Of a DNA stretch of 64,000 nt, positions 1-64,000 are shown piece after piece. Position 1 is the first letter of the stretch, and each line of letters opens with the position of its first letter. The stretch is from Rhodothermales bacterium. Lineage in GTDB: Bacteria > Bacteroidota > Rhodothermia > Rhodothermales > VXPQ01. The position numbers were made by a program, and so were the translations under genes. The notes under the pieces were generated by a model. The model searched no databases. It saw only the letters and a list, made by a program, of their open reading frames with translations, and was not told where the DNA came from. The stretch covers positions 62,001 through 126,000 of the forward strand of contig JAJECT010000035.1 in the NCBI GenBank assembly GCA_022821845.1, in the 5' to 3' direction.

Positions 1-1
1 G

Positions 2-502
2 CTGTGGCTTTTTCTCCCGCAGTCCATCGAAATACGGCAACAGGGCTTTTTGTGGGCCAACGACCTTTCTGCCCCGGACGCCATTTTGCAGTTGCCGTTT
101 ACTATTCCGTTCTACGGGGACTTCGTGGCGGGCTTCACGCTGCTCATGGGCATTTCCATGGTGGTTCAGATGCGCATTCAGGCCGCGCCTTCCTCCAACC
201 CGCAAATGAAGATGTTCACCTATTTGATGCCGGTGATGATCTTCGCCATTTTCAACCGCTTTGCGTCCGGGCTGAGCCTGTACTACCTTGTGTATAACGT
301 GGTGACCGCCGTGCAGCAGAAGATCATCAATCGGCATATTGCGGCGGCGAAGGAGGAAGAAAACGACAGCCCTGCGTCGAAAAACCAGCGCAAAAAACCC
401 TCTGCCCGCGGCAAGAAACCGAGCCCGCTTCTTTCCCGGCCAGGCAAGGCCAAATTGGCCCGGCGGCCCGGCGGCCCCCGTACCACCGGGCGGCGCAAGT
501 AA
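2..502 (+). CDS. yidC: Membrane protein insertase YidC, C-terminal part (cut by window edge)
   Basis: The gene runs in from the left edge, so only the last 166 codons are present. YidC (Oxa1 family) inserts and folds inner-membrane proteins, alone or with SecYEG. The frame is open from base 2 and reads SIEIRQQGFLWANDLSAPD, typical of the conserved core, then hydrophobic segments (GFTLLMGISMVVQM; YLMPVMIFAIFNRFASGLSLYY) that match the last membrane helices. The tail is Lys/Arg-rich (KKPSARGKKPSPLLSRPGKAK) and would bind ribosomes from the cytoplasm. mnmE follows 50 bases downstream on the same strand, the usual bacterial order. Certain apart from the missing start. Confidence 0.93.
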   Translation: MWLFLPQSIEIRQQGFLWANDLSAPDAILQLPFTIPFYGDFVAGFTLLMGISMVVQMRIQAAPSSNPQMKMFTYLMPVMIFAIFNRFASGLSLYYLVYNVVTAVQQKIINRHIAAAKEEENDSPASKNQRKKPSARGKKPSPLLSRPGKAKLARRPGGPRTTGRRK

Positions 503-552
503 GCGCGCCTTGCCGCAGGGCGGTTCGTTCGTCGCATCGCTTCTCCTGCGCC

Positions 553-1932
553 ATGCCAGTTTCCAGCGATACCATTGCCGCCATCGCCACGGCCCGGGGC
601 CGCGCCGCGCTGGGGATCGTGCGTATTTCCGGTCCCGAGGCGGTAGCCATCGCGTCCGCTTGTTTCGGAGGAGCGAATCTTGGCGAAGCCGCTTCGCATA
701 CGGCGCATGTGGGCTATGTGGCCCGCCGCGACGGAACGCGCATCGACCAGGTGGTGGCCACGGTGTTCCGGGCGCCCCGCTCGGCCACGGGAGAGGATGT
801 GGTGGAGTGCTCGTGCCACGGGGGCGATTTTGCGACCCGGCTTATTCTGAACCGCATGCTGGAGGCGGGCGCGCGCCTGGCCGCCCCTGGCGAATTTACC
901 CAGCGGGCGTTTCTGAACGGGAAGATGGACCTGGCGCAGGCCGAAGCCGTGGCCGACCTGATCCATGCGTCGTCGGCTCTGGCGCACCGGGTGTCCGTCT
1001 CGCACCTTCAGGGCCGCTATTCCGAGGCGCTGGCGGAGATTCGGGCGGGCCTGCTGGAACTCTGTGCGTACCTTGAACTCGAACTGGATTTTTCGGACGA
1101 GGACGTGGCGTTCGCCGACCGCGAGCGGCTGGAGGACCTGCTGGCGCGGAGCGAGCGCTTGCTGGACGAATTGCTCCGGTCCTGGCGGCTCGGGCGCCGC
1201 GTACGCGATGGGGTGCGCGTGGTTATCGCGGGGCGGCCCAATGCGGGAAAATCCACGTTGTTGAACGCCTTGCTGGGAAGCGATCGCGCCATTGTTAGCC
1301 CGACGCCCGGCACGACGCGGGACGAAGTGGAAGGCGAGACGGAGATAGGCGGCTTGCTGTTCCGGTTTACGGACACCGCGGGTTTGCGGGACGCGGCGGA
1401 CGCCATCGAGGCAGAAGGCGTATCCCGCGCCGAGCGCGCCATAGAGCGGAGCGACATACTGGTGTACGTATACGACGTTACGGCAGGCATGGACGCGGGC
1501 GAGCAAGCCTATATCGAGTCTGTGGCGAAGCGGGGCGCCCCCCCGGCGCTTCTGGTGGCGAACAAGACGGATTTGCTGGAGCAGGACGCGCCGCCTTCGG
1601 GTCGCGGCGTTTTGGCGCTGTCGGCCAGACAGGCATTCCGGGACGAGGCGGAGTTGCAGCCGCTGATTGCCTGCTTGCTCGAAACGGCCGGCGGCGATCT
1701 GAGCCTTTCCGAGGGGTCGCTTGTGGTGACGAACGAGCGGCATCGCAACCATTTGCGCAAGGCGCTTGATGCGGTGCAAACGGCCCGCCTGAACCTTGGG
1801 GCCGGAAGCGGGGGCGAACTGCTGGCGCTGGATTTGCGCGTGGCCTTGCACGAAATCGGGGCCATTACCGGCGAGATCACGAACGAAGATGTGCTGGATC
1901 AGATTTTCTCCCGATTTTGTATAGGGAAATAA
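553..1932 (+). CDS. mnmE: tRNA modification GTPase MnmE (TrmE)
   Basis: MnmE works with MnmG to put the carboxymethylaminomethyl group on wobble uridine 34 of certain tRNAs, using GTP and a folate one-carbon donor. The 459-aa product has the normal length. An N-terminal folate-binding domain (IAAIATARGRAALGIVRISG) precedes a G domain with G1 GRPNAGKST near residue 226, switch II DTAG near 273 and NKTD near 336. The C-terminal helical domain ends with the conserved FCIGK, whose Cys is needed for the modification. It lies between yidC and mnmG, and its 3' end overlaps only the non-coding lead of mnmG. The ATG at 553 fits the family N-terminus. Confidence 0.97.
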   Translation: MPVSSDTIAAIATARGRAALGIVRISGPEAVAIASACFGGANLGEAASHTAHVGYVARRDGTRIDQVVATVFRAPRSATGEDVVECSCHGGDFATRLILNRMLEAGARLAAPGEFTQRAFLNGKMDLAQAEAVADLIHASSALAHRVSVSHLQGRYSEALAEIRAGLLELCAYLELELDFSDEDVAFADRERLEDLLARSERLLDELLRSWRLGRRVRDGVRVVIAGRPNAGKSTLLNALLGSDRAIVSPTPGTTRDEVEGETEIGGLLFRFTDTAGLRDAADAIEAEGVSRAERAIERSDILVYVYDVTAGMDAGEQAYIESVAKRGAPPALLVANKTDLLEQDAPPSGRGVLALSARQAFRDEAELQPLIACLLETAGGDLSLSEGSLVVTNERHRNHLRKALDAVQTARLNLGAGSGGELLALDLRVALHEIGAITGEITNEDVLDQIFSRFCIGK

Positions 1933-2027
1933 CGGGAGCCATTGCCCGCCCTCCGGCGTTTTCTTGTATGCCTGTCCCTGGATTTTTCGCGGGCGCGCGC
2001 CGCGGAAGCGTATCGAAAACCAAAACC

Positions 2028-3938
2028 ATGCATCCTTTCGAGTACGACGTTATTGTGGTGGGTGGAGGCCATGCCGGCGCCGAGGCGGCTGCGGCCGCTG
2101 CCCGGATGGGCGCGCGTACGTTGCTCGTGACCATGAATCTGCAAACCATTGGGCAGATGTCGTGCAATCCGGCCATCGGCGGCATCGGCAAAGGGCATAT
2201 CGTGCGCGAAATCGACGCGCTCGGCGGCGTCATGGGCAAAGTGACTGATCGCGCCGGCATACAGTTCAGGATGTTGAACCAGCGGCGAGGACCCGCCGTA
2301 CAGGGGCCGCGCGCGCAATGCGACCGGGCCGCCTACGCGACCGCGGCGCGCGAAGAACTGGAACGTATTCCGGGCCTGTTTCTGCGGGCCGATATGGCTG
2401 TCGAAGTATGTACGGAAGCGGGGCGGACGACGGGAATCCGTACGAAGATCGGCCAGACATTCCGCGCCCCGACGGTCATTTTGACCAGCGGCACCTTTAT
2501 GAACGGCGTCATTCATATCGGCGAACGCCAGTACGGGGGCGGGCGCATGGGCGAGCGCGCCTCCACCGGGCTCACCGCATCGCTCGAAGGACTTGGTTTC
2601 GAGAGCGGGCGATTGAAAACCGGCACCCCGCCGCGCATCGACGGGCGCACGATCGACTACGACCGCCTGGAGGAGCAGCCGGGCGATCCGGCGGCCACGC
2701 CGTTTTCCTTTCTTACGGATCGGCTTCCGGAAGATCAGATATGTTGCTGGATTGCCTACACGTCCCCCGCCGTGCACGACGCGCTGCGGGAGGGATTCGA
2801 CCGGAGCCCCATGTTCGCCGGGCGGATCGGGGGCGCCGGACCCCGATATTGTCCGTCGATAGAGGATAAAATCGACCGATTCGCCGGGAAAGACCGCCAT
2901 CAGCTTTTCCTGGAGCCGGAAGGGCGGAATACGTATGAAGTGTACGTGAACGGCTTCTCGACCAGCTTGCCGGAAGAGGTGCAATTTGCTGCGCTGCGCA
3001 AGGTGGCGGGCCTCGAAAAAGCGCACATGCTGCGTCCCGGCTACGCCATCGAATACGATTATTTTCCTCCCTGGCAAATACGGTACAGCCTTGAAACGAA
3101 GCGCATTCGGGGATTGTTTTTCGCCGGGCAGATCAATGGCACGACGGGGTACGAGGAAGCCGCCGCGCAAGGACTCATGGCCGGGATCAACGCCGCGCGG
3201 CGGTTGCGGGGCGAAGACCCGGTCGTCCTGAAAAGGTCGGAGGCCTACATTGGCGTGCTCATCGACGATCTGGTGGCCAAGGGGACGGACGAACCCTATC
3301 GCATGTTTACTTCGCGGGCCGAGCATCGGCTGCTTTTGCGGCAGGACAATGCGGACCGCCGCTTGACGGCGCTCGGCCATGCGCTGGGCCTGGCGACGGA
3401 CGCGCGCTACGAACGGATGCGGACCCGGAAACAGGCCATCGAGGCCACGCGGGCGGCCATCGAATCGGCGTCCGTATCGCCGGATCTCGCGAATCCCTAC
3501 CTGGAACAGGCGGGTACGGACCCCATTCGCCGCCCCGAACGCCTTGCGCAGCTTGCGAAGCGGCCACAGGTCTCGCTGGAGGACCTGCTGGATTGCACAG
3601 GCCGCCGGGAAGAACTGGTTACCCCCGCGCCGGGACCCGTGTCCGTGGTCCGGGATGTCGAGATCGACCTTCGGTATGAAGGATACCTTGACCGCGAACG
3701 CGACATGGTGCGCAAGATGGAAGAGATGGAATCGCTTCGCCTTCCAGAGGATTTCGATTATGCGTCCGTCGAGCATATCGCCATGGAAGCGCGGGAAAAG
3801 TTGTCGAAAATCCGCCCGGAAAATCTGGGGCAAGCGTCGCGCATAAGCGGGGTCAGTCCCGCCGACGTGTCCGTGCTGCTGGTGATGTTGCGGAAGCGCC
3901 CGGCCCGGAAGCGGTCCGCCTCGCCCGTGGCCAGTTGA
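2028..3938 (+). CDS. mnmG: tRNA uridine-5-carboxymethylaminomethyl modification enzyme MnmG (GidA)
   Basis: MnmG is the FAD/NADH-dependent partner of MnmE in wobble-uridine modification. The frame is open upstream to 1917, but the family N-terminus is MHPFEYDVIVVGGGHAGAEA, which puts the ATG at 2028 and gives 636 aa, the normal size. Visible motifs are the FAD-binding GGGHAG, the NPAIGGIGKGH segment, a conserved cysteine region TMNLQTIGQMSCNP, and the second dinucleotide motif LTSGTFMNGVIHIGE. The C-terminal helical domain that contacts MnmE and tRNA is complete. rsmG starts 9 bases after the stop, so the two are probably cotranscribed. Confidence 0.97.
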   Translation: MHPFEYDVIVVGGGHAGAEAAAAAARMGARTLLVTMNLQTIGQMSCNPAIGGIGKGHIVREIDALGGVMGKVTDRAGIQFRMLNQRRGPAVQGPRAQCDRAAYATAAREELERIPGLFLRADMAVEVCTEAGRTTGIRTKIGQTFRAPTVILTSGTFMNGVIHIGERQYGGGRMGERASTGLTASLEGLGFESGRLKTGTPPRIDGRTIDYDRLEEQPGDPAATPFSFLTDRLPEDQICCWIAYTSPAVHDALREGFDRSPMFAGRIGGAGPRYCPSIEDKIDRFAGKDRHQLFLEPEGRNTYEVYVNGFSTSLPEEVQFAALRKVAGLEKAHMLRPGYAIEYDYFPPWQIRYSLETKRIRGLFFAGQINGTTGYEEAAAQGLMAGINAARRLRGEDPVVLKRSEAYIGVLIDDLVAKGTDEPYRMFTSRAEHRLLLRQDNADRRLTALGHALGLATDARYERMRTRKQAIEATRAAIESASVSPDLANPYLEQAGTDPIRRPERLAQLAKRPQVSLEDLLDCTGRREELVTPAPGPVSVVRDVEIDLRYEGYLDRERDMVRKMEEMESLRLPEDFDYASVEHIAMEAREKLSKIRPENLGQASRISGVSPADVSVLLVMLRKRPARKRSASPVAS

Positions 3939-3947
3939 GGGTTCTGC

Positions 3948-4610
3948 ATGTCCGGGGACCCTTTTCAGTCGTGGACGGACGAGCAGCGGCGCCTCCTCCA
4001 TGCGTACCAGGCGATGCTGCTTGATTTCAACCGCCGCGTCAATCTCGTTTCGCGGGGAGCCGATGCGGAAGCGGTCCGGATGCACTGCCGGCACGCCCTG
4101 TTTCTGACGCATCGCCGTTTTCCGCCCGGCGCCGTTCTGATCGATTGGGGGACCGGCGGCGGCCTTCCGGCGATTCCGCTGGCGATCGCCTGCCCGGATG
4201 TCCGGGTCGTCGCCGTAGACAAGGTCGAAAAGAAGGCGCAGGCGCTGCGCGCCATCATTCGCCGGCTCGGGCTTGCGAACGCCACGGTCTGGCGCGGCGC
4301 GGCCGAGGCTTTTTCCGCCGACGAACTGGCCCGATACGCCTCGGATTATGTCTATTCGGTGTCTCGGGCCGCGGCGCCCCTTCGGGACGTATGGGCATGG
4401 CATCGCCGCGTAGCCCGGCCTTGCGCGCGTCCGCCGGATGCGGGCGCCTGGCGTCCCGGCGCGCTGTGCCTGAAAGGGGGCGATCTGGCGGACGAAATAG
4501 CGTCCGTCGCCGCCGAGGCGGACGTCGAGCGGATCGATCTTGCGGATATGGATTCGCGCGCCTGGTTCCGGGACAAGGCGATTCTGGCCTGCACGCCCCG
4601 CAGCCGCTGA
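3948..4610 (+). CDS. rsmG: 16S rRNA (guanine-527-N7)-methyltransferase RsmG (GidB)
   Basis: RsmG methylates N7 of G527 in 16S rRNA using S-adenosylmethionine. The 220-aa protein starts with the family pattern of an N-terminal helix pair (LDFNRRVNLVSR) followed by the SAM-binding loop DWGTGGGLPAIPLAI and the acidic strand VVAVDKVEKKAQAL. The order mnmE-mnmG-rsmG is the classical origin-linked arrangement. The gene is convergent with mfd, whose stop lies 26 bases downstream. I saw no strong terminator in that gap. Confidence 0.95.
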   Translation: MSGDPFQSWTDEQRRLLHAYQAMLLDFNRRVNLVSRGADAEAVRMHCRHALFLTHRRFPPGAVLIDWGTGGGLPAIPLAIACPDVRVVAVDKVEKKAQALRAIIRRLGLANATVWRGAAEAFSADELARYASDYVYSVSRAAAPLRDVWAWHRRVARPCARPPDAGAWRPGALCLKGGDLADEIASVAAEADVERIDLADMDSRAWFRDKAILACTPRSR

Positions 4611-4636
4611 AATGTCCGGGTTTAATCGGCGTATTC

Positions 4637-7600
4637 CTATGCCGCTACGCTCGCGGCTTCGGGTTGTAGCCGCCGCAGCAGCGCGCAGGCGTCGGAAAGC
4701 TCGGGCACTTCCTGCACGATCGCCCGCACGGTCCGGCTCTTCGTTTCTTTCAGCACGTATCGCCGGTCCAGGTTGCTCAGCTCTTCCAGAAAGCGGTAGA
4801 AGAGGTGTTCGTGGAAATACGGATCGCTTTCTGCGGACGGCATGTACAGGAAAAGCCGTTCGTTTTTGAAAAGCACTCGCGGCAGGCGTAGCGACTGGCC
4901 AAGAAATTTCATTTCCGCGGCGATGAACAAGTGCCCTGCTTCGTCGGGCAGGTCGCCGAAACGGTCTTGCATTTCGTCCCGCAGCGTCTGTAGCGACGCA
5001 ATGTCTTCGGCTTCGCTGATGCGTCGGTAGATATTCAACCGTTCTACGTTGTTTGAGACGTAGCGCTCCGGGAGGAGGGCGTCTGCTTCGATATCCACCG
5101 CGGTTTCGGGGGCGGGCGGCGGCGCTTTGTCGTCCAGGGCGTCCGTAAATTCCTCGTTGCGGAGTTCCAGGACGGCCTCCTCCAGAATCTTGTGCCAGGT
5201 TTCAAAACCGATCTCGTCGATAAAGCCGCTCTGCTCGCCGCCCAGGAGATTTCCCGCGCCCCGGATATCCAGATCGCGCATGGCCAGGTTGAACCCGCTC
5301 CCGAGGTCCGAGAATTCTTCGACGGCTTGCAGCCGTTGTCGCGCTTCGCGCGTGAGTCCGTGGATGGACGCAACGAGCAGGTAGCAGAAGGCTTTTCGGT
5401 CCGAACGCCCGACGCGCCCGCGAAGCTGGTGCAGTTCGGCGAGGCCGAACCGGTCGGCCCGGTTGATGACGATCGTATTGGCGTTGGGTATGTCCAGGCC
5501 GTTCTCGATGATGCTGGTGCTTACGAGTACGTCGAATCGTCCGCCGATAAAATCCGCCATGACCCGTTCCAGCTCGCTGGATTTCATTTGCCCGTGCGCC
5601 GTTCGCATGCGTACGTTCGGGGCGATGAGGCGCAGGGTGTCCGCCATTTCGTCGATATTGCAGATGTTGTTGTGCAGAAAAAAGACCTGTCCGCCCCGGC
5701 TGACTTCGTACAGGATAGCGTCCCGGATCAGGTCCTTGTCGAAGGTGTGGATTTCCGTGTTGACCGGTTGCCGGTTCGGCGGCGGCGTGGCGACGAGCGA
5801 CAAATCCCGGGCGCCCAGCAGAGAGAACTGAAGCGTTCGGGGGATGGGCGTTGCGGTAAGGGTAAGCGTGTCCACTTCGGCCCGCAATTTCCGCAGGCGC
5901 TCCTTGACGGCGACCCCGAAGCGTTGCTCCTCGTCGATAATGAGCAGTCCCAGGTCTTTGAACCGGATATCCTGCGAGGTCAGCCGATGCGTACCCACCA
6001 CAATGTCCACGCCGCCTTCCGCGACGCGCCGGACAATCTGTTTTTGCTCGGCGGCGGAGCGAAAACGCGACAGCATGTCCACGTGCACCGGATATTTTTC
6101 CAGCCTTGTGGAGAAGGTTTTGAAATGTTGCGCGGCCAGGATGGTCGTAGGCGCGAGGATCGCCACTTGTTTTCCGTCCTGCGCCGCCTTGAACGCCGCC
6201 CGGACGGCGACTTCCGTTTTGCCGAACCCGACGTCTCCGCAGATCAGCCGATCCATGGGCGCCGCCGTTTCCATATCGGTTTTGACGGCGTCTGTGGCGG
6301 CGGTCTGGTCTGGCGTATCTTCGTAGCGGAACGAGGCTTCCATTTCCCGTTGCCAGATCGTGTCCGGCGAGAAAGCGATCCCGGCGGATTTTTTTCGCTT
6401 CGCGTAGAGCGCGATCAGGTCTCGCGCAATGTCCTTGACCTTGCTTTTGGCGCGGGATTTCGTTCGTTCCCATTGCCCGGAACCCAGTTTGGTGAGCGCG
6501 GGCGTCCGCCCGTCCTTGCCGGAGTACTTGTGGAGTTTGTGGAGCGCATTGACATTCACGTACAGGATGTCCTCGTCCCGAAACAGCACCTTGACGGATT
6601 CCTGCTGCTTTTCCCGCACCGTGATGCGATGCAACCCGGCGAAGCGTCCGATTCCGTAATCCACATGGACCACGAAATCGCCGGGCGAGAGATTTTTCAG
6701 CGCTTGCAGGCCCAGGCCGCCGTATCGCTTCTTTTGTCCGCGCACGGAGGGGCGGTGGTAGCGGTCGAATATTTGATGGTCTGTGTAGACGGCCAGGCCA
6801 AGCGAGGGAATTTCGAACCCTTCGTGCAGCGATTCAATGGAGATGCGGACGTTTTCCTGCGCCGTTTCGTCGTCGAGGAGTTCGGACAGGCGCGTCTCCT
6901 GTCCCCGGCTTTCGCAGAGGATGAAGGTGCGGGCGCTTCGTTCGGCATTGTTCAGGATGCGGGTGCGCAGCAGCCGGATATTTCCATTGAAATCCGGTTG
7001 CGGGGCGGCCTCGAACCGGAGGATGCGTTCGCCTGCGGCGGCGAACGAGCCAAGCAGGATCCGATTCCGGCGAAGCAAGGCCAGTTCGAAGGCTTCGCCA
7101 GAGAGATACCGCGTAGCGGGGGCGGGCGCCTCGGGATTTTCGCCGAGCGCATGGCGCCAGGCTTTTTCGGCGGCCTCGAACCGCTCGGCGGCGTACTCCG
7201 TCAGCCCTTTTTCGTCTGTCGTGACGAGCAGGGCGCGTTCGGGAAATTGGTCGAAGATCGATGCGCGCGTCACGGCGTCGGAGAGGTTGCCCTCCGTGTT
7301 TGGAACGAGGCGGGCCGTGGTCAGGCGGCTGACGGATCGTTGCGACCGGGGGTCGAATTCGCGCAGGGATTCGATGTCGTCGCCGAAGAATTCGGCCCGG
7401 ACGGGCCACGAACCGGCGAACGGATAGATGTCGAGGATGCCGCCGCGAAGCGCTATTTCTCCGGGCCGCTCCACGAACTCGACATGTTCGAAGCCCGATT
7501 CCACCAGCCGCTGCGCCAAGTCTTCTGGCGGAACTACCATGCCCGTAGCGATGGAAATCGTGCGGTTTCGGATCGTTTCCGCGGGCGGGGCCATTTCCGC

Positions 7601-8185
7601 AAGCGCCTCGACGCTCGTTACGACCAGGCCTCGGAATCCGTCGGCGATTTGTTGCAGTACATCGGTTCGGGCGATGATCGGGGCCAGATCATCCAGTTGT
7701 TCGTCGTCGTAGGGTTTGCGTTTCGTGGCCGGGAGCTGCAAGGCGCCTCCTTCTTCCTCGACCAGTTGGGCAATGTCGCCAAGCGCCCAGGCGGCTATTT
7801 CTTCGTTTGGCGCAATGTAGACGCAGAGCGCGTTCGACGCCTTGGCCGTTTCGTGGAGCCGCCCCAGCAGGAAGGACGAAACAGATCCGGCCAACCCTTT
7901 TATCTGAAGCGTGGAGGGGGCTTCGGGGTCTATTCGTTCGCACCATGCGGACGCCTCGCGGAAAACGTCCGTGGAGGCCAGTTGCCTGCGAATCGAAGCA
8001 AGAGCCACGGAAATGGGACAGGTTTTGGGCGGAAAAGACGCGAGCGGTTGTTGCGCCGTCGCACATGTGGTGCGCCGGGCGCGTCGAAAAACGAAAAACG
8101 GGCCGGGATGTTCGCGGAAAGGCGGGGGAAAGGGCTTTGTCGTCGCCTGCGATGCTTCGTATGCGCGGAAATCGGGAGTTTCCAT
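4637..8185 (-). CDS. mfd: Transcription-repair coupling factor Mfd
   Basis: Mfd removes RNA polymerase stalled at DNA lesions and recruits UvrA for nucleotide excision repair; uvrA is also in this window. The product is about 1182 aa from the ATG at 8185. Motifs in order: the UvrB-like N-terminal module, the RNA-polymerase-interacting domain (FVVHVDYGIGRFAGLHRITV), the translocase Walker A (CGDVGFGKTEVAVRAA), the DEEQ box (LIIDEEQRFG), motif VI (QLRGRVGRSDRKAFCYLL) and the C-terminal TRCF domain. The first 50 or so residues are low-similarity and Pro/Arg-rich, so the true start may be downstream. The ATG sits inside one copy of a 48-bp AT-rich repeat, which probably supplies its promoter. Confidence 0.96.
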   Translation of the reverse strand: METPDFRAYEASQATTKPFPPPFREHPGPFFVFRRARRTTCATAQQPLASFPPKTCPISVALASIRRQLASTDVFREASAWCERIDPEAPSTLQIKGLAGSVSSFLLGRLHETAKASNALCVYIAPNEEIAAWALGDIAQLVEEEGGALQLPATKRKPYDDEQLDDLAPIIARTDVLQQIADGFRGLVVTSVEALAEMAPPAETIRNRTISIATGMVVPPEDLAQRLVESGFEHVEFVERPGEIALRGGILDIYPFAGSWPVRAEFFGDDIESLREFDPRSQRSVSRLTTARLVPNTEGNLSDAVTRASIFDQFPERALLVTTDEKGLTEYAAERFEAAEKAWRHALGENPEAPAPATRYLSGEAFELALLRRNRILLGSFAAAGERILRFEAAPQPDFNGNIRLLRTRILNNAERSARTFILCESRGQETRLSELLDDETAQENVRISIESLHEGFEIPSLGLAVYTDHQIFDRYHRPSVRGQKKRYGGLGLQALKNLSPGDFVVHVDYGIGRFAGLHRITVREKQQESVKVLFRDEDILYVNVNALHKLHKYSGKDGRTPALTKLGSGQWERTKSRAKSKVKDIARDLIALYAKRKKSAGIAFSPDTIWQREMEASFRYEDTPDQTAATDAVKTDMETAAPMDRLICGDVGFGKTEVAVRAAFKAAQDGKQVAILAPTTILAAQHFKTFSTRLEKYPVHVDMLSRFRSAAEQKQIVRRVAEGGVDIVVGTHRLTSQDIRFKDLGLLIIDEEQRFGVAVKERLRKLRAEVDTLTLTATPIPRTLQFSLLGARDLSLVATPPPNRQPVNTEIHTFDKDLIRDAILYEVSRGGQVFFLHNNICNIDEMADTLRLIAPNVRMRTAHGQMKSSELERVMADFIGGRFDVLVSTSIIENGLDIPNANTIVINRADRFGLAELHQLRGRVGRSDRKAFCYLLVASIHGLTREARQRLQAVEEFSDLGSGFNLAMRDLDIRGAGNLLGGEQSGFIDEIGFETWHKILEEAVLELRNEEFTDALDDKAPPPAPETAVDIEADALLPERYVSNNVERLNIYRRISEAEDIASLQTLRDEMQDRFGDLPDEAGHLFIAAEMKFLGQSLRLPRVLFKNERLFLYMPSAESDPYFHEHLFYRFLEELSNLDRRYVLKETKSRTVRAIVQEVPELSDACALLRRLQPEAASVAA

Positions 8186-8230
8186 ATAGAGTTATTTTAT
8201 TCTATAATATTATATTTATTACTAAATTTA
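8183..8230 (+). repeat. AT-rich 48-bp direct repeat, copy A
   Basis: This segment matches 11861-11908 in the same orientation at 42 of 48 positions by eye; its last 22 bases are identical (core TATATTTATTACTAAATTTA). It covers the mfd start and the gap to the Type III Mod gene. The two copies bracket the restriction-modification block. It may be a repeated promoter or regulatory element, or the scar of an insertion. Which one cannot be told from the sequence alone. Confidence 0.6.
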
Positions 8231-8435
8231 TATTTTTGACTTTATGGGGCTGAAAATTACAGCGAGGCGGTGTTTGGCGCCGGGAAGCCGCGATTTTAAT
8301 CTTTCGCAAGGCGCCGGAATCGTCGCAAAACGGGTTGCGTGTCGATGGCGCAGGGCTTAATTTAGAGGACAAGCTTTACAGGCATTCTGTGGCGCCCGCG
8401 GGCAAAGCGCCGGAACACGTTGACAATAGATTTAG

Positions 8436-8442
8436 AGGAGGG
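8436..8442 (+). promoter_or_regulatory. Strong ribosome binding site for a TTG start
   Basis: AGGAGGG lies 5 bases before the TTG at 8448. It is one of the few good Shine-Dalgarno matches seen in the window and decides the start of the Mod gene. It also sets this gene apart from its neighbours, which mostly lack one, in line with an imported cassette. Confidence 0.6.
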
Positions 8443-8447
8443 ATCCT

Positions 8448-9278
8448 TTGCCGCGACTCCATTTCAAGGGCAAGGTTTTTGTCGAGAACCATCATCTGAC
8501 CGTGCCCTACCACGAGCTGCTGCCGGTGCGCGAGAAGGGGCTGAGCGAGAAGGCGAGCCTGCACGACAACCTGATCGTTCACGGCGACAACCTGGCCGCG
8601 CTCAAGTCTCTGTTGCCGACCTGGCACGGCAAGGTGAAGTGCGTCTACATCGATCCGCCCTACAATACGGGCAACGAGGGGTGGGCGTACAACGACAACG
8701 TGAATTCGCCGCTGATGCAGAACTGGTTGGGCGAGGTGGTGGACCGCGACGACCTGACCCGCCACGACAAGTGGTGCTGCATGATGCTGCCGCGCCTGAA
8801 GCTGCTGCGCGAACTGCTTGCGGAGGACGGCGCGATTTTCGTGTCCATCGACGACAACGAGGTGCATCATCTGCGCTGTCTCATGGACGATGTGTTCGGG
8901 GAGGAGAATTTTGTGGCTACCGCCATATGGCAGAAGGTCTTTTCCCCGAAGAACACTGCGAAGTACTTCTCGGAAGATCATGACTATGTGATGGCGTACG
9001 CACGCCGAATTGGGGCATGGCGACCCAATCTGATCATGCGTAGCGAGCGGGCGACTGGACGTTACAAGAATCCTGATGATGACGCTCGTGGGCCGTGGTC
9101 CTCCAGCGATTTGACGGCCCGGAATTTCTATGATCAGGGTACCTATGAGGTCACTAGTCCCTCTGGAAAGAAGTTCAAGCCGTCAGTGGGCAATTACTTT
9201 CGCGTATCTCCCGAAAAGTTCGCTTTCCAGCAGTTGCCCTTTCAGATATACGAAGTGATCGAGAGGCTGGACCGATGA
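8448..9278 (+). CDS. Type III restriction-modification methyltransferase (Mod), internally truncated
   Basis: Mod of a Type III system methylates adenine and provides target recognition for the Mod-Res complex. The 276-aa product has the N-terminal half of the family: the HGDNLAALKSLLP segment, catalytic motif IV VYIDPPYNTGNEGW with DPPY at residues 69-72, and LLAEDGAIFVSIDDNEVHHL. Family members are commonly 500-700 aa. Here the text runs from YFRVSPEKF straight into FQIYEVIERLDR and stops, so the target-recognition region and the C-terminal SAM-binding motif (FxGxG type) are missing. The res start overlaps its stop by 4 bases (ATGA), so the deletion kept the operon junction. The enzyme is probably inactive unless this is an assembly error. 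The TTG start is chosen from the strong RBS. Confidence 0.8.
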   Translation: MPRLHFKGKVFVENHHLTVPYHELLPVREKGLSEKASLHDNLIVHGDNLAALKSLLPTWHGKVKCVYIDPPYNTGNEGWAYNDNVNSPLMQNWLGEVVDRDDLTRHDKWCCMMLPRLKLLRELLAEDGAIFVSIDDNEVHHLRCLMDDVFGEENFVATAIWQKVFSPKNTAKYFSEDHDYVMAYARRIGAWRPNLIMRSERATGRYKNPDDDARGPWSSSDLTARNFYDQGTYEVTSPSGKKFKPSVGNYFRVSPEKFAFQQLPFQIYEVIERLDR

Positions 9279-11830
9279 TGCTTAAGGAATACCAGAAGCG
9301 AGCGCTGGCGACGGTGCGCGAATATGTCGAGCAGCTTGCAACCTGGCGCGAGAAGGAAAAATCGGTGCGCGAGGTGGATCCCGATATTGCCTTGGACTGG
9401 GTTCAACGGGCATGGAACAAGACCGCGCCCGGAAGGACCTGTATTCCGCGTCGCAACGGACTCGGCGACCATTTGCCCGCCTTCTGCCTCAAGATTCCAA
9501 CCGGCGGCGGCAAGACGTTGCTCGCAACGAAGGTGATTGACCTTGTCAACGGACATTTTCGGCAGGGCCCGCGCGGGCTTGTTTTGTGGATCGTGCCCAC
9601 GACGCAGATATACAATCAGACGCTCAAGGCGCTGAAGGACCGCGACCACCCTTATCGCCAACAGATTGACCTGGCGTCAGGTCAGCGTACCCTTATTCTT
9701 GAGAAAACCACGGCTTTTGGCCCGCGCGACGTCGCCGAGAATCTTTGCATCCTTTTGCTCATGCTCCCGTCGGCTAACCGGCAGACGAAAGATACGCTGC
9801 GGATGTTTCGCGACAGCGGGGGCTTCGACCGGTTTTTTCCTCCAGACGACGATCCCCCGGCGCACGCCAAAATGCTGGAGGAATATCCCAATCTCGATAC
9901 CTTCAAGCAAACGACAGGCTTCGGAGACCGCTGCATCAAAACCTCGCTTGGCAACACCGTGCGCCTGCTCCGGCCCCTGATCATTCTCGACGAGGGGCAC
10001 AAGGCGTACAGCGCCAACGCGAAAGCGACGCTCGAAGACTTCAATCCGTGCATGATTGTGGAGCTTTCGGCCACGCCCGCAGAGGGGGCCAATGTGCTCG
10101 TCGAGATCCGGGGCCAGGAATTGAACGCCGAAGAGATGATCAAGCTGGACCTGCACATTCTTAACAAGGCAAGCGGCGACTGGCGGGATACGTTACTTGC
10201 GTCGGTCGAGCACCGCGAGCATCTGGAGGCGGAAGCGCAGCGGCACGAAGCGGAGACCGGGATATACATTCGGCCCATCTGCGTAATCCAGGTTGAAAGA
10301 ACCGGTAGAGCGCAGCGAACGTCCGGATACGTTCATACCGACGATGTGCGAGAATACCTGCTTCAGCATCCTGGCGTCAGCGCGGAGCACATTGCTGTCA
10401 AGACCAGTGCAAGGGACGAGCTCAAGGAGGTGGATGATATTGGCGGCCTCATGTCGCGCGACTGTCCGATCCGCTTCATCATCACCAAACAGGCGCTACA
10501 GGAAGGCTGGGATTGTTCGTTCGCCTACGTTCTCGCGATCCTTGCCAACCCGTCGTCAAGGACAGGGGTCACGCAATTGGTCGGGCGTATTTTGCGACAG
10601 CCGTATGCCCGGAAAACCAAGGTGGCCTGGCTCGACGAGAGCTATGTTTTCTGCTTCAGTCGTCGTGGAAACGCGTTGTTGAAAGAGGTTAAGAAGGGAT
10701 TCGGACTGGAGGGATTGCAGGGCCTTGAAGGAAGGGTAATTTCCGGCGAAAGCGTACCCGGAACAGCGGAGAAACTGGTGACTCGGCAGCGGGATGCTTA
10801 CCGGAAAGCCGCCCGCGATCTGGTGCTACCCGCCTTTATGATTCGGGGCGCGGATGGTTGGCGTCTGGTTCATTACGAGGCGGATATTCTCTCAAGGCTC
10901 CCTTGGGACGATATCGACGTGAGTCCATTGGACGATCTGAACGTGGGCAAGGGAAATCAAGAAGACGTGGCGTTGCGGGTAAACCTGACAGACGACGCAA
11001 GCATTCCGGGGTTCGACGTTTCCGGGGTTGAAACAACGAATGGGTCTGGTTCAATCCGCGATACCGATCCGGTGGATTACTTCTTCGCCGCAAGCCATCT
11101 GCTGGATCTGGTGCCCAATCCGTGGCGGGGGCGCGACTTGGCTCGCCGTACCTTCGGGGCGCTGCTTGCGCGTTATCCGTCCGATCGCGTGGCGGCCAAT
11201 CATGTTTTTATCCTTCAGGCCTTGCGACGACAGATCGAAATGGAGCGCGACCGCCTGTCGCGAGAAGTCTTCCGCAGTCTCCTGGAATCAGGCGAGATGC
11301 GCTTTTTGGTCGTTACAGAGGATCTCGATTTCAATCGCCTTCCCGAAAAAATCGAGGTTCCACGAGCGAGGCAGGCGAACCGGGAGGACGGCAGCCCTTT
11401 CCAGCGCAACCTCTTCGATATCACCACGGAGGACGATCTCAACCAGTTCGAGAGCAAGGTGGCAACCTATCTGGACCAACAAGCGCGGCTCTTCTTTTGG
11501 TATCGCAACCGTTCTCGCAAGGATTACTATGTGCAGGGGTGGAAGCCGCGCCGGATATACGCCGATTTTATCGTGACGTTGCAGGACGACGAGTCCGAAG
11601 CGGATGACGACTTTCATCAGGTTTTCGTGGTCGAAACCAAAGGCGTTCACCTGAAGGGGTCGGAAGACACCGAATACAAGCGGTCCGTCTTCGATATTTG
11701 CAGCGATCACGCCCGCAAGACGGATTGGACCCGTTTTGTGCCTGCAATGCAGCGCAAGGTGATGCGCTTCGAGATTGTCGACGAGGAGGAATGGCAGGCG
11801 CGGCTGAACGGGATGCTGTTTCGGGGGTGA
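9275..11830 (+). CDS. Type III restriction endonuclease subunit (Res)
   Basis: Res is the SF2 helicase-nuclease of Type III restriction systems and cuts only in complex with Mod. The 851-aa product has Walker A IPTGGGKTLLATKV near residues 75-81, a DEGH box (IILDEGHKAYSANA) near 236, SAT-like motif III (VELSATPAEG), helicase motif VI (GVTQLVGRILRQPYARKT), and a C-terminal PD-ExK-like nuclease segment (DFIVTLQDDE, then FVVETKG near residue 785). It looks complete, although its Mod partner is not. The start overlaps the Mod stop, which implies translational coupling. Strong family call; activity in this strain is doubtful. Confidence 0.92.
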   Translation: MMLKEYQKRALATVREYVEQLATWREKEKSVREVDPDIALDWVQRAWNKTAPGRTCIPRRNGLGDHLPAFCLKIPTGGGKTLLATKVIDLVNGHFRQGPRGLVLWIVPTTQIYNQTLKALKDRDHPYRQQIDLASGQRTLILEKTTAFGPRDVAENLCILLLMLPSANRQTKDTLRMFRDSGGFDRFFPPDDDPPAHAKMLEEYPNLDTFKQTTGFGDRCIKTSLGNTVRLLRPLIILDEGHKAYSANAKATLEDFNPCMIVELSATPAEGANVLVEIRGQELNAEEMIKLDLHILNKASGDWRDTLLASVEHREHLEAEAQRHEAETGIYIRPICVIQVERTGRAQRTSGYVHTDDVREYLLQHPGVSAEHIAVKTSARDELKEVDDIGGLMSRDCPIRFIITKQALQEGWDCSFAYVLAILANPSSRTGVTQLVGRILRQPYARKTKVAWLDESYVFCFSRRGNALLKEVKKGFGLEGLQGLEGRVISGESVPGTAEKLVTRQRDAYRKAARDLVLPAFMIRGADGWRLVHYEADILSRLPWDDIDVSPLDDLNVGKGNQEDVALRVNLTDDASIPGFDVSGVETTNGSGSIRDTDPVDYFFAASHLLDLVPNPWRGRDLARRTFGALLARYPSDRVAANHVFILQALRRQIEMERDRLSREVFRSLLESGEMRFLVVTEDLDFNRLPEKIEVPRARQANREDGSPFQRNLFDITTEDDLNQFESKVATYLDQQARLFFWYRNRSRKDYYVQGWKPRRIYADFIVTLQDDESEADDDFHQVFVVETKGVHLKGSEDTEYKRSVFDICSDHARKTDWTRFVPAMQRKVMRFEIVDEEEWQARLNGMLFRG

Positions 11831-11860
11831 GAGAATAAGCGATGCTATGCCTGCAAGGGG

Positions 11861-11908
11861 CATATAGATTTATTCATTTGTATAAAATTATATTTATTAC
11901 TAAATTTA
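11861..11908 (+). repeat. AT-rich 48-bp direct repeat, copy B
   Basis: This is the second copy of the element at 8183-8230 (42 of 48 matches by eye). It lies between the Res stop and the AAA ATPase gene that starts at 11954, so it may carry that gene's promoter. A looser third resemblance is on the opposite strand near 52792-52838, upstream of the Fic gene. Confidence 0.6.
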
Positions 11909-11953
11909 ATTATTAAACTTGACGCGATACTAAAAAGGGTATGTAGCCCCGCC

Positions 11954-13189
11954 ATGAACCTGTGTTCGAGAAGATTTTCCAACCCTTTCCGGCCTGGAGC
12001 AGGACATTTGCCCCCGTACCTTGCGGGCCGCGAAGCGGAGAAGCAAGTATTTGACCGGCTTCTTTCGCAGGAGGTGATTCTTGAAAATATGGCGCTCACT
12101 GGTTTGCGCGGGGTTGGCAAAACGGTTCTTCTGGAGACGTTGAAGCCGTTGGCAATAGAGCGCGGCTGGCTATGGGTCGGGTCTGATCTGAGCGAGGTCG
12201 TCAGCCTGCGAGAAGAACATATCGCCGCACGGCTATGCGCCGACCTGTCGCTTGTAACATCTTCCGTGTCCTCGCCCGTGGAGCAGCCTCGACCCTTGGG
12301 GTTCGGATCGTGCACGGAAACCGTGGAGCGCAGCCTTGATTATCAAGCCCTGACGGATGTGTATCGGCAAACACCTGGGCTTGCCCTCGACAAGATCAAG
12401 GCGGTGCTGGAAACGGCGTGGAGCGCGTTGGCCCCCACGGAAGCGCGCGGGATTGTTTTCGCCTATGACGAAGCCCAGAATCTTGCCGATCATGCGGACA
12501 AGGAGCAATACCCGCTCTCGCTCCTTCTGGATGCGTTCCAGTCGGTTCAAAGGAAAGGGATTCCCCTGATGCTCTTATTGACGGGATTGCCGATGCTTTT
12601 TCCGTCGCTCGTGGCGTCGCGGACATTTTCGGAGCGCATGTTTCGCGTGGTCTTTCTGGATCGTCTTTCGGAGGACGATAGCCGCGAAGCAATCCAGCGA
12701 CCTCTTGCGAATACGCAAGGCGCCGTGCGCCTGAGCGACGCTACCGTGGATACGATCGTGCAAATGTCCGGCGGGTATCCCTATTTCATCCAGTTTATTT
12801 GCAAGGAAGTATACGATGCGTTTATCCAGCGCATGGATAGCGGCGAGGAGGTTGTGGTCCCTGTTTCGGGGATTATGCAAAAGCTGGACGCGAATTTTTT
12901 CGCGGGAAGATGGGCACGGTTAACGGATCGGCAGCGGGAACTGATGTTCGTCATGGCGTCGCTCAACGACAGTGATGAAGATTTTTCCGTCCAGGAAGTG
13001 GTTGAAAAATCCCGGATTACCCTGAGCAAGCCTTTCGCCAGCAGTCATGTCCATCAGATGCTGGCCACGCTTGGCGATTACGGACTGGTTTTCAAGAGCG
13101 GATATGGTCGATACGCTTTTGCGATACCGCTTTTGGCGGACTATATCCGGCGCCTTCGAATGGACGCCATGCCCGCCCGGAACGCTTGA
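11954..13189 (+). CDS. AAA+ ATPase of the AAA_16/ORC-like type, function unknown
   Basis: The 411-aa protein has a P-loop TGLRGVGKTVLLE (residues 49-61), a Walker B segment IVFAYDEAQNLAD near 167-177 and a sensor-like strand (LMLLLTGLPMLFPS). This is the pattern of ORC/Cdc6-like or STAND-like ATPases annotated as ATP-binding proteins. The C-terminal 100 residues look like a winged-helix domain (FSVQEVVEKSRITLSKPFAS; LGDYGLVFKSGYGRYAFAIP). Such genes are frequent in mobile and defence regions, and this one directly follows the restriction-modification block. No specific role can be assigned. The ATG at 11954 fits, and the AT-rich repeat upstream could hold the promoter. Confidence 0.75.
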   Translation: MNLCSRRFSNPFRPGAGHLPPYLAGREAEKQVFDRLLSQEVILENMALTGLRGVGKTVLLETLKPLAIERGWLWVGSDLSEVVSLREEHIAARLCADLSLVTSSVSSPVEQPRPLGFGSCTETVERSLDYQALTDVYRQTPGLALDKIKAVLETAWSALAPTEARGIVFAYDEAQNLADHADKEQYPLSLLLDAFQSVQRKGIPLMLLLTGLPMLFPSLVASRTFSERMFRVVFLDRLSEDDSREAIQRPLANTQGAVRLSDATVDTIVQMSGGYPYFIQFICKEVYDAFIQRMDSGEEVVVPVSGIMQKLDANFFAGRWARLTDRQRELMFVMASLNDSDEDFSVQEVVEKSRITLSKPFASSHVHQMLATLGDYGLVFKSGYGRYAFAIPLLADYIRRLRMDAMPARNA

Positions 13190-13247
13190 GGCCCTTCCCC
13201 CGTATCTTTATTTCACGAAATCTTTTTCTCGCAAAAGACGCCAAGCC

Positions 13248-13304
13248 ATGAAACGATTAGCTGCCCGCCTGCTCGTTCTGGCGATTCCGCTCGCCATGCG
13301 GTAG
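13248..13304 (+). other. Very short signal-peptide-like ORF (18 codons)
   Basis: An ATG ORF encodes MKRLAARLLVLAIPLAMR and then stops, 21 bases before the LOG-family gene. It has a basic start and a hydrophobic core like the first half of a signal peptide. It could be a leader peptide or the remnant of a secreted protein gene broken by a stop. The call is weak. Confidence 0.2.
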
Positions 13305-13325
13305 GCACAACATGCGTCGCCAACG

Positions 13326-14099
13326 ATGAACATTTCCTGCAAATCGCCCCGCGACGAAAAAAGGACGCTGGAGGAGCGCTTTTTTCTGAGCGGGCCGGGC
13401 AAGCGGGCGGCCGAACTGATCCGGGCCGGGCGCATCTTCGCTGAATTTCTCAAGGGGTTTCGCAGGCTGCATTTCGTGGGGCCTTGCGTGACGGTTTTCG
13501 GCTCGGCGCGTTTCCCCGAAGATCACGTCTATTACCAGTTGGCCCGCGAAGTAGGCGGACAACTGGCCAATGCGGGCTTCACCGTGATGACCGGAGGCGG
13601 CCCCGGCGTCATGGAGGCCGCCAACCGCGGGGCCCGGGAAGCGGGCGGACGCAGCATTGGCTGCAACATCGAACTTCCTTGCGAGCAGGAACCCAACCCG
13701 TATCTGGACGAATGGGTGGAATTCGACCACTTTTTCGTGCGCAAGGTGATGTTGGTCAAATACTCCTATGCGTTCGTGGTGATGCCGGGCGGTTTTGGCA
13801 CAATGGACGAGATATTCGAGACGCTTACGCTGGTGCAGACGGGCAAAATCCTGGATTTGCCGGTCGTCGTGATGGGGTCCGAATACTGGTCGGAGATGAT
13901 CGACTTCGTTTCCGGCACGATGGTTCGGGAAGGCACGATCAGCCCGGAGGACGCCGAGCGATGGACGATCACCGATTCGCCCGAAGAAGCCGTTTCCGCC
14001 ATCGCCCGGGAGGCCAGTACGCGATTCCACCTGAACCTGAAACCCCGGTGGATTCTGGGAGAATCCGGACGCCCTCGACGGGCGGCCGGTGCCAAGTAA
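13326..14099 (+). CDS. LOG family protein (TIGR00730 type, putative nucleotide phosphoribohydrolase)
   Basis: LOG-family enzymes have a Rossmann fold, and many hydrolyse nucleoside 5'-monophosphates to base and ribose-5-phosphate; the bacterial in vivo role is mostly unknown. The 257-aa product shows both signature motifs: TGGGPGVMEAANRGA from residue 89 and MPGGFGTMDEIFE from residue 153. The N-terminal 45 residues are extra and basic. It stands alone between the AAA ATPase and the AlbA_2 gene. Family membership is clear; the exact substrate is not visible from sequence. Confidence 0.9.
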   Translation: MNISCKSPRDEKRTLEERFFLSGPGKRAAELIRAGRIFAEFLKGFRRLHFVGPCVTVFGSARFPEDHVYYQLAREVGGQLANAGFTVMTGGGPGVMEAANRGAREAGGRSIGCNIELPCEQEPNPYLDEWVEFDHFFVRKVMLVKYSYAFVVMPGGFGTMDEIFETLTLVQTGKILDLPVVVMGSEYWSEMIDFVSGTMVREGTISPEDAERWTITDSPEEAVSAIAREASTRFHLNLKPRWILGESGRPRRAAGAK

Positions 14100-14210
14100 G
14101 GGCCTCAGGGTGCGAGGGGGCAGGAGCGTTTCGGCGCATCTTTGCAGCGGACAAGTCGTTTAATCCGTTTGCGCTTCGATATTATTGTCCAAAAGAAAGC
14201 CACGAAAAAG

Positions 14211-15986
14211 ATGGTTGCCAGGCAGGTCGATAGCAACGCGCTTACCGATGCGGAACTCCGGCAGCGTTTGCGCTTGGGCGAAGACAGCGGCTGGGAGTTC
14301 AAGCAGATCGAATTTAGCGGCGACCGACCGACGAGTCCCCGACCAGACGACCTTGCCGACGAGATGGCGGCCTTTGCCAACGCGAACGGGGGCGCGCTTC
14401 TTTGTGGCGTTTCTGACGCCGGGGCAATCCAGGGCATGTCTCCAGAGCAGATGGCTGCGCTGGACAGTCTGTTGGTCGCAGCGAGCACGGATAAGATAGA
14501 GCCTTCCTTGCGTATCCATGTTCATCATCGGGAAATCGACGGCAAGGCCTTTGTTCTCGTGGACGTGCCCCGGGGCGACGCCGTACACGAGCGAGCCGGC
14601 CGCGCATTCACGCGGGTCGGCGCGACGAAACGCCGCCTGAGCGGCGACGAACGGTTGAGATTGGCGCAGAGACGCGCTCAAAGCCGGTATCTCTGGTTCG
14701 ACAGGCAGATCGTTCCGCAGACTGGCTTCGAGACGCTAAACGAGCGCTTGTGGGAACCTCTGCTCAGCGTTGCGGGATCGGCCGATCCTGAGCGGGCGCT
14801 GAGGAATCTTCGCCTTCTGGCGACCGATGAAGCCGGCGTGGACCGCGCCACGGTCGCCGGCGTACTGCTCTGCACCGACCGGCCCGAGACGTGTTTGCCC
14901 CAAGCCATGATCGCAGCGACCTGCTACCGGGGCAAGGATCGTGCCTCCGGCCAGTTGGATGCGCAGGAAATCACCGGCCCGCTTCTTGTCCAGATCGCCG
15001 ACGCGGTAAAATTCGTCGTTCGCAACATGCACGTTGCCGCGCGCAAGACGCCTTTGCGAGAAGAGACGCCGCAGTACAGCAAGGCCGCGGTGTTTGAAGC
15101 CGTGGTCAATGCAGTGGTGCACCGCGACTATTCGATGGTCTCAAGGCGGATCAGATTGTCCATGTTCAAGGATCGACTGGAAATCGATTCCCCGGGCCAA
15201 CTTCCCAACGGGATGACCATAGAGAGCATGGATTCCAGCCAGGCCACGCGCAACGAAGTGCTCGCTTCCGTCTTTGGACGAATCCCTGTTGGCGAAACGC
15301 CCGGGTCCGGACATCGTCGGTACCTGATGGAACGCCGGGGGGACGGCGTCTCAATCATCCTCAAGGAGACGCGCGAGACCGCGGGCATTCAGCCGGAGTA
15401 CAGCGTTATGGACCAGGCGAGTCTTGTTTTGTCCATTCCGGCCGCCCGGCTCGAACTCACCCCGTCGAACGCTACGGTCACGGTGCATTCGGAGGGCGAG
15501 CCCCTGGCAGGCGTCGATGTCCTTGCCTTGTTTCCAAACAAGACCTGGCAGCGGGCGACGACCGACGAATCCGGCGAAGCAGAGTTCGATCTGCACGCTA
15601 CGCACCTGCCCATGACGGTCTATGCGGCAGCGCCCGGGTATGCTTCCGGGCTGATGCGGGAGTGGACGCCGCGCGAGGGCGGCCTGCTACTGGAGTTGGC
15701 TCCGCTCCCGACTGGAGGCGCAGTCCTTTTTCCGCAAGCTACCGGGCACATTCCCGGACTGCGCGGAAGACTGAACCCGAAGCGCGACGCCGCCGACCGG
15801 CTCTATCTGTATGCAGACAACATCGCCATTGAGCAGGGGCGGCGGCAGCCGGTTTCCTTCCGGCTGGGCAAGCCGATGAGGCTCACGGACGCATTCGGCG
15901 TCGAAATGTCGGTGACCATCGTGGATGTCTTCGGACGATCCGCCTTGCTGGAGTATAAACCTTTCGAACGAAACGTCGCCGACTGA
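14211..15986 (+). CDS. Schlafen/AlbA_2 domain ATP-binding protein with C-terminal Ig-like region
   Basis: The 591-aa product begins with an AlbA_2 (Schlafen-type) domain: WEFKQIEFSGDRP, ADEMAAFANANGGALLCGVS. A GHKL-like HATPase_c_4 module follows (KAAVFEAVVNAVVHRDYS; DRLEIDSPGQLPNGM; TRNEVLASVFG). After residue 440 comes a segment that reads like a carboxypeptidase-regulatory or Ig-like domain (VTVHSEGEPLAGVDVLAL) and a beta-rich tail. The first two modules are common in putative transcriptional regulators and in defence islands; the third is unusual on such proteins. The frame extends to a TTG at 14142, but the ATG at 14211 fits better. No partner gene is apparent. Confidence 0.8.
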   Translation: MVARQVDSNALTDAELRQRLRLGEDSGWEFKQIEFSGDRPTSPRPDDLADEMAAFANANGGALLCGVSDAGAIQGMSPEQMAALDSLLVAASTDKIEPSLRIHVHHREIDGKAFVLVDVPRGDAVHERAGRAFTRVGATKRRLSGDERLRLAQRRAQSRYLWFDRQIVPQTGFETLNERLWEPLLSVAGSADPERALRNLRLLATDEAGVDRATVAGVLLCTDRPETCLPQAMIAATCYRGKDRASGQLDAQEITGPLLVQIADAVKFVVRNMHVAARKTPLREETPQYSKAAVFEAVVNAVVHRDYSMVSRRIRLSMFKDRLEIDSPGQLPNGMTIESMDSSQATRNEVLASVFGRIPVGETPGSGHRRYLMERRGDGVSIILKETRETAGIQPEYSVMDQASLVLSIPAARLELTPSNATVTVHSEGEPLAGVDVLALFPNKTWQRATTDESGEAEFDLHATHLPMTVYAAAPGYASGLMREWTPREGGLLLELAPLPTGGAVLFPQATGHIPGLRGRLNPKRDAADRLYLYADNIAIEQGRRQPVSFRLGKPMRLTDAFGVEMSVTIVDVFGRSALLEYKPFERNVAD

Positions 15987-16071
15987 GCGAACCGGCAATG
16001 GCCCGATGCAACATCCTGTGGCGCGGGCTGGTTATATTTCCAACCCCCATTTTCCCTGACGCAAAGCGATC

Positions 16072-16869
16072 ATGCGAAACCCGGTCTCCATTATTGCATT
16101 GTTGGCGTTCCTCCTGTGCGCCGCGTCCGTTCAGGCGCAATCGGCCAGGGACGCGCTGCTCGAAGGCAAGGCGCTTTTGACAGAAGGCGCCAATTACGCC
16201 GATCAGGATCAATTGCTTGCCGCGCGAACGCTTTTTGAACAAGCCTTCACGGACGACAGCCTGGCCATATTCGCCCGCTACTATGCCGCGATGGCGTCTA
16301 CGGCATTGGTCAATATCCTCGCGAACATGGAGGATTCGAATCAGAAACGCACCATTATGGAGCACGTCAACTACGCCATTGACCATCTTGAAACGACGAC
16401 GCTCCAGGATGAATCTTTTGCCGAAGGATGGTTGTTGCTTTCGGCGGCGTATGGGCAGAAGATGGAAGCGAGACCGTTGCGGGCCGTTGCTTTGAGCCGC
16501 AAGTTCAATCGGGCCATGTCCAGGGCGCGGGAACTCGAACCCGATAATCCGAGGGTTGTGCTATTGAGAGCCATTACGGACTATAATCTTCCGCGCATCG
16601 TGGGCGGCAATAAAGACCGCGGGCTGGAAGGGTTGTACAGAGCGGCCCGTCTCTTCGAGGAAGAAGTGGTGGAGGACCCTGTCTTGCCGTCCTGGGGGCG
16701 CGACGATACGTATGCGCGCATCGGGATTGTTTTTATGGATCGAGACAATCTGGAAGAAGCCCGGAACGCGTTCGAGCGAGCGCTTGAGATCAATCCTGAA
16801 TTCGGATGGGTGAAGAACACGCTCCTCCCGACGCTCGAAGCGATGGAGGCGGAAGCGGCCGGTTCGTAA
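16072..16869 (+). CDS. Secreted tetratricopeptide-repeat protein
   Basis: The 265-aa protein has a clear Sec signal peptide (basic start, then IIALLAFLLCAASVQA, cleavage before QSARD). It then has helical repeats of TPR character: LLAARTLFEQAF, FNRAMSRARELEPDNPRVVL, and a good final repeat DNLEEARNAFERALEINPEF. It is probably periplasmic. TPR proteins mediate protein contacts, and no enzymatic function is visible. It ends in an AT-rich convergent gap with murQ that contains a parS site. Confidence 0.75.
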   Translation: MRNPVSIIALLAFLLCAASVQAQSARDALLEGKALLTEGANYADQDQLLAARTLFEQAFTDDSLAIFARYYAAMASTALVNILANMEDSNQKRTIMEHVNYAIDHLETTTLQDESFAEGWLLLSAAYGQKMEARPLRAVALSRKFNRAMSRARELEPDNPRVVLLRAITDYNLPRIVGGNKDRGLEGLYRAARLFEEEVVEDPVLPSWGRDDTYARIGIVFMDRDNLEEARNAFERALEINPEFGWVKNTLLPTLEAMEAEAAGS

Positions 16870-17034
16870 CCAGGAGCGGTTCTCCGCAGGCCCCGTCTCG
16901 CGCTTTTTATCGTACTGGGACACGGATTTTCAATATGTACGGCGCGAGAATGCGCTGTACTCCTGTGCAAAAGGGAACGAACTGTACGCCGCAAGTCCGC
17001 CATCCGGCGCCGCAAATCACCGTAACCTTAATTA

Positions 17035-17060
17035 TTTAAGTCCAAAAATTTCGACTTAAA
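17035..17060. repeat. AT-rich inverted repeat beside a parS site
   Basis: TTTAAGTC and GACTTAAA form a perfect 8-bp inverted repeat with a 10-base spacer. A third GACTTAAA lies at 17109-17116. These boxes sit in the gap between the convergent TPR and murQ genes, where no promoter is expected, immediately before the parS-like palindrome. The gap 16870-17126 holds no gene that I can see. Confidence 0.5.
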
Positions 17061-17122
17061 TTTTTTAACCAGGGCAAAAAACGTAACTATAAAATTTTGT
17101 AAAATAAAGACTTAAAAATAAT

Positions 17123-17138
17123 TGTTTCACGTGAAACA
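17123..17138. promoter_or_regulatory. parS centromere-like site (ParB binding)
   Basis: TGTTTCACGTGAAACA is a perfect 16-bp palindrome identical to the classical bacterial parS consensus. ParB/Spo0J binds and spreads from such sites to segregate origins. It overlaps the last codons of murQ, encoding its final Cys-Phe-Thr-stop, so it sits within coding sequence as parS sites often do. ParA and ParB genes are not in the window. Confidence 0.9.
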
Positions 17139-18068
17139 TCCCCCCACGTCCCCAATCGCCGCCCGTACGAACCCCCCGGCTTGCTGGAGCCGTTGCCTTG
17201 CCTCCTCCGCATCCAGCCCGGCAAGATGCATCACCAGCGCCGTCTTAACGTGTCCGCCTGCGCGGTCCAGTAATTCCGCGGCTTCCGCATAGGACGCGCC
17301 CGTCACGGTCATCACGGTGCGTTTCGACCGCTCGACCAGCTTTGCGTTCGTCATCTGCAAGTCCACCATCATATTCTCGTACACCTTGCCCAGGCGAATC
17401 ATGGAGGCCGTCGTAAGCATATTGAGCACCAGTTTTTGCGCGGTGCCGGATTTCATGCGGGTCGAACCCATGATGACTTCAGGGCCCACCACCGGGCAAA
17501 TCGCCACGTCCACCTCCAGATCGAAATCCGCCCGGGGATTGCAGGTCACGTAAAGCGTTTTGCATCCGATACCGCGGGCGCGCCGGACGGCCCCCACCAC
17601 AAACGGCGTCCGTCTGCTTGCCGCGATTCCGCATACCACGTCCGCAGGGCGCACGCCTGCCTCGATCAAGGCGTTCGCGCCATTGGATTCCAGGTCCTCC
17701 GCGCCTTCCTGCGAGCGAAAAACTGCGGCAGGCCCTCCTGCTATAATACTCTGCACCATGTCGGGATCGCTTCCGAACGTAGGCGGGCACTCCGACGCAT
17801 CCACGACGCCAAGGCGACCGCTTGTCCCTGCGCCCACGTAAAAGAGGCGCCCGCCTTCCCGGAACGCATCCACAATCAACTCGACCGCCTCCGCGATATA
17901 CGGAATCTCCGGGCGCACTGCGTCAGGGACGGTGCGGTCCTCGGCATGGATGATTTCCAGTATTTCCCGGACAGGCGCCAGGTCGATGTTTCGGGACCTC
18001 GGGTTGCGTTGCTCCGTAGCCAGCTGCTGGAGCGCTGAAAAAAGAGGGGGCGGGTTGGTCTGCGTCAT
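17127..18068 (-). CDS. murQ: N-acetylmuramic acid 6-phosphate etherase MurQ
   Basis: MurQ cleaves the lactyl ether of MurNAc-6-phosphate to GlcNAc-6-phosphate and D-lactate in peptidoglycan recycling. The 313-aa product has the SIS fold with the family motifs YVGAGTSGRLGVVDASECPP, FGSDPDMVQSIIAGG and GSTRMKSGTAQKLVLNM, and the C-terminal helical domain (ALVMHLAGLDAEEARQRL). Length is normal. It diverges from recF and converges with the TPR gene. No recycling kinase (AnmK or MurK) is adjacent. Confidence 0.96.
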   Translation of the reverse strand: MTQTNPPPLFSALQQLATEQRNPRSRNIDLAPVREILEIIHAEDRTVPDAVRPEIPYIAEAVELIVDAFREGGRLFYVGAGTSGRLGVVDASECPPTFGSDPDMVQSIIAGGPAAVFRSQEGAEDLESNGANALIEAGVRPADVVCGIAASRRTPFVVGAVRRARGIGCKTLYVTCNPRADFDLEVDVAICPVVGPEVIMGSTRMKSGTAQKLVLNMLTTASMIRLGKVYENMMVDLQMTNAKLVERSKRTVMTVTGASYAEAAELLDRAGGHVKTALVMHLAGLDAEEARQRLQQAGGFVRAAIGDVGGCFT

Positions 18069-18238
18069 AGGATTCGGCGGCGTCAGGCCAGATGAAAGTC
18101 GAGTTCAGGCGCACAGGGGATACGCTGCGCTTCGTGGACTTGATGAGCGTATCCCATGCGCTTGCGCTGGAGCGGGAGAACGATTCCGAACGAAACAGCC
18201 ATCGTTGTCGTACATATCCAGCCATATCCTGACAGGCC

Positions 18239-19399
18239 ATGTATCTCAAGTCGATTCGTCTTACGGATTTTCGCGTACACGAGCGCACCGAATGTACGTT
18301 TGCTCCATCGGTGAATCTCCTGTACGGGCCGAACGGGGCGGGCAAGACGAATATACTGGACGCTATTCATTACGCTTGCCTGTCCAAGGGCTTCGTCGCA
18401 TCGGGGGATCGGTATATCGTACGGCGCGGCGCGAGGCACGCCGAGGTGGAGGGTTCCTTCATAAGCGATGGCGATCGGGATCGCCGGGTACGCATGGCGT
18501 ATGTTCCGGGCGGAGGAAAGCGCATGTTCATTAATGGGGTTCCGCAGGAGAGAGTATCCTCCATAGTCGGGCAATTGCCGGTGGTTTCGTGCGCTCCGCA
18601 GGACTACGTGCTGACTTCCGGAGGGCCCGAGCATCGGCGCCGTTTCATGGACAACCTTCTGTCCCAGCGCGCTCCGTTGTATCTCGATGCGTTGCTCAGG
18701 TTTCGTCGGGCGCTGAAGCAGCGCAACCGCTACCTGGCCGAGACGAAAGGGGGCGGATCGGTTGAGGATGCGGCGATCCTTTCTTCCTGGAACGAACAAC
18801 TCGTCTTGTTCGGGAGCCAGATTGCGGAAACGCGACAAGGTTTTACGGAGGCCTTCGCAGCATATCTTGATCGCGCCTACCAATCCATCGAGTCCGTGGC
18901 GGAAAAACCCACCATGGAATACCAGGGCAATCTCCGCCTTCCCGCATCGGCGACGCTCGAATCCATTCAGTCCGCCTACCGGGACAAACTGGCGGCCGTT
19001 TTCGAGGACGAATGTCGTCGGGGAACCACGCTCGCCGGGCCGCATCTCGACGATCTGGCGTTTCGGCTGGACGATATGCTGGTTCGCCGGTATGCCTCGC
19101 AGGGTCAGCACCGTACGTTCGGCATGGCCCTGAAACTGGCCATGTACGCTTTTTTGCAGGAAAGCGCCGGCGAGCGTCCGATTTTGCTTCTCGACGACGT
19201 ATTCGAACATCTGGATGCGTCCCGCACCGAAGCGTTTCTCGCCTTGCTTCAGTCTGATTCGATCGGACAAACAATCATTTCCGCCACGGATCGCCGTCCT
19301 TTCGATGGGTTGGTTCCGTTCGAAGAGGACCGGCACCAGGCGCTTTTTGTAGAAAGGGGACGGGTGCAGGAGCCGACGCCAGTGCCTGCGGACAGCTAA
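18239..19399 (+). CDS. recF: DNA replication and repair protein RecF
   Basis: RecF is the SMC-like ATPase that helps load RecA at gapped DNA with RecO and RecR. The 386-aa product shows Walker A LLYGPNGAGKTNILDAIHY near residue 30, the ABC signature region (YASQGQHRTFGMALKLA) and Walker B RPILLLDDVFEHLDASR, all in the right order and length. It starts at ATG 18239, 170 bases from the divergent murQ. In many bacteria recF lies in the dnaA-dnaN-recF-gyrB cluster; here it has been separated from those genes but remains beside parS sites. Confidence 0.96.
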   Translation: MYLKSIRLTDFRVHERTECTFAPSVNLLYGPNGAGKTNILDAIHYACLSKGFVASGDRYIVRRGARHAEVEGSFISDGDRDRRVRMAYVPGGGKRMFINGVPQERVSSIVGQLPVVSCAPQDYVLTSGGPEHRRRFMDNLLSQRAPLYLDALLRFRRALKQRNRYLAETKGGGSVEDAAILSSWNEQLVLFGSQIAETRQGFTEAFAAYLDRAYQSIESVAEKPTMEYQGNLRLPASATLESIQSAYRDKLAAVFEDECRRGTTLAGPHLDDLAFRLDDMLVRRYASQGQHRTFGMALKLAMYAFLQESAGERPILLLDDVFEHLDASRTEAFLALLQSDSIGQTIISATDRRPFDGLVPFEEDRHQALFVERGRVQEPTPVPADS

Positions 19400-19421
19400 C
19401 AAGCGTTTGCGAAACACCCAA

Positions 19422-19437
19422 CGTTTCACGTGAAACA
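19422..19437. promoter_or_regulatory. Second parS-like site
   Basis: CGTTTCACGTGAAACA matches the parS 16-mer at 15 of 16 positions; the inner 14 bases are a perfect palindrome. It lies 22 bases after the recF stop and is followed by 60 bases of AT-rich DNA with one imperfect DnaA-box-like word (TGATCCACA, 19445-19453 region). It pairs with the exact site at 17123. Confidence 0.8.
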
Positions 19438-19499
19438 TTCAGATTGATCCACACAAATATTACGTATAAATCTTTATTTAACAATCAATTAACAATTTT

Positions 19500-19970
19500 T
19501 TATGGATGAGCTACGCGCTGCTGGTCCGCCTCGCTTGCCGCGCCGTTTTTGTCTGCGCCGTTGTCCGAAGGGGGAACGATGGTGGCCTCGCCGCCCACGG
19601 CGAGCCGTCCTTTGTAGTAGACGTATACCCGGCTTTTGACGTGTTTCCGTTTTTCGATCTTTTCGCTGATCTTGATTTCTACCGTGATTTCCGATCCTAC
19701 GGGGACAGGGCGCAGGAAACGGCAGGAGATGGAGGCGGCAATGCAACCGTGGCCCGGAAAATCCCGCCCCAGCACCTTGGAAATGATGCCCAGAAGCAGA
19801 ATGCCGTGCACGATCGGTTTTTCGAACTGCGTTGTGGCGGCGTATTCGGGACTCACATGGATTGGATTGTCGTCTCCGGTAAGGTCTGCGAACGTTTGCA
19901 CGTCCTCCACAGACAAAAAGCGCGTGGTTGAAAAGGAGTCGCCTATGTTTATTTTCTCGTACGTATTCAT
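19500..19970 (-). CDS. MaoC-like (R)-specific enoyl-hydratase family protein
   Basis: MaoC hydratases have a hot-dog fold and hydrate trans-2-enoyl-CoA or related thioesters. The start at 19970 gives 156 aa (MNTYEKINIGDSFSTTRFLS), which fits family length. The frame extends further upstream, but that part has no family character. The catalytic signature is present as TGDDNPIHVSPEYA (Asp and His at residues 34 and 38), followed by KPIVHGILLLGIISKVLG. The C-terminus after VPPSDN is a short polar tail. It is convergent with recF and likely monocistronic. The acyl substrate is unknown. Confidence 0.88.
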   Translation of the reverse strand: MNTYEKINIGDSFSTTRFLSVEDVQTFADLTGDDNPIHVSPEYAATTQFEKPIVHGILLLGIISKVLGRDFPGHGCIAASISCRFLRPVPVGSEITVEIKISEKIEKRKHVKSRVYVYYKGRLAVGGEATIVPPSDNGADKNGAASEADQQRVAHP

Positions 19971-20189
19971 TCTGAAGGGCCGTTTTAAGGCGGGCGCGCA
20001 TGGGGTTTGATTCGCCCGCAGCGTTGGTTTGCAGCAAACCTGCAATATAATGAATCGGCGGCGACAATTGAAATCGCATCGCTTGGCGTCCTTGCCCTCG
20101 CCATGCGGAACCAATCCTCCTAAATTCCTGTTTTTCACGCGCGTCGTATGGACTTGGTCGCCCGGCGCGTTCTCTGATCCCTACGGTCT

Positions 20190-21518
20190 GTGCCTTCGTC
20201 TTCCAAAAGAGTTCTTCTGCTGGCGCCGTACTTTTTGCCTCGCCGCCGCGTGGGGTCCATGCGCCCGTTCCGGTTCGCCATTCATCTGCGCGAATTCGGC
20301 TGGGAACCGACCGTGATGACCATTCCCTTTCCGGGAGGGAGCCTCACCGATAAGGAAGCGCGTTTGTTGAAGGACGTTCGCGTCCTGAACATTGCGTCGC
20401 CCATAGACCGCACGTTTCGGTCCGAGAGCCACCTGGGCGCGCCGCCGGGCATGGGAGGCAGGCCTCCTCGGGGCGCGCCGGCCCCATGGATCGCTGCGCT
20501 GGATCGGCAATTTCCCATAGATAGCTGGCTTCCGCTGTTCGTCGCAAAATTCAGGACGATGCTGCGGCAGGCGGCCGAGGTCGATCCGCACGTCGTTTGG
20601 GCTACCGGCAACCCCTGGTCCGCGCTGATGGCGGGGCGGCGCTTGAGCAAGCGGCTCGGCGTCCCGTACATTGCGGATTTTCGCGACCCCTGGACGTTGT
20701 CCGAGGCGCCCGTCCGGCAAAAATGGCCCTGGGTGCAGCGGATCGATGCGCGGGCGGAACGCCGCGTAGTGGCTGGCGCGGACGTACTCATGTTTCAAAC
20801 CCGGCGCATGGCCGATGCATACGGGGAACATTATGCGGAACTCGCCCCCAGAAATGTCGTCGTCGGCAACAGTTTCGATCCGGATGTTTTCAACGATCCC
20901 ATTTCGGTGGAGGGCCGTTTCGACAGGGAGGATGCGTCTTCGGGCCCCTCGTCCATATTGCGGATCGGTTTTTTCGGGCGTTTTCGCGCCATATCGCCCG
21001 CCGCGCCCATTATCGACGCGCTGGTCGAACTTCGGAGGCGGCGCCCCGCACTCCTTGAGCGCATTCGCATACATTCATTCGGGCCGCTCTCCGCGACCGA
21101 CGCGGCGCAAGCGCGCGCGCATGGGCTTGAGGGACAGTTCGCATGCGAGGACATTGTTCCGCTCGAACAGGCGCTTTCCACGCTTCGCCGGTTCGATCTT
21201 TTGCTTGTAATCGCCGATGTGCATCCCCGGCACGTCATTCCCGCAAAGATTTTCGAATATCTTGTGGCGGGGCGCCCCATCCTTTCGCTCTCGACGAATC
21301 TGGAAGTGGAGGAACTGCTTCGGCGTACGGGCGCCGGGGTGCAAATAGAGGATACGCCCGCGGCGGCGCGCCTTTTGACGGATTGCCTCCGCGCCTGCGA
21401 AGCCGGGCGTCCGCTTCCGGTCCCGTTCGATCCGAAACCCGAAGAAATCATGCGGCACGATGCGCGGACGACCACGCGCGCCCTTGCCCGTACGCTCGAC
21501 AGCCTGACGGGCCGGTAG
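20190..21518 (+). CDS. Glycosyltransferase family 4-like protein
   Basis: The 442-aa product begins at GTG 20190 (KRVLLLAPYFLPRRRVGSMR), typical of a GT-B N-terminal Rossmann half that binds the acceptor. The mid part has YIADFRDPWTLSEAP, a segment often seen in GT4 enzymes of surface polysaccharide synthesis. The C-terminal donor-binding half has IGFFGRF, and near the end VIPAKIFEYLVAGRPILSLS with the conserved acidic residue. It is followed after 2 bases by a polytopic membrane protein, so the two are probably one unit acting on a lipid-linked or exported glycan. The sugar is unknown. Confidence 0.85.
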   Translation: MPSSSKRVLLLAPYFLPRRRVGSMRPFRFAIHLREFGWEPTVMTIPFPGGSLTDKEARLLKDVRVLNIASPIDRTFRSESHLGAPPGMGGRPPRGAPAPWIAALDRQFPIDSWLPLFVAKFRTMLRQAAEVDPHVVWATGNPWSALMAGRRLSKRLGVPYIADFRDPWTLSEAPVRQKWPWVQRIDARAERRVVAGADVLMFQTRRMADAYGEHYAELAPRNVVVGNSFDPDVFNDPISVEGRFDREDASSGPSSILRIGFFGRFRAISPAAPIIDALVELRRRRPALLERIRIHSFGPLSATDAAQARAHGLEGQFACEDIVPLEQALSTLRRFDLLLVIADVHPRHVIPAKIFEYLVAGRPILSLSTNLEVEELLRRTGAGVQIEDTPAAARLLTDCLRACEAGRPLPVPFDPKPEEIMRHDARTTTRALARTLDSLTGR

Positions 21519-21520
21519 CC

Positions 21521-22579
21521 ATGCCTCTTGTTCCTTTTGCGAAACGTTTTTTCGAGCGCCTGCGGACCTTCGCCGCGACGGACGCCGGCAAACGGCTGGC
21601 GGGCGCGCTGCGCGGCCTTTTTTTCGTGGCGATCATTGGCGTGCTCATTTATCAGATCGGGAAAATAGGGTGGGATCGTTTGCTGCGATCGCTTCCGTCC
21701 GAACCGGCGTTTTATGTGTTGCTGCTCGCCATGTATTTTCTGCTCCCCGTTACGGAGGCCATGATTTACGGGCGGTTCTGGTCGCTGCGTCCCTGGCAAT
21801 GCATTGCCGTGATGATCCGCAAACGGGTGTTGAACATGGACGTAATCGGCTATTCCGGGGAAGTGTACCTGTTTATGTGGGCGAAGGACCGCGTGCAGCG
21901 TACGCGCAAGGCCGTCATGGGCGTCATCAAGGATAACCTGATCGTTACCTCGGCCTCTTCGCTGATTTCCGCTTTGCTCCTTATAGCGGGCCTGGTCCTT
22001 TCCGGTCAATTCGCGCTCGATCAGATCGTCGAACTGCCCGGCCCGCTGTACGCAGGCCTTGGCGTACTGGTTTCTGTGTTCGTTGGCGTGCTCGCCTACC
22101 GCTTTCGGCACGAGATTTTCCTGCTTTCCCGTCGTACGCTGGCTATCCTGCTGGCCGCGCACGTGTCCCGTTTTCTGGTGGGGTACGCGCTGCTGGTCGC
22201 GGCCTGGCGGGTGGTGCTTCCGGACGTTTCGTTCGAGACATGGGCCATACTGCTCGTGGTCCTGGTCGTAATCAACAGAATGCCGTTCGTACCCTCAAGC
22301 GATCTGGTATTCGCCAGCGCGGGCGCAAGCATTGCGCCGTACCTGGACGCGCCGGCGGCCGCGGTGGTTGGCATGCTTCTTGTCCGTAGCGCCGTGGATC
22401 GCTTCCTCAGCCTGTTGTTCTTCGTTTCGAGCGCCTGGTGGGAGCGTCGTCGCGGGCAAACCCTGACTTCGGCGCCGGACGATGCCCTGCTCGCGGAATG
22501 GGCCGGGCAATCCGGCGATCCAGATCGGGCGGAAGGGGAAACATCCCGGGACGCGCAGCCAACGCAAACGCCGAATTAA
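21521..22579 (+). CDS. Polytopic membrane protein, lysylphosphatidylglycerol synthase TM-like (flippase-type)
   Basis: The 352-aa protein has seven or so hydrophobic segments (LFFVAIIGVLIYQIGKIG; AFYVLLLAMYFLLPV; LISALLLIAGLVLSG; GLGVLVSVFVGVLAYR; WAILLVVLVVIN and others). The overall pattern suggests the LPG_synthase_TM/UPF0104 family, members of which accompany glycosyltransferases and may move lipid intermediates. The true start is the ATG at 21521 right after the glycosyltransferase stop; the longer open frame upstream overlaps that gene. The tail is polar and cytoplasmic-like. The family assignment is moderate, and the role comes from context. Confidence 0.7.
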   Translation: MPLVPFAKRFFERLRTFAATDAGKRLAGALRGLFFVAIIGVLIYQIGKIGWDRLLRSLPSEPAFYVLLLAMYFLLPVTEAMIYGRFWSLRPWQCIAVMIRKRVLNMDVIGYSGEVYLFMWAKDRVQRTRKAVMGVIKDNLIVTSASSLISALLLIAGLVLSGQFALDQIVELPGPLYAGLGVLVSVFVGVLAYRFRHEIFLLSRRTLAILLAAHVSRFLVGYALLVAAWRVVLPDVSFETWAILLVVLVVINRMPFVPSSDLVFASAGASIAPYLDAPAAAVVGMLLVRSAVDRFLSLLFFVSSAWWERRRGQTLTSAPDDALLAEWAGQSGDPDRAEGETSRDAQPTQTPN

Positions 22580-22796
22580 CCTTTAATTCATTAAAAATAA
22601 ACAAAAACGGAACACTTTTTGCTATAAAACCGACAATATAATTCTTGCAGCCTGCTTCGGACGCCCGCGGCTCCGTTCGCCAGCGCCGCGCAACCCTCGT
22701 ACTTCGCAGTTATCTCATAGCCGACGGCGCCATGCGTTCCCCGAAATCGAACAAGCCGGCCGGATATTCCAGACGAATTTCAACGAATACCCTGTT
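22580..22796 (+). other. AT-rich intergenic region with likely promoter for the DUF3047-RND operon
   Basis: The first 60 bases are AT-rich (TTTAATTCATTAAAAATAAA, then TTTTTGCTATAAAACC). The rest is GC-rich with no convincing gene. It precedes two coupled genes and probably holds their promoter. No RNA gene was seen. Confidence 0.35.
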
Positions 22797-23510
22797 ATGC
22801 CCGGCATGAATTTGCTTTTTTCCGTCGTTGGACTGTTGCTGATCTTCGGCGCGCCGCCGTCCTCTGCCGCGCCGCCGGACACCACTGTCGTGCTGGAGAA
22901 CTTCGAAGCGGAGGTCGAGGGCAGCTTGCCTGCTGCGTGGCGCTTCTTTTCCCGGTCGAAACGCCGTTTCGAGGCGCCGGATCGGCTTATGAACGCCTCG
23001 GGAAGGTTTGTCGTGATGCGGGAAGACGGCAATCATTTTTTGCGCGCCTACACGTCGGGGTCGGCGCGGCGCATTTCCTTGCCGGGCGATACGTTCGATT
23101 GGGACTTGTCGTCGTTGCCCCGCCTGCAATGGATGTGGCGGGCCCATCGCTTGCCCGAGGGCGCCCGCGAGGATCGGGTCAACGATTCCGGCGCGGCGGT
23201 CTATGTGTCCTTTGCGAAAACCGACTGGCTGGGACGTCCGCGCAGCATAAAATACGTGTATAGCACGGGGTTGCCCCCGGAATCCGTGGTTTCCACCGGC
23301 AACGTAAAGATTCTGGTGGCTTCCAGCGGCCTGGATGAAACAGGCGAGTGGGTGCAGGTTGCGCGCAATGTGGCGGAGGACTATCGGAAGATATTCGGCT
23401 CGGAGCCGCCGAACGCCCCCATGACCATTACGCTCTGGAGCGATTCGGACAATACGGAGTCTGTAGCGGAAGTCGATTTTGACAACATCATGCTTGCGGG
23501 TTCGCCATGA
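22797..23510 (+). CDS. Secreted DUF3047-like protein
   Basis: The 237-aa product has an N-terminal signal peptide (MNLLFSVVGLLLIFGAPPSSA). The globular part matches the style of DUF3047 proteins (VVLENFEAE near the start; RLQWMWRAHRLPEGARED; AAVYVSFAKTDWLGRPRSIK; WVQVARNVAEDYRKIFG; DFDNIMLAGSP at the end). It is probably periplasmic, with a jelly-roll-like fold. The function is unknown. Its stop overlaps the start of the RND transporter by 4 bases (ATGA), so they are translationally coupled and likely cooperate. Two close ATGs (22797 and 22806) could serve as start. Confidence 0.75.
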   Translation: MPGMNLLFSVVGLLLIFGAPPSSAAPPDTTVVLENFEAEVEGSLPAAWRFFSRSKRRFEAPDRLMNASGRFVVMREDGNHFLRAYTSGSARRISLPGDTFDWDLSSLPRLQWMWRAHRLPEGAREDRVNDSGAAVYVSFAKTDWLGRPRSIKYVYSTGLPPESVVSTGNVKILVASSGLDETGEWVQVARNVAEDYRKIFGSEPPNAPMTITLWSDSDNTESVAEVDFDNIMLAGSP

Positions 23511-26041
23511 GTCGTTTCTCCGGCGCGTTGCGCGTCTTTATCCGGTTGGCGGTTCGACAAGCCTGGGCCGTGGCGCTGCTCGCGCTTGTCCTTTCCGCGG
23601 CGGGTTTCTGGTTTGCCCGGCAACTTCGCATTGATACGGATTTTTCCAACCTGGTTCCGAGCGCGTATCCGAGCGTACAGGCCCTGGAGGCGCTCCGCGA
23701 AACCGTAGGAAGCGAAGCCACCGTAGACGTGGCGATCACGAGTCCGTCGTTCGAGGCCAACAAGGCCTTTGCCGAAGCGCTGATTCCCCGGGCGCTTGCG
23801 CTGGCGTCGGCGCCGGGGGCCGAACCCTACCTGAACCGGGTGGATTTCGAGAAGGATACGGCGTTCCTGGAAGAAAACGCGCTCTATTTCGCGACCTGGG
23901 CCGAACTGGACAGCCTGGAATCGTACCTTCGCGACGAGATCCGCGAGGCGAAGCTCGAGGCCAATCCGTTTTTCTTCGATCTGGACGACGAGGAGGACGA
24001 AACTGCGGGCGGGGCTGCGTACGATCCCGCCCGCGACCTGCAGGAAGTGTACGATCATATTGTCGGGAAGCGCTATCCGGTCAACGAGGACAGTACGATC
24101 ATGGCGCTCCGGTTCTATCCGAGCGGTTCGCAGACGGACATCGGATTCATCGAGGCGTTGTACGGCGACCTGGATGCGCTCGTCGCCGAACTCGATCCCG
24201 CTGCCTGGCACCCGGAAATGCAGGTGGTTCCGGCGGGGCGCTTGCTGCGGCAGCTCGTGGAAGTGCGGACGATTTCCGACGACGTGCTTGGCTCGTTCGC
24301 CGCGGGGGTAACGGCGGTCCTGTTGCTTGTGGTGGGATATTTCTTCTACAAGGGATATACGGCGCGCGCAGGCCATCGCTTTTCTCGCCGCGCCCTGGGC
24401 GCGCAGCTGGTTCGCATTCCGGTGCTGGCTTGTCTGATCGGGGCGCCGCTCCTGATGAGCCTTTGCTGGACGCTGGGCGTGGCCTGGTTCGCGTTCGGAA
24501 TGCTCAATCTGATGACGTCTACGCTCGGGCTGGTGCTGTTTGGCCTCGGGATCGACTACGGCATCCATTTTTACGCCCGCTACACGGAAGAGCGCAGCCT
24601 GGGCCATGCGCCGGCGGACGCGGCGGAAATCACCTTCCTGAGCACGGGGAAGGCGATTGCGCTGGGCGCTTTCACCACGGCGGCGGCCCTGTACGTATTG
24701 TCCGCCGCGGATTTTCGGGGCTTCAGCGAATTCGGTTTTATCGCCGGCACGGGCATTCTTTTCGCCATGGGGGCGATGACGGTCGTCGCGCCGGCGCTTC
24801 TGGTGCTTTGCGAGCGGTATCGCCTGCTGGATTTTTCCGGAATCGAGACAGAGGGCGGGGATCGGGCGCCCCGGCGAGGGCATGGCAGAATCCCGGGCGC
24901 GAAGGGCCTGGCGCTGGGCAGCGCGGCGCTGATGGTCGCCGCGCTTGCATTGCTTCCGAGCGTGGGTTTCCAGTATGATTTCGGGGCGCTCGAACCGGTG
25001 TACGAAACGTACGACGCCAAACGGAATCTTATCCGCGCGGTATATCCGTCGAGAGGACGCAACCCGGCCTATGTGCTCGTGGACGATCCGGCGGAAGCGC
25101 CTGCGGTGCAGGAGGCGGTCGAGCGGCATGCCCGCGCGGACACGCTGTCGCCCACCATCGACCGGGTGGAAACGCTTCAGGAGCGGTTTCCCATGGCCGC
25201 TGCGGAGCAACGGCGCAAACTGGACCGGATCGCCGAAATCCGCGCGCTGTTTGCGGATCCGTTCTTGCCAATCGACGAGGACGAAGGTCTTGCGCGTGCG
25301 GAGCGGGCCGCGGGCACGACCGAGCCGCTTGCGATAGAACAGCTTCCCGAAAGCATTCGCAACCGGTTTCTGTCCAAGACGGGCGAACTGGGAGGCTTCG
25401 TGGTGATCTATCCTTCGGTGGGGCTTGCCGACGGGCGGGCCTCCATGGCGTTCGCCGACGACGTGGGAAAGATCGTTACGGAAGACGGGAGTACGTACTA
25501 CGCGGGGTCTCCGTCCATCGTGGCGGCGGACATGCTCCGGCTGATGCGGCGCGACGCGCCCTGGATGATGGCGGGCGCCTTGCTGATGGTGATCCTGCTC
25601 ATGTGGATCAATTTTCGTTCGGCGCGGTGGGTTGCGCTGGCGACGGCGCCGCTGGCGGTAGGCGTCTTATGGATGCTGCTGGCGATGGAAGTCGCGGGTC
25701 TTCAGCTCAATTTCTATAACATGATCGTGCTTCCCGCCATTCTGGGCATCGGGAACGACGCGGGCGTGCACCTGATTCATCGCTACCGGGAGGAAGGGCC
25801 TGGCTCCATCCGGCATGTGCTTCGGTACACCGGCGAGCATATCGCCATGGGATCCTTCACCACCATGATAGGATTCGCGGGATTGCTGCTCAGTTTTCAT
25901 CCCGGACTGCACTCGATCGGGGAGTTGGCCGTGGCGGGCATCGGGGCTACGCTGCTTGCCGCGCTCTTCTTTTTGCCGGCGATGTTGCAATGGCTGGAAG
26001 ATCGCCAGGGTTCCGCGGCGGGCGAGGCGGGCGCGTCGTAA
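23507..26041 (+). CDS. RND superfamily (MMPL-type) membrane transporter
   Basis: The 844-aa protein has the twofold RND layout. TM1 (WAVALLALVLSAAGFWFARQ) is followed by a large periplasmic loop, then a block of five helices including LMTSTLGLVLFGLGIDYGIH. A second half repeats this (VALATAPLAVGVLWMLLAM; NMIVLPAILGIGNDAGVHLI). The GIDYGIHF and GIGNDAGVHLIHRY pairs are the typical proton-relay helix motifs. Relatives include MMPL and HpnN proteins that move lipids or hopanoids. Coupling to the secreted DUF3047 protein suggests export of a hydrophobic compound, but the substrate is unknown. Confidence 0.88.
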   Translation: MSRFSGALRVFIRLAVRQAWAVALLALVLSAAGFWFARQLRIDTDFSNLVPSAYPSVQALEALRETVGSEATVDVAITSPSFEANKAFAEALIPRALALASAPGAEPYLNRVDFEKDTAFLEENALYFATWAELDSLESYLRDEIREAKLEANPFFFDLDDEEDETAGGAAYDPARDLQEVYDHIVGKRYPVNEDSTIMALRFYPSGSQTDIGFIEALYGDLDALVAELDPAAWHPEMQVVPAGRLLRQLVEVRTISDDVLGSFAAGVTAVLLLVVGYFFYKGYTARAGHRFSRRALGAQLVRIPVLACLIGAPLLMSLCWTLGVAWFAFGMLNLMTSTLGLVLFGLGIDYGIHFYARYTEERSLGHAPADAAEITFLSTGKAIALGAFTTAAALYVLSAADFRGFSEFGFIAGTGILFAMGAMTVVAPALLVLCERYRLLDFSGIETEGGDRAPRRGHGRIPGAKGLALGSAALMVAALALLPSVGFQYDFGALEPVYETYDAKRNLIRAVYPSRGRNPAYVLVDDPAEAPAVQEAVERHARADTLSPTIDRVETLQERFPMAAAEQRRKLDRIAEIRALFADPFLPIDEDEGLARAERAAGTTEPLAIEQLPESIRNRFLSKTGELGGFVVIYPSVGLADGRASMAFADDVGKIVTEDGSTYYAGSPSIVAADMLRLMRRDAPWMMAGALLMVILLMWINFRSARWVALATAPLAVGVLWMLLAMEVAGLQLNFYNMIVLPAILGIGNDAGVHLIHRYREEGPGSIRHVLRYTGEHIAMGSFTTMIGFAGLLLSFHPGLHSIGELAVAGIGATLLAALFFLPAMLQWLEDRQGSAAGEAGAS

Positions 26042-26049
26042 CCGGCGTT

Positions 26050-27213
26050 TCACGAAGCCTTGCGCCGCCGGGAAGCGCAGGTTTTAAGGACGTTCAGATA
26101 CTTTTCCGCCGTTTCGCGCCATCCGAAGCGCTCCAGCACATGGCTTGCGGCGCCCTTGCGGGCCGCTTCGAGCATATCCGGTTCGCGGCGATACGCCAGG
26201 ATGGCTTCGCAAAAGGCCGCCGCGTCCCCGGATCGGACCAGTCGTCCGTTTCGCCCGTCCTCGACGACGTCCGCAATGCCTTCGATATTCGCGCCGACGG
26301 TGGGAAGGCCGCACAATCCTGCTTCCAGCATCACCACGCCGAACCCTTCCATATCCCCCGGAACGGGTACATTGGGCATGACGAAGAGATCGGCGGCGCG
26401 GTACATTCCTTCCAGTTCCTTGTGGGTCAGCCGACCGAGGAGCCGTACGCGACGCGCGACGCCGGACCGATCTGCGGCGGCAAGAATGCGTTCGGCTTCC
26501 GGCCCTTCCCCGGCCAGCCAGTAATGCACGTCCTCGGGCAGTCGGGGCAGGACCTGTTCGACGAACCAGGCGAACCCTTTTCGTTTTACCTGTCGCCCTG
26601 CGCTGCACAGAAGCAGGATATTTTCGCTTCGCCGCCCGGCGGCGTTTTTTGGCGCGCCAAATCGTTCGAACAGCATGGCGCGCGCTGCCTCCCGGGGCCA
26701 GTCCGACCCGAAGCGGTCCGGCGAGACGCCATTGGGCACCACATGCAACTTCGTCGCCGCCAGCCCGCGTTCGAGACAGGCCGCCCCCGTGGCGCGGCTG
26801 ACGGGAAATACGGCGTCCAGCGCAGAGAATATGCGCGGCGCCAGCCATTGGTACGGGGCCGAAGGCAGGGTGGCGTCCCGTCCGTGTACGATGGCGGCCG
26901 AGGCAACCCCGTGCTTGCGAAGCGTGCCTTGCAACAGCGGCGCGAGCGACGCCGTCACCATGGAGGAGAAGAGCACGGCGTCTACGCTGCCGCGCCGCGC
27001 CGCCGCGGCGATCCGGAACAGACTCGATCCCAGAAACAGGCCTGCCCGGACATGGGTCCAGCGCCACGAGGCGCGCAGGATGACCGGTTCGATGCGTACG
27101 TCGCACTTGAGCAGGGCGTGGTGCAAATCCGTTGCGACGCGCTGCATGCCCCCGATATTCGCAAGGGGCCGGTTCTTTGGAGGAAAGGAATGGGAAACGT
27201 AAAGGATGCGCAA
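26050..27213 (-). CDS. Glycosyltransferase family 4
   Basis: The 387-aa GT-B enzyme starts ILYVSHSFPPKNRPLANIGG, a common GT4 opening with an acceptor loop. The second Rossmann half carries AGRQVKRKGFAWFVEQVLPR and the E-x7-E type donor motif in EGFGVVMLEAGLCGLPTVGA. A C-terminal helix returns to the N-domain. It lies 19 bases downstream of another GT4 on the same strand and probably shares its transcript. The product is likely a glycolipid or surface glycan; the donor sugar cannot be read from sequence. Confidence 0.9.
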   Translation of the reverse strand: MRILYVSHSFPPKNRPLANIGGMQRVATDLHHALLKCDVRIEPVILRASWRWTHVRAGLFLGSSLFRIAAAARRGSVDAVLFSSMVTASLAPLLQGTLRKHGVASAAIVHGRDATLPSAPYQWLAPRIFSALDAVFPVSRATGAACLERGLAATKLHVVPNGVSPDRFGSDWPREAARAMLFERFGAPKNAAGRRSENILLLCSAGRQVKRKGFAWFVEQVLPRLPEDVHYWLAGEGPEAERILAAADRSGVARRVRLLGRLTHKELEGMYRAADLFVMPNVPVPGDMEGFGVVMLEAGLCGLPTVGANIEGIADVVEDGRNGRLVRSGDAAAFCEAILAYRREPDMLEAARKGAASHVLERFGWRETAEKYLNVLKTCASRRRKAS

Positions 27214-27232
27214 GACGCTACGGGATACGGCC

Positions 27233-28504
27233 TCAGAGCGCCCGAATGGCCTGACTGGGCGGCGCCTCGATATCGCCGGCGTAGCCGTCGCCCGCGTAGC
27301 CGTCCCCGGCCCAGGGCGCCTCTGGATACAGCGCCTCGTCGTAATAGCGCGCCATGCGGGCCATCACGGCGCTCCATTCGTACGCGCCCGCCCGCTCCCG
27401 GGCCGCGCTGCCCATGCGGCGGCGTTCGGGTTCGCTTTGGATCAGATGGCGCGCGGCTTGCGTAAAGGCCCGGGCGTCTCCGGGGGGAATCAGCAGGCCG
27501 GTTTCGCCATGCGCCACGAGGGTGCGGCTTCCCGTGGCGTCGGCGCACACCGCAGGGAGTCCGGAAGCCATGGCTTCGAGGGTAACGTTGCCGAACGTTT
27601 CCGTATCGCTGGGAAACAGAAACACGTCCGAGGAGGCGTAGGCGCGGGCCAGCGCTCCGTTTTCCAGCCGCCCGGTGAAAATGGCGCGGGGAAGCTGACG
27701 GCGCAGATCGTCCAGCGCAGGGCCGTCTCCCACCACCATGCTCTGGTGGCGGACGCCCTGTTCTTCCAGGCTGCGCGCAACCTCTGCAAAGATGCGTACG
27801 CCCTTTTCCCGAACGACGCGCCCGATAAAACTGACGATGGGCGTGTCGTCTTGCACTCCGACAGATCGTCGCCAGGCCTTGTCGCGGCGCGCCGGATTAA
27901 AGCGATGCGTATCGACGCCGCGCGTCCAGAGGCGTATTCCCTTGTCGATGCCCTCGGAGCGGAGCGTATCGGCCATGGATTGCGACGGCACGTACACATG
28001 CCGACATCGACCGTAAAAGCGCCGCAGATATTGCCATGACCGGGCTTCCAGCCTCCCTAAACCGTAATATCTGAGGTACGAGGAGAAATGTGTGTGGTAG
28101 GAAGCCACCGCCGGAACGCCGGCTCTTTCCGCAAAGCGCAGCGCCTGGTAGCCCAGCAAGTCGGGCGTCGCGATGTGAAACAGGTGGGGCCGGAATGTCC
28201 TGAGCAGGGACCGGGCGTTGGGCGTCAGGCCCAGCGAAAGACGGTACTCGGCGCGTTGCGGCACCGGGATCGACGGAACAGGGGCGAGAATGCCGGCATG
28301 CTCCACAGGAGGGTCCGCAATGGTCGGCGCGAAAATCAGCGCCTCCGTATCGCGGGATTCAAGATAGGACACCAGCCGGTTCAGCGTGAGCGACACGCCG
28401 TCGGCAATGTGGTTGTACGCGCCGGTGAAAAGGGCTACCCGTCGCCGGACCGGGGAAGCCGGGCGGATGCGTTTCCGGGGTATCGTATGCGTTTCGTATT
28501 GCAT
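27233..28504 (-). CDS. Glycosyltransferase family 4 (alpha-mannosyl/diacylglycerol glycosyltransferase-like)
   Basis: The real start is the ATG at 28504 (423 aa); the open frame runs on into antisense uvrA. The N-domain begins RRVALFTGAYNHIADGVSLT with VASYHTHFSSYLRYYGLG, as in GT4 enzymes of the mannosyltransferase/sulfoquinovosyltransferase type. The C-domain has VSFIGRVVREKGVRIFAEVA, VVGDGPALDDLRRQL and the donor motif TETFGNVTLEAMASGLPAVC. Near the C-terminus a GDGYAGDGYAGD tandem of 5-residue units is visible. It is the second gene of a uvrA-GT-GT minus-strand run, with 89 bases after uvrA. Confidence 0.9.
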   Translation of the reverse strand: MQYETHTIPRKRIRPASPVRRRVALFTGAYNHIADGVSLTLNRLVSYLESRDTEALIFAPTIADPPVEHAGILAPVPSIPVPQRAEYRLSLGLTPNARSLLRTFRPHLFHIATPDLLGYQALRFAERAGVPAVASYHTHFSSYLRYYGLGRLEARSWQYLRRFYGRCRHVYVPSQSMADTLRSEGIDKGIRLWTRGVDTHRFNPARRDKAWRRSVGVQDDTPIVSFIGRVVREKGVRIFAEVARSLEEQGVRHQSMVVGDGPALDDLRRQLPRAIFTGRLENGALARAYASSDVFLFPSDTETFGNVTLEAMASGLPAVCADATGSRTLVAHGETGLLIPPGDARAFTQAARHLIQSEPERRRMGSAARERAGAYEWSAVMARMARYYDEALYPEAPWAGDGYAGDGYAGDIEAPPSQAIRAL

Positions 28505-28593
28505 GGAGCCTGTGTGCGCACAACGCAGGGCGATCAGGGCCTGCTGCGCCTGACGCAAGGTAAGCCGCAGGATATCCTCAAAAAGTAACGCGC

Positions 28594-31476
<2,883 letters not shown>

Positions 31477-31607
31477 GCGTATGGATGCAGCCTGCGCGGG
31501 TGCGCGAGGGCGCGCGAAGCGATAAACAGAAAAAAGTACAAACCCTGTCTAACGCGCGCGAGGCGGACAGGATGCAGGCAGGGGCAAGATACGTACGGAA
31601 GCGGATT

Positions 31608-34600
31608 TCAGCCGTCGTACCCGAGATTGGGGCGTAATAGCCGTTCGGCTTCCGCAACCGATATCTCCTTGCGGCGGGCGTAATCTTCGACCTGATCCTT
31701 CCCGATCAATCCTACGTCGAAATAGCGCGCCTTCGGGTGGGAAAAATACCATCCGCTCACCGAAGCGCCCGGCAACATGGCCCAGGATTCGGTAAGTTCC
31801 ACGCCAATGCGCCGGCGGACGTCGAGCAAGTCCCAGAGTTTCTGTTTTTCGCTATGTTCCGGGCAGGCCGGATAGCCCGGAGCCGGACGAATTCCCCGGT
31901 AGGATTCTGCGATCAGGTCGTCGTTGCCCAGCGATTCTTCGGGTGCGTAGCCCCACCATTCGCGGCGTATCCTAAGGTGCAGGTACTCGGCGAACGCTTC
32001 GGCCAGCCGGTCCGCCAGCGCCTGAAGCATGATCGCGCTGTAATCGTCGCCCGCTTCCTTGAAGGCGGCGGTTCGCTCCGATGCGCCCAGGCCCGCCGTG
32101 ACTGCGAACGCCCCGATCCAGTCGTTGATGTCCTGCCCGACGGGCGCTACGTAATCCGACAGCGCGCGGTGGGGCTTGCCGGTCGGCAAAGTCCGTTGCT
32201 GACGGAGCATCGACAGGCGCGCTCGTTCCGCGCGTCGCTGCTCGTCGGCGAAAACCAGGATGTCGTCGTCTTGCGTCGCCGCCGCCGGGAACAGGCCGTA
32301 CGCCCCGCGCGCAAGGAGCCATTCTTCTTGCACGATTCGGTCCAGCATGGCCCGCCCGTCGCCGTAGAGTTCGCGCGCCGCCGCGCCGCGCGCCGGGTCT
32401 TGCAAGATAGCCGGGAACAGGCCGTTGATTTCCCAGGCGGAGAAAAAGGGCCGCCAGTCGATGTATTCGACGAGTTCTTCCAGCGGTTGCCGCTTGATCG
32501 TATGCGCGCCGGGTCGGTTGGGCTTCGGCGGCGGGTGCGCATCCCAGGCTCCGTCGAAACGGTTTGCGCGGGCGGCTTCAAGGGTCAGGCTCGGCAGGCG
32601 GCGCTTCGGTTGCGCATGCCGTTTTCGCCGGACGGCGTGCTCGCGGTCCACCGACCGGACGTAGTCGTCGCGGCGCGCCGCCGCCAATTCTTTCATGACC
32701 CCTACGGCGCGGGAAGCATCTTTCACATATACGACGGGTCCGCCGTACGCCGGGTCGATCTTGACCGAGGTATGTATCGGCGAGGTGGTCGCGCCGCCGA
32801 TCAGCAGGGGAATGCCGAACCCCTGCTTTTCCATTTCGCTGGCGACATGCACCATTTCGTCGAGCGATGGCGTAATCAAACCCGACAGGCCGATCATATC
32901 CGCGCCCTGTTCGCGGGCTGTGTCGAGGATGCGCTGGCATGGGGTCATTACGCCAAGGTCCTCTACCGCGAAGCCATTGCATTGCAGCACCACGCGGACG
33001 ATGTTTTTTCCGATGTCGTGCACGTCGCCCTTCACCGTAGCCATGACCACCTTGCCGCGTCCGCGCGCAAGCGACGCGGATTCGTCTCCCTGCATGAACG
33101 GCACGAGGTATTCTACGGCCTGCTTCATCACGCGCGCCGACTTCACTACTTGCGGGAGAAACATCTTGCCGTCGCCGAACAGGTCGCCCACCCGGTTCAT
33201 GCCCCGCATCAGCGGGCCTTCGATGACGTCCAGGGGCCGGTCCGCCGCCTGTCTCGCTTCCTCGACGTCGCTCAGAATATGTTCGTCGAGTCCGTGGACC
33301 AGCGCATGCTCCAGCCGGGCCTCGACGGGCGAGGCGCGCCAGGCGTCCGCCTCGGCGCGTTTCGTTTCGGGGGTTTCGCGTACGCTTTGCGCTATGGCGA
33401 GCAAGCGTTCGGTAGCGTCGGGCCGCCGGTTCAGGATCGCGTCCTCTACCGTTTCGCGGAGCGTGTCCGGAATATCGTCGTACGCGACGAGGGCGCCCGC
33501 GTTTACGATCGCCATATCCAGTCCGGCGCGCGTCGCATGGTACAGGAATACGGCGTGCATGGCCCGCCGCACCGGTTCGTTTCCCCGAAAGGAAAAAGAA
33601 ACGTTGCTTACGCCGCCGCTAACCAGGGCACCGGGGCAGGCCGCCTTGATATGCGGGATGGCGTCGATGAACGCGCGGGCGTATCCGTCGTGCTCTTCGA
33701 TTCCGGTGGCTATGGCCAGAATATTGGGATCGAAAATAATATCTTCCGCCGGGAAATCGAGTTGCTCCGTAAGCAGGGCGTAACTGCGCGCGCATATTTC
33801 CACCCGCCGCTCGACGGTCGTGGCCTGCCCTTCTTCGTCGAACGCCATGACCACCACGGCATGCCCCAGGTCGCGGATCATCCGGGCCTGCCGCAGAAAC
33901 GTTTCTTCGCCTTCCTTCAAACTGATGGAGTTGGCGACGCCCTTGCCTTGCAGGCATTCGAGGCCGGCCCGGAGCACCTCGAAGCGCGAGGAATCCACCA
34001 TGACCGGTACGCGGCTGATGCCGGGTTCGGAGGCCAGCAGGTTCAGGAACCGCCGCATGACCGCCTCCCCGTCGAGCATGCCCTCGTCCATGTTGACGTC
34101 GATGACGTTGGCGCCGCCCGCCACCTGTTCCCCCGCTATTTTCAGCGCGGCGGGGAAATCCTCGTTCCGGATATGCCGCAGGAAAACCCTGGAGCCGGCC
34201 ACATTGGTGCGCTCGCCGATATGCAGCAGGCCCGTGGTTTCCGTTCTGGAAAGCGCTTCGAGCCCCGACAACCGCATGCGGCGTTTCGTTTTCGGCGTCT
34301 TGCGCGGCAGGGCCGACAGGACCGCCTCCCGAATCGCTTCGATATGCGCCGGCGTCGTTCCGCAACAGCCGCCGAGGATGTTCACCACATGGTCTTCGGC
34401 GATTCCTTTCAGGATGGCTGCCGTGGTTTCCGGAGATTCGTCGTAGGCCCCGAATTCGTTTGGCAAGCCGGCGTTCGGGTGCAAGCTGATCGGGGTATCG
34501 GCGATATGGGACACTTCGCGGATATGCCGGTCGAGGTCGCTGGCCCCGAGCGAGCAGTTGAGGCCCACGGCCAACGGGTTTGCATGGCGAATGGAAACGA

Positions 34601-35300
34601 AAAACGCCTCAAGCGTTTGTCCCGACAGCGTACGGCCCGAGCGGTCGGTTACGGTGCCCGATACGATCGTCGGGAGCGTCGCGCCCGTATCCCGTTCAAG
34701 CCGGGCGATAGCGTACAAGGCCGCTTTCGCGTTCAACGCGTCGAAAATCGTTTCCACCAGCAGCAGATCGGCTCCGCCCTCGCAGAGGCCCCGCGCCGCC
34801 TCGTAGTATGTGGCGCTCAGTTCTTCGAACGTAATGGTCCGGTAGCCGGGGTCTTCGACCTTCGGCGACATGGACAGCGTGCGATTGGTGGGCCCCATGC
34901 TCCCCGCCACCAGTTTGCATTCGCCCGTTTTGCGGATCCACCGGTCGGCTGCTTCCCGCGCCAGCGCCGCCGCGCTCCGGTTTATTTCGAAGACAAGATG
35001 CTCCAGTCCGTAGTCGGCCTGGGACGGCCCGTTCGCCGTGAAACTGTTCGTGGTCAGGACGTCTGCGCCCGCCGCCAGATATTGCTCGTGGATATGGGCG
35101 ACGAGATGCGGCTGCGTCAGGCACAAGAGGTCGATGTTGCCCCTCAGCTCCCGTTCCGCGTTTCTGAATCGTTCCCCGCGAAAGGCGTCTTCGTCCAGTC
35201 CGAGGGGTTGCGTCATTGTGCCGTAGGCCCCATCCATCAGCACAATGCGCCTGCCCATCGTCTGGCGCAGCCAGTCGAGGCGCTTCGTTCGGCTGTTCAT
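31608..35300 (-). CDS. metH: Cobalamin-dependent methionine synthase MetH
   Basis: MetH transfers a methyl group from 5-methyltetrahydrofolate through methylcobalamin to homocysteine. The start at 35300 ([20 protein letters not shown]) gives 1230 aa, full family length. All four modules are visible: the homocysteine domain with zinc cysteines ([22 protein letters not shown]), the pterin domain ([12 protein letters not shown]), the B12 cap and binding domain ([12 protein letters not shown] with the Asp-x-His-x-x-Gly ligand; LLIGGATTS), and the SAM reactivation domain ([15 protein letters not shown]). Its ATG overlaps the metF stop by 4 bases. The frame stays open 830 bases further upstream over metF, but that part is a shadow. 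Confidence 0.97.
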
Positions 35301-36115
35301 GTTTTCAGCGTTCGGGCAATTTCCGTCGCCAGCCGATGCTGGTTCAACGTATACAAATGTATGTGCTCGATGCCTTCCGCCTGGAGTCGCAAGGCTTGTT
35401 TGCAGGCAACGTCCCGGGCCATTTCGAAGACTTCCTCGTCGCTTTTCCCCTGGAATTCGGCCCGTAACCCACTTGGCACCACCGTTCCGCACTTGTCGGC
35501 GAACCCGAATACCCGGGAGGGATTGTGGATGGGCATGACGCCGGGCCAGACCGGCGCCGCAATGCCCCTTTGCGCGCATTCGTCCCGAAACGACAGGAAG
35601 GCGTCCGTGTCGAAAAAAAGTTGCGAGATAGCGAAATCGGCGCCTGCCTCCACCTTGCGTCGCAGCACCGCGAACCGGTCGTCGGGGCTGCGGTCTTCGG
35701 GATGTCCCTCCGGGTAGCACCCGACGCCGATGGCGAATTCCGGCGCGGCGACCCGGAGTCCCGCGACCAGTTCCCAGGAAGATGCGTAGTGTGCTTCGCC
35801 CGCTGCATAGCCGTCCGGCTTGTCGCCTCGCAGCGCGATGCAACGGCGTACGCCGAGTTCGGCGTACGCGCGCGTCAGGCGGGCGATCTGGTCGCGCGTA
35901 CGACCAATGCTCGACATATGGGGGCAACACGTTACGCGATGCTTCGTCCGCAATGCGCGCACAAGTTCCAGCGTACCATGTTGCGACGATCCCGCCGCCC
36001 CGCAGGATACGCTTACGAAGCGCGGCTTCAGCGCAAGCAGCGCAGGGAGATTCGCCTCGAGTCGTTCTGCGGCAAGCGCCGTGCGCGGCGGAAAAAATTC
36101 CAGGGAAAAAGTCAT
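35297..36115 (-). CDS. metF: 5,10-methylenetetrahydrofolate reductase MetF
   Basis: MetF reduces 5,10-methylene-THF to 5-methyl-THF with FAD and NAD(P)H and so supplies the MetH substrate. The 272-aa TIM-barrel protein starts [20 protein letters not shown] and includes [12 protein letters not shown], the folate and FAD segment [31 protein letters not shown], and [20 protein letters not shown] near the C-terminus. It is slightly shorter than many homologues but complete. The ATGA overlap with metH shows tight coupling. I looked for a SAM or cobalamin riboswitch in the 36116-36200 leader and saw none. Confidence 0.95.
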
Positions 36116-36192
36116 GGCCCTCTAACGTCAACGCCTTGCCGTGTTCCCCGTACGGTTTCCAGACGGAGATCCTTGCGCAATAATCAGGATAA

Positions 36193-36297
36193 ACAATTCG
36201 TCAAAAAAGACGATTAAACGGGTATAAACGCCTTTTAATCGTCATATTTTACGATTAAAACAAGTAAATAAATTATTCGTAAATAAAGACGAATTGT
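36193..36297. promoter_or_regulatory. Nested inverted repeats upstream of hipBA, probable operator
   Basis: Two perfect 10-bp inverted repeats are nested. The outer pair is ACAATTCGTC (36193-36202) with GACGAATTGT (36288-36297). The inner pair is GACGATTAAA (36209-36218) with TTTAATCGTC (36234-36243). A further half-site ACGATTAAAA is at 36251-36260. HipB-type antitoxins bind several palindromes upstream of their own gene, so autoregulation is likely. The region also separates the divergent metF. Confidence 0.6.
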
Positions 36298-36327
36298 CGT
36301 ATATTATGGCCTTCTTCTCGCCATAAA

Positions 36328-36696
36328 ATGCGAATTATGTCTTTGGAAAATCAAAATACCGATGAATACCTGCTTGCCGAGCTTGGCAAACGTTTTGCCC
36401 GCGAGCGCCTCGATCTGGGCATTACCCAGGCCGACCTTGCCTTCGAGGCGGGAATATCCAAGCGTACGCTGGAGCGCATCGAGGCGGGCAAGGCGGTCCA
36501 GTTCACCAGCGTTATTCGCGTGCTCAGGGCATTGCGTCTCGTCCCGAACCTGGATGCGCTGGTTCCCAAAACCGGTCAACGCCCCATGGACATTCTGAGG
36601 AGCAGGCAAGGCAAGCAGCGCCAGCGCGCGCCGTCTTCCAGTCCCAATGTCGTTCGGGAACCGCCTGGAGTATGGCGCTGGGGAGATGAGCAATGA
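36328..36696 (+). CDS. HTH antitoxin of a HipBA-type system (XRE family)
   Basis: The 122-aa protein carries an XRE helix-turn-helix (GKRFARERLDLGITQADLAF then EAGISKRTLERIEAGKAVQF) in the first two thirds and a short basic tail. This is the layout of HipB-like antitoxins, which bind and neutralise HipA and repress the operon. The next gene, a HipA kinase, overlaps its last 4 bases. The ATG at 36337 is an alternative start. Nested inverted repeats just upstream are the likely binding sites. Confidence 0.85.
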   Translation: MRIMSLENQNTDEYLLAELGKRFARERLDLGITQADLAFEAGISKRTLERIEAGKAVQFTSVIRVLRALRLVPNLDALVPKTGQRPMDILRSRQGKQRQRAPSSSPNVVREPPGVWRWGDEQ

Positions 36697-37997
36697 CGCA
36701 CGCCGAGGTCAAACTTTGGGGAAGCACGGTCGCCGCCGTCACGCTCGGGGACGGCCAGGAAGTCGCCGACTTTCAGTTTGCCCCGACATTTCTTGAAAGC
36801 GGCATAGAGCCGGCCCCGCTCGCCATGCCCTTGTCCAGCAGGGTGTACCGGTTCCCTGCGCTTGCCCGGGAATCCTTCTACGGGCTTCCCGGCATGTTGG
36901 CGGATGCGCTGCCGGATCGTTTCGGTCATGCCGTGATCGACGCCTGGCTGGCGAAGCAGGGCAGGCCGCCGGATTCGCTCAATGCCGTCGAGCGGTTGTG
37001 TTACACGGGGTCCCGGGGGATGGGCGCGATGGAATTTTCTCCTGCGACAGGCCCTCGCGCGGGCCGGGGGCAGCGCCTGCAGGTGGATCGGCTGGCGACG
37101 TTGGCTTCCGAAATCCTGCAACGCCGCGAAGCGCTGCGTTTGTCCTTCGACGGGCCAAGCGACGAAGCGCCGCTTCAGGACATCCTGCGGGTGGGTACGT
37201 CCGCAGGCGGCGCCCGCGCAAAGGCCGTGATCGCATGGAACCCCCGAACGCAAGAGGTTCGCTCGGGACAGATAGCGGTTGGCGACGGGTTCGAATACTG
37301 GCTGATAAAATTCGACGGCGTGGGCGGAGAACAGGACGGAGGGTGGGCGGCCCCCGAAGGATACGGCGCCATAGAATACGCCTATTACCTTATGGCGCGG
37401 GACGCCGGGATCGAAATGGCCGATAGCCGCTTGTTCGAAGAAGGCGGGCGACGGCATTTCATGACCCGCCGCTTCGATCGGCTATTCGACGGGGCCAAGC
37501 TGCACATGCAGTCGCTGGGCGCGATGGCGCATCTCGATTTCAACGAGGCGGGCGCCTATTCTTACGAGCAGGCGTTTATGGTCATTCGCAGACTGGGGCT
37601 TTCGATGAACGCGGTAGAGGAACAGTTTCGCCGCATGGTTTTCAATGTCTTCGCCCGCAATCAGGACGATCACGTCAAAAACATCGCCTTTCTTATGGAC
37701 CGGACCGGAGCATGGTCGCTGGCGCCCGCCTTCGACCTGACCTATGCCTGCAACCCGGAGGGCAAGTGGACTGCGGTCCACCAGATGACGCTGAACGGAA
37801 AACAGGAGAAGTTCGCGATGGAAGATTTCCAGGCCTGCGCCCGGGTCGCCGCCATGAAACGGGGGCGCGCGGAAGATATTTGCGCCGAGGTCTGCGAGGT
37901 CGTGTCGCGCTGGCCGGACTACGCGGACGCGGCGCGCGTCGCCGCCGTGCAACGAGACGCCATACGAGCGCGTATTGAGGAAGCTATTATTCTGTAA
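36693..37997 (+). CDS. HipA-type serine/threonine kinase toxin
   Basis: HipA kinases phosphorylate host targets (glutamyl-tRNA synthetase in Escherichia coli) and cause growth arrest. The 434-aa product shows the N-terminal HipA_N part (LWGSTVAAVTLGDG; YGLPGMLADALPDRFG; TGSRGMGAMEFSP) and the kinase core HipA_C with catalytic FARNQDDHVKNIAFLMDRTG and the metal motif LAPAFDLTYACNP. Full length for the family, with start overlapping the antitoxin. The Asn-Gln-Asp-Asp-His motif is intact, so the toxin is probably active. Confidence 0.92.
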   Translation: MTHAEVKLWGSTVAAVTLGDGQEVADFQFAPTFLESGIEPAPLAMPLSSRVYRFPALARESFYGLPGMLADALPDRFGHAVIDAWLAKQGRPPDSLNAVERLCYTGSRGMGAMEFSPATGPRAGRGQRLQVDRLATLASEILQRREALRLSFDGPSDEAPLQDILRVGTSAGGARAKAVIAWNPRTQEVRSGQIAVGDGFEYWLIKFDGVGGEQDGGWAAPEGYGAIEYAYYLMARDAGIEMADSRLFEEGGRRHFMTRRFDRLFDGAKLHMQSLGAMAHLDFNEAGAYSYEQAFMVIRRLGLSMNAVEEQFRRMVFNVFARNQDDHVKNIAFLMDRTGAWSLAPAFDLTYACNPEGKWTAVHQMTLNGKQEKFAMEDFQACARVAAMKRGRAEDICAEVCEVVSRWPDYADAARVAAVQRDAIRARIEEAIIL

Positions 37998-38009
37998 TCG
38001 GCGCATCCC

Positions 38010-40169
38010 ATGGAGTTTCTCAATCCGTTCATGCTTTTCGCGCTGGGCGCGGCGGCGATCCCGGTGATTGTGCATCTGTTCCATTTTCGCCGTCCGCGGA
38101 AAGTGGATTTCAGTTCGCTCGCCTTTGTTCGGGAATTGCAAAAGACCACGATGCAGCGGGTGCGCCTGCGGCAGTGGCTTCTGCTTGCGCTGCGCCTGCT
38201 TGCCATCGCGTGCCTGGTCCTCGCCTTTGCGCGTCCGTCGCTTACGGGCCAGATGGCCGGGGCCGTCGGCGGCGCGGCCCGGTCTTCCGCCGCGTTCGTC
38301 ATCGACAATTCACTTTCCATGACGCTTCGGGACGCAGAAGGGGAATATCTTCGGCAGGCGAGGGAGATCGCGACGGGCTTGCTCCGGGAATTCGAGGAGC
38401 GCGACGAGATTTTTCTGCGGACGACCGCCGGGGAGCCGGTGCCCGCCGGACCGCTTTCGCCCGCCGCGGCCCTTGACGCGGTCGAGGAGATTCGGGCTGC
38501 CGCCGGGGGCGTATCCGCGCTGGCGGCTGTTCGTTCTGCAATGGAAGCCTTGCAGGACGCCGCGCATCCGAACCGCGAAGCCTATCTCGTGACCGACATG
38601 CAGGCGTCGGCGCTGGCGGATACCGCGCGGGCGACGTTTGTGGAGGGCGCGCGGGCCTATTTGTTGCCGGTCGGGGGGCGGACGCAGCCCAATGTCGCCG
38701 TGGTCGACGCGCGTATCGATAGCCGGATCGTCGAGGCGGGCCAGCCGGTGCGTTTGTCTGCTACGCTGGTGAATTACGGGGACGAGCCGGTCGAGGGGTA
38801 TGTGGCGAGCGTGTTTCTGGAAGGGCGTCGCCTGGCGCAGGCTACGGCGGATTTGCCGCCCCGCGAACCGACCGAGGCATCCTTTGCCGTTACGGCGCCC
38901 GAAGCCGGGTGGCTTGCCGGCGCGGTGGAAATTCCGGAAGATGCGTATTCTGTCGACGACCGCCGCTATTTTACGCTGCATGCGCCCGAGCGGCGGCGCA
39001 TTTTGATTGTGCGGGGCGCCGGCGAGGACACCCGTTTCCTGGAACTGGCGCTGTCGCCGGAACTGGCCCGCGGCCGCGTGGCCTTCGACGTAACCGTTAT
39101 TCCCGAAACGAGCCTGGCGGCGACGGGGCCGGATCGGTACGATGCGGTGGTGATGGCGGGCGTTCGGACCCTTTCCAGCGGAGAAACGGAGGCGCTGGCG
39201 CGGTATGTGGCGGGCGGCGGCGGGTTGCTGCTTGGTCCGTCTGCGGCGGGACAGGAGGGGGGGCATGCGTACAATGCCTTGCTGGAAGCCATCGGGGGCG
39301 GTCGCATATCCGGGTTCAACGGATCGCTGGATGCGCAAACCCGCATCGCTTCGTTCGACCGCGTGGAACTGGAGCACCCGCTTTTCGAGGGCGTTTTTCA
39401 TGTGGGGCCGGAAGGGGACGCGCCGAATGTCGAGCGTCCGGAAATATGGTTCGCCGCCCGCTACGCGCCGCGAGGCGCCGGGGAGCAGTCCATCATTCGT
39501 CTTTCCAACGGCGATCCGTTCCTGCAGGAAATCCGGCACGGGCGGGGCGTGGCGCTACTGCTCGCCGTTGCGCCCGACGCGCGCTGGAGCGAGCTGCCCG
39601 TACGGGGTTTGTTCGTCCCGCTCATGTATCGTTCCCTGTACTATTTGTCGGCCTGGGAATCCGTTGCGGGCGAGCAGTTTCCGGCGGGGCGTTCCGCCGA
39701 ACTTCGCATTGCCCGCCCCCCCGACGAGGCCCTTTTTCGCCTTGCGGGGCCCGACGGGACGGAGTACGCGCCCGAACAGCGCGACTTGTTTGGCGCCGCG
39801 CTCCTCACGCTTGACCGGGAAGCCGTCGAGCGTCCCGGCGTCTACGACGTATATGCGGGCGAAGAGATTGCGCGCCGCATTGCGTTCAATGCAGACGAGC
39901 GGGAATCGGACCTGCTTGCGATGGAAACAGAAGAGGCCCGGCGGCGGATGGCCGAGGTGGTTGGCGGGCCGGTAGAGATCGTAGCGGCAGGGGGGCGTTC
40001 CGCCGCGGACGTCGTGGCGACGGTGGCGGAGCAGCGTACGGGGCGCGAATTGTGGAAAATGTTCCTGCTCCTGGCGCTCCTGTTTTTGGCGGCGGAAATG
40101 GCGGTAGCGAAGGGATGGCGCCCCTCGGCGAAAGAAGGCGCTTCCCTGTTTGCCCGCGCCGGATCATAG
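38010..40169 (+). CDS. BatA-domain von Willebrand factor A membrane protein
   Basis: The 719-aa protein begins with the BatA N-terminal domain (MEFLNPFMLFALGAAAIPVI; VHLFHFRRPRKVDFSSLAF), including TM1, followed by TM2 (WLLLALRLLAIACLVLAFAR). A VWA domain with the MIDAS motif FVIDNSLSMTL follows. The centre has a CARDB-like beta region (NYGDEPVEGYVASVFLEG) and a glutamine-amidotransferase-like segment (GGGLLLGPSAAGQEGG). The last TM (KMFLLLALLFLAAEMAVAKG) precedes a short tail. Bat-type proteins occur in Bacteroidota operons with MoxR ATPases; none is adjacent here. The function is unproven. Confidence 0.88.
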   Translation: MEFLNPFMLFALGAAAIPVIVHLFHFRRPRKVDFSSLAFVRELQKTTMQRVRLRQWLLLALRLLAIACLVLAFARPSLTGQMAGAVGGAARSSAAFVIDNSLSMTLRDAEGEYLRQAREIATGLLREFEERDEIFLRTTAGEPVPAGPLSPAAALDAVEEIRAAAGGVSALAAVRSAMEALQDAAHPNREAYLVTDMQASALADTARATFVEGARAYLLPVGGRTQPNVAVVDARIDSRIVEAGQPVRLSATLVNYGDEPVEGYVASVFLEGRRLAQATADLPPREPTEASFAVTAPEAGWLAGAVEIPEDAYSVDDRRYFTLHAPERRRILIVRGAGEDTRFLELALSPELARGRVAFDVTVIPETSLAATGPDRYDAVVMAGVRTLSSGETEALARYVAGGGGLLLGPSAAGQEGGHAYNALLEAIGGGRISGFNGSLDAQTRIASFDRVELEHPLFEGVFHVGPEGDAPNVERPEIWFAARYAPRGAGEQSIIRLSNGDPFLQEIRHGRGVALLLAVAPDARWSELPVRGLFVPLMYRSLYYLSAWESVAGEQFPAGRSAELRIARPPDEALFRLAGPDGTEYAPEQRDLFGAALLTLDREAVERPGVYDVYAGEEIARRIAFNADERESDLLAMETEEARRRMAEVVGGPVEIVAAGGRSAADVVATVAEQRTGRELWKMFLLLALLFLAAEMAVAKGWRPSAKEGASLFARAGS

Positions 40170-40348
40170 CGCGCCGCCGTTTCCGCGATCTTCTCGTCGC
40201 TTGGCGCGGCTTCTGGCGGTTGCGCCGCCTCCATGGACGACGGCGTGGCGTTGCGCGCGGGCTGCCCCGACAGGGCGCCGTACGCTGCGACAAAGACGAT
40301 CAGAATCAGGAAGGCCGGGACGAGGGTGCGATACGATTTGCGGAGCAT
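39842..40348 (-). CDS. Possible small membrane-anchored protein antisense to the BatA gene end
   Basis: A minus-strand ORF opens with MLRKSYRTLVPAFLILIVFV, a good signal-anchor, followed by a Pro/Ala-rich stretch. Only its first 60 codons lie in the otherwise empty 40170-40549 gap; the rest is antisense to the BatA gene and looks like shadow (Arg/Ser-rich). It could be a genuine short protein whose 3' end was lost, or chance. No homologue is recognised. I see nothing else in this gap except the lead of hflX. Confidence 0.22.
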   Translation of the reverse strand: MLRKSYRTLVPAFLILIVFVAAYGALSGQPARNATPSSMEAAQPPEAAPSDEKIAETAARYDPARANREAPSFAEGRHPFATAISAAKNRSARSRNIFHNSRPVRCSATVATTSAAERPPAATISTGPPTTSAIRRRASSVSIASRSDSRSSALNAMRRAISSPAYTS

Positions 40349-40549
40349 GGGAGGGAAGCGGGTGGTTCGCGGTGCGCTGGGGTACCTGATTATATTCCGC
40401 CGAGGGGCGTTTTAGCAGGGCGGCGGGGATCGCGGCCCGGTTCGGGGGCGTCGCAACCCCGATCCGCGTACGGCGTAATATCCACGAGGCTTTCTGCCGC
40501 ACAGGAACAAGACGCCGTCCGTTGCAACCTTCCAAGCGCTATCCCCTCT

Positions 40550-41878
40550 TTGCACGAACACAATCTTTCCGCCGCTGAAACCGCCGTGCTCGTAGGCGTC
40601 GTGATGTCCGACGCTTCTCGCTGGGACGTCAACGATTCGCTTGACGAACTGGCCGAACTGGCCTCCACCGCCGGCGCCGTCGTTACCGACCGGATGACGC
40701 AGGCCCTCTCCAGAGTGAATCCGACAACCTATATCGGGGCGGGCAAGGTTACCGAACTGAAGCGCCTGATCGGGGAGCGGGGCAGCGACCTGGTTATCTT
40801 CGACGACGATTTGTCCCCGGTGCAAGTCCGCAACCTCGAAAAAGCCCTCGATTGCAAACTGCTCGACCGGTCGGGCCTGATTCTGGATATTTTCGCTACG
40901 CGGGCACGTTCGGCGGCGGCGCAGACGCAGGTGGAGCTTGCGCAACTCAATTACCTGCGCACGCGCCTCACCAGGCACTGGACCCACCTTTCCCGTCAAA
41001 AGGGGGGCATCGGGACGAAAGGGCCGGGGGAAACGCAGATCGAAACCGACCGGCGGCTTATCGGGGACCGGATTGCCGTGCTCAAGGAGCGGCTGAAAAG
41101 GATTGACCGGCAACGCACGGTGCAGCGCAAGGGCCGCGCGGGGTTTACCCGCGTTGCGCTGGTCGGGTACACGAATGCGGGCAAATCCACCCTCATGAAC
41201 ACGCTCGCCGACGCCGACGTGTTCGCCGAAGACCGCCTCTTCGCCACGCTCGACGCCACGACGCGGCACGTTCCGCTGGGCGGCGGCAGGCAGATGCTGC
41301 TTGCGGATACGGTCGGATTCATTCGCAAACTGCCCCACAACCTGATCGAAAGTTTCAAGAGCACCCTGGACGAGGTTCGCGAAAGCGATGCGCTGGCGCA
41401 CGTGATCGATGCGACGCATCCCCGGTACGAGGATCATATCGAGGTGGTCCGGGCGACATTGGGCGAACTGGGCGCGGCGGACAAACCGCTTCTGCCCGTA
41501 TTCAACAAGGTGGATCGGCTCCAGGAGCCGGCGCTGCTTGGCGCGCTCCGGGCGCGTTTTCCCCAGGCGGCTTTCGTGTCGGCGCTGCGCGGGATCGGCC
41601 TTGACCATTTCAAGGCGCGCTTGCTGGAGGTCGTCGAACGCGATTTCGTGGAGCGGACGGCGTACGTTCCCGTGGCGGAGTCGCACATGATCGCGCGCAT
41701 TCATCGGGAGGCAGAGGTGGTGTCCGAAGAATATCTCTACGCCCGAAACGGGTCGCCGACGGACGAGGGCCCGATACCCGTCGCCCGGCTGCGCTTCCGG
41801 TGTCCCCGGGAGTTCGACCTGGACATTCGCCCCGCGCTGGAAGAGTTCGCCGGATTCGAGGCCTGCGCGCAGGAATGA
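40550..41878 (+). CDS. hflX: GTPase HflX
   Basis: HflX is a ribosome-associated GTPase that splits stalled or stressed 70S ribosomes. Starting at TTG 40550 the product is 442 aa; the frame is open further upstream but without family character, and the exact start is uncertain. The N-terminal domain has NPTTYIGAGKVTELKRLI and VIFDDDLSPVQVRNLEKAL. The family hallmark GGIGTKGPGETQIETDRRLI precedes the G domain with GYTNAGKSTLMNTL (residue 205 on), the LADTVGFIRKLPHNL switch and FNKVDRL. Complete. Confidence 0.93.
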   Translation: MHEHNLSAAETAVLVGVVMSDASRWDVNDSLDELAELASTAGAVVTDRMTQALSRVNPTTYIGAGKVTELKRLIGERGSDLVIFDDDLSPVQVRNLEKALDCKLLDRSGLILDIFATRARSAAAQTQVELAQLNYLRTRLTRHWTHLSRQKGGIGTKGPGETQIETDRRLIGDRIAVLKERLKRIDRQRTVQRKGRAGFTRVALVGYTNAGKSTLMNTLADADVFAEDRLFATLDATTRHVPLGGGRQMLLADTVGFIRKLPHNLIESFKSTLDEVRESDALAHVIDATHPRYEDHIEVVRATLGELGAADKPLLPVFNKVDRLQEPALLGALRARFPQAAFVSALRGIGLDHFKARLLEVVERDFVERTAYVPVAESHMIARIHREAEVVSEEYLYARNGSPTDEGPIPVARLRFRCPREFDLDIRPALEEFAGFEACAQE

Positions 41879-41974
41879 TTCCGCGCTGCGTTGCGGTTTC
41901 GGGTTTTTTTCCGTACTCATTTACGTACAGGATGTACAGAGTACCCGGAATCGTTCGTCAAACAGGCTCACATC

Positions 41975-42421
41975 ATGCATATGCTCAAACGTATTACAGG
42001 CGCTTACCTCCTTCTGGTGGCTGTTGCGGTCGCCGCGCACACGATCCTTGAACCGCTTTATTACGTCTCCACCGAAGCGAATCCGTACAGTCCTTTCTGG
42101 AATATTCTTAATCCGTGCATGGCGCTGGCCATCGTGCTGGCTATCGTGTTTGGCCATCTTCGCATGAAGCGCGTGGAGCGGGAAGGGGCCGACGCGCCGG
42201 TGACGCGCGGCTATCTTTGCGCGAACACGCTGTATTTCGGGACGCTCTTCGTTGGCATTCTGTTCTTCTGGAGCTGGTTCAACCTGTGGAGTCCCGAATT
42301 CACGGCGATCGGAGCGTCGGCGGTTTCGCTTACATGGATCGTCATCGACGCCGCGCTGCCGCTGCTTTTGGGCGCGACGGGCGCGTACTTGCTGGGATGT
42401 GGGTGCTGGGGGGCGAAGTAG
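41975..42421 (+). CDS. Small polytopic membrane protein, unknown
   Basis: The 149-aa product has four hydrophobic helices: ITGAYLLLVAVAVAAHTILE, ILNPCMALAIVLAIVFGHLR, TLYFGTLFVGILFFWSWFNL and AALPLLLGATGAYLLGCGCW. Charged residues are confined to one loop (RMKRVEREGADAPVTRG). No family is recognised. Its last 45 bases and the following gap are duplicated at 44245-44342, in the decayed copy of the adjacent PIN module. Two starts (41975 and 41981) are possible. Confidence 0.6.
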   Translation: MHMLKRITGAYLLLVAVAVAAHTILEPLYYVSTEANPYSPFWNILNPCMALAIVLAIVFGHLRMKRVEREGADAPVTRGYLCANTLYFGTLFVGILFFWSWFNLWSPEFTAIGASAVSLTWIVIDAALPLLLGATGAYLLGCGCWGAK

Positions 42422-42464
42422 GGGGCGGAGGGCCTGCCGTTCGGTTCCGAATGCGGGCGGTCAG

Positions 42465-42971
42465 CTAGAAGTTATGTTTGGCAAGCTCTGCCGTGAAACG
42501 CGCTATTACACGCTCGTTGATGTGGAGTGGGTTTGATTTTTGTATCTGCCGTGCGACAGCCATGGCGCGGCGTCGCGTAAGGGCGCCGACGGCGACCAGG
42601 TCTACCATGAGGCCAAGGCCGAACCGTGTTGCTACGCCGAGCCGCGCGCAGAGACGACGAAGTGCGCTGTCATTTGTGACGCACGTCCAGTTTTTATCAA
42701 TGCACGCCATCAGGCAGAGGTAATCATTAAAGGATACGCGCGGCTCGGCTTCTGCGGCCTGTGTCAGCCATGCTGTCTCGATTTCGACAACCTCAATTCC
42801 AAGTTGCGTGCATTGCGCTTCCGTTACGCCCTTGACTTCATCAAGTACGGGAGAGAGCACGACTACCTTGCCTATATGCCGTACTATGAGTTCAAGAATG
42901 TCGAACGCTGACTCGCGGTAGTCTATAAGCACATCTGCATCCGCGAGAAGCGTCGTATGCTCCCCTCTCAT
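42465..42971 (-). CDS. PIN-domain protein, probable ribonuclease toxin
   Basis: PIN proteins are metal-dependent RNases and are common toxins. The 168-aa product has the acidic start LLADADVLIDYRES, a conserved Glu segment (VVLSPVLDEVKG) and the C-terminal WTCVTNDSALRRLCARLG with the Thr-Asn-Asp motif. It begins directly after the stop of an HTH-ImmA/IrrE gene with no gap, so the two form a unit like toxin and antitoxin pairs in which the HTH-metallopeptidase acts as regulator. A diverged paralogue lies at 44333-44929. Start chosen as ATG 42971. Confidence 0.82.
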   Translation of the reverse strand: MRGEHTTLLADADVLIDYRESAFDILELIVRHIGKVVVLSPVLDEVKGVTEAQCTQLGIEVVEIETAWLTQAAEAEPRVSFNDYLCLMACIDKNWTCVTNDSALRRLCARLGVATRFGLGLMVDLVAVGALTRRRAMAVARQIQKSNPLHINERVIARFTAELAKHNF

Positions 42972-44105
42972 TTACCCCACCCATTCGCGCGCATATTTTC
43001 TCATTTCATCACGGTGGAGTCCCAGAATCTCGGCGGCGCGTCCCATGGAGATATGTTCTTGCTCCAGCGCTTGTCGCACGAGCCGCGCAAGGCGATCCTC
43101 AATAAAATCGTGCCGGGAAAGGCCTTCTGGTTCGCCGGCGCGGTTCCAGTTCCAGGCGAATTCGCTTTTATCAAGCGCGCCGGGTTCCTGGGTTTTCCGC
43201 AGTGTCTTGCCGAAATGGTAGCGATGCTGGAGTTGAAATGTACGCCAGATATCCGGGGTTGCACGCTCCGATTCAACCAGCCGGTAGAGCACGGTCTTGT
43301 AACTTACCCGGAATATCCGCTTGACCTTCAGGACGCGTACGAGGAGCGGATGTCCCCGGGTTTCGTTCCACTCCGGTTCGAACCCGGCTTCTGGCATCAG
43401 GAAATGACTTGCGAAAGTATCGGCTTCGCGCTCTGCCTGTACGGGAAGTTCGGTCGCGTCGCGTTGATATTGCGCCGGATGGAGCAGCAGGTGGCCAAGT
43501 TCATGTACTGCGGTGAATATCCAGCGCTCCACTGAAATGCGGTTCCAGACATTGACCACTACCGCGGGGCCGCCGTCTTTTGCGCCAACGCTGAGTCCAA
43601 AGAAGGAGTCGCTCTTCTTCTTTAGGAGCAGAAGTTTTACCCCATTGTGTTCAAGCAACCCGCAGATGTCTCTCACGGGTTCTTTTTGGGTCAAACCAAT
43701 AGATTGGCGTGCAGCCTGTGCAATTTGCACCGGTTTTCCGGGTCGCGCCTCAATGATGTTGAACTGGAAGGGGCGCGCGACGCCAAGGTTGGCTTCGATT
43801 TGGGTATAGGCGTCAAGCCGTTTTGCAACCTCGGCCAGTATCTGCGCTCGAACATGTATCCGTGCCCGGGCCCGGAATCGTACGGTTTTGAGAGGCCGCA
43901 CAGGTCTTACAAGATCGCCAAGCGGAACCTGCAAGGCTTTTGCGAGCGCGGCGACGGTCCTGGCGCGCGGGGCGACGGCGCCCCTTTCAATGTTTCCAAG
44001 CGCCATCCGCGAAAGCCCCGCTTTGCGAGCGAGTTTTTCCTGGGTCAACTGCCGGTCCAGTCTTAGCCGGGCGACATTCGAAGCAATTATTTTTTTGTCA
44101 GGCAT
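42972..44105 (-). CDS. HTH plus ImmA/IrrE-type metallopeptidase, probable antitoxin/regulator
   Basis: The 377-aa product has an XRE helix-turn-helix at residues 8-65 (DRQLTQEKLARKAGLSRMAL) and an M78-family metallopeptidase domain with AVHELGHLLLH (HELGH at 201-205) and a third ligand in the AEREADTFASHFLMPE stretch. Relatives such as ImmA and IrrE cleave repressors on a stress signal. Many HTH-ImmA genes precede PIN or other toxins. The C-terminal third (GALDKSEFAWNWNRAG; AAEILGLHRDEMRKYA) adds a helical region. The AT-rich DNA just upstream (44110-44165) would hold the promoter. Confidence 0.88.
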   Translation of the reverse strand: MPDKKIIASNVARLRLDRQLTQEKLARKAGLSRMALGNIERGAVAPRARTVAALAKALQVPLGDLVRPVRPLKTVRFRARARIHVRAQILAEVAKRLDAYTQIEANLGVARPFQFNIIEARPGKPVQIAQAARQSIGLTQKEPVRDICGLLEHNGVKLLLLKKKSDSFFGLSVGAKDGGPAVVVNVWNRISVERWIFTAVHELGHLLLHPAQYQRDATELPVQAEREADTFASHFLMPEAGFEPEWNETRGHPLLVRVLKVKRIFRVSYKTVLYRLVESERATPDIWRTFQLQHRYHFGKTLRKTQEPGALDKSEFAWNWNRAGEPEGLSRHDFIEDRLARLVRQALEQEHISMGRAAEILGLHRDEMRKYAREWVG

Positions 44106-44244
44106 TTTTCTTTCCCTAATCAGCTGGTAAAATAATCATTTTTTATAATTTTGTCAAAATGATAATTTTCGAATAGAGTCCAAAGCGCAAACCAGCGTCG
44201 GGGTCGATGGGCAGATCGAGATTATGATCTGATTTGCATCGGCG

Positions 44245-44342
44245 GCGACGGGCGCGTACTTGCCGGGATGGGGGCGCTGGGGCAAGGGGTAGGCGGGCGG
44301 AGCGGTGGCCGTTCGGTTCCGAATGCGGGCGGTCATTTGGGC
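44245..44342. repeat. Duplicated segment of the upstream membrane-protein 3' end
   Basis: Bases 44245-44330 repeat 42374-42470 with small gaps. Shared blocks include GCGACGGGCGCGTACTTGC and CCGTTCGGTTCCGAATGCGG. The first copy is the end of the gene at 41975-42421 plus the gap to the PIN gene. The second copy ends the paralogous PIN gene. This marks a tandem duplication of about 1.9 kb that included the whole toxin-antitoxin pair. Confidence 0.75.
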
Positions 44343-44929
44343 GCGCGCATGGTAAGTTCCGCCATGAAACGGGCTATTGCCCGCTCGTTGGCGTGGAAGG
44401 GGTGCAGTCCCTGCATGCGCTGCGCGATGGCTATGGCGCGGCGTGGCCCGAGGGCGCCGGCGGCGACCATATCCTCCACCGGGCCAATGCTGTATTTCGT
44501 CGCGACGCCGCGCCGTATGCAAAGACGCCGAAGCGGCCCGTCGTTCGTGACGCATGTCCAGTTTTTGTCCATGCATGCGAGCAGGCAGAGGTATCCATTG
44601 AAGGACACGTGCGTACTGGTTTCCGCAGCCTGCATCAGCCAGGCGGTCTCGGTCGGGACAATATCGACGCCAACTTGTTCGCATTGGCCGGGCGTTACAT
44701 CTCCCGTTTCGTGGAATACGGGTTCGAGGACGGCCACTTTGCCTATGTGGCGCTTTATCAGTTCAAGGACGCCGAATTCGGACTCGTGGTAGTTTACGAG
44801 TACGTCCGCATCCGCAATAAGCATTGCAGGAGGAATCGTCATTTCTTCGAGGGGGAGGGACTGCCGGGCTTTCGCCGCGTATTGCCAAAACGGCGCCATG
44901 CGCGCCTCGTTCATGTTGCCCGTCGCCAT
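44333..44929 (-). CDS. PIN-domain paralogue fused to an HTH remnant
   Basis: The PIN part (from M at 44842) parallels the PIN protein at 42465-42971: MLIADADVLVNYHES against LLADADVLIDYRES, and WTCVTNDGPLRRLCIRRG against WTCVTNDSALRRLCARLG. Ahead of it in the same frame is RARKAGLARMATGNMNEARM, which aligns with LARKAGLSRMALGNIERGAV of the neighbouring HTH-ImmA protein. So a deletion removed the metallopeptidase and joined a piece of the HTH to the toxin without breaking the frame. The acidic residues are still present. Translation may start at 44929 or at 44842. It is a copy that has lost its dedicated antitoxin. Confidence 0.65.
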   Translation of the reverse strand: MATGNMNEARMAPFWQYAAKARQSLPLEEMTIPPAMLIADADVLVNYHESEFGVLELIKRHIGKVAVLEPVFHETGDVTPGQCEQVGVDIVPTETAWLMQAAETSTHVSFNGYLCLLACMDKNWTCVTNDGPLRRLCIRRGVATKYSIGPVEDMVAAGALGPRRAIAIAQRMQGLHPFHANERAIARFMAELTMRAPK

Positions 44930-44968
44930 TCGCGCGAGACCTGCCTTGCGAGCGCGTTCCCTTCCCGG
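44843..44968 (-). pseudogene. Remnant of a second HTH-ImmA/IrrE gene (HTH part only)
   Basis: About 40 codons align with residues 22-66 of the HTH-ImmA protein at 42972-44105: RERARKAGLARMATGNMNEA, then AAKARQSLPLEEM against ALAKALQVPLGDL. No suitable start lies upstream, and the rest of the metallopeptidase is absent. It runs in frame into the paralogous PIN gene. The remaining bases up to 45102 hold nothing that I can identify. Confidence 0.6.
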
Positions 44969-45102
44969 CGCGCTATCGATGCTGCCTCCGTCGGGCGACC
45001 TTGAAGCCCATGATGCCGCCTCGGGCAGCGTGGCTGCTTGAAGCGGCTTGCAAAGTTAATCGTTTCTTCATTTTCGTCAAAGCGATTTTTTCAAAATATT
45101 CC

Positions 45103-45303
45103 TCAGGATTTCGCCGGCGCTCCGTCTCGCTCGTATCCGTCGCAGCGCAGCACGGGCAGGCGCGGATATTTCGGGTACTTCGGGTCGGTTCGGGAGCGTT
45201 TGCACAGGTAGAACCGGCTTCCTGTCCGGGAAACGACGATCCGCAGTCGGCGGCAATGCAGGCAAAGCCCGACGTTTGCGCTCCCGGCAGGGTTTTCAGG
45301 CAT
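45103..45303 (-). CDS. Small cysteine-rich (zinc-ribbon-like) protein
   Basis: The 66-aa product reads [20 protein letters not shown] then [20 protein letters not shown] and RCDGYE. The Cys-x-x-Cys plus two further cysteines and the YPKYPxLPVLxCxGYE ending belong to a widespread small protein family of unknown function. The start at 45303 is chosen because family members are about this long; the frame continues upstream. It overlaps by 8 bases the end of a cobalamin-binding-protein remnant, hinting at a former operon. Confidence 0.7.
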
Positions 45304-45472
45304 TTTCCCAGTATTGCCACCCATGTCCGTAGCGTCCAAAATCGAACCGCGCTGGATGCAGGAATTCCGCCAGTATTTCGGCGGATTCCACGACGCGCGG
45401 GCCGGGTCGGTTGAAGTAGTGATTGCCATCCGTCATGATCACGCGCCCCTCTTGGACGGCGAAGAGGGGGGC
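45296..45472 (-). pseudogene. Cobalamin-binding periplasmic protein (BtuF-like), C-terminal remnant
   Basis: About 58 codons match the C-terminus of BtuF-like substrate-binding proteins: [40 protein letters not shown], then [15 protein letters not shown]. The region upstream (up to 45652, still open) has no such character, and the signal peptide and N-lobe are missing. It is a remnant of a vitamin B12 uptake gene. Between 45473 and 45674 I see no other gene. Confidence 0.6.
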
Positions 45473-45674
45473 GGTTGTGAAAGATAGGCTTCCGGCGCGT
45501 CGTACGCTACCGATTTGCGGCGCAAGTCGGCGAATCCGTCTGAACTTTTCGCGGTTTTCGGCATTGAGTGTAAAACGGGCGGCGAGAAGGTGTGTCGGGC
45601 ACGGGTTTCGACAAGGTCGCCAGCGGGGATTAACGGCATTCCATAGCGTCACAGGGCTATTCGATCAGGGAATT

Positions 45675-46295
45675 ATGGGCAAGGTCTTCATCTACTGGGA
45701 TAACTCGAACGTTTTCATCAGCGCTCAGGCGGTAGCTTCCGAACGCGAGGGGCCGTCGGCGCTTGCGCGCGTACGCGTGGATTTCAGAAATATGCTTCGG
45801 TTGGCAGCGGCGGATCGTCCCATTCACCGGGCATTGGCGGTGGGTTCCATTCCGCCGGAGTTGCGCATAGTCTGGAATCGGCTGGAAAACGAGGGCGTTG
45901 AGGTGCAGTTGCTGGAGCGGGGAGCGCTTGGCGGCGGAGAGCAGGGCGTGGACCAGTTGCTTCAGACCGCTATGCTCCGCGATGCGCTCGATTTCAACGG
46001 CGACCCCGGCGTTGTGGTGTTGCTAACCGGCGATGGACAGGGGTTTGTGGATGGCGTGGGTTTCTACGCAGATTTGCGGCGTATGCATCGCAAGGGATGG
46101 CGGGTTGAGGTGCTTTCGTGGAGACACAGTTGCAATCGCGCCATGCGGGAGTGGGTCGAGGAACACGGCCGCTTCATAGCGCTGGACGATTTCTACGAAA
46201 GCGTTACGTTTCTCGTTGGCGCGGCGCCGGGCCAGCCCGTGGCCGATGCGCGATACGCCAAACCGGTGGATATGGCGCGGCGTACCGGAGCATGA
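45675..46295 (+). CDS. NYN-domain (LabA/DUF88-like) putative ribonuclease
   Basis: NYN domains are PIN-like RNases. The 206-aa product starts MGKVFIYWDNSNVFISAQAV, with the expected Asp-Asn pair (D9, N10). It continues with QGVDQLLQTAMLRDAL, GVVVLLTGDGQGFVDGVGFY (the TGD motif) and a final helix pair (WRVEVLSWRHSCNRAMREWV). The C-terminal 25 residues are Ala/Pro-rich. The start is the ATG at 45675; the frame is open upstream without family character. It stands alone among decayed genes. It may be a defence or RNA-processing nuclease. Confidence 0.82.
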   Translation: MGKVFIYWDNSNVFISAQAVASEREGPSALARVRVDFRNMLRLAAADRPIHRALAVGSIPPELRIVWNRLENEGVEVQLLERGALGGGEQGVDQLLQTAMLRDALDFNGDPGVVVLLTGDGQGFVDGVGFYADLRRMHRKGWRVEVLSWRHSCNRAMREWVEEHGRFIALDDFYESVTFLVGAAPGQPVADARYAKPVDMARRTGA

Positions 46296-46428
46296 ACGCA
46301 ACCAGGATCAGACATATCTGGATGCGCTCGAAGCAGCCGACGATGGCGATCTCGAACCGCTTGTGGGTATGATTGCCCGGTTTCAGCGGATTCGGTTTGC
46401 GAAATTGACGGCGTTGGCCGTCCGCGAA
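46288..46428 (+). pseudogene. Fic-family protein, C-terminal remnant
   Basis: A 47-codon stretch reads RNQDQTYLDALEAADDGDLE, PLVGMIARFQRIRFAKLTAL. The YLDALEAADxGDLxPLV pattern is typical of the end of some Fic-domain proteins. No HPFxDGNGR core is present nearby. It begins inside the 3' end of the NYN gene in another frame, so the rest was lost. A complete but different Fic gene lies at 51559-52752. Confidence 0.45.
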
Positions 46429-46469
46429 ATCCCCTATTTTTCTAACGGATATTTATGTAACTCTTTACA

Positions 46470-46499
46470 GGGAGGCGATTTCGAATCGCGGCCTCTCCT
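46470..46499. repeat. Imperfect inverted repeat in a gene-poor gap
   Basis: GGGAGGCGATTTCGAATCGC continues into GGCCTCTCC and folds into a near-perfect hairpin. It is followed by two short repeats of TAAATAATTwAGG (46499 on and 46530 on). There is no T-run directly after it, so it is not a typical terminator. The gap 46429-46634 holds no other gene. Confidence 0.35.
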
Positions 46500-46634
46500 A
46501 AATAATTTAGGCGCAGGAAAACACACATTAAATAATTAAGGAGGCGGGGAGACGGTCGCCGTCAGGTCAAGCCGCGCAGAAATTGTTTCAACGGGTCAAG
46601 CGCTTGTGCATTCAGGTTCCAATGCTCCGGGCGT

Positions 46635-46742
46635 TCATATGCCTTGCACCTCGACATGCTCAATGCCCAGGAATCCGAGGAGGCAACGGACGAAGGCCTT
46701 GTCGGCCTCGCCCTCGACGAATACTACCCAAGACGTACGCAT
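46635..46742 (-). pseudogene. Truncated DUF3226/TOPRIM-like companion of the OLD-like ATPase
   Basis: The ATG overlaps the ATPase stop (TAATG). The 35-aa product reads SWVVFVEGEADKAFVRCLLG, then FLGIEHVEVQGI and stops. VEGEADKxF is the start of the TOPRIM-like DUF3226 domain, normally about 200 aa and encoded next to an AAA_21 ATPase. Only the first strand and helix remain, so the catalytic aspartates are lost. It is either a pseudogene or a stop introduced by an error. Confidence 0.6.
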
Positions 46743-47878
46743 TATCTGATCTCAATGCCGTGCCGTATGCAGTGATCGAATTGCTCGTACTGGTACCGAT
46801 AGGACCGCACGAGCCCGGCTTTATCCCGCTGTAGCGCGTAACAGTTCGTCGTGGCTTGACGCCCGGAGAACGCTTCTTCGCGCAGCGCTTGTTGCAAGCT
46901 CTGCAATACGTTGAGGCTATTCGTGGTCGCGAACACCTGCATGCCTTGCTCATGCGACAGGGCAAGCAAGGCTTCCAATAAGGAGCGCACGGTGGTGTGG
47001 TGCAGTCCGTGTTCCAGTTCGTCGATCAACAATATCTGCTCATTTCCGAGAATGCAAGGAGCGAGAATGGCCGCAGCCCGGGTCACGCCGCTGCCGAACA
47101 TGTTGAGCGGGATCATTTCGTCCAGACCCGTATCGGCGAAAGTGGCATTGCCTTTTACGATTATATTCGTAATGCGCGGATTGATGATCTGCAGAAATTC
47201 GACGAGTGTATCGCTCCTTTTTTTGATGAGCACATCGCCGATTATGTCGCTTGAATAGCCGGACATCACCGTTACATACCTACTGCCGCCGATCATTTGC
47301 TTGCTTACCGGGTTCAATGGTTCAGTGAGTTGAATATTGTCGCCGCTCGCAACGCGGATCGCATTGGAAAAAGACCACGCCGCTCCCCGTCGAGGTTTCA
47401 CGGTAACGTCATATCGCAGGATTTTGGGGCCGACAGGCACTGCGGAAAAGGGCATGTCGACCGCTTGTCCGCCGCTTCCGGTTCCTCGCGCACTGCCGTT
47501 GCCTCCGTTCACCATATGTTGCACCCCAATGTCTATCTCGGTTTTCTCTTGCTCGGCAGAAAGCGTCAACTTCTGAAGTTTCACAGGCCCGCTGGAATGC
47601 GCCGCCAACCTGATTGGGGCATCAATGTCCAGATCGTGAAAGAAAAGAGCCAAGTCGCTAAAGTTATTTACGCGCAGATTTCTCCAATTCTGGACATTGA
47701 TGGCCAGAAATGGATTGGCGAAGCCTGATAACAGGAAAATTGCTTCCAGAGCGGATGTTTTGCCTACGTCGTTGGCGCCCAGCAGCATGTTGAACGTACC
47801 CAAACCGTCCAGTTCGAGGCGCTCCAAGCCGCGAAAGCCGCTTATCTCGATCTTGTTTACATGTTGTTTATCTGCCAT
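46742..47878 (-). CDS. AAA_21/OLD-like ATPase (SMC-type head)
   Basis: The 378-aa protein starts MADKQHVNKIEISGFRGLER, with Walker A MLLGANDVGKTSALEAIFLL near residue 30, an ABC-type signature region (FGSGVTRAAAILAPCILGNE), Walker B QILLIDELEHGLHHTT and a D-loop/H-loop (GMQVFATTNSLN). This fits overcoming-lysogenization-defect (OLD)-like AAA_21 ATPases, which act with a TOPRIM nuclease encoded in the same polypeptide or next door. The next gene is exactly such a TOPRIM but is cut to 35 codons. Similar pairs are phage defence systems. The open frame extends to 48016; the ATG at 47878 fits better. Confidence 0.82.
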   Translation of the reverse strand: MADKQHVNKIEISGFRGLERLELDGLGTFNMLLGANDVGKTSALEAIFLLSGFANPFLAINVQNWRNLRVNNFSDLALFFHDLDIDAPIRLAAHSSGPVKLQKLTLSAEQEKTEIDIGVQHMVNGGNGSARGTGSGGQAVDMPFSAVPVGPKILRYDVTVKPRRGAAWSFSNAIRVASGDNIQLTEPLNPVSKQMIGGSRYVTVMSGYSSDIIGDVLIKKRSDTLVEFLQIINPRITNIIVKGNATFADTGLDEMIPLNMFGSGVTRAAAILAPCILGNEQILLIDELEHGLHHTTVRSLLEALLALSHEQGMQVFATTNSLNVLQSLQQALREEAFSGRQATTNCYALQRDKAGLVRSYRYQYEQFDHCIRHGIEIR

Positions 47879-48152
47879 GGGGCGCTTTCTGGTTACCGTG
47901 GCGGAAGAGGTCTGTGACTGCACGGATGGATACGCTGGACCGATGCGTATGTGTCGCTGCGTTGAAAATAGTATTATACGGACAGGGCGCGCAGGGAGCA
48001 ACGGGGTCGCCGCCACAGGCTACGCCATCCGCCGGAAGCCCGGGCGCGGCGGCCTGGAGGGAGGGGTTTGGGGTGGGCATGGGGTGGTACTGGAGAGGGA
48101 AGGTTGAGGCGGTGGGGAATTCACCTGTTGGGGGCGGTGGGGCGGGGCCAGA
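47879..48152. other. Intergenic region, possible promoter of the OLD-like ATPase
   Basis: GC-rich with several purine/G runs (48075-48150) and one AT-rich spot near 47966-47980 that reads GTATAATACTATTTTC on the minus strand, a fair -10 element for the ATPase gene. I see no gene or RNA here. Confidence 0.3.
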
Positions 48153-49880
48153 TTAAGCCGATAAATGATTTTCTCCCTGCCATTCGGGCACCTGTTGATC
48201 GCGTTTTAGTCGCATGCGTTGCAGGCACAAGGCATCAAATATGTCGCTCAGTTCGCTTCCATCGGATCTAACCGTAGGCAAACTCGCCATCGCTTCCAGC
48301 CAGAAGCGTTTTTCCAGCAGGTAGTCGTCCTGATAGGCATAATTCCACCAACCGAGGATCCGGTCCTGCGCTGCTTTCAGAATAGCGTTTCCCGGCAATC
48401 GATCTCTTTTTTCGCGCTGATTCACACTCCGATGCGCTGGCATCAGGTTCCAAAGGTCGCCGCATGACCAGACGGCCCAGGGAAAACAGTGGTCTATATC
48501 TGCGGCGGTCATCGATAAACGCCTGCCGCTCCAGACGCAAAACAGTTTCTTCTCCATACATAATCGAATAGCGCGTTCCCTTGCGATTCGGACATCCCGG
48601 GAAGGTTCGGACCAGTCCATGGCAAGGGCAATGTCTCCATCCGTAATTTGCCGTTCCTGTCGTTCCGCATACCCTTTCATTAAACGCCCCCATTCTGCTA
48701 CCAGCGCAGGTTCTATCCAGACATCGAAGCGTCGCATAGCGCGCCACAAGTGCCTCGGAACCATCATTTTTCCGAAACTGGCGAGATATTCCCTGTTTAG
48801 CAGAATCTTTTCAGGTCTTTGCAAGGCACCTGTTTTGTCGATGGGAAATATGGGCTTGCCATCCGGGTATTTGATATACGTTGCAGGCATTCTTGCAATG
48901 GTTTCCGCCGCATCTTTCAGGGCGGCGTGCAATGCTTTTCCGATGTCCCCGGAAAAACTCATGCCTACCCGCATATCCAGAGGCGATACTTCTTTCAATC
49001 GCCGGAATCCCTCTTTGACGAAGCCGAGTTTATTCCCCTCGCTACCCCAATTGACAGGGCTTTGCGGCAAACCGGCGGAAATGAGGGGCTTGAAAAGCCG
49101 GAGCCATGTCAAGGCAACCAATCCAAGGGGCACGGCCACCGTCTCGTCATCTCTCTCCGTAACGAAGCCGGAGGCTCCATCTGCAACCCGGCAAAGACTC
49201 CGCAATAAAGCCGGCTTGTATGTGGAACTCTTGTCGTCATTCAAAATAATGTGGCGAAGAAGCGGCAGCGCTCCGAGTCCATCGTCCGGGAGCCGGACAG
49301 CAATTTGCGTCCAGGAAATATCGTTTCGTCCCAGGCGGTCTGCGCTTTCGGCGCATCGTTCCACAAACGCTCCGTGGTCACGCGCCAAATCCTCTATTTC
49401 GCCCGCCGTAGCCGGGTACATACCCCGCTGGGGATCGGCATAGCCCTGACGTAGCGTAATCGCAATGATTCCCCCGGGCTTGAGAAGATTGATCATCTTC
49501 CGAAAAGCCCTCGGGCGTTTGCCCTGGGGCACATGCATCCAGACGGCGCTAACCAGAATCAGATCGAAGGAGAGGCCAGAGCGGGTAAGTTCGGGTAAGC
49601 CAGGCAAAGCGTCTTTACTCCACTGGATTCGGGAGTCGGGATGTGTTCGCATCGCCAGTGCGCGCATCTGTGCGGACGGTTCCGCAGCCACCACATCGTA
49701 TCCCTTGTCCGCCAGCCACGCTGCATCGCGACCGCTTCCGGCGCCGACGTCCAGTACGGCCGCAGAGGAAGCGGGCAATAAATCCGTGAGCCAACCATGC
49801 ACCGATTCCGACGAAACGCCTTCGTATCGGGGCGCTACCTCGTTGGCGTGTGCGTCGTACCATGCGATGGCGCTGGTCAT
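48153..49880 (-). CDS. Fusion of a SAM-dependent methyltransferase and an HNH endonuclease domain
   Basis: The 575-aa protein begins with a class I methyltransferase domain: motif I AVLDVGAGSGRDAAWLADKG (residues 41-60), VVAAEPSAQMRALA, and LILVSAVWMHVPQG with KMINLLKPGGIIAITLRQG. Residues 205-440 are a separate all-helical region (HIILNDDKSSTYKPALLRSL; VPLGLVALTWLRLFKPLI). The C-terminal part has an HNH nuclease signature: FCVWSGRRL, then AADIDHCFPWAVWSCGDLWN with DIDH at 461-464 and the following NLMPAHRSVNQREK. The pairing of a modification-type and a cleaving domain suggests a self-protecting nuclease in defence. Not matched to a named system. It lies among accessory genes. Confidence 0.8.
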   Translation of the reverse strand: MTSAIAWYDAHANEVAPRYEGVSSESVHGWLTDLLPASSAAVLDVGAGSGRDAAWLADKGYDVVAAEPSAQMRALAMRTHPDSRIQWSKDALPGLPELTRSGLSFDLILVSAVWMHVPQGKRPRAFRKMINLLKPGGIIAITLRQGYADPQRGMYPATAGEIEDLARDHGAFVERCAESADRLGRNDISWTQIAVRLPDDGLGALPLLRHIILNDDKSSTYKPALLRSLCRVADGASGFVTERDDETVAVPLGLVALTWLRLFKPLISAGLPQSPVNWGSEGNKLGFVKEGFRRLKEVSPLDMRVGMSFSGDIGKALHAALKDAAETIARMPATYIKYPDGKPIFPIDKTGALQRPEKILLNREYLASFGKMMVPRHLWRAMRRFDVWIEPALVAEWGRLMKGYAERQERQITDGDIALAMDWSEPSRDVRIARERAIRLCMEKKLFCVWSGRRLSMTAADIDHCFPWAVWSCGDLWNLMPAHRSVNQREKRDRLPGNAILKAAQDRILGWWNYAYQDDYLLEKRFWLEAMASLPTVRSDGSELSDIFDALCLQRMRLKRDQQVPEWQGENHLSA

Positions 49881-50290
49881 GAAAGGCGGGGCGGATGGGC
49901 GGATATAAACGAAAAATAATCACTGCATAATATAGCGGTTTGGAGCAATCCTGACTGTGATAGATGGATTTCAGGGGGCTGTGGCTGCCTTGGACAGTGC
50001 TTCTTGGCTGCGGAGGCGGTCGGGCACGATGCCGCTTCCACTGTGCGTAGGCACGGGGGCGGCGCCCAAGATATGGAATCCGCGGCGGAACTGATCGGCG
50101 CAACGCTCAAAAAACTTGCCGCCATCGAACAATTTGACCTTGTTTAGCGGTGTTGGGCTTGGTATTCATTGTAAAGTACCAAGAATGAAGTCATTAATAT
50201 AGATACTGACTTACGAAAGCAAAAAAATTAACGAAAATATTAAATAAATCTGGATAGTAAATTTATGAACAAAAATGGTGAAAAAAATCA
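49881..50290. other. Intergenic region with an unassigned short ORF
   Basis: The left end (49905-49935) is AT-rich and may carry the promoter of the methyltransferase-HNH gene. On the plus strand the frame ending at 50146 reads MESAAELIGATLKKLAAIEQ then FDLV, which looks protein-like and could be the tail of a lost gene. The right part (50150-50290) is very AT-rich and belongs to the next gene's downstream flank. Confidence 0.3.
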
Positions 50291-51292
50291 TTAATTATCG
50301 CCTGGTTTTAGTGTTTTTGTAAATTGTTCTATAATCAGCTTGGATGATGTCATATGGTCTTCCTTGTCGCGAATAAGGCCAGAAGGACCGAAGGTTGCAA
50401 CTTCTTCAACAAGAATGGACAGTATTTTATCTCTTTGTTCTTCTGTAATTGCAGCGTGGACAAAGGAATCCATGCTTTTGGCGATATGCTGCCTATGGAG
50501 ATTATGCCGCGCCATATGCATTTTTGATCGATAAATACGCAAACAAAAAGTGGCGACAGCTCCAAGCACACCTAATAGAGTAAGCCTAATGGCTGTGCGA
50601 TATATCACCAATGCAAAGGGAGTATCTTGTTCGGGTTCCCCAGAGAATACAAAAATTAAGATTGCCACCAGAAGGAGTACTATAAGAGAGCACGACGCAC
50701 AGAACCAATTCCTTGATTCTTTATCAAAATTTTCTTGTGCTTCCTCGAACTGTATTACAGCCTGTTTGAACGAACCCTTAGTGGCCTCGCCTGTCAATAT
50801 AGCTCTTTTTTGCTCTGCTTCTTTAATGGCTTCCCTTGCGTCCTTAATACGCTCATCAAGTGTGCCAAGCACAGAATTTACAATGGCCTCGCGTTGAGCA
50901 ATGGCATCATCCTCAAGGATACCGCTATTAATAATTCTAGCCGTTATAAAATGTGCATCATATTTGGATAACTCCTCTTCATGAGAATCAAGCTGTTGCA
51001 AGGTTTCATCAACCATATTTACGTATTCATGGTTATCTGCATTATTAAGATTAACGAGCAAATTGTAAATCTCTTGCAAATTTGAAATGACGTGATTCAC
51101 GTAATCGTTACTTACTCCTTGAGCATATTTGAGATAATAGTCACATTTTTTCTTTAGATTATCAAAATAATTTTTTCTCTTTTCTTTTAAGGATAAATTG
51201 CCAACTTCTGGACGCATGATCCGTTCTTCCTCCAGATCGTTGAAAGAATTAACTATAGATTTTAGTTGTTCTATATAATGTTCAGAAGCCAT
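50291..51292 (-). CDS. Coiled-coil protein with two transmembrane helices, AT-rich, unknown
   Basis: The 333-aa product has a long helical N-terminal half (EEERIMRPEV; NLQEIYNLLVNLNNADNHEY; IKDAREAIKEAEQKRAILTG) predicted to form coiled coils. Two TM helices follow (residues 196-216, SLIVLLLVAILIFVF; 233-254, TAIRLTLLGVLGAVATFCLR), then a C-terminal helical domain (HIAKSMDSFVHAAITEEQRD). Codon use is clearly AT-rich compared with neighbours, so it was probably acquired recently. No family is recognised. It sits between the methyltransferase-HNH gene and a Fic gene. A membrane-anchored effector or sensor is possible, but this is only inference. Confidence 0.7.
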   Translation of the reverse strand: MASEHYIEQLKSIVNSFNDLEEERIMRPEVGNLSLKEKRKNYFDNLKKKCDYYLKYAQGVSNDYVNHVISNLQEIYNLLVNLNNADNHEYVNMVDETLQQLDSHEEELSKYDAHFITARIINSGILEDDAIAQREAIVNSVLGTLDERIKDAREAIKEAEQKRAILTGEATKGSFKQAVIQFEEAQENFDKESRNWFCASCSLIVLLLVAILIFVFSGEPEQDTPFALVIYRTAIRLTLLGVLGAVATFCLRIYRSKMHMARHNLHRQHIAKSMDSFVHAAITEEQRDKILSILVEEVATFGPSGLIRDKEDHMTSSKLIIEQFTKTLKPGDN

Positions 51293-51476
51293 TGTATGAT
51301 TTGTTTTGTTTGGTTATCAAGTGAAAAAGGCATCGGTATTCAAAATGGTCCGAATACCCCAGACAGTTTCCAAGGGCCGTAGGGGCATTTTTCCGTAATG
51401 GTGCCGGGTCACCGCATAGTACACACTTTCCAGGTATAGGCTTTTTATTGCGTTTTTGCCGTTTCCTGCCGGTCAT
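51282..51476 (-). CDS. Small basic protein with Cys-x-x-Cys, possibly a remnant
   Basis: A 64-codon ORF reads RKRQKRNKKPIPGKCVLCGD, then PAPLRKNAPTALGNCLGYSD. It overlaps the start of the coiled-coil/TM gene by 11 bases, an arrangement consistent with coupling. The CVLCG motif resembles the first zinc knuckle of an HNH or zinc-ribbon domain, but no second half follows. It may be a truncated gene. Weak evidence. Confidence 0.3.
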   Translation of the reverse strand: MTGRKRQKRNKKPIPGKCVLCGDPAPLRKNAPTALGNCLGYSDHFEYRCLFHLITKQNKSYNGF

Positions 51477-51558
51477 TTTTTCGAAACTTTTGTTGAGGGT
51501 GGAATAAACTACGCTTTTCTGTAGTACTTTGCAACCGCTTCCCGGCTGGAATCCTCCC

Positions 51559-52752
51559 TCACTCCACCCGTTCCGGAAACAACCCCGGCATCCAGCGCGC
51601 CGCGTATTGGGCCGGGAACGCCAGGCGCAGCGGCGCGCGCGAACTTTCCGAGGCGAGTACGTTCTGTTCGACGAGGGCGGATGTGATGCGCCGGGCCTGG
51701 CGCTTGCCGGTATCGACGATTTGCGCTACGTCCCCTCTGGGTAATTCGCCGCGGTACAGGACGGCTTCGATCACCATGCCGGATTGTTTGGGCAATGCGT
51801 CCATTCGAACTTGTTCTTCGACCCAGATCAGAATGCGGTGACGCAGTCGCTCGGGTTGCAAGAGGCTCGCCATGAAATCCACCTGGTCAATGCACGTATT
51901 CAGAAAAAAGCGCGTGAACTTCGCAAGCGCTTCCTCGCTCAAATGGCCCCTGCCGTCAAAATCGTTGCGGCGTTTCATGTCGCACGCCATGAGATGGCTC
52001 TTGTAATCCGTTTCGTTGCGGGCCAGCCCCCTGGCGATCGACCAGAGGCCGCCCGTATCCAGCGTTTCCAGCAACATGGCGTGGGACATCAGGCGAGCGA
52101 CCCGTCCGTTGCCATCCAGAAACGGGTGAATCCAGAGAAGCCGGTGATGCGCGCTTGCGGCGGCAAGGATGCGGTCCGTCTTCCCGAGCCGGTCATAGAC
52201 GGTTTCAAAACGTTCCATGAAGCGGGGCAATGCGCCGGGGCTTACCGGAATATGTCGTCCGATCCTTACGTAGCGATCCCGCAGGGTGCCAGGAATTACC
52301 TGTTTTCGCTCCCCGGTTTCCGGGTTTTCCACCCAGAGCAACGCTTCGGGCAGCCGTTCGGCGAACCGCCGGTGAATTTCCATGAGGCCGTCCACGGTCG
52401 TTTCGCGCCCCGTTAATCCGCCCTCGTCGATCCATTTCTGGACGATGATATGGGCCTCGGCTTCCAGCTGAAGATTTCGCTTTTCGGCGTCGTCGCTGTA
52501 TTCCTTCTTGAGCGCGCGTTCGATATCGACGGGATGCGTGTGGTGTCCTTCGATCAGATTGCTGTAGTAGCAGTTCATTGCTCGCACGAGGTTGGCGAGG
52601 CCGCCGAGTACGCCTGCGGGCAGGCTGCGGCGGAGGCTGGCCGATTTCGTCGCCAGCGTAAGCGCCAGGTCCGTCTGGGCGGCGCGATGCGTTGACCCGC
52701 TGCGTATCAGCATGGGTTCCGCCAGGCTGGTCGATTCGCCTTGATCCGTCAT
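51559..52752 (-). CDS. Fic family protein (probable AMP-transferase)
   Basis: Fic enzymes attach AMP or similar groups to target proteins. The 397-aa protein contains the core HPFLDGNGRVARLM (residues 209-222) with the catalytic His, and the inhibitory helix motif SNLIEGH at 64-70, ahead of the core as in class II (intramolecularly inhibited) Fic proteins. The C-terminal 100 residues look like a winged-helix DNA-binding module (VIEAVLYRGELPRGDVAQIV; GKRQARRITSALVEQNVLAS). No separate antitoxin gene is needed for such proteins and none is seen. The AT-rich upstream region (52750-52850) probably holds its promoter. Confidence 0.92.
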   Translation of the reverse strand: MTDQGESTSLAEPMLIRSGSTHRAAQTDLALTLATKSASLRRSLPAGVLGGLANLVRAMNCYYSNLIEGHHTHPVDIERALKKEYSDDAEKRNLQLEAEAHIIVQKWIDEGGLTGRETTVDGLMEIHRRFAERLPEALLWVENPETGERKQVIPGTLRDRYVRIGRHIPVSPGALPRFMERFETVYDRLGKTDRILAAASAHHRLLWIHPFLDGNGRVARLMSHAMLLETLDTGGLWSIARGLARNETDYKSHLMACDMKRRNDFDGRGHLSEEALAKFTRFFLNTCIDQVDFMASLLQPERLRHRILIWVEEQVRMDALPKQSGMVIEAVLYRGELPRGDVAQIVDTGKRQARRITSALVEQNVLASESSRAPLRLAFPAQYAARWMPGLFPERVE

Positions 52753-55115
<2,363 letters not shown>

Positions 55116-55167
55116 CGCACTGGAAACGCATTAGGGAAAAACGCAACGGGCCAGCGCCCGCAACAAC

Positions 55168-56139
55168 ATGTTGGACCCTTTCGATCAACAGGACCCTCCC
55201 GACGTTTCCGTGGTCGTGCCCGTGTACGACGAGGCGGATTCCCTGCCTGAACTGGCCCGGGAGATTCGGTCTGCCTGCGAAGGCGGCGGGTATCGTTTCG
55301 AGGTCTGGTTCGTGGACGACGGGTCCCGGGACGCTTCCTGGGAAGCCATAGCGCGGTTGCACGAAGAGGACGTGCGCATGGCGGGCCTGCGCTTGCGTCG
55401 CAACTACGGCAAGTCGGCGGCGCTGGCGCTTGGATTCGAGCAGGCGCGGGGGGAATACGTCGTCACGATGGATGCCGATTTGCAGGACAAGCCCGCGGAA
55501 ATTCCCCGGCTGATCGCCCGGCTCGAAGAAGGATTCGACCTGGTGAGCGGCTGGAAAAAGACCCGCCGCGACCCGCTGAGCAAGCGTCTGCCCAGCAAAT
55601 TCTTCAACCGGGTTACGCGCATTATTTCCGGGGTCCCCCTGCACGATTTCAATTGCGGACTGAAAGCGTATCGGCAGGACGTGGTGAAGAGCGTGCGCGT
55701 CTACGGCGAACTGCACCGGTATATTCCGCTGCTCGCCAAATGGGAAGGGTACGATCGCATTTCCGAACTTCCGGTGGAACATCGGGCGCGGCGCTACGGG
55801 CGCAGCAAGTTTGGCCTGGATCGGTTCGTCAAGGGGTTTCTGGACCTGATTTCCGTAACGTTTCTGACCCGGTTCGCGGCCCGCCCGATGCACTTTTTCG
55901 GCGCGTTCGGGACGCTGGCGTTTGTTGTCGGACTGGCGCTTTCGCTGTGGCTTTCCATCGAAAAGATTGTTTTCGGAAACCCCATCGGGGACAGGCCGCT
56001 GCTGCTCTTCGGCGCCTTGATGATCGTGGTGGGCGTGCAAATGTTCACCACCGGCCTCTTGGGCGAGATGATCATTCGTCCCCGCATGGAGCGCACCCAT
56101 TCGTACCGCGTGATGGCCACCCTGCCTCCGGCGGATTGA
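55168..56139 (+). CDS. Glycosyltransferase family 2 with C-terminal TM helices (GtrB/DPM1-like)
   Basis: The 323-aa protein has a GT-A fold with VSVVVPVYDEADSLPELARE, the acidic cluster VWFVDDGSRDASWEAIARL, and the metal-binding VVTMDADLQDKPAEIPRLIA. The acceptor loop FNCGLKAYRQDVV follows. Two C-terminal TM helices (FFGAFGTLAFVVGLALSLWL; LLLFGALMIVVGVQMFTTGL) anchor it. Such enzymes transfer a sugar to undecaprenyl or dolichyl phosphate on the cytoplasmic side. It lies 52 bases after gyrB and 17 before a GT4. Confidence 0.93.
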   Translation: MLDPFDQQDPPDVSVVVPVYDEADSLPELAREIRSACEGGGYRFEVWFVDDGSRDASWEAIARLHEEDVRMAGLRLRRNYGKSAALALGFEQARGEYVVTMDADLQDKPAEIPRLIARLEEGFDLVSGWKKTRRDPLSKRLPSKFFNRVTRIISGVPLHDFNCGLKAYRQDVVKSVRVYGELHRYIPLLAKWEGYDRISELPVEHRARRYGRSKFGLDRFVKGFLDLISVTFLTRFAARPMHFFGAFGTLAFVVGLALSLWLSIEKIVFGNPIGDRPLLLFGALMIVVGVQMFTTGLLGEMIIRPRMERTHSYRVMATLPPAD

Positions 56140-56156
56140 ACTGCATGTAAGGCATT

Positions 56157-57311
56157 ATGCGCGCCGAGGCCTCCGAACGAACCCGCCGCCGGATCGCCCT
56201 CGTGGGGCCCGCCGCGCCTTTTCGGGGAGGGATCGCCCAGTTTACCGACACGGTGGCGGAGGGGCTGCGCCGCCGGGACTGGTCGGTGTACATGGCCACG
56301 TTCCGCAGGCAATACCCGAAGATGCTTTTTCCCGGAACGTCGCAATTCGACGCGGGGCGGCCCGTCGCGCCGGATACCCATCGCCTGATCGATTCCATAG
56401 GACCGGCTACGTGGATCGCCGCGGCGCGGAAGGTTGCGGCGCAGCGCCCGGCCGCCGCCCTGTTTCAGTACTGGACGCCTTTTTTCGCGCCTGCGTACGG
56501 CGCGATGGCGCGGCGGCTGGCGGCGCAGGGCGTTCGGGTGGCCGCGATCGTGCATAATGTGTATCCGCACGAGCGGCGCCATGGCCTCGTTTCGCCGCTG
56601 GCGGGGTATTTTCTGAAGCAATGCGGGTCGCTGCTGGCGCTGTCCGACCGGGTGGCCGCCGATTTGCAGGCGCTGGGCGTGGACGCGCCCGTGCATACGG
56701 CCCCGCATCCGGTCTACGGACATTTTGGCGACCCGATTCCGCGCGGAGAGGCCCGGCGGCGGCTTCGCATCCCGGAGGACGCCGAGGTGTTGCTTTTCTT
56801 CGGATTCGTGCGGGCGTACAAGGGGCTGCGCACGTTGCTTCGCGCCTTGCCCCGGGTGCTGGCCCGCCGCCCTGCCGTGCGGCTTGTCATTGCGGGGGAA
56901 TTTTACGAAGACGAACGGGCGTACCGCGACCTGATCGCGTCGCTGGGGCTTGGGGACGCCGTGCTGGTGCGGGGAGAATATATCCCGGAAAGCGAAGTGG
57001 GGTTGTATTTTTCGGCGGCGAACCTGGTGACGCAGCCCTACGAGTCGGCCACGCAGAGCGGCGTGGTGCAGACGGCCTGGCATTTCGAGCGGCCGGTGGT
57101 GACGACGGACGTGGGCGGGCTGGCCGAGGCGGTGGCGGACGGCGTATCCGGGTATGTTACGCCGCCCGGCGATCCCGAAGCGCTGGCGGACGCAATCATC
57201 CGCTATTTCGAAGAAGGCCGGGAGGCTGCCTTTGCGGAAGGGGCGCGCCGGGAGCGGGAACGCTTTTCCTGGGGGCGCTTGCTGGATTCGCTGGAAAATA
57301 TGCTGGACTAA
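56157..57311 (+). CDS. Glycosyltransferase family 4
   Basis: The 384-aa GT-B enzyme begins RRIALVGPAAPFRGGIAQFT and has HNVYPHERRHGLVSPLAGY in the acceptor half. In the donor half are LLFFGFVRAYKGLRTLLRAL, VIAGEFYEDERAYRDLIASL and the C-terminal ATQSGVVQTAWHFERPVVTT with TDVGGLAEAVADGVSGYV. It is between a GT2 and a methyltransferase in the same direction with short gaps, suggesting one glycan or lipid pathway. Confidence 0.9.
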   Translation: MRAEASERTRRRIALVGPAAPFRGGIAQFTDTVAEGLRRRDWSVYMATFRRQYPKMLFPGTSQFDAGRPVAPDTHRLIDSIGPATWIAAARKVAAQRPAAALFQYWTPFFAPAYGAMARRLAAQGVRVAAIVHNVYPHERRHGLVSPLAGYFLKQCGSLLALSDRVAADLQALGVDAPVHTAPHPVYGHFGDPIPRGEARRRLRIPEDAEVLLFFGFVRAYKGLRTLLRALPRVLARRPAVRLVIAGEFYEDERAYRDLIASLGLGDAVLVRGEYIPESEVGLYFSAANLVTQPYESATQSGVVQTAWHFERPVVTTDVGGLAEAVADGVSGYVTPPGDPEALADAIIRYFEEGREAAFAEGARRERERFSWGRLLDSLENMLD

Positions 57312-57342
57312 CCCCCCTTTTTACGATCCGCCTTTACGATTC

Positions 57343-58209
57343 ATGGAATACGATCCGATCAAGGATGCGCTGGGGAGGTTTTTCCGCATTCATCCCGTGT
57401 TGCAGCACCTGTTTTTCGCGCTCTTGCACGCGGTGTTCTTGCGGTCCTGGCACGTGCGCCGGGAAGTGCATGCGTTGCTCGGGTCTGCGCGGGCGGGGGA
57501 ATCTGTGGACGTGCTGGATGCGGGGACGGGGTTCGGGCAGTATGCGGCGTATATCGCGCGGCGGTTTCCGGGGGCGCGGGTGCTGGCCGTGGACGTGAAG
57601 TCGGATTATCTGGACGATCTGCGGCGGTTTGCGGGGCGGACGGGTCTGCGGGATCGCATGGCGTTTTTAGAATACGATCTGACCGGCCCGCCCCTCGACG
57701 AGACGTTCGATCTCATCGTTTCGGTGGATGTGATGGAGCATATCGAGGACGACCGGACCGTTTTTCGCAATTTCGCGCGGATGCTCCGGGAGGGCGGGCA
57801 TGTCATCGTCAATACGCCCTCGGACCAGGGTGGATCGGATACGCAGGCGCACGGCGAAGAAGGGTTTATCGGCGAGCACGTGCGCCCCGGATACGGCCTG
57901 GAAGCGTTGCGGGACAAGATGGCGGAGGCGGGCCTGGAAACGGTGCGCGCCCGGTATACCTACGGAACGTTCGGTTCGATAGCCTGGCGCCTCCTCGTCA
58001 AATGGCCCATGCGCCTCTTGTCCGCCACGCGCCTGGCGTTCGCCGCGCTGCCTGTGTATTACCTTGCGGCGTTGCCGGCGGGACTGGCGCTGAACGCCCT
58101 TGACGCGCGTACGCGCAACGAAACCGGTACGGGGCTGATCCTTGTCGCCCGCAAGAAAACAGCCGCCGCGCATGGAAACCGCGAGGCGCGCCCTGCCGTT
58201 ACATCTTAA
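57343..58209 (+). CDS. Class I SAM-dependent methyltransferase
   Basis: The start at 57343 ([20 protein letters not shown]) gives 288 aa; the frame is open further upstream but overlaps the preceding GT4. Motif I is [20 protein letters not shown], with the acidic end of strand 2 at [17 protein letters not shown] and the post-motif segment [21 protein letters not shown] hydrophobic segment near the C-terminus ([20 protein letters not shown]) may bind membranes, in keeping with a lipid or glycolipid substrate made by the neighbouring glycosyltransferases. The substrate is unknown. Confidence 0.88.
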
Positions 58210-58222
58210 ACCGGGGGGATCC

Positions 58223-59923
58223 ATGCAGACAAAATATATCTTCGTTACAGGAGGCGTTACGTCGTCGCTGGGCAAAGGGATCGTCTGCGCGTCGCTGGGG
58301 CGGCTGCTGGAGTCGCGGGGGCTGCGCGTCACCATTCTCAAGCTCGATCCCTACATCAATGTAGACCCCGGGACGATGAACCCCTATGAACATGGGGAGG
58401 TGTACGTAACGGAAGACGGGGCCGAGACCGATCTGGACCTGGGGCATTACGAGCGGTTCCTGGGGCGGCCGATGAGCCAGGCCAACAATGTCACGACCGG
58501 ACGCATTTACCTCGAGGTGATTACCAAGGAGCGTTCCGGGGCGTATCTGGGCAAGACCGTGCAGGTGGTGCCCCATGTGATCGACGAGATCAAGCAGCAG
58601 ATGCGGACGCTTGGCGATACGGGGCGGTACGATGTGGTGATTACCGAAATCGGGGGCACGGTGGGCGACATCGAAAGCCTGCCCTACCTCGAAGCCATTC
58701 GGCAGCTCCGGTACGAAATCGGCGCGCGGAACGCGCTGGACGTGCATTTGACCCTGGTGCCGTTTCTGGCGGCGGCGGGCGAACTGAAGACCAAGCCAAC
58801 GCAGCATTCCGTAAAAACGCTGCTGTCGTACGGGTTGCAGCCAGACGTTCTGGTGTGCCGGTCGGAACGGCCCTTGGATGCGGAATTGAGAAAAAAAATC
58901 GCCCTTTTCTGTAACGTGGAGCCGCGGGCGGTGATTGCGTCCCGGGATGCGGAGTCCATCTACGAAGTGCCCCTGCTTTTGGCGGAGGAGGGACTGGACG
59001 ATATCGTGTTCGAGCGGCTGGGCATGTCGTCAGGGAACGGCGCGGCGACGATTTCGGATTCGCCGGGCATGCAGGAGTGGATCGGCTTCCTGAAAACGCT
59101 GAAGAATACGGACGGGGCCGTGCGCATTGCGCTGGTGGGCAAGTATGTGGAGCACCAGGACGCCTACAAGTCCATCACCGAAAGTTTTATTCTGGCGGGG
59201 GCGGCGACCGGGGTGCACGTCAATTTGCGGTATGTCCTGTCGGACGACGTCACGGAGGATAATGTGGGCGAGTTGCTTGGGGAGGTGGCGGGCGTGGTGA
59301 TTGCGCCGGGCTTTGGCGACCGGGGCATCGACGGGAAGATCGCTTGCGTACGGTACGCCCGCGAAAACGACATTCCTTTCTTTGGAATATGCCTCGGAAT
59401 GCAGTGCGCCGTCATAGAATTCGCGCGGCAGGTTTGCGGTTGGGAGGACGCGCATTCCACGGAGTTCGACCTGGAGACGGCCCATCCGGTCATCGACATT
59501 ATGGAAGAGCAGAAGCGGATTGCGGACAAGGGAGGGACCATGCGGCTTGGGGCGTACGAATGCCGCCTGACGGAAGACTCTCGCGTCGCAGAGATTTACG
59601 ATACCCTTGAAGTGTCCGAGCGGCACCGGCACCGGTACGAAGTGAACAATGTGCTGCGCTACAAATTGCTCGAACACGGGATGCGCTTCACGGGGGTCAA
59701 TCCGGGGCGGGACCTTGTGGAGATCGTGGAGTTGCCCGCGCATCGCTGGTTTGTGGGCGTGCAATTCCATCCCGAATACAAGAGCACCGTAGCGCGCCCG
59801 CACCCGCTGTTCCGCTCCTTTGTGGCGGCGTGCACGGCGTTCGCCCGGGAAAAGGATATGATGGCCTCGCCGCGCCCCTCGCGTCGGCGAAGGCTCGCGC
59901 CGCTGGCTTCGGCGAAGATGTAG
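58223..59923 (+). CDS. pyrG: CTP synthase
   Basis: PyrG makes CTP from UTP, ATP and glutamine. The product is 566 aa from the ATG at 58223 ([20 protein letters not shown]). The synthase half shows [20 protein letters not shown] and [19 protein letters not shown]. The class I glutaminase half has the nucleophile segment [18 protein letters not shown] and the His-Glu motif [20 protein letters not shown]. The last 25 residues are basic and variable. A purine-rich GGGGGGAT precedes the start. It is the last gene of the gyrB-GT-GT-MTase-pyrG run, with 13 bases to the preceding stop. Confidence 0.97.
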
Positions 59924-60035
59924 GGGGATTTTGGGGTGGGCGATTGTTTGCGGGGTGTCCGGAAAAATGGATGGTTTTTGGGGAACCGTTTTGGCGACGC
60001 GAACATATACCCAAGCGACCCAAACCATCAAGCCA

Positions 60036-60200
60036 ATGAGTGCCATGAGTACGCCCGAAATCCCAACCGCTCCTGCGCCGCTTGCTACGCAGGATTTTGT
60101 CCGCGCAGAGATTGCCCGCCTGGAAACCCGTCTTACCCGGCAATTGTACGGCGCCGCCTTATTGCTTCTGGCCGCCGTGATTGGGGGGTATTTTACCTGA
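60036..60200 (+). CDS. Small coiled-coil/TM protein of the 62991/63338 family
   Basis: The 54-aa product reads APLATQDFVRAEIARLETRL then TRQLYGAALLLLAAVIGGYF. The LATxDFVRxEI core followed by a heptad stretch and a single C-terminal TM is shared with the two proteins at 62991-63290 and 63338-63787, so this is a short third member. The style resembles DUF1640/CCDC90-like proteins. The start may be 60036 or 60045. No function is known. Confidence 0.6.
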   Translation: MSAMSTPEIPTAPAPLATQDFVRAEIARLETRLTRQLYGAALLLLAAVIGGYFT

Positions 60201-60356
60201 GCGACTCCGCGCCCTTCGATGGGGGCGGCCGGACGCTCTATAAGCTGGGGCAATGCGTTTTGGGGCGCTTCGCCTGTCTGGGGATAGCCCGTGGCTTGGT
60301 CGCGTTTGGAATTGAATTAGCGGCCCTTGTGCAGGCGGTTCGCTGGGAAAATGAAG

Positions 60357-60390
60357 GGGTGTCTGCGTTTACACAGATTACAGGACACCC
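60357..60390 (-). terminator. Probable terminator of the GIY-YIG gene
   Basis: GGGTGTC (60357-60363) pairs perfectly with GACACCC (60384-60390). On the minus strand it follows the GIY-YIG stop by 40 bases and runs into a T-rich stretch. The 20-base loop is long, so this is a moderate call. The remaining gap 60201-60430 shows no gene. Confidence 0.4.
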
Positions 60391-60430
60391 TCATACCCGC
60401 TGATCTGGGATAATGGTTACTTTTGCATCA

Positions 60431-60955
60431 TCATTTGTCCAGGCGTTCGAATATTTTTTCGAGCAACGTCCGGTCGGACAGCTCGGACACAGGGGCGTCA
60501 GCGTATGGTTTTTGTTCAACCTTGCGCGCTTTTAACTTTCCAGATAGTTTGTTTTCTGTATCGCTAACGAAAATTGCTATGGCTTCCAAATCGTTAATAA
60601 ATTGGTCGGGTTGTACAGTGGTTTGCTTCGCTATGTCTTTAACTATTCCATTCGTAGTGTTGATGGTGCATATTCCATACCACGAAAACCGATTCCATCG
60701 GTCTTGAAAAGAACCCCTTGTATGATCTTTTAATCGATTCCCTATGCTCGCATTAGCCTTGGTTCCAGCTTGGCCAACATATACCGGTTCATAGCCTTCA
60801 TAAAGAACATAAATACCTCTCTGGCTCCAGCAGTTAGTTTCTACCGTTTTTGCCTTCTGCGCGTTTTTTGGTGTGTATTGAAAGGTTCCGTATAACCCGC
60901 TATTACGCCAGTTTACGAGTTCGCGCTTCCAGAGGCGTCCGTATGCCTTGATCAT
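60431..60955 (-). CDS. GIY-YIG nuclease-like domain protein
   Basis: The 174-aa product has the GIY-YIG motif pair as GIYVLYEGYEPVYVGQAG (residues 47-64), then IGNRLKDHTRGSFQDRWNRF, and a downstream Glu in the FINDLEAIAIFVSDTENKL segment, the expected catalytic acid. GIY-YIG enzymes cut DNA in repair, restriction or homing. The gene is AT-rich compared with its neighbours, which suggests recent acquisition. No methyltransferase or intron is beside it. Length fits a stand-alone domain. Confidence 0.8.
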   Translation of the reverse strand: MIKAYGRLWKRELVNWRNSGLYGTFQYTPKNAQKAKTVETNCWSQRGIYVLYEGYEPVYVGQAGTKANASIGNRLKDHTRGSFQDRWNRFSWYGICTINTTNGIVKDIAKQTTVQPDQFINDLEAIAIFVSDTENKLSGKLKARKVEQKPYADAPVSELSDRTLLEKIFERLDK

Positions 60956-61010
60956 GGTGTTTTCCTTGTTTTGTGATGGGTTGGTGAGGTATTGTGTGGA
61001 ACGGGTTTCT

Positions 61011-62132
61011 TTACTTCTCTACCGCTTCCCACGCTTGGGCCGCCGCCTCCCATGCCGTAGCCGCCTTGTTCGCCAGTTCCTTCAGGCCGCCCGCCTCGCT
61101 CCCGGCAACACGCCGCCAGCGCGAAGCGTTCTCCCGCGCCCGCAAAACGTGAATGTGCGCTTCCGAAGCCTCGGAGATTATTTGTGTTTCACTCCACGAA
61201 CCCGAACGCGCAGCATTGGCCATGTTTTTGGATACGCGGGCCTTGTCTTGCTTGTCCGCGTTTCTGCCATCCCAGTAAACAAAGTCAAAATCCGCTTCCG
61301 CATCCCATGCCCGCGATTGTGCTTCGTACGCCGCAACAACCTTGGGGCGAAGTTCTCTGTGCGCATACGGTTGTTCGAACGCCTCCGCTACCGCTTGCCA
61401 TGCGTTCCTGTATTCGGATTCGCAACCGTAAACCGAACACAATGCAAGCATGTTCTGTGCTGTTTCCGAAGCCGCCTCTTGCGCAAACGAAACATCCCGG
61501 CATGCCCTTGCAGCATCCCGCCGGGCATCTTCTTCTACAAACAAACCCGGACGCGCCGCGTTCGCCTCGAAAGCCGCAGCAACCAGTTTTTGAAGTTCAT
61601 TCCCCCCCGCACACACAGCCGCCTCCGTAGCCTGCACAGCCGCCTCCCATGCCTGCGTAGCCACTTCCCCTGCCTGCGCAGCCGCTTTGTGCTCTGCGTA
61701 GTTGGAAGCGGTCTTTATTTCCGAAGTAACCTCCCGCCTCCTTGCAGCACGCCCTGGCGCATCCGCCGCATATGCCGCCACAAGCGCTTCGTACTCCACC
61801 GCAAACGCTTCGTACTCCGCCCGCGCACCCGCAGCCCACTCCCGCAATTCCGAAGCCCTTTCCCGCAATTCCGAAGCCGCCTCCAGGTACTTTAAAGAAT
61901 CCTCCCGCGATTTAGCATACTCCACCGCAAGCACCTCCTGCAGCTGTGCCTCCGCCTCCCACGCCGCCGCAACCGCTTCCAACGCCGCCGCAACCAGTTC
62001 TTTAAGTTCGGTTTGTTCCTGCGCCTGCACGGGCAACGCCGCCAGCGTCAGGGCCGCCGCAAGAAACAGGATTCGGCCTTGCCAAGAAACACCCCTCGCC
62101 AGCTTTTGCGCTGCGGCGAAGAAAAAGCCCAA
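61011..62132 (-). CDS. Secreted alanine-rich coiled-coil repeat protein
   Basis: The mature part (from QEQTELKELVAAALEA) is extremely rich in Ala and Glu with a recurring A-x-x-A-W-E-A unit (AAWEAEAQLQEVLAVEYAKS; TQAWEAAVQATEAAV; ATAWEAAAQAWEAVEK at the end), so it is a long helical or coiled-coil rod. A signal sequence ILFLAAALTLAALPVQA precedes it. The start is uncertain: TTG at 62132 places the signal near the N-terminus, while an ATG at 62339 gives a 442-aa form that reads through a G11 tract (62245-62255). A few cysteines are present (AVCAGGNE; LCSVYGCES). Unknown function, probably periplasmic or surface. Confidence 0.6.
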   Translation of the reverse strand: MGFFFAAAQKLARGVSWQGRILFLAAALTLAALPVQAQEQTELKELVAAALEAVAAAWEAEAQLQEVLAVEYAKSREDSLKYLEAASELRERASELREWAAGARAEYEAFAVEYEALVAAYAADAPGRAARRREVTSEIKTASNYAEHKAAAQAGEVATQAWEAAVQATEAAVCAGGNELQKLVAAAFEANAARPGLFVEEDARRDAARACRDVSFAQEAASETAQNMLALCSVYGCESEYRNAWQAVAEAFEQPYAHRELRPKVVAAYEAQSRAWDAEADFDFVYWDGRNADKQDKARVSKNMANAARSGSWSETQIISEASEAHIHVLRARENASRWRRVAGSEAGGLKELANKAATAWEAAAQAWEAVEK

Positions 62133-62339
62133 ACGACGGCGTACGCAAACCGTGCGATGCGCCGTGTTACTTTTGACACGCCCCGCAAGCGTCAGCGACA
62201 GAATTGCCGCTACGCCGCGAACCCAACGATCAGAACAAAGTCGAGGGGGGGGGGGCTCCTCGTTGTGCCCCAACGAGTTAGGGGTACGCCCAAGCACCTC
62301 CGGCATGATAGGCCGATTGTCGGGGGAGGAGGCTGGCAT

Positions 62340-62990
62340 GGTTCGTACCGAGAGGAATGTTTACTGAAAACTGATGGTGGTTCATAATGATACGAAATTG
62401 AGAATTGTAATGTCAAGCCGGGGGGCGCATTTTTCTTTTCGCCGCCGCGCCGTATCTTGATCGGCACGGTCCCGGCTTGCCCGGAAATGGTTACGCGGGT
62501 ATGTGAATAGCGGGCGCTTTCGGCTGCCGCAAAGTTCAGGGGGCATCTCTCCACGGTTACTTGCAGGATCGGAACAGGTGCGGTGCTTTGCGGTGCCCCC
62601 GCTGCGCTTCATTGCAGTTTGCCGTTAACCGCGCTGTCTGCATGGCAACGCCCTCTCGGCACGATCCGAGGGGGCGTTTTCTTTTGCGTCCCGAGAAGTG
62701 CCCCGGTCCCGGAACATACCCGGCTCCCCGGCCCTATCCGACGGGCGGAGTGCTGGGCATACCCCGCATTTCCTCTGGGGAAAGGGCAAATTCCCGGCTT
62801 GGCAAACAGGCAAATTTTAATTATTTAACCCTTGACTTTTGCCGCCTAAATAGTTTAACTTGCAGGCCTCCCGTCAGGGAAAGCCCCCGAAAGAACCATC
62901 GCTTGACGTCATGAACAATGAATGATTTCATGAGCAATGAAACAGAACGCTGGAAACGGTATATCAAACCGTACCAACACTCCGCAAGCC
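62340..62990 (+). other. Long intergenic region with a terminator and a probable promoter
   Basis: No convincing gene is seen in 650 bases. It holds a strong terminator hairpin at 62649-62685 that has no obvious upstream gene, so a small RNA ending there is possible. A promoter-like stretch follows at 62815-62860 (CTTGACTTTT, then AATAGTTTAAC) ahead of the tandem coiled-coil/TM genes. Confidence 0.4.
62649..62685 (+). terminator. Rho-independent terminator without an obvious gene
   Basis: CGCCCTCTCGG and CCGAGGGGGCG form an 11-bp stem (one G-T pair) around a 6-base loop, followed by TTTTCTTTT. This is the best terminator seen in the window. Nothing convincingly coding ends before it on the plus strand, so it may close a small RNA from the 62560-62650 region. 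Confidence 0.7.
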
Positions 62991-63136
62991 ATGATTGACA
63001 CGCTTTCCATCGCCAGCGATCTCGTCGCGGCGGGCGTCGCAAAGCCTCAGGCCGAAGCCCATGCCAGGGCCATTGCGAGCGCCGTCGGGCAGCAGTACGG
63101 GGACCTCGCCACGAAAGACTTCGTGCGCAGCGAGAT
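62982..63136 (+). repeat. Tandem duplication, first copy (second at 63329-63483)
   Basis: About 155 bases, from 9 bases before the start codon through the first 48 codons, are nearly identical between the two neighbouring coiled-coil/TM genes (for example GACACGCTTTCCATCGCCAG in both). The match falls off after the FVRSEI codons. The event looks recent. Confidence 0.8.
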
Positions 63137-63290
63137 AGGCGCGTTGCGGGCGGAAATGAACGCAGAGACAAGCTCCATCAGGGCAGACATGAGTACCATG
63201 GAGGTCCGCCTTGTGCGCTGGATAGTCGGGGCGGGCTTCGTTTATACGGGTCTCTTGCTTGCCATCATTCGCTTCGCGTTCTTGCCATAA
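62991..63290 (+). CDS. Coiled-coil protein with C-terminal TM helix (DUF1640/CCDC90-like)
   Basis: The 99-aa product reads MIDTLSIASDLVAAGVAKPQ, AEAHARAIASAVGQQYGDLA, then TKDFVRSEIGALRAEMNAET, a short coiled coil and a single TM (WIVGAGFVYTGLLLAIIRFA). The layout of N-terminal helical head, coiled coil and C-terminal anchor is that of DUF1640/CCDC90-like proteins, whose bacterial role is unknown. The start at 62991 is shared with the downstream paralogue. It is the first of two tandem copies. Confidence 0.75.
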   Translation: MIDTLSIASDLVAAGVAKPQAEAHARAIASAVGQQYGDLATKDFVRSEIGALRAEMNAETSSIRADMSTMEVRLVRWIVGAGFVYTGLLLAIIRFAFLP

Positions 63291-63337
63291 ACCCGCGCCG
63301 AGAACGTATACCCTGCACTGTTAATCCGCCGCAAGCC

Positions 63338-63787
63338 ATGATTGACACGCTTTCCATCGCCAGCGATCTCGTCGCGGCGGGCATCGCAAAGCCTCAGGCC
63401 GAAGCCCATGCCAGGGCCATTGCGAACGCCGTCGCGCGGCAGCACGGAGATCTTGCCACGAAGGACTTCGTGCGTAGCGAAATAAATTCCCTGCGGTCGG
63501 AAATGATTGGAGAAATAGGCTCGCTGCGGTCGGATATGACCCGAGAGATAGGCTCCCTGCGGTCGGACATGACCCGAGAAATAGGCGCTCTGCGGACAGG
63601 TGCGAGCGGAGGCACGCGCAACCTGCGGCCAGTAGTACCGGGAAAAACGGGCTGTCCGATAGAAGGAATGAGGTTATTGCGGGCAGAAATGCGCGCCATG
63701 GAAATTCGCCTTGTGCACTGGATAGTCGGAACGACTTTAACCACCATTGCACTCTTGTTCTTCGCGTTGCATTTCGTATCGTCGTAA
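63338..63787 (+). CDS. Expanded coiled-coil/TM paralogue with 11-residue repeats
   Basis: The 149-aa paralogue of the previous gene has the same 48-residue head (LVAAGIAKPQAEAHARAIAN). Its coiled coil is lengthened by three near-identical 33-base units (63491-63589) encoding the 11-residue pattern LRSDMTREIGS, a hendecad coiled coil. A Gly/Pro-rich linker (TGASGGTRNLRPVVPGKTGC) and the C-terminal TM (IVGTTLTTIALLFFALHFV) follow. The repeat number could vary between strains. Confidence 0.75.
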   Translation: MIDTLSIASDLVAAGIAKPQAEAHARAIANAVARQHGDLATKDFVRSEINSLRSEMIGEIGSLRSDMTREIGSLRSDMTREIGALRTGASGGTRNLRPVVPGKTGCPIEGMRLLRAEMRAMEIRLVHWIVGTTLTTIALLFFALHFVSS

Positions 63788-64000
63788 TCGGCGCAGCCTG
63801 AAACCCGTCCGCCCGCCGCTACAGGTTCTCCGCCCGCCGCGCACCCCGCCATTATATAATAGGGGCGCGCTCCGCCTCGCCGTGCGGTCAGATTTCCCGC
63901 CGCCGGGCGTCGCTCCGCGTCCGAATTCCCCCTTTGCCGCGTTCCGAGGGCAAAATATATCCGTGTCGTACATATATTGAGCATATTAATGTATAAAAAT
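63788..64000. other. Right-end non-coding stretch
   Basis: GC-rich DNA with an isolated ATTATATAATAG (63851 region), then AT-rich DNA at the end. I see no gene. The small ORFs here on both strands are Arg/Pro-rich and look like shadows. Confidence 0.3.

Follow-up and report, generated by a model that had tools for sequence, protein, structure and literature searches.

The window, the whole 64,000-nucleotide stretch of DNA analysed here, contains an open reading frame at positions 48153-49880 of the minus strand that starts with ATG and encodes a protein of 575 aa; on the plus strand, stop codons break up this interval. The initial annotation had described a methyltransferase and an HNH nuclease in one polypeptide and had quoted a SAM-binding motif and an HNH signature. 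The reading frame, Pfam matches and full-length homologues confirmed this description, and both motifs were present in the translation. Residues 1-197 (49290-49880) correspond to a class I SAM-methyltransferase domain, with a motif I of the DxGxGxG type, an acidic residue after strand 2 and a match to Methyltransf_25 at residues 42-137 (3.4e-14; 53.7 bits against a cut-off of 27). Residues 441-575 (48153-48560) comprise an HNH_4 nuclease domain and a C-terminal tail. The HNH_4 match was located at residues 451-496 (1e-4; 22.6 bits against a cut-off of 22), and stand-alone HNH relatives scored up to 39.8 bits for the same family.

Twelve full-length homologues with 40-87% identity to the window protein were aligned (alignment A1). 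In SAM-binding motif I (VLDVGAGSGRDA; residues 42-53, 49722-49757), D44, G46, A47, G48, R51 and D52 were invariant, with D44, G46 and G48 forming the SAM loop, and E67 and D90 were likewise invariant in all 12 proteins. In the HNH core (residues 451-496, 48393-48530), the same was true of D463-H464, N478, N487 and K491, which occupy the D-H, N and N/K catalytic and metal positions of the HNH_4 superfamily and correspond to the DH...N...N motif of Cas9 HNH. The stand-alone HNH relatives aligned with the SpCas9 HNH domain, and their DH...N...N positions were in register with those of Cas9 HNH structures. In the junction segment RLPDDGLGALPLLR (residues 196-209, 49254-49295), D199, D200, G201, A204, P206, L207 and R209 were invariant among the fused proteins. 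A full-length structure prediction, based on the window protein together with a single relative of 95% identity, gave no usable model (mean pLDDT 36).

The helical region between the two domains (residues 204-440, 48561-49271), with the signature DDKSSTYKPALLR, matched no Pfam family. It had been annotated as an uncharacterised middle of 230 residues. This middle cannot be set apart from the HNH domain: residues ~208-570 of the fusion aligned end to end with the stand-alone HNH family, beginning at its N-terminus (hhalign 100%, E 1.4e-45). Because of this alignment, the middle region and the HNH domain are one module, which we call "TYK-HNH" after the signature (S/T)TYKxALLR.

The motif IV region of the methyltransferase reads ILVSAVWMH. 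An (S/D/N)PP(Y/F/W) motif IV, as in DNA amino-methyltransferases, was absent from the methyltransferase part of the A1 consensus, DNA-methylase models of Pfam gave no match in the fusion protein, and a cytosine-methylase motif was also not apparent. The closest named relatives were TehB, CmoM and UbiG-type enzymes. The enzyme had been annotated as a small-molecule type without the DNA amino-methylase motif, and the consensus agrees with that assignment.

The fusion gene lies upstream of gyrB, in a stretch of variable content. In the genus, this stretch (window 42465-53037; also L167, L168 and L169) is a defence hotspot, in keeping with the defence-like neighbourhood noted in the initial annotation. 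At the same gyrB site, the sister genome G352 carries SspA, SspB, SspC and SspD (PADLOC E-values 1.8e-127, 1.5e-101, 0 and 8.6e-138, respectively) together with helicase and GHKL-ATPase genes. Other genes occupy the site in G301 and in G313, the latter having neither the fusion nor ssp genes. The hotspot of the window also contains two PIN-like proteins (42465-42971 and 44333-44929; 62% identical to each other), between which lies an XRE-IrrE gene encoding an HTH and an M78 peptidase (42972-44105), possibly a toxin-antitoxin arrangement. An NYN-domain nuclease-like gene is located on the plus strand of the same island (45423-46295).

Next to the fusion gene, the minus strand carries an AAA_21/AbiLi-like ATPase (46742-48016) on one side and, on the other, a gene with a GC content of 38% (50291-51292) for a coiled-coil protein in which two transmembrane helices are predicted, and then a gene for a SoFic-like Fic protein (51559-52752). 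A functional link of the fusion to the ATPase or to the gene for the membrane protein, both named as neighbours in the initial annotation, was rejected because neither gene was present in any other fetched fusion locus; a DUF2911 gene takes the position of the ATPase in G301, and the context in G376 is different. Both are probably independent neighbours. The ATPase had been called OLD-like; an ATPase is indeed present, and it matched the AbiLi/AAA_21 models better than OLD. The Fic gene adjoins gyrB in G000, G301 and G313 and the fusion gene in G376. It is kept across the genus, also where the fusion is missing, and was rejected as an obligate partner because it adjoins gyrB in G313, which is without the fusion.

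Full-length fusions were detected in three species of the genus, in a further two families of the order and on plasmids from Roseomonas, Sphingobium, Azospirillum, Pseudoalteromonas and, split into three pieces, Sinorhizobium. The gene encodes a single chain in at least 15 loci, and the whole fusion is found at 40-87% identity in Rhodothermota, Alphaproteobacteria and Gammaproteobacteria. In one scan of genome contigs, the sole match was a 95%-identical relative. A chance reading frame or an assembly-made fusion was ruled out because full-length homologues exist. The initial annotation would have been undermined by a fused frameshift confined to one assembly or by homologues occurring as two separate housekeeping proteins; the fusion is present in other genomes, and its parts do not behave as such housekeeping proteins.

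In the HNH tree, all 15 fusions formed one clade (support 99/99; 100% of 200 bootstrap trees). The window branch grouped with the f8 Rhodothermota and Roseomonas plasmid copies and not with the f7 Rhodothermota proteins, which grouped with Pseudoalteromonas with moderate support. These groupings across Rhodothermota and proteobacteria point to lateral transfer, and the tree indicates one fusion event followed by lateral spread. Within the order, the distribution was patchy, with a match in 14 of 114 genomes, 10 of them full-length. When a 16-kb stretch of the window was compared with G376, the fusion gene alone matched at the DNA level (82% identity over 1.7 kb); the gene moves without its neighbours. 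Against the 87%-identical G376 homologue, the dN/dS of the gene was 0.09, with values of 0.09 (methyltransferase), 0.07 (middle region) and 0.14 (HNH domain) for its parts, indicating purifying selection on all three alike. Solitary fused copies in Sphingobium and Pseudoalteromonas were surrounded by ordinary genes. Apparently decayed copies, consistent with turnover, were also observed: one Roseomonas plasmid retains only an HNH fragment, and G437 retains pieces of the methyltransferase (L043:8022-8486 and L092:7600-8060). Scans of viral contigs yielded short partial relatives alone, in two contigs, and no phage record with the fusion, so the fusion is not typically a virus gene.

Both halves of the protein were also found apart. 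In Bacteroidota/Rhodothermota, a stand-alone TYK-HNH gene is almost always followed by a gene joining a different methyltransferase to a HIT domain, and the two reading frames usually overlap or nearly touch. Among 390 genomes, 16 methyltransferase-HIT genes were whole-length or nearly so relative to the profile, and distances read from the coordinates placed an HNH gene within ~60 bases of all 16. The neighbour was a stand-alone TYK-HNH in 14 cases, the fused methyltransferase-HNH in G195 and an HNH_2 protein in G282. In G440, outside this sample, the fusion is followed by a methyltransferase-HIT gene. The two methyltransferases stand side by side in two Rhodothermota genomes, so the fused methyltransferase is not a simple replacement of methyltransferase-HIT. 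A HIT protein without a methyltransferase partners HNH in L058, L059 and Polaromonas and Aromatoleum plasmids. Elsewhere in the window genome, no methyltransferase-HIT gene was found, only a short HIT-domain match. The two-gene unit of TYK-HNH and methyltransferase-HIT, located outside the window (L051-L057, L088 and L121-L129), is apparently undescribed.

Unfused relatives of the N-terminal domain (METHYLTRANSFERASE) adjoined dnd genes in two Rhizobium plasmids and ssp genes in Sphingomonas and Sphingopyxis plasmids, and a further relative was present in the E. coli phage phi458 (prophage). In all five of these Dnd/Ssp/phi458 cases, the partner was a two-helix membrane protein, and the partners were homologous to one another (pairwise E ~1e-9 to 1e-70). 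In Rhizobium, the membrane protein is fused to the methyltransferase; in the remaining three cases, the two proteins have genes of their own, which overlap. The pairs or fusions are located at L079:5525-6597, L084:5558-6588, L041:2336-3519, L042:5584-6585 and L078:6563-7582, and the phi458 pair was detected in 29 of 5,426 complete E. coli genomes. Lone methyltransferase relatives in Streptomyces, Azospirillum, Paraburkholderia and Methylomonas were found in ordinary or transposon contexts. When distinct contexts of lone methyltransferases were counted, four of nine were Dnd/Ssp and five were other; those outside Dnd/Ssp loci formed a partly separate clade and may be unrelated metabolic enzymes.

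Relatives of the HNH half were likewise found at phosphorothioation loci. In L122, a divergent TYK-HNH relative adjoins a cysteine-desulfurase-like gene, SspB (DUF4007) and SspC; the identity of DUF4007 with SspB has been described (PMC12839542). In L124, another divergent relative lies between a DUF4007-ATPase pair and methyltransferase-HIT. Both halves are therefore independently associated, as separate relatives, with phosphorothioation (Dnd/Ssp) loci, and only these relatives, not the fused gene itself, were found beside a Dnd or Ssp locus. The association is a lead with several independent instances in few loci, not a measured enrichment, and it is no proof of shared function because defence islands mix systems. 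In G309, a HIT-domain gene remnant directly adjoins the SspB (DUF4007) gene (L172, ~7608-7781), possibly a further HIT-Ssp link.

The reading that we favour, at a probability of roughly 40%, is that the fusion is a defence nuclease encoded by one gene and spread horizontally, with HNH as the effector and the methyltransferase as the part that controls it. The TYK-HNH module (residues ~204-575) would act as a DNase effector of the Cas9-HNH type that nicks or cuts DNA, and the N-terminal SAM-methyltransferase of this chain would serve as its control module. The methyltransferase would set HNH activity by binding to a DNA-linked substrate or by methylating it; the candidates are DNA that is foreign or carries modifications, and a nucleotide that arises in the course of infection. 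We infer the cleavage of DNA by HNH, the activity of the methyltransferase, its substrate, the direction of control and the anti-phage activity. The defence role itself is probable on indirect evidence, namely the hotspot, the mobility and the Ssp/Dnd links of the separate relatives. A control function was favoured because the methyltransferase is found with either of two unrelated effectors, HNH and a membrane protein, because a DNA amino-methylase motif is missing from it and because selection acts on both halves. Against this reading, five of the nine distinct contexts of lone methyltransferases are not Dnd/Ssp, the fused gene was not itself found beside such a locus, and in two Rhodothermota genomes the fused methyltransferase coexists with methyltransferase-HIT.

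The main rival, which we consider somewhat unlikely, is a self-protecting single-chain restriction-modification enzyme, in which the methyltransferase would mark host DNA, the helical region would recognise the target and HNH would cut unmarked DNA. Such an enzyme could be mobile as one self-sufficient gene, as the fusion is, because it carries its own protection along. The HNH relatives are coupled to methyltransferases from two different subfamilies, which would make sense if the methylation chemistry were needed, and both subfamilies have relatives beside DNA-modification loci. However, neither a DPPY/NPPY-type nor a cytosine-methylase motif is apparent in an enzyme whose nearest relatives are of the TehB, CmoM and UbiG types, and a separate target-recognition domain was not recognised. 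The same type of methyltransferase is, moreover, coupled elsewhere to a membrane protein, in a setting without any nuclease that would make protection necessary. The initial annotation had proposed self-protection; it stays as one option, and a regulatory role explains the pairing of methyltransferase and membrane protein equally well or better. A role outside defence, in which a methyltransferase was joined to an HNH protein for a metabolic or repair function, appears quite unlikely. Several lone methyltransferase relatives in metabolic neighbourhoods and the solitary Sphingobium and Pseudoalteromonas fusions among ordinary genes are compatible with it, but the patchy presence in the order (14 of 114 genomes), the lateral spread and the defence hotspot are not what it predicts, and separate relatives neighbour Ssp/Dnd and restriction genes.

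The boldest option, improbable in our estimate, is a nucleotide-signal system, in which the methyltransferase would make or sense a nucleotide that is methylated or derived from SAM, the response would come from HNH or the membrane protein, and HIT would clear the signal as an off-switch. The interchangeable HNH and two-helix membrane partners are consistent with this idea, as is the recurrent linkage of HIT to HNH, also without a methyltransferase; a HIT protein, ThsC, has been reported in type II Thoeris (PMC8565338). Nevertheless, a fused chain needs no diffusible signal, a signal-binding domain such as SAVED was not recognised, and the window genome is without a methyltransferase-HIT gene. 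A dyad of the AAA ATPase (46742-48016) with the window gene, similar to Septu or OLD-HNH, is the least probable by far. The two genes share a strand with a gap of 137 bp, and dyads of ABC ATPase and HNH have been described in BREX islands (PMC12839542), but the ATPase occurs in no other fetched fusion locus, its place being taken in G301 by the DUF2911 gene.

If the methyltransferase-controlled HNH effector is the correct reading, a SAM-methyltransferase would be added as a control domain of immune nucleases, a new kind of effector would be associated with phosphorothioation loci, and a readily testable system consisting of one gene would be available. It would also join three overlooked pairs, namely methyltransferase-HNH, HNH with methyltransferase-HIT, and membrane protein with methyltransferase, the last of which, being present in E. 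coli genomes, can be tested directly in laboratory strains. More broadly and more doubtfully, the methyltransferase could be an immune control module with interchangeable effectors (the HNH DNase in the fusion and, in prophages and at Ssp/Dnd loci, the two-helix membrane protein) that forms, with the methyltransferase-HIT/HNH pair, an undescribed SAM-dependent defence family tied to DNA backbone modification, possibly via a methylated nucleotide or a phosphorothioate-linked substrate. In a literature search of open-licence papers, no published account of the fusion or of the pair of HNH and methyltransferase-HIT was found.

Among known systems, Cas9 HNH domains are the closest solved structures to the HNH part of the fusion, whereas the RuvC and guide-binding parts of Cas9 were not recognised. 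The conserved ATPase partner of the Septu and OLD-HNH dyads is missing from the other fetched loci. In type IIG/IIL single-chain enzymes, the methyltransferase bears an (S/D/N)PP(Y/F) motif and the target-recognition domain is recognisable. The fusion resembles them in combining a methyltransferase and a nuclease in one chain, but neither this motif nor this domain was seen in it. In PADLOC 2023, no model matched beyond the C-terminal methyltransferase region of MADS mad2 (PDLC04134; 6e-16, covering 277-421 of 492). No full MADS locus was found near the fusion, the sole other trace being an AAA similarity to mad3 that was weak and scored far under the cut-off, and no NCBIfam MAD model matched the window protein. 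TIGR04096, a DNA phosphorothioation-associated putative methyltransferase, has an N-terminal segment in common with the methyltransferase-HIT partner, and one member opens the dnd operon in L132. It is longer, however, without HIT or HNH, and the fused methyltransferase belongs to another subfamily. In SBD-SRA-HNH (ScoMcrA) and SRA-HNH proteins, found near dnd genes (PMC10853773), HNH is joined to a DNA-modification-related domain, as in the fusion, in which neither an SRA nor a sulfur-binding domain gave a Pfam match. SspE, the PT-sensing HNH nickase of SspABCD-SspE, differs in having a GTPase N-terminus and a DUF1524 HNH in place of the SAM-methyltransferase and HNH_4, and neither the DUF262-type NTPase nor the DUF1524 model that define SspE/GmrSD matched the fusion. 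Like the fusion in the favoured reading, it combines an HNH effector with an N-terminal control domain and is linked to phosphorothioation loci. Since its N-terminal domain holds back the HNH nickase until PT is sensed (PMC9646914), SspE provides a worked example for the N-terminal control of an HNH nickase in a phosphorothioation system.
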